Source of the DNA: Thermocoleostomius sinensis A174
Lineage (GTDB): Bacteria > Cyanobacteriota > Cyanobacteriia > Elainellales > Elainellaceae
DNA: 64,000 nucleotides
Direction: 5' to 3'
Assembly (NCBI RefSeq): GCF_026802175.1
Contig: NZ_CP113797.1
Coordinates: 4,317,026-4,381,025 of the forward strand
Below the pieces are notes generated by a model. The model was given only the letters and a program-made list of their open reading frames with translations, made no database searches and was not told where the DNA came from. Shown piece by piece: positions 1 to 64,000 of this stretch. A program made the position numbers and the translations under genes. The first letter of the stretch is position 1. Every line of letters starts with the position of its first letter.

Positions 1-1375
<1,375 letters not shown>

Positions 1376-1404
1376 CCCACATGAGCCATAGCTGCAATTT
1401 TTCC

Positions 1405-4260
1405 TCAATGAGCACGATGAGGGTGCTTTCTCTTCGCTTGCGATCGCGGGCGAAGCACTAGTTTCTGAATTTCTACGACCCAAAACCCGATTGTACTGAT
1501 GGCTAGACAAATCAACAATTCTTGTCCGGATAGCGATCGGGTTTGAAAAATGGGTTGCAGCCAAGGGGTATAGATTACTGCTATTTGCAGTGCAAATGTG
1601 AGCAGCACCGAAATCAAAATTAGTTTGTTGCTCAGCAGTCCTTTGTGAATGAGCAGATCGCGTTCCGATCGCATGGCTAATGCCAAACTCATCCGAGAGA
1701 ATGCCAAGGTTGCGAATATCATGGTTTGCCAATTCTGCCATCCTATTGATTCTGCCCAGTAGCCCATTCCCAAGAAAGTTAGTCCCATCAGCAATCCTAC
1801 CCAAATAATGTCTCTGCCAATGCCTCGGCTAAATACACTTTCATTCGGAGGATAGGGTGGACGATCCATGACATTTTCTTCAGCTGGTTCAACACTCAGC
1901 GCTAACGCCAACAGCCCATCGGCTAACAGGTTAATCCAGAGAATTTGTATTGGAGTTAGGGGTAATCGCAGAGCAATAAACGGAGCCAGCAGCATGATGA
2001 CAACGCCTGCCACATTTCCCGTAAGCGTGTAGCGAATGAACTTGCGGATGTTGTCATAAATCACCCGTCCTTCTTCAACGGCAGCAACGATTGTGGCAAA
2101 GTTATCGTTGAGCAACACCATGTCTGCTGCTTCCTTGGCGACATCTGTTCCCGCTAATCCCATTGCGACCCCAATATCGGCTTTGCTGAGGGCCGGCGCA
2201 TCATTGACGCCATCGCCTGTCATCGAAACAATTTGACCACGATCTTGCAGCGCCTCTACAATTTTCAGTTTTTGTTGAGGCGAAACGCGGGCATAAACAG
2301 AAACCTCATCAATGCGTTGTTCTAACTCGTCAATTGACATACGATCGAGGTCTTGTCCAGTTAAGTATTGCCCATTTTTTGAAATCCCTAGTTCTTCGGC
2401 AATGTGTCTAGCCATTAACGGATGATCGCCCGTAATCATCACTGTACGAATCCCAGCATGATTACAAGTTTCCACCGCTTCTTTAGCTTCAGGACGGGCT
2501 GGATCAAGCATTCCAACCAGCCCTACAAAAATCAACTCTCGCTCCACGTCCGATTCTCGCCCTGGGGAAGGTAGTTGCTCTAACGGTCGAAAGGCGACCC
2601 CCAACACCCGTGTTCCCATGCTGGCCAGTTTGTCGTTGCTGGCTAAAATTTCCTGTTGCCACGTTTCATCAAGTGGTTCCGTTCGATCGCTTTTCCACAC
2701 CTGGCTCGAGATTTGCAGCAGTCCATCCACCGAGCCTTTTGTAAAGGCGACATACGGCGTGGGTACTGCAATGGAGAGGTCTGGCAAGAGTTGAACCGAT
2801 GGATTAGCGTTCTGCCACGGCTGCTGAATCTGATGGATAGTAGTCATGCGCTTGCGATCGGAATCAAACGGCGCTTCTGCTTGACGTGGAAATACTTCCT
2901 CCAACTCTTCTTTGTCCAAACCCAGTCGATCGGCTGCCACCACCAGCGCAATTTCGGTTGGATCACCAATCGCTTTGGTTTCATTCACGGCTTCGCTAAA
3001 CCCATCAGGTTCTTGTTCTTGATCTGTTTCTTGACCTATGACTGATTCGGCAGTGTCTTCTGCTTCGTCGGGAACGAGTGCATTATTACATAGCGAACTT
3101 CCCATCAGAGTCAGCGCCATCGAGGCTGGTAAAGGTACTCCCTCTCCAGGGCGAAATATTGATTTGTTTCCATCTAAGCGGGAGGTAATTTGGGCAAATG
3201 ACTCACGCATGTCTACCCGTTCACCCGCCAGCGACAGAATTGTTACCGTCATCCGATTTTCCGTCAATGTGCCAGTTTTATCAGAACAAATAGTCGTGAC
3301 AGAACCAAGAGTTTCAACAGCTGGCAGTTTACGAATTAAAGCTTTGCGCCTCAACATGCGTTTTGAGCCGAGTGCCAAGGCGATAGTGACAACGGCTGGT
3401 AGTCCCTCTGGAATAATGGCAACCGCCAAACTAACAGCTGTCAAAAACAAATCGTCAAATTCTCCGCCTTGGAACATGCCCAATGCAAAGATCACAGCTA
3501 CCAGTGCGAGGGCCGCCAGCGCTAGGCGTCTTCCTAACTGCTCAAGCCGTTTTTGAAGCGGAGTTTGTTCGGACTCAACACTTTGCATGGAGCCTGCAAT
3601 CTTCCCAAGTTCGGTCTCCATGCCCGTTGCTGTGACAATCGCTTTAGCGCGACCGTAGGTGACAGCCGTCCCCATGAACACACTGTTGCGGCGATCGCCT
3701 AACGGTAAATTCTCTCCCTCAATGGCTGCCGCCGTTTTTTCAACCGATTCCGATTCCCCAGTGAACGCGGACTCTTGAGTTCGCAGGTTCACACATTCAA
3801 GCAAGCGACAATCAGCCGGTACTTGATCCCCGTCTTCGATTTGTACAATATCTCCCGGCACTAATTCACGGGCTGACAAGTGTTCCCAAACCCCGTTACG
3901 CAAAACTCGGGCTTTGGGAACAGCCAATTTCTTGAGTGCTGCGAATTCTTTACCAGCGCGATATTCTTGGGTAAATCCCAGAACAGCATTAAAAATCACA
4001 ATGGCCAAAATAGCCAATGTGTCTTTCCAGTCCCCTAGAAGCGCTGAAATAGCAGCGGCAGCAATCAGAACCAGGACCATGGTGGCTGTGAATTGCTCCC
4101 ACAACATTCTTAGGGGACTTTTGGGAGGGCGCTCGGCTAATTCATTGGGACCGTGTTCAGCGAGGCGTCTTTCGGCTTCGGCGCGATCGAGGCCTTCTTT
4201 TGCATTAGCGCCCAATTGTTGAAGGACATCAGCAACATCCAGTTGATACCAGTGGCTCAT
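1405..4260 (-). CDS. Cation-transporting P-type ATPase (P2, Ca2+-type, PacL/PMR1-like)
   Basis: Membrane pump that exports divalent cation, most likely Ca2+, using ATP. The 951-residue protein has the full P-type layout: N-terminal cation-ATPase domain, TGES at 167-170, PEGLP in M4 (284-288), phosphorylation motif DKTGTLT with D327, a KGS nucleotide-binding motif, TGDH, and MTGDGVNDAPALSKADIG. The M6 segment (ILWINLLADGL) keeps the Asn and Asp that bind Ca2+ in SERCA. M5 reads TGNVAGVV where SERCA has SSNVGEVV, so the site-I glutamate is missing, as in single-site PMCA/PMR1-type pumps. An acidic linker of about 40 residues (EDTAESV...ETDQEQEPDG) interrupts the nucleotide-binding domain. Start ATG at 4260 gives the usual N-terminus. 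Na+ or other cations cannot be excluded. Confidence 0.93.
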   Translation of the reverse strand: MSHWYQLDVADVLQQLGANAKEGLDRAEAERRLAEHGPNELAERPPKSPLRMLWEQFTATMVLVLIAAAAISALLGDWKDTLAILAIVIFNAVLGFTQEYRAGKEFAALKKLAVPKARVLRNGVWEHLSARELVPGDIVQIEDGDQVPADCRLLECVNLRTQESAFTGESESVEKTAAAIEGENLPLGDRRNSVFMGTAVTYGRAKAIVTATGMETELGKIAGSMQSVESEQTPLQKRLEQLGRRLALAALALVAVIFALGMFQGGEFDDLFLTAVSLAVAIIPEGLPAVVTIALALGSKRMLRRKALIRKLPAVETLGSVTTICSDKTGTLTENRMTVTILSLAGERVDMRESFAQITSRLDGNKSIFRPGEGVPLPASMALTLMGSSLCNNALVPDEAEDTAESVIGQETDQEQEPDGFSEAVNETKAIGDPTEIALVVAADRLGLDKEELEEVFPRQAEAPFDSDRKRMTTIHQIQQPWQNANPSVQLLPDLSIAVPTPYVAFTKGSVDGLLQISSQVWKSDRTEPLDETWQQEILASNDKLASMGTRVLGVAFRPLEQLPSPGRESDVERELIFVGLVGMLDPARPEAKEAVETCNHAGIRTVMITGDHPLMARHIAEELGISKNGQYLTGQDLDRMSIDELEQRIDEVSVYARVSPQQKLKIVEALQDRGQIVSMTGDGVNDAPALSKADIGVAMGLAGTDVAKEAADMVLLNDNFATIVAAVEEGRVIYDNIRKFIRYTLTGNVAGVVIMLLAPFIALRLPLTPIQILWINLLADGLLALALSVEPAEENVMDRPPYPPNESVFSRGIGRDIIWVGLLMGLTFLGMGYWAESIGWQNWQTMIFATLAFSRMSLALAMRSERDLLIHKGLLSNKLILISVLLTFALQIAVIYTPWLQPIFQTRSLSGQELLICLAISTIGFWVVEIQKLVLRPRSQAKRKHPHRAH

Positions 4261-4430
4261 AAACGATGGGTGGCAGGTGGAAAAGAATGCCAGAATTGAA
4301 CTGTAGGTCTTACTCTACATCATTGACAATCACTCGCCAGAAAGAAGTTTGAGTTAGCTGTTGAAACAGTACAGTAATGCTGCGAAGCCCTAGATGAGAT
4401 TAACTAAGAAAAACAAACTGATATTTCTTT

Positions 4431-4685
4431 CTACAGATTTTGGTTTTGGGATTTAAACCGCCCCACCACAAATGCTCGTTGCTGTCGATGCTTCGTTTTG
4501 CGACCAGCCACTCGCTTGCGCCACATTCTGAAGCTAGATGGTTTCATTTCTCTGCGCATCAGTAAAATTACTTGCTCTTCACTGAGTCCGAATTGAAAGT
4601 TGATGGCCTCAAAGGGGGTTCGATCCTCCCAAGCCATTTCAATGACCCGATCGATCGTGCTTGAGTCAAGGTCTGGTAATTTCAC
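4431..4685 (-). CDS. DUF2805 (TIGR03643-like) small protein
   Basis: An 84-residue basic protein. The core (SSTIDRVIEMAWEDRTPFEA and GLSEEQVILLMRREM) matches what I remember of the DUF2805 / TIGR03643 family of small bacterial proteins, which has no assigned function. The helical FGLSEEQVILLMR segment resembles an HTH, and the C-terminal tail is Arg/Lys rich (KRVAGRKTKHRQQR), consistent with nucleic-acid binding, but that is inference. It lies downstream of psbA on the same strand, separated from it by the psbA terminator, so it probably has its own promoter or depends on readthrough. Confidence 0.75.
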   Translation of the reverse strand: MKLPDLDSSTIDRVIEMAWEDRTPFEAINFQFGLSEEQVILLMRREMKPSSFRMWRKRVAGRKTKHRQQRAFVVGRFKSQNQNL

Positions 4686-4734
4686 AACTGTTACTCGAAT
4701 TATTTCATCTACTGATTTGTTTGGGCAGGTCTCA

Positions 4735-4766
4735 AAGCAAAAGGCACCCCCAAAAGGGAGTGCCTT
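4735..4766 (-). terminator. Intrinsic terminator of psbA
   Basis: On the minus strand an 11-bp stem (AAGGCACTCCC pairing with GGGGGTGCCTT, one G-U) closes a 4-base loop at 4752-4755 and runs into TTTTGCTTTG. It lies about 57 bases after the psbA stop codon. Confidence 0.85.
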
Positions 4767-4822
4767 ATTGCGGAGGACTAGACACTAACCGCGCTAGCCA
4801 CTCACCCGTCACGAACCATCAA

Positions 4823-5905
4823 CTAACCGTTGATTTGAGGAGTCGACAGCGCTACCGGAGCCGCCTCACCCGCCGCCAAGTCCAGCGGGAAGTTGTGCGC
4901 ATTACGCTCGTGCATCACTTCCATCCCCAAGTTCGCACGGTTGAGAATGTCCGCCCACGTGCTCACCACACGCCCCTGCGAATCGATGATGCTCTGGTTG
5001 AAGTTGAACCCGTTCAGGTTGAACGCCATCGTGCTGATGCCCAACGCCGTGAACCAAATGCCAACTACCGGCCACGCACCCAAGAAGAAGTGCAAGCTCC
5101 GCGAGTTGTTGAAGCTGGCATACTGGAAAATCAGCCGACCAAAGTACCCGTGCGCTGCCACGATGTTGTAGGTCTCTTCTTCCTGCCCAAACTTGTAGCC
5201 ATAGTTCTGGCTCTCGTTCTCGGTCGTCTCACGCACCAGCGAGGAGGTCACCAACGACCCGTGCATGGCGCTGAACAAGCTGCCGCCGAACACCCCAGCA
5301 ACCCCCAGCATGTGGAACGGGTGCATCAGAATGTTGTGCTCAGCCTGGAACACGAACATGAAGTTGAACGTGCCGCTGATGCCCAAGGGCATGCCGTCTG
5401 AAAATGACCCTTGCCCAATCGGGTAGATCAAGAACACGGCTGTCGCCGCTGCTACTGGAGCCGAGTATGCCACGCAAATCCACGGACGCATGCCCAGGCG
5501 GTAGCTCAACTCCCACTCCCGTCCCATGTAGCAGAACACGCCAATCAAGAAGTGGAACACCACCAACTGGTACGGTCCGCCGTTGTAGAGCCACTCGTCG
5601 AGAGAGGCTGCTTCCCAGATCGGGTAGAAGTGCAAGCCGATGGCGTTCGATGACGGCACCACTGCACCAGAGATGATGTTGTTGCCGTACATCAACGACC
5701 CTGCTACGGGTTCGCGGATGCCGTCGATGTCTACCGGAGGAGCCGCGATGAAGGCGATGATGAAGCAGGTGGTAGCAGCTAGCAGGGTGGGGATCATCAG
5801 TACGCCGAACCAGCCTACGTACAGGCGGTTGTCGGTGCTGGTCACCCAGTTGCAGAACCGCTCCCACACACTGGCGCGTTCGCGCGTCTGTAATGCTGTT
5901 GTCAT
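4823..5905 (-). CDS. psbA: Photosystem II reaction centre protein D1 (E130 form)
   Basis: D1 core subunit of photosystem II in the thylakoid membrane. It binds P680, Pheo, QB, non-haem iron and the Mn4CaO5 cluster. The open frame extends 18 codons upstream, but the start at 5905 ([12 protein letters not shown]) gives exactly 360 residues and follows an AGGA ribosome site. Expected residues are present: Y161, H190, H198, H215, S264, H272; Mn ligands D170, E189, H332, E333, D342; and the processing site after A344 ([10 protein letters not shown]). Residue 130 is Glu, the state of the high-light D1:2-type forms, rather than Gln. The Mn-ligand set argues against a rogue or super-rogue D1. Codon choice is strongly C-ending compared with neighbours, as expected for a highly expressed gene. 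It is monocistronic, with its own terminator. Confidence 0.98.
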
Positions 5906-5947
5906 GGTTCCTATGAGTGCTTGAATGATGTAAACAGATGAATCAGT

Positions 5948-5965
5948 GATGTAAATCACTGTAAT
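5948..5965 (-). promoter_or_regulatory. HLR1-like (RpaB) box in the psbA upstream region
   Basis: Minus strand reads ATTACAGTGATTTACATC: two TTACA half-sites separated by five bases, the spacing of the HLR1 motif (K-TTACA-WWNNK-TTACA-WW) bound by the response regulator RpaB. Three degenerate flank positions differ from the consensus. It sits 43 bases before the psbA start, near the predicted transcription start, a position fitting low-light repression. Confidence 0.5.
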
Positions 5966-5969
5966 GATT

Positions 5970-5998
5970 ACAGTAAAGGATTTGTTGCGTTTTGTAAA
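5970..5998 (-). promoter_or_regulatory. Predicted psbA promoter (-35/-10)
   Basis: On the minus strand TTTACA (5998-5993) is followed after 17 bases by TACTGT (5975-5970). The -35 equals that of many psbA genes, but the -10 is weak (3 of 6 consensus bases). Predicted start of transcription is near 5963, giving a leader of about 58 bases. Confidence 0.5.
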
Positions 5999-6052
5999 GC
6001 GATCGACACACTATTCTCATCTTTTACAGATTTTCTTAAGATTGATGAACAT

Positions 6053-6409
<357 letters not shown>

Positions 6410-6490
6410 TTACAAAATTAAACTTTCAGAACTACAGTTTGCTGCAATTCTATAAGTTGAGTAGGTCAAGTTGGCGTTTCTACCTAGAAA

Positions 6491-6518
6491 TTGTAAGCAT
6501 TTTTCTACAAGCTAAGAT
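6491..6518 (+). promoter_or_regulatory. Predicted promoter of an orphan transcript
   Basis: TTGTAA (6491-6496), 16-base spacer, TAAGAT (6513-6518): a reasonable sigma-70-type promoter pointing right, with no protein gene downstream before the terminator at 6589-6629. Confidence 0.4.
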
Positions 6519-6524
6519 TTTGGC

Positions 6525-6630
6525 TTTGTAGGAGTGGTGTAGCAGGTGGCAGTCAGCGAAGCCTATTTCAAATTCCGATGAGTGCTTGAAGCTCTCTAAG
6601 CTCGTCTATGAGGTTTGGGGAGCTTTTTTG
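6525..6630 (+). ncRNA. Candidate small RNA (about 105 nt)
   Basis: The stretch lies between a predicted promoter (6491-6518) and an intrinsic terminator (6589-6629) and contains no open frame of note. I do not recognise it as 6S, Yfr1, tmRNA or RNase P RNA. The call rests only on promoter plus terminator geometry. Confidence 0.35.
6589..6629 (+). terminator. Rho-independent terminator-like hairpin
   Basis: AAGCTCTC (6589-6596) can pair with GGGAGCTT ending at 6625 (one G-U), or AAGCTC (6598-6603) with GAGCTT (6620-6625). Either stem is followed by a run of six T (6624-6629). No protein gene ends upstream on this strand. Confidence 0.55.
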
Positions 6631-6844
6631 TGAGTGTACGATCGCTAATTCATCACAAGGGCTGGGACTATTTTTTGATGAATAGCCTTGACTGTCAGAT
6701 CTGTCAAACTAAGACCACTACAGTCAGTAAACTTTTCGGTGTTGCTGAATGAAGACAGGACATAGCCGTACAGCCCCTCGTTTTTCAAAATTTTCTCATT
6801 ATGATTGTCTTGAGTAACAATCTAAATTCCCGACAAACCGCTTG

Positions 6845-6940
6845 TGCTCTCACCCTAAATCCCTCCTCAAGTTTGGGAAGAGGAACTTCAAAACCTTTCT
6901 CTCCTGCTCTCAACCGTGGCAGAAGGGGAAGGGGAAGGGA
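6845..6940 (-). repeat. Dispersed repeat, inverted copy of the 63.8-kb element
   Basis: Read on the minus strand this contains GAGGGATTTAGGGTGAG preceded by a CCTCTTCCC motif, matching the internal part of the MITE-like element at 63790-63944 and partly that at 57085-57202. Its ends are not preserved, so it looks like an old degraded copy. Confidence 0.6.
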
Positions 6941-7024
6941 GCATGTCAGTTTTTCATGAGCAATTAAGCTTAGTAAGCAGGTAGTGGCGAAGCAACTAGC
7001 CCATAATTAGCCCATTTTGAGTAA

Positions 7025-7192
7025 ACCGCCCACGCCGAGTTGAAAGGGATGGTGGGGCAGTTGACGATGCAGTTGGAAGCTGACCCAGGAGTGCAGTATG
7101 CGGCAAAGGAGTGCACCAGGTTACTGAAGCAACAAGGGATTGCCATCAGCATGGCAGAACGGGTATGCAGAGTGATTGATGCGGACGATTAA
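7025..7192 (+). pseudogene. IS3-like transposase (integrase core) remnant
   Basis: The open stretch encodes ADPGVQYAAKECTRLLKQQG followed by IAISMAERV. It resembles the HSDRGxQYxSxxFxxLLxxxGIxxSMS segment around the second catalytic Asp of IS3-family (rve) transposases. The flanking conserved parts, including the RKGxxxDNA motif and DDE glutamate, are gone and a stop follows at 7190. Clearly a decayed fragment; the family call is moderately sure. Confidence 0.55.
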
Positions 7193-7288
7193 GGAAGGAG
7201 TTTGAGACCCAATGGAGAGAACAACCAACAGAAGGGAAAGGGGACAGCAACGAGGTCAATTGATGTATGATTGTGAGAACACATCGTT

Positions 7289-7669
7289 TTGACTGAAACT
7301 GGCTCTTTAGGTATCCAGTTTTTGGGATGCACTACATGCTTTCAGGTGTTCCTCAACTTGGTTGCTCAGCATTTTGCAGACAGTATCTTGATGATCCAAC
7401 TTGACCAAGCGGGTTGTGACAGGGCAAAGCGGTTGCAGATTCCCTCCAACATCATTTTGATGTTTCAACCGTCTCATTCACCCGAACGAATCCCATTGAG
7501 CAATGTTTGGCTGTATCTCAAGCGAGGACTCCGATGGAAGCTGCCTGATACCCTTGATGAGTTGCGCTTGCTGATGCGAGAGCGATTGCAAGAAATGACC
7601 CAAGCCGTGATTCGTTCAATCGTCGCTAGAGCCTCTATTCTTGAGGCATTATCTGTAGCCGGTCTTTAA
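7289..7669 (+). pseudogene. IS630-family transposase C-terminal fragment
   Basis: A 126-residue frame carries ILMIQLDQAGCDRAKRLQIP, then NIILMFQPSHSPERIPLSNV and WLYLKRGLRWKL. This is the C-terminal DDE region of IS630/Tc1-mariner transposases (normally DNAGxHKAK...LP.YSPELNPIExxW). The catalytic Asp survives (LDQAG), but the segment SPELNPIE reads SPERIPLS, so the glutamate is lost. The N-terminal half is absent. Inactive remnant. Confidence 0.8.
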
Positions 7670-7910
7670 GGAAATATTGAACAAGCTAAAACCAGCTTTC
7701 GAGGACTCAGGCTATTAGCAAAAGTGCCTACCAAAGAACACCTTAGCATCAAAGCTGCTTGCAAAAGCTGTGCTGCGTCTTCAGCCTCATGGCTCTCACT
7801 CAATCCATATCTGAGAAGCCCAAAAAAGCCCCAAATTTTGCATAGGCTACTCCTTACGAACCACTTTCTGAGATTGATTAAAATCCGGAAAAGCTTTTAT
7901 TCTTGGGCTA

Positions 7911-7992
7911 TGCGGATGAAAGGACTTGAACCTTCACTCCGTGAGGAACTAGAACCTAAATCTAGCGCGTCTACCAATTCCGCCACATCCGC
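7911..7992 (-). tRNA. tRNA-Leu (anticodon UAG)
   Basis: The minus strand folds into an 82-base class II tRNA. Acceptor arm GCGGATG pairs with CATCCGC, D-arm contains TGGTAGACGC, anticodon stem-loop is CTAGA-TTTAGGT-TCTAG with anticodon TAG, a long variable arm follows, and the T-loop is GGTTCAAGTCC. Discriminator A is at 7911. CCA is not encoded. No group I intron; that intron in cyanobacteria is in the UAA isoacceptor. Confidence 0.95.
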
Positions 7993-8122
7993 AGGTGTTG
8001 CAGTTAATTATAGTAACAGACAATCGCACGAAATGTCTTGAAATGTCTTTCGGTCTTTGTCCTTTCTTTTGCCATAATCAAATATCCCTTGACTGATCAT
8101 CCTGACCCATTACACAAGACGA

Positions 8123-9679
8123 ATGGCTAATACTCGTGGCGCGATTGCGGCTGGACACCCCAAAACGGCTGAAGCAGGAGTGGAAATGTTTCGTTTAGGG
8201 GGGAATGTCTTTGATGCTGTTGTGGCAGCAGTCCTAGCGTCCTGCGTGACTGAGCCTACCTTAACGTCCCTAGCAGGGGGAGGATTTTTGCTGGCCCACA
8301 CCCAAGCCGGGCAGGACATTTTGTTCGATTTTTTTAGTCAAACCCCGCGTTGTAAGCCCGATCGTCACGCTATTGATTTTTATCCAGTGGCGGTTAATTT
8401 TGGCAGTGTCACTCAAGAGTTTCACATTGGGTTAGGCTCGATCGCCGTGCCGGGTACAATTGGCGGATTGTTTCATGTGCATGACAAACTGGGACGGTTG
8501 CCACGGTCGGTGGTGATGGAACCCGCAATCCACTACGCCAAGAACGGAATTGAAGTTAGCCCATTTCAGTCTTACTGCGCGAGTATCCTTGCCCCCATCT
8601 TGCTAGCAACCGCCGAATCACGCCAAATGTTTGCCCCCACAGGCAACTTACTGCAAGCGGGCGATCGATTTGCCGTGCCAGCGTTGGCAGAAACATTCAT
8701 TTACCTAGCCGAAGAGGGAGCCAGAGGATTTTACCAAGGGGACATTGCCCGCCGCTTGGTGAAAGATTGCCAAGATCAGGGCGGCTACTTAACGTTGGCA
8801 GATTTAGAACATTATCAAGTGATCGAGCGCCAACCGCTCATCACTAGTTATCGCGGCAATTTTTTTCTAACCAATCCGCCTCCCAGTTCCGGTGGTGCAC
8901 TGATTGCCTTTGCGCTGGCCCTGCTTGCTCAGGTAGAGGTCGGACAATTTCCGTTTGGCTGCACAAAGCATCTGCAATTGTTGGCGCAAGTCATGAAATT
9001 GACCAATGCCGCCAGAGCCGATGGCTATGATGCTCGATTGTATGAACCAGATGTAGCCGATCGCTTCCTAGCCACCCATCACCGCGCTCCCTATGAAACC
9101 CAATTGTTGGCAGCGGTGAACAAATGGGGCAGCACTACCCACGTTAGTGCGATTGATGGCGAGGGCAATGCCGCCAGCGTCACAACCTCTAATGGCGAAG
9201 GCTCATCTTATGTGATTCCCGGCACAGGCATCATGACCAACAATATGCTAGGCGAAGCCGATTTGCATCCCAGTGGGTTTCACCAATGGCAAGAGAATGT
9301 GCGCATTTCTTCAATGATGGCTCCGACGATGATTTTGGATGCCAACCATCAGCCGGAAATTGTCCTGGGATCGGGCGGCTCTAATCGCATTCGGACAGCG
9401 ATTCTTCAGGTGATCTCAAATTTGATTGATTTCAATCTGTCGGTGGAAGACGCCGTTAACTATCCCAGAGTGCATTGGGAAGCTGATGTGTTTAATGTGG
9501 AACCGGGCTTTGAGCGGTTGACGATCGATCGCACTCAGTTTCCGTTTGACCAACAATTAGAACTGTGGCCCCAGCAAAATCTCTTCTTTGGCGGAGTTCA
9601 TGCCGTCACTCGCAGCACCACAGGAGACCTATCAGGGGCGGGCGATCGGCGGCGTTGTGGAGCGATCGCAGTTTGCTAG
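8123..9679 (+). CDS. ggt: Gamma-glutamyltransferase (glutathione hydrolase)
   Basis: N-terminal nucleophile hydrolase that cleaves the gamma-glutamyl bond of glutathione and related compounds. The precursor self-cleaves before a threonine. The 518-residue protein has the family start (GAIAAGHPKTAEAGVEMFRL and GGNVFDAVVAA), the TNPPPSSGGALIAF motif, and the cleavage/nucleophile site STTHVSAIDGEGNA with Thr338 as predicted nucleophile. The oxyanion/substrate GSGGSNRIRTA loop is near the C-terminus. No signal peptide is visible, unlike periplasmic E. coli GGT, so it may act in the cytoplasm or use an unrecognised export route. The ATG at 8123 gives a complete N-terminus. It stands alone, 108 bases before mlaF. 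Confidence 0.92.
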   Translation: MANTRGAIAAGHPKTAEAGVEMFRLGGNVFDAVVAAVLASCVTEPTLTSLAGGGFLLAHTQAGQDILFDFFSQTPRCKPDRHAIDFYPVAVNFGSVTQEFHIGLGSIAVPGTIGGLFHVHDKLGRLPRSVVMEPAIHYAKNGIEVSPFQSYCASILAPILLATAESRQMFAPTGNLLQAGDRFAVPALAETFIYLAEEGARGFYQGDIARRLVKDCQDQGGYLTLADLEHYQVIERQPLITSYRGNFFLTNPPPSSGGALIAFALALLAQVEVGQFPFGCTKHLQLLAQVMKLTNAARADGYDARLYEPDVADRFLATHHRAPYETQLLAAVNKWGSTTHVSAIDGEGNAASVTTSNGEGSSYVIPGTGIMTNNMLGEADLHPSGFHQWQENVRISSMMAPTMILDANHQPEIVLGSGGSNRIRTAILQVISNLIDFNLSVEDAVNYPRVHWEADVFNVEPGFERLTIDRTQFPFDQQLELWPQQNLFFGGVHAVTRSTTGDLSGAGDRRRCGAIAVC

Positions 9680-9788
9680 AGCAGCCATTCCAGCATCCTA
9701 TCGTCTCCGTTGCTCAACAAGGCTGGAACCTTTATTTTGGAAGCGCATAAGGCACAATTTAGTCATACGCTTCTATCCCTAGCTGCTA

Positions 9789-10571
9789 ATGTCTGAGCCG
9801 TTAATTGAACTGAAGGGGGTTTCTAAATCCTTTGGCCAGAATCCAATTCTCGATCGAGTGGATTTGACGGTTAATCGCGGTGAGGCCATTGCCATCATTG
9901 GGCCATCGGGAACAGGAAAATCTACCATTCTCCGCATTATGTGTGGGCTACTGGCTCCCGATGAAGGGGAAATTTACATCCGAGGACAAAAACGGGAACG
10001 TCTTCTGGAAGACGCAGAAGATCCGATTGGCATTAGTCTTGTATTTCAGCAAGCTGCCCTCTTTGACTCACTAACGGTTGAAGAAAATGTCGGGTTTGCG
10101 CTGTTTCGCCGATCGAAGCTACCGCGTCACGAAATTTGTGAGTTGGTGAATCAAAAGCTTGACATGGTGGGGTTGGCGGGAACGGGTAAGCGCTACCCTG
10201 CTGAGCTATCGGGTGGAATGCGCAAACGAGTTAGCTTGGCTCGGGCCATTATCACCGATCCGGATGATCCCAGAGGCTCCCCAGAGGTGCTACTCTACGA
10301 TGAACCAACCGCAGGGCTTGACCCAATCGCCTCTACCATTACCGAAGACATTATTCGGCAATTGAAAGGACTAAAAGGCGGATGTGGTGCGTATGTCGTC
10401 GTGACTCATCAAGACAGTACCATTCGTCGAACTGCCGATCGCGTAATTTTTCTCTATCAAGGAAAAATTCACTGGGATGGTTCTGTCCATGACATTGACA
10501 CAACAGACAATCCGTGGCTCCGACAATTTTTCAGTGGCAGTGTTGAGGGGCCGATCCATATTGCGGGGTGA
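9789..10571 (+). CDS. mlaF: MlaF/TGD3-like ABC transporter ATP-binding protein
   Basis: ATPase of an MCE-type (Mla/TGD) lipid transporter that moves lipids between membranes. The 260 residues include Walker A GPSGTGKST (about residues 38-46), the family-typical EDAEDPIGISLVFQQAALFD Q-loop region, signature LSGGMRKRVSLARA and Walker B VLLYDEPTAGLDP, plus the H-loop VVVTHQ. The SGGMRKRV signature is characteristic of the MlaF/Ttg2A subgroup. It is followed after 30 bases by an MCE substrate-binding gene; the permease (MlaE/TGD1-like) is not in the window. Confidence 0.92.
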   Translation: MSEPLIELKGVSKSFGQNPILDRVDLTVNRGEAIAIIGPSGTGKSTILRIMCGLLAPDEGEIYIRGQKRERLLEDAEDPIGISLVFQQAALFDSLTVEENVGFALFRRSKLPRHEICELVNQKLDMVGLAGTGKRYPAELSGGMRKRVSLARAIITDPDDPRGSPEVLLYDEPTAGLDPIASTITEDIIRQLKGLKGGCGAYVVVTHQDSTIRRTADRVIFLYQGKIHWDGSVHDIDTTDNPWLRQFFSGSVEGPIHIAG

Positions 10572-10601
10572 TGATTGAATCAAGCGGTGCAAGGAGAGGC
10601 A

Positions 10602-12047
10602 ATGCAAACGGCAAGGCGGAGCGCAGGACTATCGCGATCGATGCGGCAAAGCGCTGTAGGGTTCCTGTTTTTAGGATCAGTGGCGCTGTTTATTGGGCTG
10701 TTGTTGTGGCTGCAAAACCTGAATCCTGCTCGTCGCAGCTATCGAGCCTTTATCGAATTCTCTGATGCAGGTGGGATGACTCCCGGCACAGTGGTGGCCT
10801 ATCGAGGCGTGAGAGTTGGGCGAGTGGTGAGCATCGAACCTCAGCCTCAAGGGGTGGTGATTGAGGTTGAACTGGCCCGAGCCGATCGCCCAATTCCCAG
10901 CAATTCCATCATCGAAGCTAATCAGTCCGGCTTGGTGGGCGAAACTTCAATTAATATCACGCCGCTAGAAGTTTTGCCTTCCGATCGAGAAATTGCAGGG
11001 CCGCTAGACCCAGACTGTAATCCCGATCTGATTATCTGCGACGGTTCGCGCTTGCAAGGGGAAGCACAACTGGACGTGAATGAATTGATTCGATCGACCT
11101 TGCGCATTGCCAACCTGCTCAGCGATCCGCAATTTACCGCCAACATTAACTCAGTGGCCAGAAACGCCTCCGATGCCCTCGTTGCCATTACTGCCCTCAG
11201 CCAAGATGTCTCTGGGTTGACCAATGAAGTCGAACAACTCGTCGAAGGTGGCAGTGTCGAAAACACACTGACTTCCTTGGGAGAGGCGGCCGATGAAGTG
11301 CGGTTGCTCGTTGCCACCAATCGCACTGCTCTCTCAGATACGCTAGTGAGTTTTCAGCAATCTAGTGATCAACTGCGCGGTACGCTGAACACCATTTCCC
11401 TCACCGTCGATGAAATTTCTCCAGTGGTGAGTGAGGGCAATTTGCAGGAAATTGTTACTAATTTAGAAGTAATGTCTGCCAATGCAGCCGAAGCCGCTGC
11501 GAACCTGCGCGACTTCTCGACTGGAATCAACGATCCAGCGAATGCGCTGATACTGCAACAGTTGCTCGATTCGGCTCGATCGGTGTTTCAAAATGTGGAG
11601 AAAATTACTGCCGATCTCGATGAGTTAACGGGCGATCCGGCCTTTCGCAACAATCTACGCCAACTGATTGAGTCTCTCAACCGCTTAGTCGATGCCTCCG
11701 AACAGCTTGAGCGACAAGCCGAGATCGCCAAAGTGCTGAATTCATTGACCGTAGCCCTTGCTCCGGGAACTCCTGATTCAGCAACCACACCCCTGCCACG
11801 ATCGCCAGCGCTGAAGTCACCGGAGCTAGCCTTGCCATCTCAACCACTACCAAGGCAGGATAGGCTGCCCCACTCATCTGCTCCTCCGCCTCGATCGACT
11901 CCATCCGCTACTTCCCCTCGGTATGGTAGCGATCGGGTTAGTCCAAATGAGCATCAGCAACCAGATGCTGCCGCACCCTCGTCGTTCTCGTTGCCAACCA
12001 GCGAAGCGACTGAATCTGTTCCGAACGCAAGACCAAACACCCAGTAG
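10602..12047 (+). CDS. MlaD/TGD2-like MCE domain protein
   Basis: Membrane-anchored MCE protein, the lipid-binding component of the transporter whose ATPase is encoded just upstream. The start at 10602 is chosen because AAGGAG stands five bases before it; an upstream TTG at 10575 lacks such a site. The 481 residues have an N-terminal membrane helix (VGFLFLGSVALFIGLLLWL), an MCE domain at about 35-120 (SYRAFIEFSDAGGMTPGTVV, YRGVRVGRV), a long helical region of about 220 residues with spaced heptads, and a Pro/Ser-rich C-terminal tail of about 90 residues that looks disordered. Homologous cyanobacterial proteins resemble chloroplast TGD2. Substrate not determinable from sequence. Confidence 0.88.
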   Translation: MQTARRSAGLSRSMRQSAVGFLFLGSVALFIGLLLWLQNLNPARRSYRAFIEFSDAGGMTPGTVVAYRGVRVGRVVSIEPQPQGVVIEVELARADRPIPSNSIIEANQSGLVGETSINITPLEVLPSDREIAGPLDPDCNPDLIICDGSRLQGEAQLDVNELIRSTLRIANLLSDPQFTANINSVARNASDALVAITALSQDVSGLTNEVEQLVEGGSVENTLTSLGEAADEVRLLVATNRTALSDTLVSFQQSSDQLRGTLNTISLTVDEISPVVSEGNLQEIVTNLEVMSANAAEAAANLRDFSTGINDPANALILQQLLDSARSVFQNVEKITADLDELTGDPAFRNNLRQLIESLNRLVDASEQLERQAEIAKVLNSLTVALAPGTPDSATTPLPRSPALKSPELALPSQPLPRQDRLPHSSAPPPRSTPSATSPRYGSDRVSPNEHQQPDAAAPSSFSLPTSEATESVPNARPNTQ

Positions 12048-12112
12048 ACAAGCTCTTACCTGGATTGGAAATTGACCCAGTGATCCAGGACAACGATTAA
12101 CGAGGTAAGGGG

Positions 12113-13210
12113 ATGGACAACTTGTACAATCTAATGCGATGCAAGGTAACAAACCGATCGCGGCGCTTAATTGCCTGGATAGTAGCAGGCCTAATGTCGG
12201 TGGGGATAATTGGCTGTAGCCATTCGGATTCCGCTTCATCGCGGCCATCTGCTCCTGACTCGTTAACCCTTGGCGCTACTATTACCAATGAACCAACCGC
12301 CCGGCTAGAGCGCACCTTCGCGGCATCAAAATCTCCAATTAAAGCCCTTGCCTTCAGCCCGGATGGACAAATGCTCGTCAGTGGTAGCTTGAATGGTGAT
12401 ACGAAGATCTGGAATGCAGACACGGGAGAATTGCTTCGACAGGTTAGCGATCGCCCCTCGATTCAATCGATCGCGGTGAGTGCAGACACGGTGCCCGCCT
12501 ATCAATCAATCCTGCTGGCCAGCGGCGATGACCAAGGCGGCATTGAACTGCACAATCTCACCACTGGAGAATTACGACAGACGCTGGCGATTCCCGAAAC
12601 AGTGGTGCAATCGGTGGCGTTTAGTCCCAATGGTCAATGGCTAGCCAGCGGACAGTGGAATGGCACGGTACAGCTTTGGGATATAGAAACTGGAGAACGG
12701 CTAAGCACCTTGGCTAACCATGACTATGGTGTAACCGTGGTGATGTTTGCACCTGCCACCAATACGGAATCGCCTCTGCTCATCAGTGCTGACTATGACG
12801 GCAATGTTAAATTATGGCGATCGAACAACGGAGAACTGCTTCGTACTTTCAATACGGCTCGCTATCCTGTGCTTGCTCTTGCGATTAGTCCGGACGGCAA
12901 AACGCTGGTGACGGGTAATGGAGATGGCACAGTCAAAAGCTGGAAATTACCCAGCGGTCGCTATATTCAAGGATTTCTGGGACATCTAGATGCGGTCACC
13001 GCCCTAACCATAAGCCCGGATGGACAAACTTTAGCTAGTAGTAGCCGCGATAAAACCATTAAACTGTGGGATCTCGCAACTGGAACCTTGATACAAACTC
13101 TCTCAGACGCACAGATGGACTCAATCATGGCGCTGGCTTTTAGCCCCAATGGAGACAAATTGGTCAGTGGCGATCAAGCGGGAATGATTCAGGTCTGGCA
13201 CAGAAACTAG
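12113..13210 (+). CDS. WD40 repeat lipoprotein
   Basis: A 365-residue predicted lipoprotein. A charged N-terminus and hydrophobic stretch (LIAWIVAGLMSVGIIGC) end in a lipobox with Cys35, followed by a Ser/Pro linker and seven WD40 blades from about residue 65. Blade hallmarks are repeated (LAFSPDGQMLVSGSLNGDTK, VAFSPNGQWLASGQWNGTVQ, LTISPDGQTLASSSRDKTIK). Blades 2 and 4 carry short insertions (SADTVPAYQSIL, APATNTESPLL). Seven blades can close one propeller, so this is probably a protein-interaction scaffold on the periplasmic side of a membrane. It sits 65 bases downstream of the MCE gene and may be co-transcribed, but a functional link is only a guess. Confidence 0.85.
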   Translation: MDNLYNLMRCKVTNRSRRLIAWIVAGLMSVGIIGCSHSDSASSRPSAPDSLTLGATITNEPTARLERTFAASKSPIKALAFSPDGQMLVSGSLNGDTKIWNADTGELLRQVSDRPSIQSIAVSADTVPAYQSILLASGDDQGGIELHNLTTGELRQTLAIPETVVQSVAFSPNGQWLASGQWNGTVQLWDIETGERLSTLANHDYGVTVVMFAPATNTESPLLISADYDGNVKLWRSNNGELLRTFNTARYPVLALAISPDGKTLVTGNGDGTVKSWKLPSGRYIQGFLGHLDAVTALTISPDGQTLASSSRDKTIKLWDLATGTLIQTLSDAQMDSIMALAFSPNGDKLVSGDQAGMIQVWHRN

Positions 13211-13619
13211 GCGCTGGGGTGAGTACGGCAAGGCATCGCAACCCAGGGAAGACAAATTTTGTCGATAACCTTACACTTCTCACTGACCCAGCTTCATACA
13301 CGACTTTAGCCAGTTCGTTCATCCCTTTACTTAATCTTCATCGTCTCAGATCACAGCCTCTTCGCTTCGCAGTCGGTTAAAACGGAGGAGTTGTGTCGAG
13401 GAGCGATCATCATATAGGCAAGAACAAGTTCGTAACTTAGCGGCTACCGTCCTGCGTTAGGGCGTTTCTACGGTGAAGATAAAGTAGTTCCTAATACTGC
13501 TTGCATCTACAAATCAGGGAAAGTACTGTCCGTAATGAAAATAAAAAGTTCGTGTGAATTACGGATTGACAAGTACGGATGCTTACCTGCCAAATTCTAT
13601 ATTTGGAACTAGAATGAGC
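13211..13619. other. Intergenic region with an extended inverted repeat
   Basis: No gene seen in 409 bases between two convergent genes. It contains an extended imperfect inverted repeat at 13503-13582 (see findings) and a perfect small hairpin CCAAAT-tctat-ATTTGG at 13590-13606. Neither is followed by a U-tract typical of a terminator. Confidence 0.5.
13503..13582. repeat. Extended imperfect inverted repeat
   Basis: Outer arms GCATC (13503-13507) and GATGC (13578-13582). Inner arm GTACTGTCCGTAAT (13523-13536) pairs with ATTACG at 13558-13563, GACA at 13568-13571 and GTAC at 13573-13576, with small bulges. The loop is about 21 AT-rich bases. It could be a folded RNA or a remnant mobile element. 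Confidence 0.5.
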
Positions 13620-14093
13620 TTAGGCCATATCTGGCGGCAATCGCGAGGATTTCCTTTGCTGCTGGACGTATAGCCGAATACCATCTTGTAAATTCTGACG
13701 GCTAATCTCTGTACCTGAATGCAAATTCCCAGGAGTTTCAAAAAAAACTATGCTATCTACGGGCTTCATTGCTAGCATTTGAAATAAGATCTGCACCACG
13801 GGGATTGGTAGAGCCATCACCTGTGGATCATTCGGAGCCTGTGGACTGGCTGCTGCATCCTTCAGCGTAGGGAACGCATACACTACGTTTTTAGTCAAGT
13901 TTGATTGGGTGCGATGAGTCAGGGTAGTCATTAACCAATTCTGCTCCAGGGTTTGCAGAATAAAGTATTGAGGGTGTTTCAACCGACTGGCGATCGTCAA
14001 CAGAGCCGGTGCGATCGTTTGAACATCGGTAGGGTTCGCTCCATATTGGGGAGCTTGCTCAATCAACATTTGAATCTGTTGTTCTGGGTTCAT
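13620..14093 (-). CDS. Hypothetical protein, cyanobacterial
   Basis: A 157-residue soluble protein that I do not recognise by family. No signal peptide or membrane helix. Visible features are an N-terminal helical part (PEQQIQMLIEQAPQYGANP), a mixed central region with QNWLMTTLTHRT, and a strand-like SIVFFETPGN followed by an amphipathic C-terminal helix ending in a basic tail. Codon use and the even spread of HIP-related CGATCG sites look like a real gene. It is divergent from hetZ with only 98 bases between the start codons, so the two share a promoter region; whether it has a role with hetZ is unknown. Confidence 0.7.
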   Translation of the reverse strand: MNPEQQIQMLIEQAPQYGANPTDVQTIAPALLTIASRLKHPQYFILQTLEQNWLMTTLTHRTQSNLTKNVVYAFPTLKDAAASPQAPNDPQVMALPIPVVQILFQMLAMKPVDSIVFFETPGNLHSGTEISRQNLQDGIRLYVQQQRKSSRLPPDMA

Positions 14094-14191
14094 ATGTATA
14101 CATCCCGATTGATGAAAGTGCTCAATTTGGGTGCAGAGGTCGTCCGTCTTCCCAGTCTAGATTAGTCCTTTTATGAGGGGTTAGAGATCGG

Positions 14192-15400
14192 ATGGCGTTT
14201 GAAATTGATTGTGTTAGCTTGATAGGCGGCAAAATTCCATCAGGGGGACGATACCGAGGCGTGGAGACAATTTTCCAACTGATCTTCAGCGAGTTGAAAC
14301 AAACAACTCGTGCATCTGAACAAAATTGTCGGGCCGTTGCCACCCGTTTAGCCGGAGAAGTGAACCGCATCTGTTCAGAGAGCAAGCGGATTCAAGCGTC
14401 TGGAGAGGTGGAAACGTGGTCTACAACGCTGGCACGTCACCGACTGAAGCAATGCCTCAAGTACTATGAACTGGGGTCTCATCGCGGCCGAGTAGAATTA
14501 CATAGCACTCTGAGTGCCGTGGTTTATCGATACATTACTCCTCCCCAGGTACAGTCGAGCTACCAAGCCCGTCTGACCCTGATTGAAGATTTTTTGCAAG
14601 GATTTTACATCGAATCGCTTAGTGCCTTCCGCCGCGAGAACCAGATGGCAGCAGACTATCGCCCTCGCACACTGTTGGAATTGGCGGAATATATGGCTTT
14701 TAGCGAACGCTATGGCAAGCGGCGCATTCCACTGCCGGGTCGTCGCAGCCAGCAATTGATCATTCTGCGGGCGCAAACTTTTTCGCAGCAACAACCCCCC
14801 GAAACAATGGTGGACATTGAACAAGCGGCTGAAGGATCAAGCGGAGAAGCCGATGCCCGCAGTACCGTTCCAATGCCACAAGTGCGGGAACAAATGATGG
14901 CCATGGAACCAGAGTTGCCCGAAGATGCGCTCCGCCATACGGTGATTGCTGAGTTGATGAGCTACTTGGAAGAACGCCAGCAGCAAGATTGCGCTGACTA
15001 TTTTGCTTTGCGGCTGCAAGATCTGCCCGCGAATGAAATTGAGGCCATTCTGGGACTAACCGCTAGACAGCGAGACTATTTGCAGCAACGCTTTAAATAT
15101 CATCTGATTCGATTTTCGCTATCGCACCATTGGGAATTGGTGCATCAGTGGCTAGAGGCCGATCTGGAACGTAATTTTGGGCTAACGCCGCAGCAATGGC
15201 AAGTCTTGCAAGATTGCCTCACGCCGCAGCAACAGGAGCTACTGCAACTTAAACAAAAAGGAATGCCGGATGTATCAATCACACAGGCGATCGGGCTGAC
15301 CCCAACTCAGTTGCAAAAGCAATGGTCAAAATTACTGGAACAAGCTTGGGAAATTCGCAATAATTTTTTTTCCGGGCCCAATCCACAGGTTGATGAATAA
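14192..15400 (+). CDS. hetZ: HetZ, heterocyst differentiation regulator
   Basis: Early regulator of heterocyst differentiation, a direct HetR target in Anabaena. The 402 residues equal the Anabaena HetZ length (about 401), and the N-terminus (GRYRGVETIFQLIFSELKQT) and the central RVELHSTLSAVVYRYITPPQ are features I associate with HetZ. The C-terminal third (residues 245-390) has an LTARQRDYLQQRFKYHLIRF stretch and LTPQQWQVLQ...LTPTQLQKQW repeats resembling sigma-region-4-like HTH units, consistent with DNA binding. The next gene is patU, reproducing the hetZ-patU order of Nostoc/Anabaena. A GAGGGGTTAGA sequence at 14175-14185 resembles half of the HetR target but also serves as the ribosome site. 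Confidence 0.88.
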   Translation: MAFEIDCVSLIGGKIPSGGRYRGVETIFQLIFSELKQTTRASEQNCRAVATRLAGEVNRICSESKRIQASGEVETWSTTLARHRLKQCLKYYELGSHRGRVELHSTLSAVVYRYITPPQVQSSYQARLTLIEDFLQGFYIESLSAFRRENQMAADYRPRTLLELAEYMAFSERYGKRRIPLPGRRSQQLIILRAQTFSQQQPPETMVDIEQAAEGSSGEADARSTVPMPQVREQMMAMEPELPEDALRHTVIAELMSYLEERQQQDCADYFALRLQDLPANEIEAILGLTARQRDYLQQRFKYHLIRFSLSHHWELVHQWLEADLERNFGLTPQQWQVLQDCLTPQQQELLQLKQKGMPDVSITQAIGLTPTQLQKQWSKLLEQAWEIRNNFFSGPNPQVDE

Positions 15401-15492
15401 TTTATAAAGTGTTCATCAAAATTGCTTGAATTCACTTGAAAAATTCGCAACAATTTTATATCCGGATCAGGGGCAGGCATCCATGAATAATG
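15326..15492 (+). repeat. Direct duplication at the hetZ-patU junction (90-base period)
   Basis: 15326-15402 (end of hetZ) and 15416-15492 (start of patU) align without gaps at an offset of exactly 90 bases. I count 52 of 77 identical positions, including AAATTCGCAA (15351 and 15441), TCCGG (15371 and 15461) and ATGAATAA (15393 and 15483). The copy of the hetZ stop region supplies the patU start codon. Confidence 0.75.
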
Positions 15493-16523
15493 ACGCAGAA
15501 GCCATCCAACAGTTGTTTGATTGGCTATTGCAAGAACCAAACCCGGCTATTTCAGCGCCATCAGGGAATCGTGCTAGTCGAAAGGCTAGTCCAGATGAGT
15601 CCGGGACTTCAAGCTTGCAACCTCCATATTTTGATCCTCTCGATTCTGAAGCAGTAGACTTCATGCCTGCTGAGTTAGACGAATCGAGTCTTTCATCTTT
15701 TCAACAACCTTCATCATTAGAATTTGGAGACATACCTGCTGTGCAAGACCGTTTTCAAGCTTTACTAAAGCGTCGACTCCGCGCTGAAATCGAACGCAAT
15801 CCTCCCCGTTTTCCGTGGGAAACTGGCTCGTTTGATTATGAAGTCGAGTATTCTGACCTGCCAACGCCGGAACAAGTTCCAGCGGGTGTATGGGCGGCAC
15901 AATTACAAACGTTGAATTTACCCATCCCGATGCCCGATCGCGTGCTTGTGCAATTGTTGGATCACTGCCGGATGGTCGTGCAGTCTTCGTTGCAAGAAGG
16001 TGCCAAATTGGTACACATTGTCGAGTCGCTGTTTCCAGGACAGTTTCAGTCTCTTAATCAATTAGCGGGGATGGTGCTGTCTGGGCCGTCCCGCTCTGGG
16101 CAAGCGGCGATCGCGCCACCCGCAAACCTGCCTCGTCATTATGATGTAGCAACCCCCATGCAGCAAATGGCCCTGTCGCTGCTGGCGGCTCGCGAAATTC
16201 TAGAATCCATGACGCTGAACGTGTCACCCAGTCAGCCCTATGCGCAACAAGTGTGGCAGACAGCCGTGGGCGAAATCAAAGTCGAGGCCGAGTATCAGCC
16301 TCAAACGCAGCAAATTTGTATTCAAGGCACGTTGCCGCAGGCAGGCAGCCTGTGCTTCAGAAATGGCCCCGATCAATCAACGGCAGTGTGTTCTGAAGCG
16401 GATTGTGTCCGTGTAGCGCTGTCTAACCTGAAGCCAAATCAACCCTATACCTTAGAAGTATTACTGCAAGATAGCGAAGTACCGTTTGTGTTCGCTATTT
16501 GCCCCCTGACCTCTGAAGACTAA
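15483..16523 (+). CDS. patU: PatU, heterocyst pattern-formation protein
   Basis: Second gene of the hetZ-patU operon. PatU influences heterocyst pattern in Anabaena, where it is split into patU5 and patU3; here it is a single intact gene of 346 residues. The start at 15483 (MNNDAEAIQQLFDWLLQEPN) is preferred over an in-frame upstream codon at 15426 because the family starts with this QQLFDWLL segment and a GGGGCAGG purine run precedes it. The N-terminal third is acidic and Ser/Pro rich (likely disordered); a middle block (RLRAEIERNPPRFPWETGSF, YEVEYSD) and a C-terminal beta-rich domain follow. Identification rests on position and remembered motifs. A strong terminator follows at 16602. Confidence 0.82.
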   Translation: MNNDAEAIQQLFDWLLQEPNPAISAPSGNRASRKASPDESGTSSLQPPYFDPLDSEAVDFMPAELDESSLSSFQQPSSLEFGDIPAVQDRFQALLKRRLRAEIERNPPRFPWETGSFDYEVEYSDLPTPEQVPAGVWAAQLQTLNLPIPMPDRVLVQLLDHCRMVVQSSLQEGAKLVHIVESLFPGQFQSLNQLAGMVLSGPSRSGQAAIAPPANLPRHYDVATPMQQMALSLLAAREILESMTLNVSPSQPYAQQVWQTAVGEIKVEAEYQPQTQQICIQGTLPQAGSLCFRNGPDQSTAVCSEADCVRVALSNLKPNQPYTLEVLLQDSEVPFVFAICPLTSED

Positions 16524-16601
16524 AACGGTGAGGACATGATTTTGGAGTTCTATTAGCTGTATCTAGTCTGTTTAGGATTATTGGGTATTGTTAGCCATTG
16601 A

Positions 16602-16640
16602 GGAAAGGAGTCATCAATACAGAGGACTCCTTTCCTTTTG
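16602..16640 (+). terminator. Intrinsic terminator of the hetZ-patU operon
   Basis: Perfect 11-bp stem GGAAAGGAGTC (16602-16612) / GACTCCTTTCC (16625-16635), 12-base loop, followed by TTTTG. It lies 78 bases after the patU stop. Confidence 0.8.
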
Positions 16641-16679
16641 TGGGTGCTTCTTATGGCTGTTTTTTTTAAGCTGGCTCCC

Positions 16680-17597
16680 TTAGTGTTTCGGTTTGGGCGC
16701 ATGATGCTCATGCCAATGCCGAGCAATATCCACGCGGCGACACAGCCAAACCCGATCGTGCTGTTGCACATAGTCTAGGAAACGCGCCAAGGCAGCCGCC
16801 CGTCCCGGACGCCCCACCAAACGGCAGTGTAGCCCCACGCTCATCATTTTTGGAGCCGTTTCACCTTCGGCATAGAGCAAATCAAAGGCATCGCGTAAAT
16901 AGGCAAAAAACTGATCACCTGAATTAAAGCCCTGACTGGTAGCAAACCGCATGTCGTTGTTGTCGAGCGTGTAGGGAATCACCAAATGGGGTTGGTCATA
17001 GTCTTGCACCCAATAGGGCAAGTCGTCGGCATAGCTATCGGAATCATATAGAAACCCACCCTCCTCCACCACCAATTTGCGGGTGTTGGGACTGTTACGC
17101 CCTGTATACCACCCCAGGGGACGGCTGCCGGTAACGCGAGTGTGAATCTCGATCGCCATTTGCAAATGTTCGCGTTCAGTTGGTTCAGCGAAATACTTAT
17201 AATCAATCCAGCGATAGCCATGACTGGCAATTTCCCAGTTACCTTCATTCATAGCGGCCACCGCTTCGGGATTGCGTTCCAGCGCCATCGCCACACCATA
17301 AACCGTCACAGGAATGCCACGCTGGGTAAACAGTCGATGTAACCGCCAAAACCCGGCTCGGCTACCGTACTCATAGCAAGATTCAATATTCATGTGCCGC
17401 ACTCCGGCTAGAGGAACCGCCCCTACTACTTCAGACAGAAACGCCTCGGCCGATTCGTCCCCATGCAGCACGCAGTTTTCGCCGCCTTCTTCGTAGTTAA
17501 TCACAAACTGTACTGCAACCCGGGCTTGATCTGGCCAGTTGGGGTCAGGAGTATGCTGGCCATACCCCACCATGTCTCTGGGATAGCGATCGACCAT
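16680..17597 (-). CDS. puuE: PuuE-type allantoinase / polysaccharide deacetylase family protein
   Basis: Metal-independent allantoinase of the CE4 (polysaccharide deacetylase) superfamily, converting allantoin to allantoate in purine breakdown. The 305 residues and the start DRYPRDMVGYGQHTPDPNWP match PuuE proteins, which begin YPRDMxGYG. Other family marks are NYEEGGENCVLHGDESAEAF, EIASHGYRWIDY, LGWYTGRNSPNTRKLVVEEG and MMSVGLHCRLVGRPGR. No signal peptide, so cytoplasmic. It is convergent with patU and divergent from the SH3 gene at 17755. Some relatives act on other amides, so the substrate is likely but not proven. Confidence 0.88.
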   Translation of the reverse strand: MVDRYPRDMVGYGQHTPDPNWPDQARVAVQFVINYEEGGENCVLHGDESAEAFLSEVVGAVPLAGVRHMNIESCYEYGSRAGFWRLHRLFTQRGIPVTVYGVAMALERNPEAVAAMNEGNWEIASHGYRWIDYKYFAEPTEREHLQMAIEIHTRVTGSRPLGWYTGRNSPNTRKLVVEEGGFLYDSDSYADDLPYWVQDYDQPHLVIPYTLDNNDMRFATSQGFNSGDQFFAYLRDAFDLLYAEGETAPKMMSVGLHCRLVGRPGRAAALARFLDYVQQHDRVWLCRRVDIARHWHEHHAPKPKH

Positions 17598-17754
17598 AGG
17601 TATCTTTGTTCCTGTGTTGTTTAGGCTTCAGTTCTACAGCAATGGGGAGAGGATGCCTGCGGCGGTGCCCCTATAACGGTAAACGAATTAAATTATTTCC
17701 TCATGGTAAACTCCCTTCAGAAATATTGTTGTGGTGTATGAGAAGTGATTGACC

Positions 17755-18480
17755 ATGTGTTTATATAAGCAAACTTTAAACAGACTTAAACTAGGGCTGG
17801 TATTGGTGATGATCGGTCCATTGACAACAACCGCTGCTTTGGCAAATACAGAGGTAGCACCTTCCATTGAAATTACCCAAACCTCGCCTACTCCCGCACA
17901 GCCAACCGCCCCAACGAGTCCAGATGCTGCTGCCGAACGAGTTGTCAACACTGGACTCGTTGAACAAGTGGACTATATCAACGCTTGTCGCCGCACCAAT
18001 CGATCGGTGGAGGTGTTTGCCGATACGGCCCTGAGTCCAGTCAATCGAGTTGGCTCATTAGCTGCCAATACCTCAGTCTTTTTGACCGGGGTGCTGGCCC
18101 CTGGGCGGGCCCAAATTGCCCGGCGCGACTCTCCTACTAGCAGTATTACGGTAGTGGGGTGGGTCAATGCGGCCAACTTAACTACTTGTGATGCTCCTGT
18201 GCCCATACGCGCCTGCTATGGCATCAATGTCGATAATTTGTCTGTTCGCAGCGCCCCCAGCAGCACCTCTGCGTTCCGGGGATCGCTCAGGGCAGGATCG
18301 ATCGTCTATGCCACAGCCAATCCGCCAAGAGAACAAGTATCGCCTAACGCACCGCCTGATTTTGGTCGTATTTGGGTAGAAATTTTGCAAGATGGTCAGC
18401 CAGCCTGGATTGCCAGAACTGGACAATCTGGACTAGGCAGCAACGCCACTCGCCTGTCGGATACAGCCTGTAATCCGTAA
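17755..18480 (+). CDS. Secreted protein with SH3-like (SH3b) domains, copy 1
   Basis: A 241-residue exported protein. The start is set at ATG 17755 (an in-frame TTG lies two codons upstream). A signal peptide (LGLVLVMIGPLTTTAALA) is followed by a Pro/Thr linker and two SH3b-type modules: residues about 75-145 (VEVFADTALSPVNRVGSLAA, GWVNAANLTTCDA) and about 150-235 (VDNLSVRSAPSSTSAFRGSL, QPAWIARTGQ). SH3b domains usually bind cell-wall or peptide ligands. Six cysteines (ACRRT, TTCDA, ACYGI, TACNP) could form disulfides. It is a paralogue of the next gene (45 bases downstream), sharing module order and the terminal Cys. Confidence 0.8.
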   Translation: MCLYKQTLNRLKLGLVLVMIGPLTTTAALANTEVAPSIEITQTSPTPAQPTAPTSPDAAAERVVNTGLVEQVDYINACRRTNRSVEVFADTALSPVNRVGSLAANTSVFLTGVLAPGRAQIARRDSPTSSITVVGWVNAANLTTCDAPVPIRACYGINVDNLSVRSAPSSTSAFRGSLRAGSIVYATANPPREQVSPNAPPDFGRIWVEILQDGQPAWIARTGQSGLGSNATRLSDTACNP

Positions 18481-18524
18481 TTCTGATTTCTCTGTTGTTA
18501 GATCGGGCCAAGGAGCGATCGACC

Positions 18525-19247
18525 ATGCATTGGAATGTTTGTCTTAGTAGTAAAATTCGTTCTCAAGGCTTGACCATTGGTTTAGCTGCGATTGGGACTA
18601 TGGTGATCGGGTGGGAGCAACCGGCCGTTGCTAGGGGCGATCAGCACTCACCCACCCATCGCTATGGGGATGAGTACGACTATCACGAGGAGCGCTATGA
18701 GGATAGCGAAGAGGTTTATGGCGATCGCACCTGGCAAACGATCACAGGACTGACCCAGCAATCGAATTTAATTGGCGCGTGTCGCTACAGCCTGAATAGT
18801 TTAGATGTCTATCGAGATGCCGCCCGCACCCAGCGCATTTTGACGATCGTTCCTGATACTGAACTGCGCTTAACAGGGGTCGTTGGCACGGGCGTCGCCG
18901 AAATCTATTCCCCCGCCCTCGGCTGGATCAGCACCGCCACCATTGAAGCGTGTGATGCCATCCCTGCTCCAGAGCCAGCGGCGCAAGCCTGTTACGAAAT
19001 TTTAACCACGGTAACCGTTCGCAGTGGTCCCGATGGCAGTTATCCAGGAATTGGTCAAATTCGCCGAGGCGGCATTGCCTACGCTACTACCAATCCACCC
19101 ACTGTTTCAGTCAGCCGCGATCGCCGCCGATGGATTGAAATCTATTTCCCGCGCCAAGGACAGGGCTGGTTTTCACTCACCGGATCAGGGGGAGCCGGGC
19201 AAAATGCAGTACGGCTGCCAGATGAGCAGTGTGATTGGGAAGGATGA
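18525..19247 (+). CDS. Secreted protein with SH3-like (SH3b) domains, copy 2
   Basis: A 240-residue paralogue of the preceding gene. ATG 18525 is chosen because AAGGAG (18510-18515) lies nine bases upstream. A signal peptide (LTIGLAAIGTMVIGWEQPAVA) is followed by an acidic Tyr/Glu-rich linker (DEYDYHEERYEDSEEVYGDR) absent from copy 1. Two SH3b-type modules follow, again closing with C-terminal Cys (LPDEQCDWEG). The conserved pattern ACRYSLNSLDVYRDAARTQR, GWISTATIEACDA, VTVRSGPDG and YATTNPPTVS parallels copy 1. Its stop overlaps the next start as ATGA, so it is translationally coupled to the decarboxylase gene. Confidence 0.8.
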   Translation: MHWNVCLSSKIRSQGLTIGLAAIGTMVIGWEQPAVARGDQHSPTHRYGDEYDYHEERYEDSEEVYGDRTWQTITGLTQQSNLIGACRYSLNSLDVYRDAARTQRILTIVPDTELRLTGVVGTGVAEIYSPALGWISTATIEACDAIPAPEPAAQACYEILTTVTVRSGPDGSYPGIGQIRRGGIAYATTNPPTVSVSRDRRRWIEIYFPRQGQGWFSLTGSGGAGQNAVRLPDEQCDWEG

Positions 19248-20740
19248 AGGATGAGGTGCGGCAAGAATTCGATCCACGTCAAGCATCTACACCACTGTTA
19301 GACAGACTGAAAACCTGCGCCCAACGATCGTCTGTGGCGTTCCACACACCTGGACACAAGCGGGGACAGGGCATCTCCGCTAACTTGAGAGATTGGCTGG
19401 GGCAAGCAGTATTTCAAGCAGATTTGCCAGAATTGCCGGAACTGGACAACTTGTTTGCACCCAAGGGCGTGATTCAGCAAGCGCAAGTGTTAGCCGCCGC
19501 CGCCTTTGGGGCAGAGCAGACATGGTTTTTGGCGAATGGGTCTACGTGTGGAATAGAAGCCGCTGTGTTGGCGACCTGTCAGCCAGGAGACAAGATAGTT
19601 CTGCCGCGTAATGTGCATCAGTCGGCGATCGCCGCTCTAATTCTCTCAGGAGCCATTCCTATATATGTGCAGCCTGACTATGATGCAGAGTGGGACGTGG
19701 CGCATGGGGTTTCACCTACTACAATTAAAACGGCGATCGCGCAACACCCTGATGCCAAAGCGGTGTTGATTGTGTCACCCACCTACTACGGTGTAACCAG
19801 CCCAGTGCAGGAAATCGCTGAAATTGTCCATCAGCATGATATTCCTCTGCTAGTAGACGAAGCTCACGGTGCTCATTTCGCCTTTCATCCTGACTTGCCG
19901 CCGTCGGCTTTGTCGCAAGGAGCCGATCTAGCGGTGCAGTCAATCCACAAAACCCTGTCAGCCCTAACCCAAGCGGCTATGCTGCATGTGCAAGGCGATC
20001 GCATCGATCGCGATCGCCTCACCCGCTGCTTATCTTTGGTGCAGTCCACTAGTCCCAACTATTTGCTGCTAGCTTCATTAGACGCCGCCCGCCAGCAGAT
20101 GGCCATCCAAGGACAACCCTTGATGGAACAAGCGCTGAGTTTGTCCAACCGCGTCAGACAGGAACTTGAGCAAATTTCGGGGCTACTCGTGTTAGCCGAT
20201 CGCTCCGATCTGCTTCCTGGCTTCGCCGCTCTGGACTGGACTCGCATCACGATTGATGTCATTAGATTAGGATTAACTGGCTTTGCCGCAGACGAAATAT
20301 TGCACGAGACCTTTGGTGTCACCGCAGAACTGCCCGGTCTGCGCCATCTCACCTTCATCCTGACGTTTGGTAACACCAACGCAGACATCGATCGATTAGT
20401 ATCAGCGTTTAGAGTATTATCTACACTCAAACCGCAACCCCAACTAGAATCCCATTGCCTTTCTTCATCATCCTTTCTGCTTCCTCCCTTCTCTCTTCCC
20501 CCCCTCACGCCCCGTCAAGCCTTCTTCTCAGCGGCTGTCACCCTGCCGATCGCCCACGCGATTGACCGCATCAGTGCCGAGTTGGTTTGTCCCTATCCGC
20601 CTGGAATCCCTGTACTGTTACCCGGCGAAGTAATCACGACCGAGGCGATCGAGTATTTGCAGCAAGTCCTAGCTGCCGGGGGCGTTGTGGCAGGATGCAC
20701 CGACTCAACCCTGGAAACCCTGAGAATTGTCAACGGTTGA
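19244..20740 (+). CDS. Orn/Lys/Arg decarboxylase family PLP enzyme
   Basis: Fold-type I PLP decarboxylase for a basic amino acid (arginine, lysine or ornithine). The 498-residue protein belongs to the shorter class without the N-terminal wing domain. Seen are AFHTPGHKRGQG, WFLANGSTCGIEAAVLATC, PRNVHQSAIAALILSGAIP, DEAHGAHFAFH and the PLP-lysine motif SIHKTLSALTQ with K236, followed by the C-terminal domain (CPYPPGIPVLLPGE). Start 19244 overlaps the previous stop by ATGA with GGGAAGG before it. A Ser/Leu/Pro-rich insert at about 395-425 (CLSSSSFLLPPFSLPPLTP), encoded by pyrimidine-only DNA, looks like an inserted repeat. Substrate cannot be told from sequence; the family often feeds polyamine synthesis. 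Confidence 0.9.
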   Translation: MKDEVRQEFDPRQASTPLLDRLKTCAQRSSVAFHTPGHKRGQGISANLRDWLGQAVFQADLPELPELDNLFAPKGVIQQAQVLAAAAFGAEQTWFLANGSTCGIEAAVLATCQPGDKIVLPRNVHQSAIAALILSGAIPIYVQPDYDAEWDVAHGVSPTTIKTAIAQHPDAKAVLIVSPTYYGVTSPVQEIAEIVHQHDIPLLVDEAHGAHFAFHPDLPPSALSQGADLAVQSIHKTLSALTQAAMLHVQGDRIDRDRLTRCLSLVQSTSPNYLLLASLDAARQQMAIQGQPLMEQALSLSNRVRQELEQISGLLVLADRSDLLPGFAALDWTRITIDVIRLGLTGFAADEILHETFGVTAELPGLRHLTFILTFGNTNADIDRLVSAFRVLSTLKPQPQLESHCLSSSSFLLPPFSLPPLTPRQAFFSAAVTLPIAHAIDRISAELVCPYPPGIPVLLPGEVITTEAIEYLQQVLAAGGVVAGCTDSTLETLRIVNG

Positions 20741-20796
20741 GCAACGGTTGAGCCGCGATCGGAGAATCATACTCCTGATAAAGTGATGAGAGGCAC

Positions 20797-22194
20797 CTAT
20801 TCTTGCATCCCCTCGTATAACAGTCGGGCAAACAGCCGGGCCCCATCGTCGGTCTTCAGCCGGGCATAGGTGAGTGGCTCTGATACCCCAACCGTTCGTA
20901 GATCAGACAGCAGTTCTGGATGAAACTGGCAGGTAAACGATCGTCGGATCTGCTTACTCTCAAAATCCTTATAGATTACGCAGGTTGCCGAACATTCCGT
21001 GACAATTTCATCACCAATGGTGGTAGAACACAAAATTTCGATCGCATCTGGCAGTTTCAATAACCATGCCAGCGAACTACCCGCTAAGGTCGATCGATAC
21101 GGGATGATGGCATCATGCAGCGAACGATAGGCCCAATTGGCAAATAAGATGGCTTCTTCGTTGACCTCATCTGAGTGAAACATGGCAATATTGACTTCTC
21201 GCTCATACTTAAGCGTGGTGTCAATCACGCCTTCATATTCGTCAGCGGTAATCTCATGCGCTCTGATTAAGTCCTCCGGAATGCCAAGCGCCTCTCCATC
21301 GGGAGATTGGTAATGATGTAACTGCCGATCGCCAACTTCTTTATGTTCGTTTGGCCCAACGGCAAACTCTGGGTGATCCCAACCCTCTGCGATGATATGT
21401 CCATTGCGCTTTGTGATCTTGAGAGAAGTGCCCACAGTTTGGATATGTTGGCAAACACGCTTCAGCACTTTTAACGCTTTACCATCCCGATCGCCAGCAA
21501 GGGTATCTAAGTCAAGCACTTGCTGAACCGCTCGTTTAATCAAATTAATGTGCCCTTGGGCGGCTAGCTGATGTCCCAAACAAATAAAGAGGGCGACCGC
21601 ACTAGTGGGCGATCGTGAAATCAAAAGATCTTCAACGATGCAATGGAGATCGTTGAGAGAGCATTGAGCACCATCAAAGGTAGACGCATCCCGTACAGAC
21701 GGATCACCACCTTCAACCACTACCGCCAACCCCGACGTAATCAACGGCACTAATACCTTCGGATCAAACAATCCAGACGACCACAGTGGAAACAAGATTG
21801 AATCACAATCGGCAATTTTTTGAGCAATGTAGGCCACATTGAGAGAGGCTCGGACATTTTCGCCCCGAGGGTTGCACCCAACATGTTCCCATGGCTCAAT
21901 AATGGCGATGGCATTGCGGAATAGCACCGGATGCCGCATCAGAAATTCTAAGTCAGCTTGAGAGTTAATCACCTTCTCCAGTGGTTTACCACATCCCCAC
22001 TCAAACTTTGTGTTTTCTGTTAGCAGAAACCGATCTGGTAACGGATCAGGGGAATGGCGATCGGCAAGAAATTGCCCAATCAGCACGTGCACCGATTCAA
22101 AATCGGAGTTACCTTCATTCAAGAAGCCCGGTTGCAAACGCCAATTGCTGAAGGCAACAGGTAGATGACTCACTTGGTGATTAATTGCACTCAT
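20797..22194 (-). CDS. Divergent class I glutamine amidotransferase-like protein
   Basis: A 465-residue cytoplasmic protein that I do not recognise as a named enzyme. It has the two landmarks of class I (triad) glutamine amidotransferases: a nucleophile motif ALFICLGHQLA with Cys205 and the late motif TCQFHPE with His424 and Glu426. Between them about 210 residues intervene, longer than a standard GATase core, including a KITKRNGHIIAEGWDHPEFA segment typical of these domains. The first 195 residues contain no domain I can name. No synthetase partner is adjacent. It may be a glutaminase-like or a catalytically altered regulator. It is divergent from cbiT across a 317-base gap. Confidence 0.65.
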   Translation of the reverse strand: MSAINHQVSHLPVAFSNWRLQPGFLNEGNSDFESVHVLIGQFLADRHSPDPLPDRFLLTENTKFEWGCGKPLEKVINSQADLEFLMRHPVLFRNAIAIIEPWEHVGCNPRGENVRASLNVAYIAQKIADCDSILFPLWSSGLFDPKVLVPLITSGLAVVVEGGDPSVRDASTFDGAQCSLNDLHCIVEDLLISRSPTSAVALFICLGHQLAAQGHINLIKRAVQQVLDLDTLAGDRDGKALKVLKRVCQHIQTVGTSLKITKRNGHIIAEGWDHPEFAVGPNEHKEVGDRQLHHYQSPDGEALGIPEDLIRAHEITADEYEGVIDTTLKYEREVNIAMFHSDEVNEEAILFANWAYRSLHDAIIPYRSTLAGSSLAWLLKLPDAIEILCSTTIGDEIVTECSATCVIYKDFESKQIRRSFTCQFHPELLSDLRTVGVSEPLTYARLKTDDGARLFARLLYEGMQE

Positions 22195-22511
22195 TCAGTT
22201 GCTATCCTTCTTAGCGTATGGATTCAGAGTTATTGTTTTGTATAGTTCCGGGATGATCGAGACCGAACGGTTGATTGTTTCAGCCAAAATAGTAAATCCC
22301 GGGTTTACGGTCATATCTTACTATTGTTTTGAGTTTTTGAAGGTTACCTTGTGATTGCTAGCCCAAGTGCGGTTTTTTACTTTATCTGCCGTGATTTCTG
22401 TTTAAATCAAGGTAGAAATCAGAGGTTAAGGTAGTAAGAGCCTGAGTGCTATGCATCTGCCTCATTTTTTTACTTCTCGCTTTACACCTTGCTCTCCCAT
22501 CCCTAACAACG
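22195..22511. promoter_or_regulatory. Divergent intergenic region with nested inverted repeats
   Basis: Contains GTAAATCCCGGGTTTAC (22292-22308, a near-perfect palindrome with one G-T pair) inside a larger inverted repeat AATAGTAA (22288-22295) / TTACTATT (22318-22325). This looks like an operator or structured leader element for one of the flanking genes. I looked for a cobalamin riboswitch before cbiT and did not see its B12-box. Confidence 0.45.
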
Positions 22512-23111
22512 ATGTCTTCTCTCTGGCCCTATGTGACGTCTGGTATTCCCGATCACCTATTTGAACGGTTGCCCGGTATTCCGCTCAGCAAACGCGAGGT
22601 GAGACTATTAATTGTGTCATTGCTGCGGCTTAAACGCGACTCGGTGCTGTGGGACATTGGGGCAGGAACGGGAACCGTGTCCGTCGAGGCCGGGTTACTC
22701 TGTTCCCAGGGGAAAGTGATTGCAGTCGAGCGGGATGAAGACGTAGCGGCCCTCATTCGGCGAAATTGCGATCGATTTGGGGTAACAAACGTAGACGTGA
22801 TTGAGGGCAGTGCGCCAGACTGTTTGAAGAACTTGACCCATCAACCCGACTGTGTTTGTGTAGAGGGCGGGAGTCCCATTAAAGAGATTTTGAAAACCGT
22901 CTGGCAGCATCTACAGCCCCAGGGGCGGATCGTGGCAACCGCCGCGAATTTTGAGAATTTATACGCAATTTCCGAAGGGTTGGCTGAATTACAGGTGCGC
23001 AATATTGAAGTGGTTCAATCTACCATTAATCGTTTAGAAACCCGTGGCAATCGACAGGTATTTGCAGCCGTTGACCCAATCTTTGTCTTAAGTGGTGAGA
23101 AATTGGACTAG
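22512..23111 (+). CDS. cbiT: CbiT-type precorrin-6/8 methyltransferase (SAM-dependent)
   Basis: Methyltransferase of corrin-ring synthesis: cobalt-precorrin-6B C15-methyltransferase/decarboxylase. The start at 22512 (MSSLWPYVTSGIPDHLFERL) is chosen over an in-frame upstream codon at 22446, whose extra 22 residues are hydrophobic and untypical. The SAM-binding motif I VLWDIGAGTGTVSVEAG and motif II KVIAVERDEDVA are clear, and GIPDHLFERLPGIPLSKREV is the CbiT start signature. Length 199 residues fits CbiT (about 190-200). Other cobalamin genes are not in the window. Confidence 0.9.
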   Translation: MSSLWPYVTSGIPDHLFERLPGIPLSKREVRLLIVSLLRLKRDSVLWDIGAGTGTVSVEAGLLCSQGKVIAVERDEDVAALIRRNCDRFGVTNVDVIEGSAPDCLKNLTHQPDCVCVEGGSPIKEILKTVWQHLQPQGRIVATAANFENLYAISEGLAELQVRNIEVVQSTINRLETRGNRQVFAAVDPIFVLSGEKLD

Positions 23112-23307
23112 CGTGAGGATGGCATGCGGGTATCCGTCTTCTTCAACTGGCTTGCCCCTCTGTTCTTTGAATCGGTGAGTGTTTTATCCTGAAGAAAGGT
23201 GGACTTTAAAATTCATCTTAAATCTATTTCTATTGATTGGTACATCTGGTACATCTGTCGAAGAGACTAAAAAACAGGCTTTATATGTGCACCTGCGGGA
23301 GGTCAGT

Positions 23308-23688
23308 GTGAATCAAAATGATTTTAGAAACCTGCAATTCAACCTATCAGGAATTCGATTTTGGTTGACGCTCCTGCTGGTGATTTGGCTGTTAAGCTCG
23401 ATCGGCTTAGGATGGCTAGTGAAATTTTCCTTCATCGTGCTTAGCCTGCTATTGATTACTCCCGTCATTGCCTTTATCGGGTTTCGTTGGTGGTTGAAGC
23501 GCAACTTGGTGGTCGATCAATGTCCGGTTTGTGGCTTTGAGTCGGCTGGCATCAACGGCACTCAATTACGCTGCCCTAGCTGTAGCGAGCAACTTCGGGT
23601 TGAAAACAAAAAGTTTTACCGCCTCACTCCTCCTGGAACTGTGGATGTTGAGGCGATCGATGTGTCGGTAAAGCAAATTGAGGATTAA
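23308..23688 (+). CDS. Small membrane protein with zinc-ribbon motif
   Basis: The open frame extends upstream, but GTG 23308 is preferred because GGGAGG stands five bases before it. The resulting 126-residue protein has two closely spaced membrane helices (WLTLLLVIWLLSSIGLGWLV and FIVLSLLLITPVIAFIGF) and a C-terminal zinc-ribbon with CPVCGFE...LRCPSCSEQL. The topology puts the ribbon in the cytoplasm or on the other face of one hairpin. Function unknown; similar small proteins are common in cyanobacteria. It lies 196 bases after cbiT. Confidence 0.75.
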   Translation: MNQNDFRNLQFNLSGIRFWLTLLLVIWLLSSIGLGWLVKFSFIVLSLLLITPVIAFIGFRWWLKRNLVVDQCPVCGFESAGINGTQLRCPSCSEQLRVENKKFYRLTPPGTVDVEAIDVSVKQIED

Positions 23689-23822
23689 CCTCAAAGAAGG
23701 TAGCTCTGCCTTCATGCAGACAATCTACCTCCTTCTTGAACGGTCTCTGCAAATTTAAAACCCAGTTGACCTCATCTTTATCTTTAACCCTAGGCTGCCA
23801 GGACCTTTCCCCTTCTTCTAAG

Positions 23823-24230
23823 CTAATTTTCCTGAGTAATTGACAACGTATAGGGATGACTCTCTTGATTAAGATCGCCCACATACACGGAGTAAGTTCC
23901 TTGCTCCCAAACACCTGGTAGTTCGATCGCCCCGTTTGAATAGCCATCTGACATGACGCAGCGATTGACAGGACCGGTGATCCATAGCGTTGGTTGTCCC
24001 TGCCCTTCTAGCCTAAACCGTAAAGGCGTGGGTTCGTTCACCACAATCACTTGACTGGGTGCGTTGGCAATAAATCCGCACTGGCTTTGCTGTCCCCCTC
24101 CAGAACTACCCGTCACAGTAATGGGGGATGTCAACGGTGTTTGCACTGGATTGCTGTGGGCAACCGTTGCGATCGCCAAGGTGCTGGCAATGGCGGTGGG
24201 AACCGCTAACCAATTGAGCCGCCGTTTCAT
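23823..24230 (-). CDS. Secreted hypothetical protein
   Basis: ATG 24230 is preferred, because the following MKRRLNWLAVPTAIAST is a clear signal peptide and the upstream extension is hydrophobic without sense. The 135-residue mature protein contains two Cys (QCGF, RCVMSDG), a beta-rich part (PTPLRFRLEGQGQPTLWITG) and the ending SHPYTLSITQ. This is the layout of a small secreted Ig-like or pre-peptidase-like domain (GTYSVYVGDLNQ). I do not recognise the family. It is transcribed alone. Confidence 0.7.
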   Translation of the reverse strand: MKRRLNWLAVPTAIASTLAIATVAHSNPVQTPLTSPITVTGSSGGGQQSQCGFIANAPSQVIVVNEPTPLRFRLEGQGQPTLWITGPVNRCVMSDGYSNGAIELPGVWEQGTYSVYVGDLNQESHPYTLSITQEN

Positions 24231-24552
24231 AGTGATCCTCATCCACATTAATGTCGAGAAGCGATTAACGCTGAGAAGGACAAACATGCAAAGATGGGTC
24301 GATATCGCAAAATGTCTCAAGATGCCTTTTTAGCGATGTCCTTCATCTGTCCTCCAACTTGATGATTGTCTTCTCAAAAACTTGAGAAATGACTGGAATA
24401 GTATTTGGAATGTATTGGGAAGATGACAGAAGCTGACAAGTAGATGGTTAAACTCAATGACCCTTAACGCTTTATCTTTTTGATGCCCTTGATACAATCC
24501 TAAGCTGCGAAAACTGGTGCTAACGGTGGCTTGTGCCAGTTCTCCGAGTGCA
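24231..24552. other. Intergenic region, nothing recognised
   Basis: Between two minus-strand genes. No gene, hairpin or repeat that I could support in 322 bases; presumably it holds the promoter of the secreted protein gene. Confidence 0.4.
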
Positions 24553-25512
24553 TCAGTGGGATCGATCGGCCTGAGCTAGCAGCTTTTGCCAGGCCAGCTT
24601 AGCGGCTCCTACCATACCAGCTTGGTTGCCCAACTCGGCTTTAAGAAGCTGCAAACCAGGACGTGAGCTTGGCAAAACACGGCGCTCGAGTTCGGCTTGC
24701 ACCGCGGGAAAGAAAAATTCGGCGCTGGCACTGACCCCGCCACCAATGATGATGGCCTCTGGTGTCAACACATATACCAAACTCGCTAACCCAGCCCCCA
24801 AGTCTCGACCGTAGCTTTGCCAAAAGGCGATCGCGGCTGCATCTCCAGCCTTGGCCCGTGCCCCTAGTTCCTCTGGTTCTAGTCCAGTGCGGCGTCGAAT
24901 TGCCCGAATGCAAGTATATTGCTCTAGCGATCCTTGATTGCCGCTGTTGCAGTCGGGACCGTCTGGATTGAGGGTAATTAGCCCCAATTCTCCGGCTGAG
25001 CCATCGCGCCCCACAAATAGCTCTCCATTGAGGATCACGGCTCCTCCCACGCCTGTCCCCAACGTCAGTACAATAACATCTCGAAAGGTTCGCCCTGCCC
25101 CCAACCAATATTCCCCCAGCCCAGCACAGTTCGCATCGTTAGCAAGAATCGTGGGGCGTCCAGTTTCAGCTTCCAACCAGTCAGCTAAGGGAATATCCTG
25201 CCAGCCTTCTAGGTTAATCGCAACCCTGGCAATGCGACCTGCGGCATCAGCGGGCCCTGGCGTCCCGACTCCGATCGCCACACAGGTTCCAGCCTGATCT
25301 AGTTGATGAATGGCCTCTACCATGGTGGCTAATACGGCTTCTGGATAGGCAGGTTGGGGAGTAGGAACCGTCAGCGCCTCCAGACAGTGCCCTTTCCAGT
25401 CAAACCGTCCGAGCTTAATGGCACTGCCACCTAAGTCAACTCCGATCACCGCTGCGGAGTGCAAGCGATCGATGTCAAGCTTATCAGTGTCAGGCTTATC
25501 AGTGTCAGGCAT
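24553..25512 (-). CDS. ROK family sugar kinase (glucokinase-like)
   Basis: Cytoplasmic ATP-dependent sugar kinase of the ROK family, most likely glucokinase. It has the phosphate-1 motif IGVDLGGSAIKLGRFD, the catalytic ANDANCAGLGE (Asp), LTLGTGVGGAVILNGELFVG and GSAGELG, and a C-terminal adenosine motif (IIIGGGVSASAEFFFP). The ROK zinc site normally reads CxCGxxGCxE; here the segment is CNSGNQGSLEQY, so zinc ligands are lost. The N-terminal 17 residues carry a DNA-level direct repeat (PDTDKPDTDKLDIDRL), so the true start could be slightly further in. Length 319 is normal. Confidence 0.88.
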   Translation of the reverse strand: MPDTDKPDTDKLDIDRLHSAAVIGVDLGGSAIKLGRFDWKGHCLEALTVPTPQPAYPEAVLATMVEAIHQLDQAGTCVAIGVGTPGPADAAGRIARVAINLEGWQDIPLADWLEAETGRPTILANDANCAGLGEYWLGAGRTFRDVIVLTLGTGVGGAVILNGELFVGRDGSAGELGLITLNPDGPDCNSGNQGSLEQYTCIRAIRRRTGLEPEELGARAKAGDAAAIAFWQSYGRDLGAGLASLVYVLTPEAIIIGGGVSASAEFFFPAVQAELERRVLPSSRPGLQLLKAELGNQAGMVGAAKLAWQKLLAQADRSH

Positions 25513-25624
25513 AGTATCTATCCTTGTTTCGTATTTCTTTTCATGATTTCAAGCAATGCAGCGCCATACAAGGGTATCGCGAGATGCGCCAGAATAGATG
25601 GGACGAATGGTAAACGAATGAGTT

Positions 25625-26368
25625 GTGGTATCTAGTTCTTCTAATGTCTCGATCGTGATTCCCACCCTCAACGAGGCGACGTGCATCGATCGCACCTTGC
25701 GGCACTTAGCGTGGCTGAATCCACCGGCCAAGGAAATTATTGTGGTAGATGGCGGCAGCCATGACGATACCGTCGCTATTGCTGAAGCTGCTAACGCAAC
25801 GATCGTTCACTCGGCAGCAGGGCGATCAATTCAAATGAATCAAGGGGCAGCGGCCGCAACCGGAGAAATCCTCTGCTTTCTTCATGCCGATACGCTAATT
25901 CCTGATGATGCAATCACAGTGATGGAAACTACCCTGAAGACTCCAACGATCGCCTGTGGTGGCTTTATCTCGTTGATGGCTGGAAGAGACCAAACCCGCT
26001 GGGGAATTTCGCTGCACAATTATTTAAAAACCTACTATGCGCCTTTGATATTTCGTCCCCATCTCTTTTTTGGCAAAGGATTGCGGCTCTTGTTTGGCGA
26101 TCAGGTGATGTTTTGTCGGCGAACAGATTTCTGGAATTGTCAGGGCTTTGATCCAGCCTTACCCATCATGGAAGAAGCGGATCTGTGCTTAAAGTTAACG
26201 CGCTATGGTCGCATTTACCTAGTGAACCGAGTGGTGCAATCCTCCGATCGTCGGGTCGCTACGTGGGGAGTGCTGAAAGCCAATGTTGTTTACTTGTTGA
26301 TTGGGTTTTTGTGGGGAATGGGTGTATCAGCAACGTACCTAAAACGGTTCTATGAAGAGATTCGCTAA
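25625..26368 (+). CDS. Family 2 glycosyltransferase (TIGR04283-like)
   Basis: GT-A fold glycosyltransferase. The 247 residues begin at GTG 25625. It has VSIVIPTLNEATCIDRTL, EIIVVDGGSHDDTVAIA, RSIQMNQGAAAATGEILCFL and HADTLIPDDA, where the HAD replaces a DxD. This combination (RSxQMNxGAxxATGexLxFLHADT) belongs to the TIGR04283 group, described with arsenosugar or selenodomain clusters. A C-terminal membrane helix (VVYLLIGFLWGMGVSATYL) suggests membrane association. No partner of that cluster was seen. It is divergent from the ROK gene. Confidence 0.85.
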   Translation: MVSSSSNVSIVIPTLNEATCIDRTLRHLAWLNPPAKEIIVVDGGSHDDTVAIAEAANATIVHSAAGRSIQMNQGAAAATGEILCFLHADTLIPDDAITVMETTLKTPTIACGGFISLMAGRDQTRWGISLHNYLKTYYAPLIFRPHLFFGKGLRLLFGDQVMFCRRTDFWNCQGFDPALPIMEEADLCLKLTRYGRIYLVNRVVQSSDRRVATWGVLKANVVYLLIGFLWGMGVSATYLKRFYEEIR

Positions 26369-26388
26369 GTTAGATCAAGTTTAATAAA

Positions 26389-27078
26389 TTACTTTGAATC
26401 GATCGCATTCAAGCTCCAATCATAGGGAAGGTAATGAATGGATGGAGAGGCAGGTAAAGATGTTTGAAGGTACGGTTCAATATAGTTGGAAATTGAGGAT
26501 GCCGCATTGAAAAAATCAGCTTTGTACCATTTGAAAATTTTGCTGCAATACAGCGTTTCTGTTTGCGGATCGAACATCACTTTATTAGGATTCCTGATGA
26601 ACCGCTGTGCGTCATCTTCCAGTTGATCAAAAACGATATCAGGAAAATAAGCTTGATTGCGCAACAACGGACATCCCACTGATGCACAAACCAGGGCAAA
26701 ATGAATACGCGGCTCTTGAAACTGCGATCGCAAGATGCCATGCTCAATACGATTTAAACTATAGCCTTCACCCTGCAAACGATAGACAGGACGCTGAAAA
26801 AACAGAAAAAATTGCAGCCAATTGGGAATTCCCAGCACACTAGGAAGAATCGATCGAATTGGGTAGCGTTGTAAAACCTGATGAATCGTGAGGGCATTAT
26901 ATAAATTCAACCACAGCGATAGTTGTTGCTTGGGTGTTAGTGCCGTTAGATTGACAGAACTGAGGTCATCGAGCCATTCCCAAAGATCCCGATACCCAGA
27001 CGTTTGCCAACGGCGATAGTCCACCCGCCCTTGATCATTCACATACTTTTGTAATAAGCAATTCCACGGTTCAAACAT
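26389..27078 (-). CDS. DUF547 domain protein
   Basis: A 229-residue protein with the DUF547 core: QLSLWLNLYNALTIHQVLQR, LNRIEHGILRS and HFALVCASVGCPLLRNQAYF. The function of DUF547 is unknown; it is common in cyanobacteria and plants. A papain-like or hydrolase-like fold has been speculated, based on the conserved Asn/His/Cys (NLYN...EHG...CAS.GCP). No signal peptide is visible, although many DUF547 proteins are exported. ATG 27078 is used instead of an upstream TTG at 27084. Convergent with the glycosyltransferase gene. Confidence 0.85.
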   Translation of the reverse strand: MFEPWNCLLQKYVNDQGRVDYRRWQTSGYRDLWEWLDDLSSVNLTALTPKQQLSLWLNLYNALTIHQVLQRYPIRSILPSVLGIPNWLQFFLFFQRPVYRLQGEGYSLNRIEHGILRSQFQEPRIHFALVCASVGCPLLRNQAYFPDIVFDQLEDDAQRFIRNPNKVMFDPQTETLYCSKIFKWYKADFFNAASSISNYIEPYLQTSLPASPSIHYLPYDWSLNAIDSK

Positions 27079-27140
27079 CAGCAAAACTCGCTTGCCACTT
27101 CCCTATACCCCTATTAGCCCACCCACTCATCCACCCATTC

Positions 27141-27584
27141 ATGTCTCCGCTAAAACCCCTCGCTTGGGCAATTGTCAAACAACTCATCCGCTGGCGGTTT
27201 CCCACGGTTCAGTTCCTATCCACCCAAGAGCTAGCCGCTTGGTTAGAGCAACCCTCTCCGCCGCTGCTGCTGGATGCCCGCACACCAGAAGAATATCACG
27301 TTAGCCATCTTGCTCAGGCTCAACTTGTCACCGCCGACTGGCAAACTCATCTAGAAGCCGTCCCACCCAAGCAAACCCCGATCGTCGTTTATTGTTCGGT
27401 GGGGTATCGATCGGCACAAGTGACTCAGCAGCTACAGCAACAGGGATATTCACAGGTGTTTAACTTGGAAGGCTCGATTTTTCAATGGGCCAATGAACAT
27501 CGCCCGCTGTACCAAGCCGATCGACGAGTACAAACCGTTCATCCCTACAACCAGTACTGGCAATGGCTGCTAGACAAACCTTGA
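27141..27584 (+). CDS. Rhodanese-like domain protein
   Basis: A single rhodanese domain of 147 residues, transferring sulfane sulfur to an acceptor. The domain shows LLLDARTPEEYHVSHLAQAQ and the active-site loop VVYCSVGYRSAQVTQQLQQ with the catalytic Cys, followed by VFNLEGSIFQWAN. The loop is six residues, the sulfurtransferase size. No signal peptide. It is divergent from the DUF547 gene; the 62-base gap contains short CCCACCCACTCATCCACCC repeats. Confidence 0.9.
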   Translation: MSPLKPLAWAIVKQLIRWRFPTVQFLSTQELAAWLEQPSPPLLLDARTPEEYHVSHLAQAQLVTADWQTHLEAVPPKQTPIVVYCSVGYRSAQVTQQLQQQGYSQVFNLEGSIFQWANEHRPLYQADRRVQTVHPYNQYWQWLLDKP

Positions 27585-27677
27585 AATCAACTGCCTAAAA
27601 TCTGCCTTGAGTATAGGGCTACAACCGGTCTGCCTAACCTATCCTTCTATCTATGGGAATAAAAGAAAGTGATCAAG

Positions 27678-30600
27678 ATGGGACAAGTTAGTTTAGAGGA
27701 TATTCTCATCACCGATGAATTGTCCCGTCGCGCTAATTTACAGGTGTCGTCACCCACTGCCAAACTGAAGGCAGAAAATGCAGCGTTGCGCACGCTGGCC
27801 CGACAACTGGTGGAACACCCCCAAACGATGCTGAAAACGCTGGTAACGATCGCCAAAGATTTGTGCCAGGCTGGAACGGCTGGAGTTAGTTTGCTAGAGA
27901 AAACAACAAGCGGGGAAGAACGCTTTCGATGGGTGGCGTTGGCGGGTGAATTAGAGCACTATGAGCAGGGAACCATCCCCCGTCAATCTAGCCCATGTGG
28001 CATTTGTTTAGATCGGCGATCTCCCCAGCTTTACTCCTATCCCGACCGATACTTTACCACTCTCGCTTCCATTGAACCGCCGATCGTTGAAGCCTTAACC
28101 ATCCCACTGATGGTTGCTAGTCAAGCCTTGGGTGTCATCTGGATCGTTTCGCATGATCCTCAGTGCCAGTTTGATGCCGACGATGCACGGGTCATGAGTA
28201 GTCTGGCTGATTTTACAGCGGCAGCCCTGTATAACCATCAAGCTCGTCAAGCGGCTGAGTCTGCCCAAACGCTGTTACATCTGCTGCTAGAACATGTCCC
28301 TGAAGGAATTACGGTTGCAGGTGGCCCACCAGATTTTCCGTTGATTGCTAATAGTAAATTGGCCCAAGAATGGCTGGGGCGATCGGAAGACGTGTTGATT
28401 GGGATGGCGTCTGGAGAACACGTTGAGGCCTATGGGTTGTTTCTGCCTGATGGCGTTACGCGCCACACGCCGGAACAACTGCCTCTGTATCGAGCTACGC
28501 ACTATGGGGAAACAATTCGCGATGAAGAATGTATTGTTGAACGCCCGGATGGAACTCGCATTATTGTCAACGCAAACGTGGCACCCGTTCGCAATACACA
28601 AGGCGAAATCATTGGGGCAATCAACTGTTGGCGCGACATTACTGAACGGAAACAAATAGAAGCTGAATTGCAACGACGGGAAGCTGAACTGAGTTTAATT
28701 ACCAATTCTGTTCCAGTGCTGATTGCCTTTGTAGACACAGAGCAACGCTATCGCTTCAATAATCGTGCCTATGAAGAGTGGTTTGGCTGTCCGGCGGCTG
28801 AGGTATATGGCAAAACGCTCTGGGAGGTGCTGGGTGAGACGGCCTATCAAACGATTCAGCCCTATGTCGAGCAAGCCTTGTCTGGGCAACAAGTGACGTT
28901 TGAAGGAGAGGTGCCCTATCAGCACGCCGGAACGCGCTATGTCAATGGCATGTACATTCCCCGGTTAAATGCGCAGGGAGTTGTAGAAGGCTTTGTGGCA
29001 TTCGTGAGTGATATCAGCCCCCACCGACAAGCCGAGTTAGCCCTGCGCAACAGTGAACAACGGTTGCGATTTGCTCAACAGGCCGCCAAAGCTGGGGTCT
29101 GGGATTGGGATGTTGTGACGAACCAAGTGACTTGGTCACAAGAGTACTATGCGCTTTATGGTCTCAATCCACATACTACTCAGCCTTCCTATGAGAACTG
29201 GCTGTCCTCGATCGCTTCATCCGATCGAGATCGGGTCGATCGCATCACTCGTGAGGCGCTGGAACATCAACGCGATCTCAATGTTGAATTTCGGGTTGTG
29301 CATCCCATTCATGGCGAACGCTGGCTTACAGCCATTGGGCAAACCTTCTATGATGCTAACCATCGACCAACGCGCATGAGCGGCATTGCCTTAGACATTA
29401 CCGAGCGCAAACGAGCCGAACTAGAACGCGAACAACTTCTCGCTCGCGAACACCATTATGTCAATCAACTACAGGGATTGACCACAGCCGCGCTAGCAAT
29501 CAATGCGGCGCTTTCAGTTGAACAGGTGCTACAAGTCATTACGAATCAAGCCGCTGCAATTATTGGTGCGCATCAGTCTGTCACTAGCATCACGGTCGAT
29601 CAAAACTGGTCCCAGTCGATTTCGTCTATCTATTTGTCAGATAAGTATGCAGCGTGGAGAGAGTATAACGAAAAACCCGACGGTTCAGGGATCTATGCCT
29701 GTGTGTGTCACTTGAATCGCCCGATGCGGATGACGCAAGCTGAACTGGAAGCCCATCCCCGCTGGAAAGGCTTTGGTCAAGCGGCAGACAAACATCCCCC
29801 TATGCGAGGCTGGCTAGCGGCTCCCCTAGTGGCTCAAGACGGACAGAACATTGGTTTGATTCAACTTTCAGACAAATATGAAGGAGACTTTACCGAGACC
29901 GATGAAGCCATTTTGGTGCAGCTAGCGCAGATGGCATCGGGGGTGATTGAAAAGGCACGGTTATATGAAGCCGAACATCAAGCCCGATCGGCCGCAGAAG
30001 CCTCTCGCGAAGAAGCCCAAGCCGCTAATCGAATCAAGGATGAATTTTTGGCTGTGTTGTCTCATGAATTGCGCACACCCCTGAATTCGATTCTGGGCTG
30101 GTCGAAGCTGTTGCGATCGCGCCAGTATGATGCAGCAACTACAGCACGGGCCCTAGAGACTATTGAGCGCAATGCCAAACTGCAAACCCAGTTAATTGAA
30201 GATCTGCTGGATATTTCCCGGATTCTGCGCGGCAAACTGCGCTTGGAAAATCGGCCGGTGGACCTCAGTGTGATCATATCTGCGGCGATCGAGACGGTTT
30301 GGTTGGCTGCCAACACAAAGGCCATTCAGATTCACACCCATATCGATGCTATGGCTGGCACGGTGTCTGGTGATCCTGATCGGTTGCAGCAAGTAATCTG
30401 GAATTTGCTGTCCAATGCAGTGAAATTCACTCCACCGGGTGGGCGAGTAGAGGTGCGACTCGAGGAAGTTGTTGGCAATCAACGAGAATATACTGCCGCC
30501 TCTCCTCACCCCCACTCCCCACTCCCTATTCCCCACTATGCGCAAATTCGCGTCACGGATACTGGACAAGGCATTGATCCTGAATTTTTACCCTACCTGT

Positions 30601-31256
30601 TCGAGTATTTCCGCCAAGCAGACAGTGCGACAACTCGCAAGTTTGGAGGATTGGGACTGGGCTTGGCGATCGCGCGTCACATCGTCGAACTGCATGGGGG
30701 GGTGATTGCCGCTGCTAGTCCTGGAGAAGGACAAGGTGCTACCTTCGTGGTACGGCTACCGCTGTTACTCCATCCCAATCCCCAACCAATCGATGCCACT
30801 GGGTTACAAGCATCTTCGTCGGATGCCAACCCAACCAGCACGCCTGAAGTCTCTCAATCTATCCTGCCTCTGCCGTTGAACGGACTAAGCATTTTGATTG
30901 TCGATGATGAAACCGATAGTCTTGAGTATCTCCGGTTCGTTTTAGAACAGTTTGGCGCAACGGTTACGGCGGTAGCGTCGGCGTTAGATGCGATGCAATC
31001 CTTGACAACACTGAGACCAGATGTGCTGATTAGTGATATTGGTATGCCGGAAGTGGATGGCTACATGCTCATTCGGCAACTGCGCCAACGCGAAGCAAAT
31101 CAAGGCACAGCTATTCTGGCGATCGCCCTCACGGCTTATGCTGGAGAAATCAACCAACAGAAAGCGCTTGATTCAGGGTTTCAGTGTCACCTCAGCAAAC
31201 CCGTAGAACCCACCCAGTTAGTTGAAACGATCGTCGCGCTGGTGAGGAGCAAGTAA
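27678..31256 (+). CDS. Hybrid sensor histidine kinase/response regulator (GAF-PAS x3-GAF-HK-REC)
   Basis: Soluble multi-sensor hybrid kinase of about 1190 residues, start either ATG 27678 or GTG 27669. Domains in order (counted from GTG): GAF at about 50-200, PAS at about 205-320, 335-450 and 460-575, GAF at about 600-765, HisKA with [14 protein letters not shown] (H799), HATPase (NLLSNAVKFTPPGG, GGLGLGLAIARHIVELHGG), and a C-terminal receiver (phosphoacceptor D1123 in LISDIGMPEVDGY). No membrane helices, so cytosolic. The ATPase domain contains an inserted SPHPHSPLPIP stretch encoded by four heptamer repeats at 30510-30537. Signal unknown. It faces a lipoprotein gene convergently, eight bases apart. 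Confidence 0.9.
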   Translation: MGQVSLEDILITDELSRRANLQVSSPTAKLKAENAALRTLARQLVEHPQTMLKTLVTIAKDLCQAGTAGVSLLEKTTSGEERFRWVALAGELEHYEQGTIPRQSSPCGICLDRRSPQLYSYPDRYFTTLASIEPPIVEALTIPLMVASQALGVIWIVSHDPQCQFDADDARVMSSLADFTAAALYNHQARQAAESAQTLLHLLLEHVPEGITVAGGPPDFPLIANSKLAQEWLGRSEDVLIGMASGEHVEAYGLFLPDGVTRHTPEQLPLYRATHYGETIRDEECIVERPDGTRIIVNANVAPVRNTQGEIIGAINCWRDITERKQIEAELQRREAELSLITNSVPVLIAFVDTEQRYRFNNRAYEEWFGCPAAEVYGKTLWEVLGETAYQTIQPYVEQALSGQQVTFEGEVPYQHAGTRYVNGMYIPRLNAQGVVEGFVAFVSDISPHRQAELALRNSEQRLRFAQQAAKAGVWDWDVVTNQVTWSQEYYALYGLNPHTTQPSYENWLSSIASSDRDRVDRITREALEHQRDLNVEFRVVHPIHGERWLTAIGQTFYDANHRPTRMSGIALDITERKRAELEREQLLAREHHYVNQLQGLTTAALAINAALSVEQVLQVITNQAAAIIGAHQSVTSITVDQNWSQSISSIYLSDKYAAWREYNEKPDGSGIYACVCHLNRPMRMTQAELEAHPRWKGFGQAADKHPPMRGWLAAPLVAQDGQNIGLIQLSDKYEGDFTETDEAILVQLAQMASGVIEKARLYEAEHQARSAAEASREEAQAANRIKDEFLAVLSHELRTPLNSILGWSKLLRSRQYDAATTARALETIERNAKLQTQLIEDLLDISRILRGKLRLENRPVDLSVIISAAIETVWLAANTKAIQIHTHIDAMAGTVSGDPDRLQQVIWNLLSNAVKFTPPGGRVEVRLEEVVGNQREYTAASPHPHSPLPIPHYAQIRVTDTGQGIDPEFLPYLFEYFRQADSATTRKFGGLGLGLAIARHIVELHGGVIAAASPGEGQGATFVVRLPLLLHPNPQPIDATGLQASSSDANPTSTPEVSQSILPLPLNGLSILIVDDETDSLEYLRFVLEQFGATVTAVASALDAMQSLTTLRPDVLISDIGMPEVDGYMLIRQLRQREANQGTAILAIALTAYAGEINQQKALDSGFQCHLSKPVEPTQLVETIVALVRSK
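30510..30537 (+). repeat. Heptamer tandem repeat inside the histidine kinase ATPase domain
   Basis: Four in-phase heptamers: CCCCACT, CCCCACT, CCCTATT, CCCCACT, typical of cyanobacterial short tandem repeats but inside a coding region, where they translate as a Pro/His/Ser stretch between the N-box and the G1 box. Confidence 0.75.
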
Positions 31257-31264
31257 TTGTACAG

Positions 31265-32560
31265 CTACTCTAGCGCTGCACGAATTTGTTGGTTGGCTGC
31301 CGCTTGGGCCCGTTCCATTGCCAGTTGCAGCGGTTGTTCGCCCAGCAACACACTGATGAATTGGTTATTAAAGCTATGCATGACCGGGGTAGGATAGTTG
31401 CCAGCTTGCCAAATCGTGGCGTAGTTGGCTCCAGCAATAAATGGCGCTCGTAATGGATCGCGATCGTAAGCAAGCTGTTCCGCCACCGATCGCCGAGTCG
31501 GCAAAGCAGCCCCCCCACTCGTCCAGCGCTGCATCCCTGCTTTACCCGTTAAATAGGCAATCAGTTCCCAGGCTTCCGATTTATGCGTTGATTGGCGATT
31601 CATCACATACGCCACCGGGTAGGCCATTGTGCCCGGTTGATCGTTAATCTGGGGGACTTCAGCCGTCGCATACTCCAACTCTGGAAACGTATCTGCCAGA
31701 TAGGGAATAGCCCAGTTCCCTTCGATCACCATTGCCACTTTACCTTGACCAAACATCTCCGTTCCCGAATTGGTTCCCACATCCAGTGGCTGGACAGCGG
31801 TGCGATCGTGAAGGTATTGATTCACCAGTAATTCCAATCCTTGGAGACTGCGGTCTGAAGCAAACGTGGCATAGCCATTAGCATCGACAATCTCGCCGCC
31901 AAACGCCGTCATCATGTAGACTAATCGTGCTAGGTCGGGCAAAATGCCCAGCCCATACTGTTCTGGACGGCCGTCTTGATTTGTGTCAATTGTTAGTTGC
32001 CGAGCATAGTCTACCAGTTCTGCCCATGTCGTCGGCGGAGTCTCTAGCCCAGCCGCTGCTAAAGCCGAACGATTATAGAAAAGGGCAAGCGTTGAAAAAT
32101 CTTTGGGCAATCCGTAGAGTTGCCCTCGATATTGAAACGGTTCTAGTAAATTGGGTTCAAAGTCGGCCAGGTCAAACTCTGGAGTAATGTAGCGATCGAG
32201 TGGCTCTAGCACATGATTTGCCATGAAGAAGGGAGCTTCGAGGGCCTGTAGATAGAATACGTCAGCCGCCGCGTCCCCAATCAAGCGAGTGGTGAGCACA
32301 TCCATGTACTGATCGGCAATCACCTCAAACCGTACATCAAGCTGGGGATGTGTGTCTCGAAATTCCTGCAAAACCTGCTGCAAAATTTGTTGCTCTGCGG
32401 GACTTGCCCCCCAGCCACTAAGCTTAAGGACAACTCGATCGGATTCACCCCGGTTCGGTGAAAAGATTTGACAGCCCACGACGAATAGTGCAGTTAACAA
32501 AACTGTGATTGCCAGATAGAACCATTTTCTGTGCGGCCATGCGCCCCAGCATTCAGCCAT
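31265..32560 (-). CDS. Extracellular solute-binding lipoprotein (ABC sugar type)
   Basis: A 431-residue lipoprotein of the family 1 extracellular solute-binding proteins, usually sugar receptors of ABC importers. The N-terminal WFYLAITVLLTALFVVGCQ ends in a lipobox Cys. The body has the typical start (LSGWGASPAEQQILQQVLQE), DVFYLQALEAPFF, LYGLPKDFSTLALFYNRSAL, TTWAELVDYARQLT, and a late WELIAYLTGKAGMQRWTSGG. Neither permease nor ATPase genes lie beside it, so it must work with components elsewhere or is an orphan. Convergent with the hybrid kinase. Confidence 0.88.
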   Translation of the reverse strand: MAECWGAWPHRKWFYLAITVLLTALFVVGCQIFSPNRGESDRVVLKLSGWGASPAEQQILQQVLQEFRDTHPQLDVRFEVIADQYMDVLTTRLIGDAAADVFYLQALEAPFFMANHVLEPLDRYITPEFDLADFEPNLLEPFQYRGQLYGLPKDFSTLALFYNRSALAAAGLETPPTTWAELVDYARQLTIDTNQDGRPEQYGLGILPDLARLVYMMTAFGGEIVDANGYATFASDRSLQGLELLVNQYLHDRTAVQPLDVGTNSGTEMFGQGKVAMVIEGNWAIPYLADTFPELEYATAEVPQINDQPGTMAYPVAYVMNRQSTHKSEAWELIAYLTGKAGMQRWTSGGAALPTRRSVAEQLAYDRDPLRAPFIAGANYATIWQAGNYPTPVMHSFNNQFISVLLGEQPLQLAMERAQAAANQQIRAALE

Positions 32561-33101
32561 GTGTCGATTCGATCGTACTAATCAAGCGCCAGGTTAATCG
32601 CAGCTTTAACTTCGTCGTTGCAACGTAATTCCCCAGTAAAGATGGGGCTGTTTTTAATAGAATTCTGACTTGCCTATGACATGATGCTTCTAGGAACTAC
32701 ACCTGCGATCGTGGTATCGATGGCAAGCGCATCAATAGCAACATATACTTGCCACCTACTTGCTACCCTGATCTCAGGTGAAGCGCCTAATTTTTACGTT
32801 GGTTTTTCCTTATTTGTTCACCGTCGTGTTCACGTGAGTTGTTCAAGCCAGATGACACCTGTAGATTCCTCCGCTCTTCACTGGAAAGCCCTGATTACGG
32901 CCATTTTAACGGTGGTTACACTAGTGGCTACAACGACAACAAAAGCGAGCCAAGTCTCCAACTCGCAGACCGATCGCCTAGTCCCTTCCATTCAACTTGA
33001 ATTGATTCAAGCAGTAGCCCCAATATTTTCACAATGAACTAGCGCGATCTGAACTAACGCGATCTAGAGCCGTACCCCATCGGTTGTCACTCACGCTGCA
33101 A
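32561..33101. other. Intergenic region with a possible small ORF
   Basis: Between divergent and convergent neighbours. Apart from the doubtful short frame at 32852-33037, a near direct repeat (ACTAGCGCGATCT / ACTAACGCGATCT, 33037-33064) is the only structure noticed. Confidence 0.4.
32852..33037 (+). CDS. Possible small exported peptide (uncertain)
   Basis: A 61-codon frame starting MTPVDSSALHWKALITAILT has a signal-like hydrophobic helix (LITAILTVVTLVATTTTKAS) and ends VAPIFSQ. A longer open frame from 32681 adds a Cys-rich, less plausible N-terminus. No ribosome site is clear. Kept only as a low-confidence candidate. Confidence 0.3.
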   Translation: MTPVDSSALHWKALITAILTVVTLVATTTTKASQVSNSQTDRLVPSIQLELIQAVAPIFSQ

Positions 33102-33653
33102 TTAATTGCGCACCAGCCACTTCTGCCCATTCAGTCGTTGCACAGTGTAAAGCAACAGTAAATCAAGATTCACTTTGCGCTCATCAATCATAAATGATTC
33201 GAGGGTGCTCGGTTGTGCGCCGTTGTCGGCATAGCAAAAATATTTGGGACCCTGGATGCTGTCTTTGGCAAAGATAACATGGAATTGGCGCTGTCCATTC
33301 TGCCAACGACCAATCACCTGCCAACACTCCGAGTCTCCTAATCCAGCGATCGGCAACTTGGCTTGCTCGAACTTCAAATCGAGGTCATGAATTCCGACCT
33401 TGCCCAGCGTTTCGGTGAGTCCGGGCAAATAATGTTGCGTAATAAATTCTTCAAACGGCTTGTCTTCCAAAGCGGGTGGCTTTTCCTTCTTTGCTTTGGC
33501 AGCGGGTTTTGCCTCGCCATCCCCACTGGCGGCTTTGGCGGCTTCGGAAGCTTTTGTCTCTGTGTTAGAGGCTTGGTCGGTGCCTTCAGCAGGCTGTCCG
33601 TCAGGAGCTTCTGTTTCCGTTTCCGACGATTTGGGATTAGTTTCTTCTGACAT
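33102..33653 (-). CDS. DUF2996 family protein
   Basis: Cyanobacterial/plastid protein of unassigned function. The first 60 residues are an acidic-to-basic low-complexity region (repeated Glu, Thr, Ala, Lys; KPAAKAKKEKPPALEDK), followed by the DUF2996 domain at about 65-183: FEEFITQHYLPGLTETLGKV, DLKFEQAKLPIAG, WQVIGRWQNGQRQFHVIFAK, GPKYFCYADNG and STLESFMIDERKVNLDLL. The start is taken at ATG 33653 (MSEETNPK); an upstream codon adds four residues. The disordered N-terminus is typical of the family. Confidence 0.8.
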   Translation of the reverse strand: MSEETNPKSSETETEAPDGQPAEGTDQASNTETKASEAAKAASGDGEAKPAAKAKKEKPPALEDKPFEEFITQHYLPGLTETLGKVGIHDLDLKFEQAKLPIAGLGDSECWQVIGRWQNGQRQFHVIFAKDSIQGPKYFCYADNGAQPSTLESFMIDERKVNLDLLLLYTVQRLNGQKWLVRN

Positions 33654-33885
33654 GGCTTCCCTCACTTCAACACTCGTTCATCTGCGATCGCAGTAGGCAG
33701 TTTATGGTAACAATAGCAGCCCCTCGATTTGGAACGACCCGTTACACCTGCTGCACTGCCGCTATGTCTTATACTAATCGGTCTTCACGCTCTGTAACAG
33801 GTTGACAACTGGATTTTTCCCACTCGTCGTCAATATTTTGATCGAAATTTCAAAAGTTCTAGCCTCCACCCTTAATTCCCAACCG

Positions 33886-36282
33886 CTACTCTACCAATTC
33901 CCACCACATGGGCAACTTGCGGCTGAGTTCCTGCACCAATTGATGGGCTTGATAATCATACATCCACAGTTCGATCGTACCGGGTAGCCGGTTCATGAAC
34001 GCTCTGGCTTCCTCTAGTCCACAGCCGGAAATGCGGGCTAAATCATTGCCGCAGTAATACAAAAAGGTAGGATTTAGAGGTTTCTGGGCATTCAGCCGCC
34101 AGCGACGTGGAGGAACCAGTTCTCCATGCTCAATGCGGCGCAACCCGTTGATCGACGAAAGTACCACTAATCGATCGCCCTCGTACAACTGGCGCTCATC
34201 AGTTGGCAAAAGACTTTCCATGTGCTCTTCAGTGGCTTGATTTGCCCGTTGGTGAAAAATGGGAATCACACCGTAGCCGTAAGCAATTTGAAACAGCGAT
34301 TTATGGATCAGGGTATCGCCTTCCGTAATTTGGTATTCCGTCACCAGAATGGTTTGGTCGTTGAGGCGAAACAATCCCAGAATATTTTCACCAAATGCTG
34401 CTCCAGCAAAGGCCTCAGCCGCTAGTTCATAAGCAGCCAGGGCTTTGGCGTCGGGTAGAAAAGTATTCAAATTATCTCGAAATCGTTGGTCGTAGGTGCG
34501 AATCACCAGATCGATCGATCGATTGAGTTGCTGGGCTGCACTGCGGGCCATTAGCGCCACTTCCAAATTGAGCATCTGATCATCGGTCAGCACAATCACA
34601 CTTTTGGCGGTGGCTAGATTTACCTTGGGTAGGGCGGTGATTACATCTCCCATGACCACGGGCACTTTAGGCAACAGCGGGGCTGCTTCTGGACGTTCGG
34701 TAATCACCACAATCGGCTGTTTCAATTCGCGCAACAGAGCCGCCACTCGCTGCCCAATGCGACCAAACCCGACCACGACAATATGATTTTGCTTGGGAAT
34801 GGTGGGGCGACGTTTGAAAAACTCAAAGCGTGAACTGAGCAAATTATCAGTAATTAAGCCCAACACCCCTAACACTGACGCAATGCTAGCTAGGGAAATT
34901 AATCCGCACAAAAACTGTACCCAGCCCGGCACATCAATCGGGTCGAGTCCGCCAAACACATCGCCATAGCCTCCCAACAGCAAAATAAACGCCGTTGACA
35001 GGGCCAGTTGCCAAGACAAATCCAGCGTGGATTTTAGCAACAAGGTTCCTCCTGCCCACAGCAACAGGGCCACTCCCAAGCCGATCGCTATCACTTGACG
35101 AATGCGTTGAGCTTGTAGCCATTGCCCAAACTGTCGCCAGTTGTGTTGCCAACCGCGTCCGACTGTGCTTTTCACCCCTTGCCACAACTGCTGCCAACGC
35201 GGTACATCCTCCGGCTGTGCTTCGTCTGTGCTGCGTCCGACCATTTCAACATAGGCAATGCGATCGCCCACTTGCAGTTTCGTATCCGTTTTCCATTGGT
35301 AAAAGGCCCGCTTCAGATGTTCGGTTGAATGGGCAGGGGCATAGCTGAGCAGGCGATAGGTGCGCTTATGCAGAGAAACGGCCGAAAATCCATCGAATCG
35401 ATCTCTCGGCAGTACCGTATGTTCAACCACCTGAAAACGATAATCGCCCACATTGAACACCCCCAACATGCCTTCTTGCAAACCTGCCAATGCAAACGCT
35501 GGGGCTGGAAGTTCCGTTGGCTCGAAGGCGACAAAATCGCCCAATTGTTGCTTTAGTAGTTGATTTAAGTTGTGCCGAGACGATCGCATGATAATCCGAA
35601 CTGTCGGATTGAGACGGCGGGCGGCGATCGCCGTTTCGACATTGACGCTTTCGTTACTAGTTACAATCAACACAGTGCGACACTGCTGAATATTGCCCCG
35701 CAGCAATACGGCATCATCGCGGCAATCGCCAATAATCGGCGCGGCTGCCAGCAAATTGGGCAAATCTTGCACTTCCCATTCATCTGGCTCTACCCGATCG
35801 ATCGCCGTAACATGAATTTCTGCTTTGCCCATGGCAAACCGCTTCAAATTCAGCACACAATACTGCCCCAGGCTACCCAATCCGCAAACCAAAAACCGAT
35901 CGACTGTATTGGCCGACAGCAGCAGCGTATCCATCTGATCGGGGGTGCGGGCAAAGGCTGAATACCCCGCTGTTAAATCGATCACATCACCCCACACAGG
36001 GGCTGGCTGCTGGGGACGGTAGGCATACAGCTTGATCAGGCTCACCGAGTTTACGTCAAGCCACCGCATCTGTTGCTGTACCGTTGCCATCCATTGAGAT
36101 TTGTCTGAATCGTCGGCAAACTGCTCGCTGATCAACCGAATGTTGAGATGTCCGCCATGCCAATCTACCTTGACCGCTTGAGCCGGAAAACCAAGCGCCG
36201 CACTGAGCACCGTGGCGATCGCCGTTGCATCTCCGGTTCTGGCTAGTTCGATCACGTTAGGTTGAGACTCAGATTGAGACAT
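33886..36282 (-). CDS. Potassium-channel-like protein with RCK domains on both sides of the pore
   Basis: A 798-residue membrane protein. Start ATG 36282 (MSQSESQPNVIELART) avoids a 13-residue extension. Domains: N-terminal unknown 90 residues; NAD-binding RCK-like domain (FLVCGLGSLGQYCVLNLKRF) at about 125-370; helix (IRQVIAIGLGVALLLWAGGT), pore loop LLLGGYGDVFGG near residue 437, second helix (FLCGLISLASIASVLGVLGL); a second RCK (NHIVVVGFGRIGQRVAALLR) and C-terminal RCK_C-like parts to the end. Filter TVGYG is replaced by LGGYGD. Likely a ligand-gated K+ channel or related CASTOR/POLLUX-type ion channel, gated by nucleotide. The next gene upstream (36343-37071) may be co-transcribed. Confidence 0.82.
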   Translation of the reverse strand: MSQSESQPNVIELARTGDATAIATVLSAALGFPAQAVKVDWHGGHLNIRLISEQFADDSDKSQWMATVQQQMRWLDVNSVSLIKLYAYRPQQPAPVWGDVIDLTAGYSAFARTPDQMDTLLLSANTVDRFLVCGLGSLGQYCVLNLKRFAMGKAEIHVTAIDRVEPDEWEVQDLPNLLAAAPIIGDCRDDAVLLRGNIQQCRTVLIVTSNESVNVETAIAARRLNPTVRIIMRSSRHNLNQLLKQQLGDFVAFEPTELPAPAFALAGLQEGMLGVFNVGDYRFQVVEHTVLPRDRFDGFSAVSLHKRTYRLLSYAPAHSTEHLKRAFYQWKTDTKLQVGDRIAYVEMVGRSTDEAQPEDVPRWQQLWQGVKSTVGRGWQHNWRQFGQWLQAQRIRQVIAIGLGVALLLWAGGTLLLKSTLDLSWQLALSTAFILLLGGYGDVFGGLDPIDVPGWVQFLCGLISLASIASVLGVLGLITDNLLSSRFEFFKRRPTIPKQNHIVVVGFGRIGQRVAALLRELKQPIVVITERPEAAPLLPKVPVVMGDVITALPKVNLATAKSVIVLTDDQMLNLEVALMARSAAQQLNRSIDLVIRTYDQRFRDNLNTFLPDAKALAAYELAAEAFAGAAFGENILGLFRLNDQTILVTEYQITEGDTLIHKSLFQIAYGYGVIPIFHQRANQATEEHMESLLPTDERQLYEGDRLVVLSSINGLRRIEHGELVPPRRWRLNAQKPLNPTFLYYCGNDLARISGCGLEEARAFMNRLPGTIELWMYDYQAHQLVQELSRKLPMWWELVE

Positions 36283-36342
36283 TGTGACTGAGACAGGGTG
36301 GCTGCATTCAGAGATACCCAAGATTTACTCTACAGGAATTCC

Positions 36343-37071
36343 CTACTTCACCAATCGATCGACATTCTCCTGAAAAACGTCCAGTTCTTCAGTTAATGAT
36401 CGCAACTCCAAGACTTGTGATTCTGCCGATCCTGTAGATACTTTGTTCGATCGCAGCTTGGTTTGGGTCTCTTGTAGTACCCCCAAAAACTCTAGAATCA
36501 AAGCAGACAGGCTCGCCACTTGCACATGTCGAGCATCTTGTCCTTCTTGAGTCAATTGCAGAGCGCGCTGAAGATTCTCGGCAATTTTTCCCAACCGAGC
36601 GGCTTCCCCATCGCTACCTGTTTGTTGGTTTGTCTCTAATTCGGCTAGCTGCGCTTGAATCTCAGCAATCGACAGTGGCACGCTGTTACCTTGCATTCGC
36701 TGTGCCAACTGATCTATTTTGGCAGGCAGTTCCATCGCGCGATCGCAGACGCGCTGAATGGTAACTAGTACATCCGCCACTGCCGATTCGGTTAAAACGT
36801 GATGCGCTTCTTTGCGTAAATGACTGGCGCCGTCTGCCAGCACTTGCGCTTGCCGATGCACCATCAACAGTTCAGCTTCCAAGGCTGGATCGTTCAAATT
36901 GAGGCTTTTGGGTTCTTGCGATCGGCGCAGGGTTGCCCCAGCCGTGGCCATAGCGGCTGAAACGGGTATCATCACGGCGATCGGAATTCTAGCCAATCGC
37001 ACTCCGGCAATTAGTGCCACTCCAGCAACAACAATTGATAAGGGAGAACGGAGAGGATTTGCAAGTTTCAT
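36343..37071 (-). CDS. Membrane-anchored coiled-coil protein, unknown
   Basis: A 242-residue protein that I do not recognise. Two hydrophobic segments near the N-terminus (SIVVAGVALIAGVRLA, IAVMIPVSAAMATAGATL) anchor it, and the rest is alpha-helical with heptads (LAQRMQ, EIQAQLAELETNQQ, LVLQETQTKLRSN) likely to form a coiled coil. It precedes the channel gene on the same strand, with 60 bases between, so they may form one transcript and the protein could accompany the channel. No catalytic motif seen. Confidence 0.7.
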   Translation of the reverse strand: MKLANPLRSPLSIVVAGVALIAGVRLARIPIAVMIPVSAAMATAGATLRRSQEPKSLNLNDPALEAELLMVHRQAQVLADGASHLRKEAHHVLTESAVADVLVTIQRVCDRAMELPAKIDQLAQRMQGNSVPLSIAEIQAQLAELETNQQTGSDGEAARLGKIAENLQRALQLTQEGQDARHVQVASLSALILEFLGVLQETQTKLRSNKVSTGSAESQVLELRSLTEELDVFQENVDRLVK

Positions 37072-37346
37072 GGAAATTAACAGAAACGGAAGGCAGCAAT
37101 GAGAATAGAGAGAGGTAGAAAACTAGCTCCCTCCTAAAATTCCGTTAGAAACCATCCATAACCGGAGAAACTGAAGGCTAATCCTCAAATCGGCTCTTGG
37201 GCAAATGTATGTGAATTGCCATGACTGTTGTGGGCCCACGGCAGGCTTGTGGTGGTCAAAGATCATTAATCTGATTCAACTGAGTGGGTTTAGAGCGATA
37301 ATCAAAGGCATATTCCCTCTGCATTACTCAAGAGAAACTGCATTGT

Positions 37347-37841
37347 ATGAATAGGTTTCAGGAAGCGATGGTTATTCCTGATACTGCTGTCACACCCGGC
37401 CCCGACCTATTGCCCTGGGATGTCAAACCAGCAGTGCTAGAACTCCAAGAATTGCTTGTGGCGCATGGGTTCAAGGTTCCACTCAACAGCGACTTTGATT
37501 GGAAAACTGAAGCGGCTGTCAAAAGTTATCAACGTCAACATGGGCTACGAGTAGATGGGGTAGTTGGGCAAGAAACTTGGACAGCGTTGAAACGGACGGT
37601 GAAACCAGGGACACGCATTCTTCGCCAAGGCTTGTCGGGTGCAGATGTTTATGAATTGCAAGGATTGTTGCAAGTTCAAGGTTACGGCATTAAACGCGAT
37701 GGAGTGTTTGCTGCCGAAACCAATAGTGCGGTGATGTCGTTTCAATCCCAGCATCATCTCCTCCCCGACGGCATTGTACGTCCGGTAATGTGGGCACTGT
37801 TAGCTGGGAAAAACGATCTTCTACGCAAGCGTAAACGATAA
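37347..37841 (+). CDS. Peptidoglycan-binding domain protein (two PG_binding_1 repeats)
   Basis: A 164-residue protein made of two PG_binding_1 helical repeats: residues about 25-75 (AVLELQELLVAHGFKVPLNS, AVKSYQRQHGLRVDGVVG, ETWTAL) and 85-150 (VYELQGLLQVQGYGIKRDGV, AVMSFQSQHHLLPDGIVRP, MWALLAG). No catalytic domain or signal peptide is visible, so it may act as a stand-alone adaptor, or be exported by a non-Sec route. It sits 46 bases before the amidohydrolase gene. Confidence 0.85.
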   Translation: MNRFQEAMVIPDTAVTPGPDLLPWDVKPAVLELQELLVAHGFKVPLNSDFDWKTEAAVKSYQRQHGLRVDGVVGQETWTALKRTVKPGTRILRQGLSGADVYELQGLLQVQGYGIKRDGVFAAETNSAVMSFQSQHHLLPDGIVRPVMWALLAGKNDLLRKRKR

Positions 37842-37887
37842 TGGTGTTCCAAGTTCCTTCCAGCCTGCTCCCTCATGATGCCCTCTC

Positions 37888-38919
37888 ATGCTGACTATCT
37901 ACAGCCCCGATCATCGTCACCAAGACGCCCACGTAGAATTAACAGACGGTCAGTTGGTGGCTCCTTATGAAAATCCCAAGCGAGCCGATCGCATTCTGTC
38001 CCAGATCCAACAGGCTGATCTGGGGATGGTGCTGCCCCCCAAGGATTTTGGTCTAGCCCCCATTTTGCGAGTTCACGATCGCGGCTTTGTCTCGTTTTTG
38101 CAGTCAGCTTGGTCAGAATGGTTGGCGGCTCATGGCGAGTTTGATGCTCTGCCGCTGAACTGGGCCACACGTACGATGCGGCACGATCGCATTCCCGAAA
38201 CTATTGAAGGCAAGCTCAGTTATTACTCGTTTGATGCCGGCACACCTATCATTGCCGGCACGTGGCAAGCAGCTATGGCCTCAGCACAAGTTGCACTCAC
38301 CGGGCAAGACTGGTTGGTGCAGGGTGAGCGATCGGTGTTTAGCTTATGTCGGCCGCCAGGGCATCATGCCGCCCGTGATCTCTATGGGGGCTACTGCTTT
38401 CTCAACAATGCTGCAATTGCCGCCCAAGCGTTGCTGGATGCTGGAGCCGAACGAGTAGCGATATTCGACGTGGATTATCATCACGGTAATGGCACGCAAG
38501 CGATTTTCTACGATCGATCAGATGTGCTATTTGTTTCCATTCACGCCCACCCCAGCCACTCTTACCCATACTTCTTGGGTTTTGAGGATGAAACTGGCGC
38601 TGGTGTTGGGGAGGGCTTCACCCGCAACTATCCCTTGCCCTTGGGAACCGACTGGAAAGCTTATGCCGAACCCCTAGAACAAGCGCTGAACACAATTCGC
38701 CACTATGCCCCCGATGCAGTAGTTGTGTCACTGGGAGTAGATACCTACGAAGCCGATCCAATCTCCAGTTTTCGTCTGCAAAGTCATGATTTTCACGCAA
38801 TGGGACAGGCGATCGCCCGGTTGAACAAACCCACATTAATTGTGATGGAAGGTGGCTATGCGTTGGAAGCGATCGGAGTAAATGTAGGGAACTTTTTGCA
38901 AGGAGTAGAGGAAGGATGA
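37888..38919 (+). CDS. Histone deacetylase / acetylpolyamine amidohydrolase family
   Basis: Zn-dependent deacetylase of the arginase-deacetylase fold. The 343 residues contain the metal and catalytic motifs: PPGHHAARDLYGGYCFLNNA (tandem His), IFDVDYHHGNGTQAIFYDRS (Asp and His ligands), VSIHAHPSHSYPYFLGFEDE, and SLGVDTYEADP (Asp ligand), ending MEGGYALE. The YPYFLGFEDETG segment is that of acetylpolyamine amidohydrolases rather than AcuC, so acetylated polyamines are the likely substrates. A basic amino-acid decarboxylase lies in the same window (19244-20740), but no direct link is shown. It ends 17 bases before the groESL regulatory region. Confidence 0.9.
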   Translation: MLTIYSPDHRHQDAHVELTDGQLVAPYENPKRADRILSQIQQADLGMVLPPKDFGLAPILRVHDRGFVSFLQSAWSEWLAAHGEFDALPLNWATRTMRHDRIPETIEGKLSYYSFDAGTPIIAGTWQAAMASAQVALTGQDWLVQGERSVFSLCRPPGHHAARDLYGGYCFLNNAAIAAQALLDAGAERVAIFDVDYHHGNGTQAIFYDRSDVLFVSIHAHPSHSYPYFLGFEDETGAGVGEGFTRNYPLPLGTDWKAYAEPLEQALNTIRHYAPDAVVVSLGVDTYEADPISSFRLQSHDFHAMGQAIARLNKPTLIVMEGGYALEAIGVNVGNFLQGVEEG

Positions 38920-38936
38920 AGGAGAATCGAGCATAG

Positions 38937-38952
38937 GTTCGGGAACCCGTAC
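38937..38952 (+). promoter_or_regulatory. K-box upstream of groESL
   Basis: GTTCGGGAACCCGTAC fits every fixed position of the cyanobacterial K-box (GTTCGG-NNAN-CCNNAC) described for light- and heat-responsive groE control independent of HrcA. It lies 23 bases upstream of the predicted -35. Confidence 0.85.
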
Positions 38953-38974
38953 TCTGAAGCAGGGGGGCGATCGC

Positions 38975-39003
38975 TTGCAGTTCTAGTCATCGTTCGCTAA
39001 ATT
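38975..39003 (+). promoter_or_regulatory. Predicted groESL promoter
   Basis: TTGCAG (38975-38980), 17-base spacer, TAAATT (38998-39003). The -10 overlaps the left arm of the CIRCE element, an arrangement that would let HrcA block it. Leader length to groES is about 150 bases. Confidence 0.75.
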
Positions 39004-39028
39004 AGCACTCAGAAGCGGAGAGTGCTAA
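39002..39028 (+). promoter_or_regulatory. CIRCE element (HrcA operator) of groESL
   Basis: Perfect 9-base inverted repeat TTAGCACTC (39002-39010), nine-base spacer, GAGTGCTAA (39020-39028). Exact match to the CIRCE consensus, so heat-shock control by HrcA is expected. Confidence 0.97.
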
Positions 39029-39164
39029 CATTAGTCTCTAGCTTAAAGCGTTTGAATAAGTCGCAGCTTATATACCAGTTCCTTGATGGGGCTGGCATTG
39101 TGCTGGTGAACTAACCCGATTTATTCTCGATCGTTCTGGAGTAATAGTTCTGGAGAGTTGAATT

Positions 39165-39476
39165 ATGGCAGCAGTATCTCTGAGCGTGTCCACCGTTAAG
39201 CCGTTAGGTGAGCGTGTATTTGTTAAGGTGAGCGCTTCTGAGGAAAAAACCGCTGGTGGTATTTTCCTACCCGACACAGCCAAGGAGAAGCCTCAAGTGG
39301 GTGAAGTGGTGCAAGTAGGTCCTGGTAAGCGCAACGATGACGGGTCTCGTCAGGAACTCGAAGTCAAAGTTGGAGACAAAGTGCTGTACTCCAAGTATGC
39401 CGGAACTGATATCAAACTTGGTTCGGAAGAGTATGTTTTGTTGTCTGAGAAAGACATTTTGGCGATCGTTTCCTAG
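39165..39476 (+). CDS. groES: Co-chaperonin GroES
   Basis: The 103-residue 10-kDa lid protein of the GroEL chaperonin. Family marks: [69 protein letters not shown] and the C-terminal KDILAIV. The mobile-loop region [16 protein letters not shown] is intact. It is the first gene of groESL, controlled by the K-box and CIRCE upstream. groEL follows after 144 bases, the gap carrying heptamer repeats. Confidence 0.98.
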
Positions 39477-39487
39477 TCGCTTGATTT

Positions 39488-39571
39488 GGTAATCGGTAAA
39501 CGGTAATTGGTAATCGCGATATTTCTTTATCTCTGCTTTATCTCTTCACCTATTACCTATTACCCATTTCC
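39488..39571 (+). repeat. Heptamer tandem repeats (STRR), inverted pair, between groES and groEL
   Basis: Four heptamers GGTAATC, GGTAAAC, GGTAATT, GGTAATC at 39488-39515, and on the opposite side ACCTATT, ACCTATT, ACCCATT at 39548-39568. The two blocks are complementary, so the leader of groEL could fold into a long stem. Confidence 0.8.
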
Positions 39572-39614
39572 TATTCTGTACTCCTTGTTGTTTCTACTAC
39601 TCACTGCAAATTGA

Positions 39615-41258
<1,644 letters not shown>

Positions 41259-41316
41259 GCTGGGAACTGGGGGTTAGGGATTTTACCTGCCTCCGTTCTT
41301 AGTAACCTCAACAGGA

Positions 41317-41353
41317 GACGATCGTTCAGTTTGGGCGATCGTCCCTTTTATTT
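41317..41353 (+). terminator. Intrinsic terminator of groESL
   Basis: Stem GACGATCG (41317-41324) / CGATCGTC (41336-41343), 11-base loop, followed by CCCTTTTATTTATT. The stem is built on HIP-type CGATCG sequences. Confidence 0.75.
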
Positions 41354-41411
41354 ATTACTGAGGCTAGCTGTGAGGGTGACAAGGGAGCTACAACATAGAA
41401 CGGATAAGAGA

Positions 41412-41481
41412 CATAGCGCAATACTTCCAGCACCACTTTTGCCTTGAATTGGGCGGTGTATTTATGCTGTTTGGCTGCCAT
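41412..41481 (-). pseudogene. IS3-like transposase OrfA N-terminal remnant
   Basis: On the minus strand an ATG at 41481 begins MAAKQHKYTAQFKAKVVLEV followed by LR, matching the start of IS3-family OrfA proteins (KRxKYTxEFKxKVVLEALR). The reading then turns into unrelated sequence, so only about 22 codons survive. Confidence 0.6.
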
Positions 41482-41632
41482 AGTTTTGCTCCCTCATTTG
41501 GACTCAAGTTTACTCTCTCCTCTCTGTCCAGTTCTAGGGATGCATTACATTGTATGACTCTAGAGGGATGTACCTTAGTTGAAAATTTGAAACATTAATA
41601 AGCAATTAGACCTGTTATTGTCAGAGAACAAT

Positions 41633-41845
41633 ATGTTTTTACAACATAAGCAAACTGGTGTCTTAGTAGAAGTTCTAGAGGTAAAAGAGTTAATTGATCC
41701 GTTTACAGATGCAATTCAAGGACGGATTCAAGATGGGGAAGAAGAACAAGATCCAGAGAAATTTGCTAAATCGGATCTAGTCTTTCCATCTGGAGAAGAT
41801 TTGCCTCGTTGCTGGTTAGATGCTGACTATCGCACCAAGGATTGA
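41633..41845 (+). CDS. Small conserved acidic hypothetical protein
   Basis: A 70-residue protein from ATG 41633 (an in-frame TTG at 41618 is an alternative). It begins MFLQHKQTGVLVEVLEVKEL, has an acidic centre (GEEEQDPEKFAKSDLVFPSG) and ends PRCWLDADYRTKD. Similar small proteins occur widely in cyanobacteria and are sometimes labelled acetyltransferase without basis. No catalytic motif visible. AGAG precedes the start. Confidence 0.7.
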   Translation: MFLQHKQTGVLVEVLEVKELIDPFTDAIQGRIQDGEEEQDPEKFAKSDLVFPSGEDLPRCWLDADYRTKD

Positions 41846-41907
41846 TAAGCAGTTTCCTCTAAGTGTCTACTTCCAACAGTCCTGACTCCACCTACTGTAC
41901 CTATGCC

Positions 41908-42321
41908 CTATTCCCATCTCAGCGCTTTGGTAATTTCACTTGCCAACTGTAATGGCCGGTATGGCTTAGCAAAGACCGCAGCCACGTCTAAATCATGAAA
42001 ATTGTGCTCAGACGATTGAACTTTGGCTGTCACCAAGATTACGGGAATCGATTGTGTTGTGGAGTCAGCTTTCAGATTTTGCAGTGTGGTGCGGCCATCC
42101 ATGTTCGGCATCATCATGTCTAGCAGAATTGCATCTGGTTGTTGTTCGGCAGCAATCGTCAGCGCTGCTTGTCCACAGTCAGCTAGTAAGATTGTCCAAT
42201 CAGTTTGCATTTGCAGTGCCAGTTGAGCGATTGACCGGGCATCGTCTTCATCATCGACAATCAAAATACATTTATTTGTGCGATTATTTATGGGATCGTC
42301 ACCTGTGCGAATCTCACTCAT
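41908..42321 (-). CDS. Stand-alone response regulator receiver
   Basis: A single receiver domain of 137 residues with the acidic pair in ILIVDDEDDARSIAQLA, phosphoacceptor D68 in AILLDMMMPNMDGRTTL, Thr and Lys switch residues (VILVTAK, FAKPYRPLQ). No output domain, so it would pass phosphate on or act by protein contact. It is the third gene of a minus-strand operon: giant kinase, REC-PAS-kinase, then this regulator, 24 bases after the latter. Confidence 0.93.
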   Translation of the reverse strand: MSEIRTGDDPINNRTNKCILIVDDEDDARSIAQLALQMQTDWTILLADCGQAALTIAAEQQPDAILLDMMMPNMDGRTTLQNLKADSTTQSIPVILVTAKVQSSEHNFHDLDVAAVFAKPYRPLQLASEITKALRWE

Positions 42322-42345
42322 ACCGTTTCCCTAGCTCGTTCACCG

Positions 42346-43917
42346 TTAAGTAGGCAGAGAAGACTGTAGCGGCAGACTAACATAAAACGTGCTACCTTGC
42401 CCTAACGTGCTTTCTACCCAAATTTGTCCGCCATGTTGCTCTATAATGTTGCGACAGATGGCTAATCCTAACCCCGTGCCGCCTTTTTTACGCGAGTCCG
42501 ATGCATCGACTTGTTGAAACCGTTCAAAAATGCTTTGCAGTTTATCTGCCGGAATACCACGTCCACGATCGGTTACTTCGATCAACAGACAGTCAGGTTG
42601 TTCAACAGAAGATAAATTTTCCGATGAATTCAGCAGTAGCATCGTTCGTTTGGCTGTCATCCAAACGGTTTGACCGGGTTCGGAAAATTTAATAGCATTA
42701 CTCAGTAAATTTGTTAGAGTTTGCAAAATGCGATCGGGATCGGCCCAAACGTCGGTTGAGTAAGGTTGCACATCCAGTTGAATCTTGGCACTCTCTGCCA
42801 TTGACTGCATGACTTCGGTCGCTTGAATCATGAGTTGACCAATATTGCAATTGGTCTTTCGCATGGTAATTTTACCGGATTTCATGCGTTCTAAATCTAG
42901 AATATCATTAACAAGTCGAATCAGTCGCTCTGTGTTAGTGGTTGCAATCTCAAGGATTTGTTTGCCTTTATCAGTTAAGCTTCCCAATTGACCGGTGCTG
43001 AGTAGATCGAGTGCTCCAATTAACGAGTTCATGGGGGTGCGTAATTCATGGCTAACTAAGGAAATAAATTCATTTTCCAAACGCTTACGTTCTGTGATGT
43101 CATTGATGATATTTAGGGCACAGGGTACATCGCCAAAATCAATTAATTCGATCGATAAAAGTACAGTTTTACAATCGCCCGTTTTCGTGCGAAATTCAAA
43201 TTCTTGGTTATGAACCAAGCTAACGTTTTGTAGTTGTTGAATTGCTTTATCATAAACATCTTGGGCAATTCCTAACTCTAGCTCATTCGGGGTGCGACCA
43301 ATTATGTCTGCTCTTGTGTAGCCACTCATTTGCAAAAAACCTGGATTCACTTCCACAAAGCGATTCTCCGACAAGGTGGTAATGGTAATTGGATTAGGGC
43401 TAGCTAAGAATATTTTTTTGAACTTTTCTTCTGCTTGTTGACGTTCTCGAATCTCTTGCTGAAGCTGTTCATTTTGCGTTTGTAATTGTTTTTGCAATCG
43501 TCGCAAGGTTAAGTGCGTTTCAATTCGCGCAAATACTTCTTCGACTTGAAATGGCTTAGTGATATAATCTACTCCACCCACCTGAAAGGCTTTCACTTTG
43601 TCCAATACATCGCCAAGGGCACTGATAAAAATCACTGGAATTTCACAGGTGCGATCGTCTGCCTTCAAGTGTTGACACACTTCATAGCCATTCATCTGCG
43701 GCATGTTGACGTCCAGCAAAATCAGATCGGGGGGGGCTGCCTGCGCACCTCGTAATCCGGTCATGCCTTTGGTTACACTGCGCACTTTATAGCTACGCTC
43801 GGTTAGCATGTTGGCTAACAGGTGGAGATTTTCAGGTGTATCGTCAATAACTAAAATATCAGCTTTGTGAGAATTGATTGAGGAATATAATATGGCATCA
43901 GAATATGAATTAGTCAC
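42346..43917 (-). CDS. REC-PAS-histidine kinase
   Basis: A 523-residue protein with an N-terminal receiver ([19 protein letters not shown]69 in [16 protein letters not shown]), a coiled linker ([19 protein letters not shown]), PAS at about 165-280, HisKA with [19 protein letters not shown] (H290) and HATPase ([19 protein letters not shown]). Response-regulator-first hybrid kinases are usually phosphorelay intermediates. The GTG start at 43917 is chosen because AAGGAG lies six bases upstream within the end of the preceding giant gene, with which it overlaps by eight bases (translational coupling). Confidence 0.92.
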
Positions 43918-46900
43918 AGTGATCTCCTTGCGTTAGCTCAATAATTTCATCAAATGCAAAATTTTGGGTCAGTTCTAGTAATTGATTAGCAAGGACGACT
44001 TGTGAGGGTGGAACTTGGTGCAGCAGGTGTTGGATCAGGTCTGCATCGACTTGAATGGCAGCTTGACGCAGTTGCTCAATCCATTCAGACGGCATCACGG
44101 TCAAGTCTTGCGGCATTAAGAGTGCTCGATGGCTCGATGGCGCAGCAAGCGTTCCAGCATCATAGATATATTCCACGCCCAGATACTCTGCCAGTTTGTC
44201 AAAAATCTGATGTTCTTGAAACGGTTTGCGAACAAAATCATCACAGCCCGATGCTAATACCACGGCTCGTTCCTCCTCAAAAGCGCTGGCCGTCAGCGCA
44301 ATCACGATCGCCTCTTGACCCTCTGGATGAGCTTTAATCTGTCGAGTGGCTTCGTAGCCATCCATCACAGGCATTCGCATATCCATCCAAATCAAATGAG
44401 GTTGCCAGGTTTCCCAGCATTCGATTGCCTCTTTCCCATTTTCCACCGCTTGTACTTCAAACCCCATCGGAGCTAGCAAATTTACCAACAGTTGACGATT
44501 GGTATAGTGATCTTCTACCACCAGAATTCGATAGGTTGGTTGATTGGGTTGCAACGCGATGACACGCCGCTTGGAAACTGGAGTATCAACTTCTGATTCA
44601 TTGGCAGCTTGGGCTGTAATAGTAAATCGGAAAATGGCTCCTCGACGAGGGGCATTCATAGCTACAATATCGCCGCCCATCAACCGAACAAACGCACGAC
44701 TAATCGACAATCCCAGCCCTGTTCCTTCCTGTGATTTTCGCCCGGTTTCGGCTTGGCCAAACGCCACGAATAACTGCTGTACTTCCTCGGCTTGAATGCC
44801 AGGGCCCGTATCTTCTACTTCAAACAGCAAGCGGTAAGACTCTGCACTAGTGGATCTTTGCAACCGATCGTTGATTGATGAATTTCTCTGATAATTCCCT
44901 TGAGTATTCTGCTGTTTATTCTCCTGATTGCTCTCAGTATGTGTCCCAATGAACATATCCTCTTGGTGCGATCGCAGTGTTACTCTACCAGATGCTGTAA
45001 ATTTAATAGCATTGCTCAACAAGTTAATGAACACTTGACGCAACTTACCCTCATCAGTTTTGATGTATTGAGGGACATAGATCGATCGTTCAAAGCACAA
45101 TTGTAACCCTTTCGAGTCAGCCTTCAAGCGAAACATTTCTTCCAGATCATTCAGTAATCGGTACAAATCGAAGGCACTTTCCGATAGAGTAATACGTCCT
45201 GCTTCAATTTTGGAAAATTCCAATACATCATTAATTAAATTCAGCAAATGTGTGCCGCTGCGGTTAATGATTTGTAAATTCTCACGCTGTTGTTGATTCA
45301 ATGAATCATCTCGTGTCATTAGCTGTGTAAATCCCAAGATTGCATTCAATGGCGTTCGCAATTCATGGCTCATGTTGGCCAAAAATTCACTCTTGGCCCG
45401 GTTGGCTACTTCTGCCGATCGTTTCGCTGTTTCCAATTCTTGACGCTGTAACTTTTCTTGCTCTAGCAGTTTGGCCTGTGCCAAAGCAATTCCCACTTGT
45501 GCCGCCACAGCTTCTAGCAGTTCCACCTCATCCTCTGTCCAGTGACGGAACAGTGATGCATAGCTTTCTGGATGACAAAGATACTCCTGCCGCGACATGG
45601 AACAATCACAGTGATGCAGCACGATCGCCCCATTTGGTTCACCTTGATACGAGGTGCGAATCGCCAGCATTGATTTGAGATGAATTGGATAGGAGGCAGG
45701 AATCACCGCACTCAACAGTGCATCGGTATAGACATTGGTCCAGGACAATGCTCGATCGTGCAGCAGAATAGCTTTAGTAGGAGGGCTATTGAGGGCCGGA
45801 ATTTCAATTCCCAGCATCGAGTCTAGCCCTGATACCACATATTCAGCTACCACATACAGGTGTGGCTCTGGCTCTGCAATGTAATTGTGAATGTGACATC
45901 GGCTAGCGTGAAAAGTCTGCCCGATTTGAGTAGCCGCCGTTTGAAAAATTTTTTGCGTATCGAGGCTTTGACGAATCTCTTGCGTAATTTGATCTAAAAG
46001 TAAAACTCGCTGAATCTGCCGTTCCAGCGCTGCCTCAGTTCTTCGTCGTTCCAGTTCGGCTCCAGCCCGAGCCGCAAAAATCTTGAAGATTAGTTCTTGA
46101 TCTTCCACGTTGATGTCCAATGCTTGCGAATCAAGGGCGGCGAGTTGTCCTAAAACCCGACCGTGGGGATCGATGATGGGCATTCCAATATACACTTCCC
46201 CGCCAATCTCGCTCAGATGCGGATCAAGTGAAAATCGATCGCGAACTGACTCAAACATAACTAGCCCACTGGATGCTAAAACTTCGGCACAGGGAGTGTT
46301 GTCAGTGCTGTATTCAATATTGTCGAGAAAGGTTTCACCATTCCAAAAGGCCAATGTTCGGACTCGCTCTTTGCTATCGTCCACAAATTCAGAGATGAAT
46401 GTATAGCGAAAGCCCAATAGCTCAGCGAGATACCGCACACAGGAACGGAAAAACTCATCACCGATTTTGGTGGCAGTTCCTTCAACAATTAGCCGCAAAA
46501 ACTCCTCTCGCCGCTTGAGTTTGGTAATATCGCGAAAATACCAGATGCGTCCGTAATACTTGCCCTCGGCAGATGTAACGGGGCTGGAGTAGCGATCGAA
46601 CACGCGCCCGTCTTTGAAGTAAATTTCTTCGTGGCTGGTTGCTTCTGGATGCTCGTACAGGTATTGCACCCGATCGAAGAATACCTGCGGTTCTTGCAGT
46701 TGCGCCAGAGCAGATTCTATTGACTGTTGATTATCGGTGAGCGTCTCTTTAGAAATCTGCCATAGTTGGCAAAATCGATCGTTGTAGGAGACGATGTTTT
46801 GATGCTCATCTACAATTAAAATACCGTCAATTGCGGTATCTTGCTGAGCTTGCAATATGGCATTCCGGCGGCTAAGTACCGTTTGGGCGCGCTGCAATTC

Positions 46901-49900
46901 TTGCAGGGCCCGTTCCCGTTCCCGGACTTCTTGATGAAGTTCTTGAGTGCGTTCTTCAATTCGTGCTTCTAAAGTATGCGAATAACTCCGCAGTTGTTCA
47001 TAAAGGCGTGCATTTTCCAAAGAAATGGCGGCTTGCGTCATCAATAATTCCAATACTTCTAGGCGATCGCGAGTAAAGGCATCGGTTGTTAAATTATTTT
47101 CTAAATAGAGAATGCCCACCAGTGCCCCAAGCCGCAAAATCGGAAAACATAGAACTGATTTTGGTTGATGCTGACGAATATAGGGATCTGCCACAAACAT
47201 GGCTTCGTGGGACGCGTCACCGAGGGCAATCGCTTGTTGGGTACGGCCAACATAATTAATCAACGTGGCTGGAACATCAGAATTGTTCTCTACCAGAATG
47301 GATTGTAGCAGTGAGTCAACTTGCAGCGCTTCTGGGTTGCTTTTATCTTTGGTCACTTTTGCTTGGACCAACCACTGATCGCCCTCCGGCAAAATCAATA
47401 CACCTGTTTCGGCCCCAGCATTTTCGATCGCCATTTGCATCAGCGTAGACAGCAACCGCTCAATCTGAATTTCACCCGACAGTACTTGCGAGGCTTTGAG
47501 GACAGTGGTCAAATCGAGAGCCTCAGCAATATTGATGCTAGAGGCGGTGAGGGTAGAGGTTGTACCCAATTCGTCAGTTTCCTGCCCCTGTGTACTGAGG
47601 CGAGCCACAAGACCCGAACTTTTTCCGGATACTAATGTAGCCAGTTGAGGATATTGTTTTTCTAACGCCTTGACTTTGGCCTTTGCGCCCCAGCGCACAT
47701 AGCTGTAATAGGCATCGGTGAGATACAGTTGAGCTAATTTCGATCGCGATTGTTCCAGATAAAACCGAGCCGCCAATTCGTTCGCCAACGCGGTTTCATT
47801 GATATATTCATGTTCCTCTGCCAGACTAATGGCGCGATCGTATGCGTCGCACGCTTGCGACCACTGCTGCAAAACCCGATACCGCTCTGCTTCTACTAAA
47901 TAAAATTTATGTAAATGATTCATCGGGGCATGATGTGCCCACCGCTTCAACTTTCTTTGGTTAACAGTAACCTGCCGTAAGATTTGCTTTTGCCTGACAT
48001 TAGAAACCGACGAAAACATTGAAAGCTGAATCAGCGACTCATAAAAATGAAATAGCGGAACTAACAACAATCCTGTTGTATTCGCTAAATAATTCTTAGC
48101 ATTAACAATATTTGTGAGTGCCTCTGAGTACTCCTGAAATAAATAACAAAGAATTGCTTTATGAAAATAGACGTTAAAAATTGCATTGCGATCGTTCGAC
48201 TGAAAATGCAGCGGCAGTAACTCATCTTCGTTATAGGCTTCACCTACTAATCGACAAGGATTATCTGATTGACCAATTAAATTTAATACAACTTGACGAT
48301 AGCGTTCATTCATATAAATGAATTTTGTTTGTTTCAAATTACGAATCGCGATGGAATAATTAGCGATTTCTTGGGATAAGGCTGTGAGGTCTTGTCCCAT
48401 GAAATATGAATGATAGGCGTACACCATTGCTGAACGGGCAGAAAATTCTAGATCGCCTGTTTCTAGACCGCTTTGGTAGGCTTCAATGAACGGTGCCAGG
48501 GTTTCTTTGACATGGGCCCGCCAGTGCACCACAAAGTCATTCACCACCATCAACACTTTGGCTTTCAGGTGCTTTGCATTTAATTTTGTTAATAGCCTGA
48601 CCGCCAGTTGACCAAATTGGTAACCCTGATTCACATCACCCACAATGCCACAGAGAATTTGTCCATATGTGCCATAGGCATAAGCAGACAAATCTAGATT
48701 GCCGTACTGCAACGACAGATTGAGGATTTTTAACGCAATCAAGATAAATAAATTGGGTAATGAAAACGAAGCCGCCGACATGACACTAGCCAAAATGCGC
48801 GTTGCAGCTAGCTTTGTGGGATCGGTCATGAGGGGTAACTGCACCAGTTGATCAATGCGTTTGCTCAGTAAGGCCAACCGCGTTTGCCACAGAGCCAGCA
48901 AGACATGATAGTGCTTAGGGTTGGGTGGTAAATGCACTCCCAATGATTTCAAGACTGCCAGCGCTACATTTACGGCTTCGATTGGCTGGTCTTGAGCAAT
49001 ATAAGCTTGAATTTGAATCTCATAGGCTTTCATCTGATCGAGCAGCGTTGTCGCCTGTTGCCACACGATCGCCAGCCATTGCCCCATTTGATCAAACTGT
49101 CCGTTGAGATAGGCAGCTTCAGCGGCTTCTTCATACAATGCCAGCATCAGGTCATACTGCTGTTGCCAACCATCAGGCTCTAGTAGATGCAATCCGGTAG
49201 AGAGGTAGCTAACCGCCGCTGCATAGGCTGTGGCAGACTTAGCTTTGCGTCCGGCTGTTAAATTCAGCTTGGCTAGTTCCACTTGCTCTACCCGATCGTC
49301 AATCAAATCGGCTCCAACATTGAGTTGATTGACAATTTCAAACAGACGGTCGTCTAAATTGCTGCTTTGGCAAGCACTTTGCAACAGCAGACGACCGATG
49401 CTGAGATGTGTCAACTGTTTATCGAGAGAAGGAATGAGGGAATAGGCAGATTGCTGCACCCGATCGTGCAAAAAGCGATAGGTTGGCGCCTGTTTGATGA
49501 GTCTTTGCAGTGACGGGTCAAACTGATCATCAGATTGATCCAGACTGGAATTACTATTCAACGCTTGGGTTTGATAAAACTTATAGACCTCGCTAATGGG
49601 TAACACCAATCCCTCTTGCAGCGCCGGCCACAGTTCGATCGCCGTTTGCGATGGCGACTGCTCATACACGACTGCCAACGTCGCTAAATCAAATTCATTG
49701 CCAATGCAAGCCGCCAATCTCAACACATTCTGCGTGGACAACGGTAGTCGTTGTAGTTGCAAGGTCATGAACTCCACTACGTCTTGACTAGCCGCCAGCG
49801 TTCGCACTTGTGCCAGATCGCATTGCCAGCCATAATTCTCAAAATCAAAATAAATCAAGCCGCTTTGATGCAGCGATTTGAGAAACTGGGTAGTAAAAAA

Positions 49901-51655
49901 GGGATTGCCATTCGTTTTTTGAAAAATTAATTGGCTTAGCGGAACCGCTTGCTCGGCTGAACAACTCAGCGTATCTGCCACTAAGCAGTTAAGCGATCGA
50001 ACATCCAGCGGCGCTAATGTTATTTGATTCACTGCTGCATTTGCTTTGCGAATCTCCTCTATGGTCAACATTAGCGGATGGGCCGGATTCACTTCATTAT
50101 CTCGATAAGCTCCAATCAGCAGTAAATAGGGCGTGTCTGTGTCTGCAATCAGCAGACGAATTAGATGGAGCGATGCCGAGTCGGCCCACTGTAGATCATC
50201 TAGAAAGAAAACCAATGGATGCGCGGATGTGGTGAAAACTTGAATAAATTTTTGCACCAACAAATTGAAGCGGTTCTGCGCCGCCATACCAGACAGATTG
50301 GGGGGAGCAGGTTGTGCACCAATCACCCATTCCAGTTCAGGAATGACCTCAATCAATATCTGCCCATTATTGCCGACCGCCGCCAGAATCTTTGCTTGCC
50401 ATTCCCGAATCCGATCACGAGATTCGGTGAGCAATTGCCGCATTAAGTCACGCAGCGCTTGCACAAACGCCGAAAAGGGAATATTGCGCTGAAATTGGTC
50501 AAATTTGCCTTTGATAAAATAGCCGCGTTGTCGCACGATCGGCTTGTGTACTTCATTAACCACGGCTGTCTTGCCCACACCCGAATAGCCCGCCACCAGC
50601 ATCAATTCAGAGTGATGAGACTTCGTGGATTGATCCGTTCCAGAAACTCGATCGAATGCTGCCAACAGCGTTGCCACTTCCTGTTCCCGACCGTAAAGCG
50701 TTTCAGGAATAGTGAAGCGATCGCAAATGTCTCGAGTTGCCAGCGGAAAATTGGAAACCCCCCCCTGCTGTTGCCATTCCTGCTGACATCGCTCTAAATC
50801 TTGACGTAGTCCAAATGCAGTCTGATAGCGATCCTCGGCTGTTTTTGCCATTAATTTAAGAATAATTTGATTCACCGTTTCGGGAATCAGAGAATTCAAG
50901 ACAATCGGCGCGATCGGCTGTTGAGCAATGTGGCTATGCACTAACTCCATGGGATCGGTTGATTGGAAAGGTAACTGTCCCGTCAGCAACTCGTAGAACG
51001 TAATGCCCAGTGCATAAAAATCGGCGCGATAGTCAACTCCACGGTTCATTCGTCCCGTCTGCTCTGGAGCCATGTAAGCCAGGGTTCCTTCCAAGACATT
51101 CGGGCTGTGTAAAACCGGATTCTCTCGCGGCAAACGGGATGATAAGCTAAAGTCAGTCAGCTTAATTTGCTTACTTTGAGGATGAAACAAAATATTTTGT
51201 GGTTTGATATCTTTGTGAATAATGTGATGTTGATACAAACCTTCTAAAACACTGGCTAGTTGAATGGCGATCGAAAAAAAATCATCCAGACTTAACCGTG
51301 CAGGTGCATCTGCGTGGGGATCAGACCTTTCGGCATGATTAGACAACCGCTGGCTTGTTAAGTACTCTCGTAGCGAAATAAAACCTTCATCTTCCATGAC
51401 AAGCGCGTAGCCATTGCCACAGGGTTCCAGCGCTAGTGGCTGAATTACACCGGGGATGTTTAAATAACGGGCAATTGTCAATTGATTGCGAAAATGAATC
51501 AATTCAGACACGCTGGGATATTCGGTATTTATAACTTTAATCATTACAGGACGTTGATCGACCGATCGCCATCCCCGATAGATCAAGGTTTTGGAACTGC
51601 TATAAATCAATTCCGCAATGTCGTAACCCGGCAACGTGATCATTGGTTGTTCCAT
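43910..51655 (-). CDS. Giant Ser/Thr kinase-ATPase-histidine kinase-receiver fusion
   Basis: A 2581-residue trifunctional signalling protein. Order: Ser/Thr kinase at about 8-275 ([11 protein letters not shown] with catalytic Asp; DFS instead of [23 protein letters not shown]), AAA-type ATPase with Walker [14 protein letters not shown] near 355-370 followed by a long TPR-like helical region to about 1350, GAF (about 1400-1560), PAS (about 1605-1720), GAF (about 1730-1880), a further GAF (about 1890-2060), HisKA ([16 protein letters not shown]2097), HATPase ([18 protein letters not shown]), receiver ([17 protein letters not shown]2425), and a C-terminal helical tail. It is the first gene of an operon. 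DFS in place of DFG is common in this subgroup; activity cannot be assured. Confidence 0.9.
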
Positions 51656-51801
51656 GAGTCGGAATGATTGCTGTTAGTAAATCACGGTTTTCTAAATATT
51701 GGGTCAATTCACCTAAAAGATTTCCAAAACAGCGCGATCGGGGTATGCCAATTTTCAACGATTAATACTAATTCTTTAAACTTGGATTACCTACCATCGC
51801 A

Positions 51802-51845
51802 TCTGTAAGGGCGTTTCGCGAAATAGCCCCTACGGAATCTGTAAG
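51802..51845 (+). repeat. Short palindromic repeat unit
   Basis: CTGTAAGGGCGTTTCGCGAA...TAGCCCCTACGGAATCTGTAAG: GGGC-GTTTCGCGAAATA-GCCC folds as a hairpin with a TTTCGCGAAA core. This resembles dispersed GGGGCG-palindromes of cyanobacteria. It lies in the 273-base gap between two kinase genes. Confidence 0.5.
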
Positions 51846-51928
51846 GCTAATTCTAGGAATTGGTATAAGTAATGGACTGTAGGAGCAATCGGGTTGATGA
51901 AAATCGGTAGGGTATAGAATCAGTCACT

Positions 51929-54900
51929 TCATACAGATCTCTCTGTCAAATCAAGAATTTCGTCAAAGCAAAACCGTTGCGTTAAGGTTGTTAACCGCTC
52001 GGCCACTGATGAATGTGAGGACGGAATTTGCTCAATCAGTTGAAAAATCAACTCGGCATCTACTTGAATTGCAGCCTGTCGTAAGGCCGCTACCCATTCC
52101 CACGACATCACGGTTAGATCAGCCGGAACCAATGCCATCGGTAGGGCTGTACCAAGCTCAGCGATCGGTTCATAGACATATTGCACCCCCAAATATTCAG
52201 ACATCTTTTCAAAAATGACTGGCTCGTAGAATGGCTTACGCACAAAATCATCGCAGCCTGCCTCCAATACACTGGTTCGATCTTCTTCAAAAGCACTGGC
52301 TGTAAGGGCAATAATGACTGTTGATTGCCCCGTCACCTGCGATCGAATCTGCCGTGTGGCCGTATAGCCGTCCATCACTGGCATTCGCATATCCATCCAA
52401 ATTAAATGGGGATGCCAGCTTTGCCATAGGGCGATCGCATCTTGTCCATTATTCGTGATGCGGGTTTCAAAGCCAACGGAACTCAACAGTTGCATCAACA
52501 AATTGCGATTTTCAGCATGATCGTCAGCTACTAAAATGCGATAGGTTGGCTGATTGGCCGCTAACCGCAGCACCCGACGACTGGATTGGGTGGTTTCGAC
52601 CGTCAGCGGATTCGCCGCCGCAACGGGAATCTCGAACCCAAACGTTGATCCCTGTCCTACAGTGCTGGTGAAATGCAAATCGCCGCCCATCAATTGCACA
52701 AACTGACGGCTAATGGCCAGCCCCAGCCCAGTTCCGCCCACATGCGCCCCGCTCAAGGTTTGTACAAACGGTTGAAACAGCCGCGCCTGTTCTGCGGGAG
52801 CAATGCCAGTTCCGGTGTCTTCGATTTCAAAATGTAACCAGAGCGAGGAGGCAAGCGGATTTACTAAGTCAGGATTCTGCTCTGCCCTGTAACCTGTAGG
52901 GTCTACAGCCACATCGATCGCCGGATCGATCGCTTCTGTCCATACCCGCAATGTTACGTTGCCTGTGTTCGTAAACTTCATGGCATTACCCAATAGGTTA
53001 ATGATCACCTGCCGCAGTTTGCCCTCATCGCCAACAATGCACGACGGGACATCAGGAGCAATCTCGAATTGCAGCCGCAGTTGTTTCGTTTCGGCCCGCA
53101 TTTGAAACATTTCCCGCAGCGTTTGCAGCAGATGACGCAGATTAAAGGGCTTGGGGTTTAAGACAATCCGTCCAGCTTCAATCTTCGACATTTCCAGTAC
53201 GTCGTTGATCAAATTAAGCAAATGTGCCCCACTGCGGTTGATGGTGGCTAATGACTCGCGCTGTTGGGCGGAGAGGCTAGCATCCCGTTCCATCAGTTGT
53301 GCAAAGCCCAAGATGGCATTCAACGGCGTTCGTAGCTCGTGGCTCATGTTGGCTAAAAAGGTGCTTTTGGCTCGGTTGGCGGCTTCGGCTTGTTCCTTGG
53401 CCAGTTGCAGCACTGCTTCCGATTGCTTGCGCTCTAATTCGGCACTGGCACGGGCGGCAAAGATGCGCAAAATCATCTCACGTCCGGCGTCTGGTGCCAT
53501 CGGTTCCACGTCCATCACTACCAGATGCCCTAAAACGGTTCCGGCTGAATTCACCAAGGGCACACCAAAAAAGCTTTCCGCTTGGAACCCAACCAAGCTA
53601 TGGCAATGGGGAAACAGCGCGCGAATGTTGCGGGGATAGAAACACATCTCTCCAAAGCTAACAGACTCGCAGGGTGTGCCTTCAATCGCGTATTCCATGT
53701 TTTCGGCAATGCCATCTCCTGCCCACACAGCCAGAGTGCGAATCATGGTTTTTGCTTCGTCGGCGAAGGTAGTAATCAAGGCATAGCGCACCCGCAACAC
53801 TTCGGCCAGATAGCGAACGCAGGTGCGGAAAAATTCATCGCCAATTTTTGACGCTGTTCCTTCGACAATTAAGCGCAGTGCTTCTTCTTGGTGTTTGCGA
53901 TCGCTGATATCTTCACCAATACACAACAGGTAGGTGGGATCGCCCTGTGAATCAAACAACGGCACTTTAAAACCACGCACAAAAATAGTGTCTTGGGTGT
54001 GCGGATCGAAAACTTCATCATAAGTGGCTAAGGGCGAGCGCTGCGTCACTACGGCCAAGTCTTGGGCCCGATAGCGATCGGCTAGGTCGGCGGCAAGCAG
54101 TTCATGATCGTTGTATCCAATCGCCCGATCGCTAGAAAATCCGACAATGCGTTCGCTGCTTTTGTTGACTTGCACATAGCGAAAGTCATTACGAATATCC
54201 TTGGTGAATAGCGCCAGCGGAATGTTCTCCACGATGCTGTTCAACAATTGCTGCGATTGCCGCAGTTCTTCTTCGAGGTGTTTGCGCACGCTGATATCCG
54301 TCAGCACAAACTCCAGACAGTTTTCTGTTGCGTTCAACCGCAGCGACAATAGCCCCCACAGCCGGGTGCCATCCCGACGTTTTAGTCGCAGTTCATAATC
54401 TTGGTGGCTTCCCCCTGCCCGATCGAGTTCAGACAGCGATCGGGCCCGGTCTTCCGGGTTGACATAAAGCGACGGTGTATACACCTTGCCGATTAAATCG
54501 TCGGCTGAATCGAATCCTAAAATTTCAGCTAGCCGTTGATTGGCCTCCAGAATCAGTCCGTCTTCGATGCGGCTGCGACCAATGCCTACTTGGGAGTTCT
54601 GGAAAATGCTGCGAAATTTGCGCTCACTTTCCTGCACGGCCCGTTCTGCCGATCGACGTTCTAACTCGGCTCCAGCGCGGGCCGCAAAAATTCTAAGGAT
54701 CATTTCTCGTCCCGGATCGGGCTGCATCGGCTTCGTGTCCATTACCACCAGATGCCCCACCATCTCCCCATCTGCATCGGTCAGTGGAATGCCCAAATAG
54801 CTTTCGGTATTGCGTTTCAACAAGCCCATTGAGCGAGGAAACCAATCCTGCACCCGATCGGGGTAAAAGCACATCTGATCACGACACGCATTCTGGCAAG

Positions 54901-56296
54901 GTGTACCGATCACGCTATATTCTTTGGTTGGATTGACTGTAATATCTCCATGATCGGCAAGCACTCGGACTCGCGTTTTAGCCACATCGCAAAATTCTAG
55001 CAGCAGCGCATAGGGAACATGCAGTGCCTCTGCTAGATAATGCACACAGGTTTGAAAAAATTCTTCGCCAGTTTTTGAGGCAGTTCCTTCCACAATTAAC
55101 CGCAAGGCCGCCTCTTGCCGTTTGCGATCGGTAATGCGTACCCCCACGCCTAGAACGCTGTAGGCGTCATATCCAGGAATTTTGATGCGCCGCTTTTGCC
55201 ATTGCATCCACTCATCGCGATCGGGCACAGTTGACACCCGTTCTTCGGCAATAAACATCTCTTCTCCGGTTTCAATAATGCGGCGATTTTCCCGAACAAA
55301 TTGCTCAGCGATTGCGGGATTGGGATGCAGATCCACATCGCGTTGCCCCACCAACGTCTCTGGCGTGGTGTTGTAGAAAGCGGCCGAAGCCTGATTTGCC
55401 AGGAGATAGCGACCGTCCCAATCTTTGACAAAAATGATATTGGGAACCGTATCAATCACCGTTCGTAGCATTTGCTGTTGCTGCTTCAAATGTTCTTCGG
55501 CTTGCTGTCGCTCGGCTTCGACTTGTTTTTGTTGACTGATATCTCGAACAATACAAATTAGCCCGCCCCCCTCCAGTGCTGTCAAAGAAACGGCTTGATT
55601 GAACAAACTACCGTCGCGCTTGCGGCCGATCGCCTCTCCCTGCCAATAGCCCTGTTGCGAAAAGGCTGGAATGACCTCGTGTTCAAACCGGTCTATCTCG
55701 GCAGCCTCGTATAAAATCTGCCAAGTTTGTCCCACCAATGATTCGGGACGATCGTAACCAAACAGCTTGGCGTGGGCCTCGTTGAGATAGATATATCGTT
55801 GCTGGCGATCGAGAATGGCGATGCCTTCGGTAGCGGCTTGAAATGCCAATGCTAACTGATTCAAATGCTGCTGTTGCCGATAACAGGCAGTAATATCGCG
55901 AAACCGCCAAACGCAAACAACCTCCTCGTTAAGGCACTGCGGCTGACTGTACCACTCAATCATGCGCCCATCCTGTAAGGCCAGTTGATGGCTGCCTGCC
56001 GCTGGCTGTTGCAAAATTTCCAGCATTCGGGCTTGAAACGCCGCTGGGTCTTGCACGGGTGCGGCTAACGCTAGATTGCGATCAACTGGACTCACCGCTG
56101 GCTCTAACAAAGACTCGGGAATTTGCCACAGTTGAATAAAGGACTGGTTGTAAACCAACACTCTACCCTGCAATGTGACTACAAGAATGCCGTCAGCCAT
56201 TGCCTCCAACGCCGCTTGCAATACAGCGTGACGTTCGCGTTCTGCTTGTAACTGCCCTTGCAGTTGAGTGGTGAGTTCGTACCAATCAGAACCCAT
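51929..56296 (-). CDS. Multi-PAS/GAF hybrid histidine kinase/response regulator
   Basis: A cytosolic hybrid kinase of 1455 residues. ATG 56296 (MGSDWYELTTQLQG) is preferred since AAAGGA precedes it; the upstream GTG at 56323 adds nine residues. Order: PAS x3, GAF, PAS x2, GAF, HisKA ([20 protein letters not shown]986), HATPase ([19 protein letters not shown]), receiver ([17 protein letters not shown]1302) and a helical C-terminal tail. The GAF modules both begin [16 protein letters not shown] and recur in the adjacent giant kinase, indicating intra- and intergenic duplication. The C-terminal ~85 residues align with those of the giant kinase. Signal unknown. Confidence 0.92.
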   Translation of the reverse strand: MGSDWYELTTQLQGQLQAERERHAVLQAALEAMADGILVVTLQGRVLVYNQSFIQLWQIPESLLEPAVSPVDRNLALAAPVQDPAAFQARMLEILQQPAAGSHQLALQDGRMIEWYSQPQCLNEEVVCVWRFRDITACYRQQQHLNQLALAFQAATEGIAILDRQQRYIYLNEAHAKLFGYDRPESLVGQTWQILYEAAEIDRFEHEVIPAFSQQGYWQGEAIGRKRDGSLFNQAVSLTALEGGGLICIVRDISQQKQVEAERQQAEEHLKQQQQMLRTVIDTVPNIIFVKDWDGRYLLANQASAAFYNTTPETLVGQRDVDLHPNPAIAEQFVRENRRIIETGEEMFIAEERVSTVPDRDEWMQWQKRRIKIPGYDAYSVLGVGVRITDRKRQEAALRLIVEGTASKTGEEFFQTCVHYLAEALHVPYALLLEFCDVAKTRVRVLADHGDITVNPTKEYSVIGTPCQNACRDQMCFYPDRVQDWFPRSMGLLKRNTESYLGIPLTDADGEMVGHLVVMDTKPMQPDPGREMILRIFAARAGAELERRSAERAVQESERKFRSIFQNSQVGIGRSRIEDGLILEANQRLAEILGFDSADDLIGKVYTPSLYVNPEDRARSLSELDRAGGSHQDYELRLKRRDGTRLWGLLSLRLNATENCLEFVLTDISVRKHLEEELRQSQQLLNSIVENIPLALFTKDIRNDFRYVQVNKSSERIVGFSSDRAIGYNDHELLAADLADRYRAQDLAVVTQRSPLATYDEVFDPHTQDTIFVRGFKVPLFDSQGDPTYLLCIGEDISDRKHQEEALRLIVEGTASKIGDEFFRTCVRYLAEVLRVRYALITTFADEAKTMIRTLAVWAGDGIAENMEYAIEGTPCESVSFGEMCFYPRNIRALFPHCHSLVGFQAESFFGVPLVNSAGTVLGHLVVMDVEPMAPDAGREMILRIFAARASAELERKQSEAVLQLAKEQAEAANRAKSTFLANMSHELRTPLNAILGFAQLMERDASLSAQQRESLATINRSGAHLLNLINDVLEMSKIEAGRIVLNPKPFNLRHLLQTLREMFQMRAETKQLRLQFEIAPDVPSCIVGDEGKLRQVIINLLGNAMKFTNTGNVTLRVWTEAIDPAIDVAVDPTGYRAEQNPDLVNPLASSLWLHFEIEDTGTGIAPAEQARLFQPFVQTLSGAHVGGTGLGLAISRQFVQLMGGDLHFTSTVGQGSTFGFEIPVAAANPLTVETTQSSRRVLRLAANQPTYRILVADDHAENRNLLMQLLSSVGFETRITNNGQDAIALWQSWHPHLIWMDMRMPVMDGYTATRQIRSQVTGQSTVIIALTASAFEEDRTSVLEAGCDDFVRKPFYEPVIFEKMSEYLGVQYVYEPIAELGTALPMALVPADLTVMSWEWVAALRQAAIQVDAELIFQLIEQIPSSHSSVAERLTTLTQRFCFDEILDLTERSV

Positions 56297-56408
56297 GCAG
56301 CATTCCTTTGAATCTTTAGTCACGATATACCTTAGCTGTTAAGGCTATCTTAGAAAAGGGAAGATCTCGAGAAGATATAGGCGATCGAACACCGCAGAAG
56401 AGATCGAT

Positions 56409-57044
56409 ATGATCAGAAACCTAGCACTGTGGCTACTTTGGGTTGGCTTTGTGGTGTATGCCTTTGCCTTTGCACCCCCCACTCAACCAGACACCTTCAC
56501 GTTGATTAAGGATTTAGCGACTGCAAACTGGGACGGTATTAATCCCTTGGTAATTGCTTTGTTCAACATTATGGGGGTATGGCCGCTGATCTACAGTTGC
56601 TTTTTGTACAGCGATGGCAGAATGCAGAAAATTCCGGCGTGGCCGTTCGGGGTGGCGTCGTTTGGCGTCGGAGCGTTTGCATTGCTGCCGTATTTGGCGC
56701 TGCGCAACCCTGCCCCCACGTTTGCTGGCGAAAAAACGGGTTGGCTGAACCTGTGGGAGTCTCGCTGGCTGGCGATCGGGCTAGCAATTGGCGCTGTTGG
56801 GCTGTTGAGCTATGGATTCAGCCAAGGCAACTGGAGTGATTTTATAGCGCAGTGGAAAACCGATCGCTTCATTCACGTCATGAGTCTAGATTTTTGTTTG
56901 CTATGCCTGCTGCCGCCCACGTTGCTAGGAGATGACATGGCACGACGGGGTGTGCAAGACTCCCGCATTTTTTGGGCAGCGGCCCTGATTCCCCTCATTG
57001 GGCCATTGGGGTATTTGCTGTGGCGACCGCCGTTAAAGCAGTAG
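56409..57044 (+). CDS. Conserved cyanobacterial membrane protein
   Basis: A 211-residue integral membrane protein with about five or six helices: LALWLLWVGFVVYAFAFAPP, PLVIALFNIMGVWPLIYSCF, FGVASFGVGAFALLPYLAL, LAIGLAIGAVGLLSYGF, and FWAAALIPLIGPLGYLLW. Such proteins are widespread in cyanobacteria and plastid-bearing plants (DUF2834-like arrangement is possible, but I am not sure of the family). No catalytic motif. Divergent from the multi-sensor kinase gene and convergent with the PEBP gene. Confidence 0.75.
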   Translation: MIRNLALWLLWVGFVVYAFAFAPPTQPDTFTLIKDLATANWDGINPLVIALFNIMGVWPLIYSCFLYSDGRMQKIPAWPFGVASFGVGAFALLPYLALRNPAPTFAGEKTGWLNLWESRWLAIGLAIGAVGLLSYGFSQGNWSDFIAQWKTDRFIHVMSLDFCLLCLLPPTLLGDDMARRGVQDSRIFWAAALIPLIGPLGYLLWRPPLKQ

Positions 57045-57084
57045 GGCATTAATAACAATAGTCAACAATAGTCCGGACACTTTT

Positions 57085-57202
57085 ATGCCAAACCACCCTC
57101 ATCCCCCAACCCCTTCTCCCCAAAAGGGCGAAGGAAAGCCCGATTGAAGTCCCTCTCCCATGGTGAGAGCAGGATTGAGGTAAGGGTCGAAATTTGTGGC
57201 AT
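57085..57202. repeat. Dispersed repeat related to the 63.8-kb MITE-like element
   Basis: Inner sequence CCCTCATCCCCCAACCCCTT, then GAAGTCCCTCTCCCATGG and GAGCAGGATTGAGG, closely follows the element at 63790-63944. Flanks carry ATGCCAAA (57085-57092) and TTTGTGGCAT (57193-57202), an imperfect inverted pair. Confidence 0.7.
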
Positions 57203-57257
57203 GGCAAGGGTGTTCAGCATTTCCACAAAAACGGGCAAAGGATTGCAATAACATTCT

Positions 57258-57848
57258 TTATGTTTTCTTTTGATACTTCCCCACCAACTCTGCATCCGCC
57301 AACACATGTCCCTGCATAGCTTCGACTACGTCGGCTTCACTGGCTCCCGGTGGCAAATCCAGGACAGTATCGATCGCATATAGCTTGAAGACATAGCGAT
57401 GGGTTCCTCTGGGAGGACAAGGGCCGCCATAGCCGTAGCGATCGAAGCCATTTCTACCCTGTACCCCTCCCGTCAATAGAATTGGATCAGGCGGAATGGC
57501 TTCTGGTAATTCGCGAGTCTCTGCTGGAAGATCGTAGAGCAGCCAATGAATAAAGGTTCCACCGGGTGCATCTGGATCATCAACAATCAAAACAAACCGC
57601 TGAGTTCCGCCAGGTGGTTCATTCCAACGCAAAGCCGGAGAGACATTTTCGCCATTGCAGGTGTATTTGCTAGGAATAGCTCCCTCTGGGCTGAAGGCAC
57701 TGCTTTCCAGCATCATGGTTTTTGAGATCGATCGATTGGTAGATGACGATCGATGTGGAGTACAGCCGATCAACCAACTGCCACCCACAATCGCCACTAG
57801 TTGCCAACAAACCCGTCGCCGCCTGACTCGAGCAGTCACCATTTGCAT
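57258..57848 (-). CDS. YbhB/YbcL (PEBP, Raf kinase inhibitor-like) lipoprotein
   Basis: A 196-residue phosphatidylethanolamine-binding-protein family member. The basic N-terminus and hydrophobic stretch (CWQLVAIVGGSWLIGC) end in a lipobox, so it is probably a lipoprotein. The PEBP core shows PSKYTCNGENVSPALRW, the ligand motif VDDPDAPGGTFIHWLLYDLP, GFDRYGYGGPCPPRGTHRYV and the C-terminal VVEAMQGHVLADAELVGKY. Bacterial members have no settled function. It is the last gene of the sigma-DUF1822-CHAT-DUF928 minus-strand string, 40 bases after the DUF928 gene. Confidence 0.88.
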   Translation of the reverse strand: MQMVTARVRRRRVCWQLVAIVGGSWLIGCTPHRSSSTNRSISKTMMLESSAFSPEGAIPSKYTCNGENVSPALRWNEPPGGTQRFVLIVDDPDAPGGTFIHWLLYDLPAETRELPEAIPPDPILLTGGVQGRNGFDRYGYGGPCPPRGTHRYVFKLYAIDTVLDLPPGASEADVVEAMQGHVLADAELVGKYQKKT

Positions 57849-57888
57849 TCCTCAGTCGTTCTGTTAATCGCCTCAGTCCTCCTCGATC

Positions 57889-58749
57889 CTATGGTGCTTC
57901 AGTAAACGCTTGACAACAAGGCAGCAGCGGATGGTTTATCACCTCTGCCAGATGAGCCGATTGCAGCAGGCTTCGCCAATCAGTCACGAGCGCGGTGTTG
58001 GTTGGCTCAGACAGGCGCAATTCGGCTAAGGTCGTTAGGGCATCGAGCCAAATTCCTTGAGCGGCATACAAGGCCGATTGATCACGATGGGAAGACTGAG
58101 CCAATTGAGCTTTTAGAGTAGGCGACAGATCAACCCGCTGAATTTCACCCCAAACATCTACCGTAGCTCCGGTTTCACAGATCAATTGAAAAATCCAGCG
58201 ATAGGGCTTTTCAGGTTCCAGAGGAGAGACCGTATTTGGCAGCGTTACCTTAACAATGCCTGCTGTGTCTGTGCCATGCAGCAAAGACGTGTAGACATAA
58301 CTCCCGTCTGCATCCAGCAGCCAAAACTCAGCGGGACGATCGCTTGTCAGCGCCGTTGGTACATAAAACCAAAAGGTGGGATGGCTGGCAGTTGTCAACG
58401 TGATTGGAGTAGCGACCGTTGCCATGGTCTCGCGATCGTCGGCTGCATTGGGAACCAACGCCATCAGCGGCTGTTCAGCCATTGAACAATTCCCTCGACT
58501 AGCTCCCCCCCGCGATCGACCTCTAGTAGGAGCCGCTTGGGCAGTAGGTGGAATAAAGCGAATGGGATCGCGAATAGACGCTTGAACCAAATTAAACTCA
58601 GCACTGACCCTATCAGCCACAGGACTAACTAGTTGATTACCAAGAAACCTAGACTCCGCTGGTTGAATGGCAAGCCATCCACTAGATGAAAACAACAGCA
58701 GCAATAGGGTTGAAGCGGTAGATTGAATCAAAAAATTGTAGCGTTTCAT
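57889..58749 (-). CDS. DUF928 secreted protein
   Basis: A 286-residue exported protein. ATG 58749 (MKRYNFLIQSTASTLLLLLF) gives a clean signal peptide; the longer frame adds eight residues with Cys. The DUF928 domain shows RSRGGASRGNCSMAEQPLMA, HPTFWFYVPTALTSDRPAEF, LPNTVSPLEPEKPYRWIFQL, and a C-terminal helical region (LAQSSHRDQSALYAAQGIWL). Cyanobacterial DUF928 genes often sit beside CHAT/CHASE2 genes, as here. Function unknown. Located 106 bases after the CHAT-CHASE2 gene. Confidence 0.82.
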   Translation of the reverse strand: MKRYNFLIQSTASTLLLLLFSSSGWLAIQPAESRFLGNQLVSPVADRVSAEFNLVQASIRDPIRFIPPTAQAAPTRGRSRGGASRGNCSMAEQPLMALVPNAADDRETMATVATPITLTTASHPTFWFYVPTALTSDRPAEFWLLDADGSYVYTSLLHGTDTAGIVKVTLPNTVSPLEPEKPYRWIFQLICETGATVDVWGEIQRVDLSPTLKAQLAQSSHRDQSALYAAQGIWLDALTTLAELRLSEPTNTALVTDWRSLLQSAHLAEVINHPLLPCCQAFTEAP

Positions 58750-58795
58750 AACAAAGCAAAATTTTCTAAACAAGTTTTCAACGGTTAATAATCAT

Positions 58796-58823
58796 CCATT
58801 ACCCATTACCCATTACCCATTAC
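58796..58823. repeat. Short heptamer tandem repeat
   Basis: CATTACC repeated three times and a fourth CATTACT, between the DUF928 and CHAT-CHASE2 genes. Same kind of repeat as in the groES-groEL gap. Confidence 0.7.
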
Positions 58824-58855
58824 TCCAGAAACCGATTTGACAGCTTTGACACCCG

Positions 58856-61234
58856 CTAGGACGATTGCTTGGACGATCGCCGCCCCACTCGACGATATCC
58901 CCTTGTAACCAAACCGGATACTGCGATCGCCATCACAGTTGGAACGAGGGGAATCCAGCCACCGATGACCATCATGACCCAACATAGTCCAATCAGCAGA
59001 CCGCTAGCGAGGAGCAGGGACAGACCCAGACGAACCAGCCGTTGAATCAGCCAGCCGCAACCACTGCCCACAATCGCCCAGAGGGTAATCCAAATGCCCT
59101 CGACGAGATTAGACCAACTCCACAGCAGCGATCGGTTGTCTAGAGCAGCACTCAGCAATTGACTGACCATATGAGCTTGCACCACCACTCCCGGCATTTG
59201 TTGATCGATCGGCGTTTGCCAAACATCGCCAGCACTTTTAGCCGTGACTCCAATGAATACAATTCGATTTCTAACAATTTCTGGATTTACCTGCCCAGAT
59301 ATCACATCCGTTAGGGAAACTTGGCTAGCGGGTCGTGTATTCATGCGGTAGTTCAGCAAAATTTGCTGCCCTTGGGTGTCGGCTTGCCAGTAGCCGCCGC
59401 TAAAGGGTTGTAACAGCGGCAGAGTCAAGTTCGCGATTTGCCAGGACGGTGCCGATCGATCGACCACCAGTCCTTGAGCTTGCAGATAGCGCGTTGCCAG
59501 TTGCACGCTAAAGGCATGGGGCGAGGTACAGGGAATACCGGGATCGATTAGCTCGGGCGTCATGGTTAGCAAGTGTCGTCGCAGTCGATCGTCCTCATCC
59601 ACCACAAAATCACTGAACCCTACTCGATCGAGCGGGATGTCAGGCGGCGGTGCAATACTGTCATCTCCCAAAAATCGGGCTTTGCAAACCGCTACAAGGT
59701 TAGAGTTTTGCTGAAATTGCCTGGTCAGACTGGCTTGATCGGTCGCGATCGGAAAGTCACGATACAAATCTAGGCCAATCAAACGCGGTCGATAGGTCTC
59801 TAGCTGTTGCAGCAGTTGATTGAGCACGCGATCGGATAGGGAAATCCAACCGAATTCTGGATGAGCTTCGCCATAGGTTTGACGTTCAGCTTCATCAATG
59901 GTGACAATCAAAAGCCGATCGTCTAGCGGCTCAGGGGGACGCATCCGCAGGGTTTGATCATAGGCGGCTAGCTCCCATGCTTGCAACGCTCCAGTCGATC
60001 GCACTCCCACAATACTCAAACCGATCAATAATCCCAGTCCGATCGCTTGCCACCAGCCGACGCGAGATCGCCCCGTTGCAAGAGGTTTCGCCTGGCTCAA
60101 GCTCTCTGCTGCTTCGGCAATAGTAGTTATTTGCCCCTTCAAGCCCTGCCAGGTTGCGGGCGACTCTGTCGGATTTTGGCAAATCACCGGGAGCCATGTT
60201 GCACAGGGAAATTGATGCTCTAATCCCTGGAGTTGTTCTCTGGCTTCGCGCACGGATCGATACAGCGTTTGACCGTGAGCGAAGGTGGTGATAAACGCTT
60301 TGAGAAAGGTCTGGGCTACGCGATCGGGAATAGGTTCGCGCATAACGATCATCTGCGGGATGTGTAGCTCGGCTAGATTGTGCGCTAATCCCAATCCATC
60401 ACAGGAGTTGAAAATGGCCAGAGATAATCCTCGATCGACGGCGTTTCTGAGGGCGTATTTGAGTTGAGCAATTGTCAGAGAATCAGTTTGGTTAATCTTA
60501 ATCGCACCACTGGAATTATTGGCTTCACTCGTGCTGTGTCCGGCGAAAAACAAAATATCCCAACTCTGTTGCCAAAGGTGATCATTGAGGGTTTGCCGCG
60601 ACGGTTCCACCAAAAACCGCACGTCAGCCTCAGGCAGTTGTTCTAAAAAGCGGCGATCGGCTTGAACATCAATTCCTTGGCTATTTCCTAAAATCGCCAA
60701 GATTTGAATGCGCGGTTTTGTCGCAATCGGGCGATTGGTTCGGTCATAGCTGGGAGCACTTAACGCCAGTTCAGCATGTTTGTATCGTTCTAGCACGTCC
60801 CACACCTGCCAGGGCAATCGCTGCATCACCGGATGATCGGATTGCAAAATTACCCGAATGTTGTCCTGTACTGACAATTGCTCTAACCATTTTTCGCGGA
60901 TGGGTCGAAAGGATTCTGATCGTAGCCACTCATTGAGACGATCGCTGAGTTCTTGGGCAGCACATTCACAATCATGAGTGATTGAAACGTTGGTGACTTG
61001 TACCTTGGGAGCGTGCAAGCGCGATTGAATGCCTAAATGGCGATAGCGGGATTGCCAGCGTTGATGACTCTGTAATAAGCCAGGACTGGGTGGTAGTTTG
61101 CCGATGACTTCAGCCGTCAAACGGTAGACAAGCTGTCCAGCTTGATCTGCTTGCTCTTCACCAATTTGCAGCGTCACGGAAAAGCCTTGCTCAAAACTGC
61201 CTTCGCTAATTTTTAGAAAAACAAGCTTACTCAC
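58856..61234 (-). CDS. CHAT-CHASE2 membrane protein (caspase-like plus extracytoplasmic sensor)
   Basis: A 792-residue two-part protein, GTG start at 61234. The N-terminal ~370 residues hold a CHAT domain, a caspase-fold protease, with the predicted dyad His233 (FFAGHSTSEANNSSGA) and Cys278 (LAIFNSCDGLGLAHNL). A membrane helix (AIGLGLLIGLSIVGV) near 395 leads to a CHASE2 sensor domain (about 413-690: RPRLIGLDLYRDFPIATDQA, SDFVVDEDDRLRRHLLTMTP, VIFIGVTAKSAGDVWQTPID), closed by three C-terminal helices. The usual CHASE2 partner output (kinase or cyclase) is replaced here by the cytosolic CHAT part placed first. Predicted role: a stimulus outside controls a cytosolic protease. It follows sigma and DUF1822 genes. 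Confidence 0.88.
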   Translation of the reverse strand: MSKLVFLKISEGSFEQGFSVTLQIGEEQADQAGQLVYRLTAEVIGKLPPSPGLLQSHQRWQSRYRHLGIQSRLHAPKVQVTNVSITHDCECAAQELSDRLNEWLRSESFRPIREKWLEQLSVQDNIRVILQSDHPVMQRLPWQVWDVLERYKHAELALSAPSYDRTNRPIATKPRIQILAILGNSQGIDVQADRRFLEQLPEADVRFLVEPSRQTLNDHLWQQSWDILFFAGHSTSEANNSSGAIKINQTDSLTIAQLKYALRNAVDRGLSLAIFNSCDGLGLAHNLAELHIPQMIVMREPIPDRVAQTFLKAFITTFAHGQTLYRSVREAREQLQGLEHQFPCATWLPVICQNPTESPATWQGLKGQITTIAEAAESLSQAKPLATGRSRVGWWQAIGLGLLIGLSIVGVRSTGALQAWELAAYDQTLRMRPPEPLDDRLLIVTIDEAERQTYGEAHPEFGWISLSDRVLNQLLQQLETYRPRLIGLDLYRDFPIATDQASLTRQFQQNSNLVAVCKARFLGDDSIAPPPDIPLDRVGFSDFVVDEDDRLRRHLLTMTPELIDPGIPCTSPHAFSVQLATRYLQAQGLVVDRSAPSWQIANLTLPLLQPFSGGYWQADTQGQQILLNYRMNTRPASQVSLTDVISGQVNPEIVRNRIVFIGVTAKSAGDVWQTPIDQQMPGVVVQAHMVSQLLSAALDNRSLLWSWSNLVEGIWITLWAIVGSGCGWLIQRLVRLGLSLLLASGLLIGLCWVMMVIGGWIPLVPTVMAIAVSGLVTRGYRRVGRRSSKQSS

Positions 61235-61338
61235 GGTTGCTCATCAACTCATGAAATTGCAATGAACTGTAAAATACATTTCGGCTACGCTCAACGCTCA
61301 ATTTGGGGAATAGGGCTAAGCCAAGTCGAAACCTACGT

Positions 61339-62319
61339 CTAAATCACAAACTGCTCGATGATGCGATCGGTTCCTACCTGAACTTGAATGCTGAAAGCTT
61401 CGCCCGTGCTACCACTCAATTCCAACTGAATATAATTGTCAATCTCTCTAGACTGAGCATTTAAAAAGACAGTATCTGTTTCATCTAGAACAATTAGCTG
61501 CACATTGGCGGGAAGATAGATTGCGTCGGTGGGGTGAAGCTGAATACAAATATGAACAGACTCATCAGTGGTCGGCGTCAGTTCTACAATCAAGATTAAC
61601 GATCGGATGCTAGGTTGAATCCCAACGTTAATATGCTTGGCTCGTCGAATCGAGGCACTTGTTTCAAGACGATTGCCTGGGTCCCCCCGAAATCCATAGG
61701 CGAGTGAAACATTAGGAGGCAACAGCGCCTCAACGGTCTGCCAGCCTGCATCCATTAGGTTCTGAAACCACAAGCTTAGATGGGTGACAGCCGTGGGTTG
61801 GGTATCTGTCGGTGGCACAGCAACGACTGAATGCAGCAGCCGATCGAGATGATCGAGAACTGCTTCAGGAGGTTGTAAGTCTCGAATGGGCAGTTCTTCA
61901 GCCGCGACGGTTTCCTTAAATCCTAATAGAATAGCCTGGCGATCGGTTTCGTTGATCTGCACCACAACATAACCGATGCGATCGTGCCATACTTCGGGTG
62001 GAATTGCGCAAATCGGGGGCGACCCATCTACCCATGGGCGGCACTCTAAGCGTCCCGCACCTACGATTTCTAAATCAGCAGTATTAGCCGCAAGCTGCAT
62101 CACCGGGTTCCAACTATCACTGGCACTCAACTGGGTGGCAATGCCCATCAATTGCAAATAGTCATTGATCACCCAAACTGCTAACGTATTGAGACGGACT
62201 TGCTCAGCTTTGGCAACAGTGGGCTGTTGGCGGGCAAAGTGATCGGCTATGTGGAAAGCTGCCTGCGGAATTGGTAAAGGTAGAGCCGTTGATTCAAATG
62301 CGTCAGAGATATAAGTCAT
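61339..62319 (-). CDS. DUF1822 family protein
   Basis: A 326-residue soluble protein of DUF1822, a cyanobacterial family without assigned function. Marks: LNTLAVWVINDYLQLMGIAT, LECRPWVDGSPPICAIPPEV, DRIGYVVVQINETDRQAILL, and a C-terminal beta-rich half (IQLELSGSTGEAFSIQVQVG). The family commonly follows a sigma-factor-like gene and precedes a CHAT/CHASE2 gene, as seen here. Fifteen bases downstream of the sigma gene. It might be an adaptor or anti-sigma-like partner, but that is guesswork. Confidence 0.85.
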   Translation of the reverse strand: MTYISDAFESTALPLPIPQAAFHIADHFARQQPTVAKAEQVRLNTLAVWVINDYLQLMGIATQLSASDSWNPVMQLAANTADLEIVGAGRLECRPWVDGSPPICAIPPEVWHDRIGYVVVQINETDRQAILLGFKETVAAEELPIRDLQPPEAVLDHLDRLLHSVVAVPPTDTQPTAVTHLSLWFQNLMDAGWQTVEALLPPNVSLAYGFRGDPGNRLETSASIRRAKHINVGIQPSIRSLILIVELTPTTDESVHICIQLHPTDAIYLPANVQLIVLDETDTVFLNAQSREIDNYIQLELSGSTGEAFSIQVQVGTDRIIEQFVI

Positions 62320-62334
62320 GATTATTTGCCTCCT

Positions 62335-62982
62335 TCATAGATATCCCTGCGATTCACCAAATTTACGCAAGCGCGGTAAACATTGTCGCTGATAAAAGCT
62401 GCTGAGGGTGGAAACTGAAAGCCCCAGTTCCGCTGCTAGATCTTTCCAACTCGTTTCAGGAGGTAGTCGTCGCAAAATGAGTAACTGACAAGTGACAAGG
62501 TCATGCCCAGCAATGTGAACTTGGCGCAATTCTCCTGTAAAATCGGCTTCTGCCCACGCTCTCACATCTTCCAAAATCGGGGGAGCGGCTGGTTCCGCTG
62601 CCAAATTTTCAAGGGGGTCTATTTGGTCAACGTCACCCGATCGCGACAGTCGTGGTTGCACAGATGCCCTAGTAGTCTGTTGCTTTTGGGAATCAATAAA
62701 AAAATCTTGTAATCGTCGCTTTAAGTAGAAATTGAGCCACGTTGCCACACTGCCCTGATTGGGGTCATACTTTGCACCCGTCTTGCCCTCGCAGACATTC
62801 TGACAAAAATATACCCAAGTTTGTTGCAAGGCATCGGCATAGTAGGGGGAACTGTCTTTCCATAACTTCCGTACCACCAACCGAATCACTTGGGTCAGGG
62901 CCCGTTGTCGCTTCAGGCTTCCCGGGGGATGACTACAGGCTTCTATGACTAACTGCCGCAACTGTTCATCAAACTCGCTCAT
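62335..62982 (-). CDS. Divergent sigma-70-family-like factor
   Basis: A 215-residue protein with sigma architecture: region 2-like part (SSPYYADALQQTWVYFCQNV, GSVATWLNFYLKRRLQDFFI) and a C-terminal region 4-like HTH (RRLPPETSWKDLAAELGLSV, STLSSFYQRQCLPRLR), separated by a Pro/Glu-rich linker. The DALQQTWVYFC segment parallels the DLxQExFL motif of sigma region 2. It is the first gene of the putative operon with DUF1822, CHAT-CHASE2 and DUF928. Could direct RNA polymerase to envelope-stress genes; promoter recognition unknown. Confidence 0.78.
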   Translation of the reverse strand: MSEFDEQLRQLVIEACSHPPGSLKRQRALTQVIRLVVRKLWKDSSPYYADALQQTWVYFCQNVCEGKTGAKYDPNQGSVATWLNFYLKRRLQDFFIDSQKQQTTRASVQPRLSRSGDVDQIDPLENLAAEPAAPPILEDVRAWAEADFTGELRQVHIAGHDLVTCQLLILRRLPPETSWKDLAAELGLSVSTLSSFYQRQCLPRLRKFGESQGYL

Positions 62983-63116
62983 TGGAACCTCAAACCAAAA
63001 AGTTCAATTATTTTTTATGAATACGATCCTGAATTTGTTAATGTCCGTTAGAATGAAGCATCCAGTGAACTGTTTAGTTTCTTTACCTTTGATTGAATAT
63101 TGAGGAATTAACCATT

Positions 63117-63590
63117 ATGCCACCGACCAAGGGCAGATCTGCTGCTAAGTCTACTACTCGATCGACCACGAAATCTACACGAGGCGGCAAGCGCACCACC
63201 AAAGCAGAACAGCCAGTTTCGTCCGAAGAACCAACGACTGTTGTCACCGAAGAGGTAGCAGACACCACCGCCACTCCCACAAGAGCACGCTCTCGAAGCA
63301 CCAAGGCTGTGTCTCAAGCCTCATTGAGTGCCGCAAAATCAGCCCTTGAGTCGGTTCCTGTGAAAGAAACCCAATCGCTGAATCTGCTGCAAACGATCGC
63401 CCAACTCCAGTCCAGCATTGAAGGAGCCTTAGACAAAGGCTATACTCATGCAGAAGTTGCAGAAATGCTGGGCAGCCAAGGCATCGAAATCAGTGGTTCC
63501 ACCCTTAAACGCTATCTTAGCGTCAGTAAACCTGCCAGCGCCAAACGAGGTGGCGGTCGTCGTGGTTCGCGTAAATCATCAGCCAAGTAG
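63117..63590 (+). CDS. Basic HTH-like DNA-binding protein (predicted)
   Basis: A 157-residue protein starting at ATG 63117 after GAGGAATTAACCATT. The first half is Ser/Thr/Arg/Lys rich and disordered (SAAKSTTRSTTKSTRGGKRT), the middle is Ala/Ser rich, and a C-terminal helical segment GALDKGYTHAEVAEMLGSQG then EISGSTLKRYLSV looks like a helix-turn-helix resembling those of small plasmid/chromosome regulators. The basic tail KRGGGRRGSRKSS ends it. Most likely a nucleoid-type or regulator protein. It is divergent from the sigma operon with 134 bases between. Confidence 0.65.
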   Translation: MPPTKGRSAAKSTTRSTTKSTRGGKRTTKAEQPVSSEEPTTVVTEEVADTTATPTRARSRSTKAVSQASLSAAKSALESVPVKETQSLNLLQTIAQLQSSIEGALDKGYTHAEVAEMLGSQGIEISGSTLKRYLSVSKPASAKRGGGRRGSRKSSAK

Positions 63591-63789
63591 ACCCACTAAT
63601 CGAAAAAACCAAGGCCCGATCGTCGCGAGTGATGCAGCCGTGATCGAGCCTTGAATCGAGTTGGTACGAAAGCACTACCTAGTCACCCGGCAATGGTTGT
63701 GAAGACCTCTCCCCTCCTCTCCCTCAATTCTTCTGCCAAAGGGCGAGGAACTCTAATCTGGCTCCTCTACTCCCTGCTTGGAGGAAGTG
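63591..63789. repeat. Degenerate repeat next to the terminal element
   Basis: CACCCGGCAATGG (63684-63696) resembles the inverted-repeat end of the following element, and the run CTCTCCCCTCCTCTCCCTC with CTGCCAAAGGGCGAGGAAC matches the inner part of the repeat family. Probably an older, truncated copy nested at the insertion site. No gene in 199 bases. Confidence 0.5.
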
Positions 63790-63944
63790 ATTAACCCGGC
63801 AATTTGATCTTGCATTCCGCCCCCCTCATCCCCCAGCCCCTGCTCCCAGAAAAGAAGAAGGGAAGCCGGATCGGAAGTCCCTCTCCCAGAGATTGAGGGA
63901 TTTAGGGTGAGGGCAGATGTCATGACAACAGTTGCCGGGTTAAT
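63790..63944. mobile_element. MITE-like element with 13-bp terminal inverted repeats
   Basis: Perfect ends ATTAACCCGGCAA (63790-63802) and TTGCCGGGTTAAT (63932-63944) bound 155 bases. The inner sequence (CCCTCATCCCCCAGCCCCTG; GAAGTCCCTCTCCCAGAG; GGGATTTAGGGTGAGGGC) is repeated at 57085-57202 and inverted at 6845-6940. No open frame of length inside, so it would need a transposase in trans. No clear target duplication seen. Confidence 0.8.
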
Positions 63945-64000
63945 AGGATGGTGATTGAGGTAATCATCCATCCACTCATCTACTTGTTCATCTAGCCTTG

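Follow-up and report, generated by a model that had tools for sequence, protein, structure and literature searches.

The hetZ–patU junction of Thermocoleostomius sinensis A174 is duplicated in tandem. The duplication separated two overlapping genes and gave each of them its own copy of the once-common junction. In the ancestral state, the last codons of hetZ, its stop and the patU start would have overlapped in the arrangement TCCGGA-N16-ATGAATAR. The final ca. 77 bases of hetZ would then have been duplicated in tandem, probably in a common ancestor of a small number of related genera. The gene hetZ would now use the frame and stop of copy 1, and patU would use the start of copy 2 together with the upstream TCCGGA and a purine-rich stretch, the hetZ frame of copy 2 having decayed. 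Translation of patU would be uncoupled from hetZ termination, and TCCGGA would be a regulatory site belonging to patU. This account as a whole, from the duplicated junction with one copy for each gene to the uncoupled patU and its regulatory site, is considered quite probable. Its parts differ in strength: the duplication, the overlap in the relatives and the partition in this genome are firmly established by the compared junctions, and a site at TCCGGA through which HetZ controls PatU is plausible. Taken alone, the duplication would be a modest finding; the constrained hexamer that it exposed deserves a bench test.

The repeat at the hetZ–patU boundary

The analysed stretch of DNA, called the window, comprises 64,000 nucleotides of contig NZ_CP113797.1, and positions are counted from its first letter. 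All junction features are on the forward strand. The hetZ gene (14192–15400) codes for 402 amino acids and ends with TAA at 15398–15400. The protein was identified as HetZ by the NCBIfam equivalog NF037963 (heterocyst_HetZ) with 648.2 bits, the cut-off being 550. The downstream ORF, patU (15483–16523, 346 amino acids), starts with an ATG in copy 2, and the N-terminus of its product, MNNDAEAIQQLFDWLLQ, is common to the relatives. It had no Pfam or NCBIfam family match at 1e-3, which may reflect the absence of a PatU model in these collections; the name patU thus rests on the position and on the similarity to the downstream ORFs of relatives. The gene order, with a HetZ family gene and patU directly downstream, is that of hetZ and patU5–patU3 in Anabaena PCC 7120, as given in the available text of PMC7377430. 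Most relatives in the family have an 8-base overlap of the two genes, whereas the stop–start pair does not overlap here: the patU ATG follows 82 bases past the hetZ stop, and the spacer (15401–15482) is mostly decayed hetZ tail. A consensus scan of these 82 bases detected neither a sigma-70-like promoter nor a terminator-like match. Other genes of the window include hetR at 476–1375, which precedes hetZ by ca. 13 kb (PF03574 match at G000:C1:4317660-4318106). For patX, the only RG(S/T/A/N)GR motif in a small ORF of the window is in a 36-codon frame. Two adjacent ORFs of 243 and 250 amino acids at 17749–19247 have halves that look alike by eye and are possibly tandem paralogs.

Copy 1 of the repeat (15326–15402) comprises C-terminal hetZ codons, beginning with SKLLEQAWEIRN, and the hetZ stop. 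Copy 2 (15416–15492) comprises the decayed hetZ frame and the patU start. The copies align without gaps at an offset of 90 with 52 of 77 identical bases, and this recount agrees with the hand count of an earlier note on this DNA, which had proposed a tandem duplication. The core of the repeat (15326–15375 and 15416–15465) has 39 identities in 50 positions (78%) and a score of 28 with +1/−1 scoring. Dinucleotide-preserving shuffles of 14900–15900 reached a score of 18 at best (1000 shuffles), and a further 2000 shuffles, confined to the 231 bases from 15290 to 15520, reached 15. Past the core the similarity drops to 13 matches in the last 27 columns; nine of these matches are ATGAATAAT. With offsets from 4 to 299, the hetZ-tail repeat is the top-scoring ungapped repeat of the whole window. 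The hypothesis of a chance similarity, suggested by 52 identities among 77 positions and by mismatches in half of the last 27 columns, is practically eliminated by the shuffles and by a closer copy in the relative G006, which scores 41 against a letter-shuffle maximum of 14. Further short-period repeats, next highest in the offset scan, are located at 25468–25498 and 58778–58816 (offsets 15, 14 and 7). A second short in-frame repeat is present within hetZ at 15182–15247 and codes for LTPQQWQVLQ and LTPQQQELLQ, 36 bases apart.

The offset is a multiple of three, so copy 2 is still readable as decayed hetZ. In the hetZ frame, copy 1 reads SKLLEQAWEIRNNFFSGPNPQVDE followed by the stop; copy 2 reads SKLLEFT, a stop, KIRNNFISGSGAGIHE and another stop. 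The first of these stops, TGA at 15437–15439, corresponds to a TGG codon (Trp) of copy 1, so the HetZ tail is no longer encoded by copy 2. The hetZ stop context is reused as the patU start, as had been noticed before: ATGAATAA at the end of hetZ (15393–15400) recurs at the start of patU (15483–15490). The copy 1 ATGAATAA is located where the relatives begin patU. Here, only a 4-codon ORF (MNNL and a stop) starts at this place, a vestigial ancestral patU start.

The junction in relatives and the origin of the duplication

The family set contains 36 genomes, and a search at the order level gave the same 36. The junction was read in the 35 genomes with an unbroken hetZ ortholog; G014, with hetZ in pieces, was left out. 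The junction is single-copy in 29 genomes. In 28 of these, ATGAATAR holds the hetZ stop and the patU ATG in an 8-base overlap, as ATGAATAA in 17 and as ATGAATAG in 11 genomes. A long patU frame is open from the overlap ATG in 27 of the 28; in the remaining one, G026, the frame breaks soon after. The exception among the 29 is G015 with ATGAAGAATAG and an 11-base overlap, in which the long downstream frame is a different one. Overlapping stop–start junctions with coupled translation are a known type of gene arrangement. The ATGAATAR of the relatives resembles it at the level of letters; A174, by contrast, has two copies of the overlap, one for each gene.

A second junction copy before patU was found in six of the 35 genomes: this genome (G000), G010, G006, G009, G018 and G027. 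The proposed duplication is thereby borne out by two-copy and one-copy relatives, and the comparison of related junctions places it in a part of the family. In each of the six, the similarity of the spacer to the hetZ tail exceeded 500 plain letter shuffles. The distances from the hetZ stop to the patU ATG are 82, 83, 82, 303, 138 and 139 bases.

A protein tree of hetZ was calculated with 34 rows of at least 250 amino acids; G027 and nine other short located rows were omitted. The five duplicated genomes in this tree share one unresolved fork, with G000 beside G010, G009 beside G018, and G006. The five rows held as one clade were not rejected (p-AU 0.27). Two changes are required on the unconstrained tree, a number as low as this being reached by one of 500 label shuffles. 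A single origin of the duplication is the simpler and the likely reading. The different spacer lengths would allow for more than one duplication event. Several independent duplications of the junction within the family are a less probable alternative, with perhaps a minor share of the likelihood. The spacers of three sizes and the two changes on the free tree speak for it, as does G280 (locus L099), where the hetZ tail, by eye, seems to have undergone a small in-frame duplication of its own, with the same outcome. Arguments against it are the clustering of the duplicated rows in the label shuffles, the one clade accepted by the test, a similarity whose starting points in hetZ lie within about 30 bases in the six genomes, and certain copy 2 letters that, by eye, are common between genomes. 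In G280, the upstream copy has TCCGAA and the downstream copy next to patU has TCCGGA, again by eye.

The earlier note had taken the duplication for the event that created the patU start. In this genome patU does begin in copy 2. The single-copy relatives with ATGAATAR and an open patU frame contradict such a creation, unless their patU genes all start further downstream, and make a new start highly improbable. Since unduplicated relatives have the overlap ATG, the patU start predates the duplication.

Division of labour between the copies

In duplication-degeneration-complementation, a duplication is followed by a split of labour between the copies. The junction is alike in that each copy retains the half of one gene here. 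It differs in that the unit is a junction of ca. 77 bases and not a gene, and in that the relatives lack a complete partition. The duplicated genomes can be regarded as a natural experiment, in which the letters of the HetZ tail are told apart from the letters of patU; elsewhere these are identical letters.

A consensus of the 29 single-copy family genomes served as the reference for scoring both copies of the six duplicated genomes. For the hetZ core, copy 1 has 141 of 162 consensus letters and copy 2 has 117 of 162 (Fisher p 0.0014, a descriptive value that ignores ancestry). The continuation into patU shows the opposite pattern, with 42 of 42 consensus letters in copy 2 versus six of 42 in copy 1. 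The letters of TCCGGA are kept in both, 36 of 36 in copy 2 and 35 of 36 in copy 1. The sole loss is in copy 1 of this genome, TCCGGG at 15371–15376 with an altered last base; the other five duplicated genomes are intact in copy 1. The persistence of TCCGGA in copy 1 of five of the six genomes means that there was no mere transfer of the hexamer to copy 2. In the 16-base stretch from TCCGGA to the ATG, both copies retain the consensus about equally well (62 of 96 in copy 1, 65 of 96 in copy 2; p 0.76, likewise descriptive and with ancestry ignored).

A fixing of translational signals had also been suggested for the duplication. This is in line with the predicted pairing to the 16S tail in two genomes, where copy 2 has a better Shine-Dalgarno-like pairing than the weakly pairing copy 1: −3.7 and −7.3 kcal/mol in this genome and −3.3 and −5.7 kcal/mol in G010. 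Only these two have clearly lost the pairing in copy 1. Both copies pair in the remaining four genomes: copy 2 is better in G027 (−5.8 and −8.6 kcal/mol), the copies are equal in G006 (−5.8 and −5.8 kcal/mol) and about equal in G018 (−5.8 and −6.0 kcal/mol), and copy 1 is better in G009 (−7.1 and −5.8 kcal/mol). The predicted averages are −6.9 kcal/mol for single-copy relatives and −3.8 kcal/mol for random hetZ stretches. Based on the pattern of pairing and conservation, this genome and G010 show a clear split between the copies, and the other duplicated genomes show a partial one or none.

The TCCGGA hexamer and its possible functions

The TCCGGA of copy 2 is located at 15461–15466, 22 bases before the patU ATG. 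Of 388 genomes in a class-wide search, 177 had a close hetZ match, and 151 of these are not members of the family. Junctions were read in 85 of the 151 and in the 35 family genomes; the resulting 120 junctions represent 19 family groups. All but two of them, those of G291 and G043, contain TCCGGA (118 of 120). Eighty-eight of the 118 sites lie within the hetZ coding sequence, usually as Ser-Gly codons, and 87 of these 88 have an ATG at 22 bases. The codon usage indicates that more than the amino acids is maintained. The 25 single-copy family genomes compared have 116 conserved hetZ columns with four- or six-fold degenerate codons. Just three of these columns show a single codon throughout, and the adjacent TCC and GGA account for two of the three. 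Both are invariant in 25 of 25 genomes; the median share of the modal codon in comparable columns is 0.45. To judge by these alignments, TCCGGA is under strong constraint at the nucleotide level.

The hexamer is also maintained where hetZ does not code for it. In 30 genomes, a list selected for presence of the hexamer, the TCCGGA nearest to patU is outside the hetZ coding sequence, because hetZ stops earlier or the junction is duplicated. Its distance to the hetZ stop is 2 to 281 bases. The spacing to the start is narrow in these 30: ATG at 22 bases in 26, ATG or GTG at 21 bases in three (GTG in G146) and ACG at 22 bases in G199. In four of the 26 genomes with ATG at 22 bases, all of family f16, patU seems to start later, at 41 or 42 bases. 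The hetZ frame itself lacks TCCGGA in 27 genomes, including this one. Twenty-five of these have the hexamer before patU, the two exceptions being the aforementioned G291 and G043. TCCGGA is kept past an earlier hetZ stop in five named orthologs (L060, L061, L074, L065 and L069). The L069 protein is a HetZ equivalog, and the hexamer is 139 bases past its stop and 22 bases before a patU-like start. Nine HetZ-related paralogs had no TCCGGA between 80 bases before and 150 bases after the stop (nine of nine). They are closest to the HetZ-related NF037964, seven above and two (L067 and L068) below the cut-off. The sequence of L058 ends before the junction.

A tentative interpretation is that TCCGGA-N16-ATGAATAR forms a near-invariant bipartite site by which HetZ, or another regulator reading DIF1, controls its antagonist patU, and that it is kept for the sake of patU. 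Such a site would be written in the last codons of hetZ and would persist under a shortening of hetZ, a shift of the patU start and a duplication. The HetZ tail past WEIRN would then be conserved for patU rather than for HetZ. If true, the 3′ end of hetZ would harbour a HetZ–PatU feedback loop in many families of cyanobacteria. TCCGGA-N16-ATGAA had three matches in this genome versus one for the reversed control, hence no sign of a genome-wide class, and a search of a plasmid collection gave no match.

The hexamer at 15461–15466 is identical to DIF1 of HetZ-dependent promoters in Anabaena (PMC7377430). According to the available text of this paper, DIF1 promoters require HetZ, PatU3 binds HetZ, and a promoter within hetZ is suspected for patU5–patU3. 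In the accessible part of PMC6133370, DIF1 is followed by a spacer of 17 bases and then by an extended −10 region rich in AT; the DIF1 search of that paper permitted one mismatch. TCCGGA, 17 bases and an AT-rich stretch are likewise the common elements of the DIF1/DIF+ motif of heterocyst-specific promoters in the available sections of PMC7377430, PMC6133370 and PMC4192349. TCCGGA at the junction may thus be a HetZ-dependent DIF1-type −35 promoter element for patU or for the 3′ part of patU; this function is possible but doubtful. It is supported by the identical hexamer together with the HetZ requirement, the PatU3–HetZ binding and the suspected internal promoter, and by the layout: 17 bases after TCCGGA follows TGAATAA, which parallels PMC6133370 as a match of sequence only, the −10 region being compared by description and not with an exact consensus. 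Another supporting feature was found in 30 genomes of the families f16, f25, f7 and f45, in which an ATG 41 or 42 bases past TCCGGA is out of frame with the ATG at 22 bases. GAA is the last hetZ codon in all 30, and where the codon before it encodes Asp, it is GAT in 25 of 26 cases; these counts ignore ancestry.

The position of the hexamer is a difficulty for a promoter. DIF1 is here 22 bases before a start codon and at most junctions inside the upstream gene, and transcription expected to start about 35 bases past TCCGGA would begin inside patU, so full-length PatU could not be made from such a transcript. The absence of a sigma-70-like site in the spacer also speaks against it. The upstream regions of hetR offer no help. 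At 28 of 30 hetR loci a start was recognised (with under 1 kb of upstream sequence at two of these loci), and the exact hexamer is absent within 1 kb in 25 of the 28, including this genome; the other three have it at −908, −611 and −499. In family f32, with a recognised start at 29 of 30 loci, exact TCCGGA is present within 1.3 kb in seven of 29, at −720 to −1083 and at no fixed place. With the exact hexamer mostly missing upstream of hetR, no DIF1 regulon is visible at hetR in the family, and DIF1 upstream of hetR was discarded as regulon support. The available text of PMC7377430 does not place DIF1 at the hetZ–patU junction. A TCCGGA at this junction is also unmentioned in the accessible parts of PMC4192349, PMC7761841, PMC10287535 and PMC11298460; older work on hetZ–patU, PatX or start sites may mention it.

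A slightly less probable reading sees TCCGGA as a translation signal of patU, that is, as part of an extended ribosome-binding region or a hairpin. The nearly fixed spacing between TCCGGA and ATG at a varying distance to the hetZ stop is in agreement with this, as is a G-rich stretch between TCCGGA and ATG in many genomes. The hexamer is, however, located 16 bases upstream of the start and away from the Shine-Dalgarno stretch. In the four f16 genomes it is kept 22 bases before the old ATG, although patU seemingly starts at 41 or 42 bases and hetZ does not code through the site. RNAalifold predicted no common structure for 100 sequences; column shuffles also gave 0, which makes this result uninformative.

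A variant of the junction was observed at four f32 loci (L148, L149, L152 and L153). The patU start context is ATGAATGG, hetZ ends with HEW and the stop, and TCCGGA is kept. The long downstream frame starts at least 175 bases past the hetZ stop, resembling a split or shortened patU.
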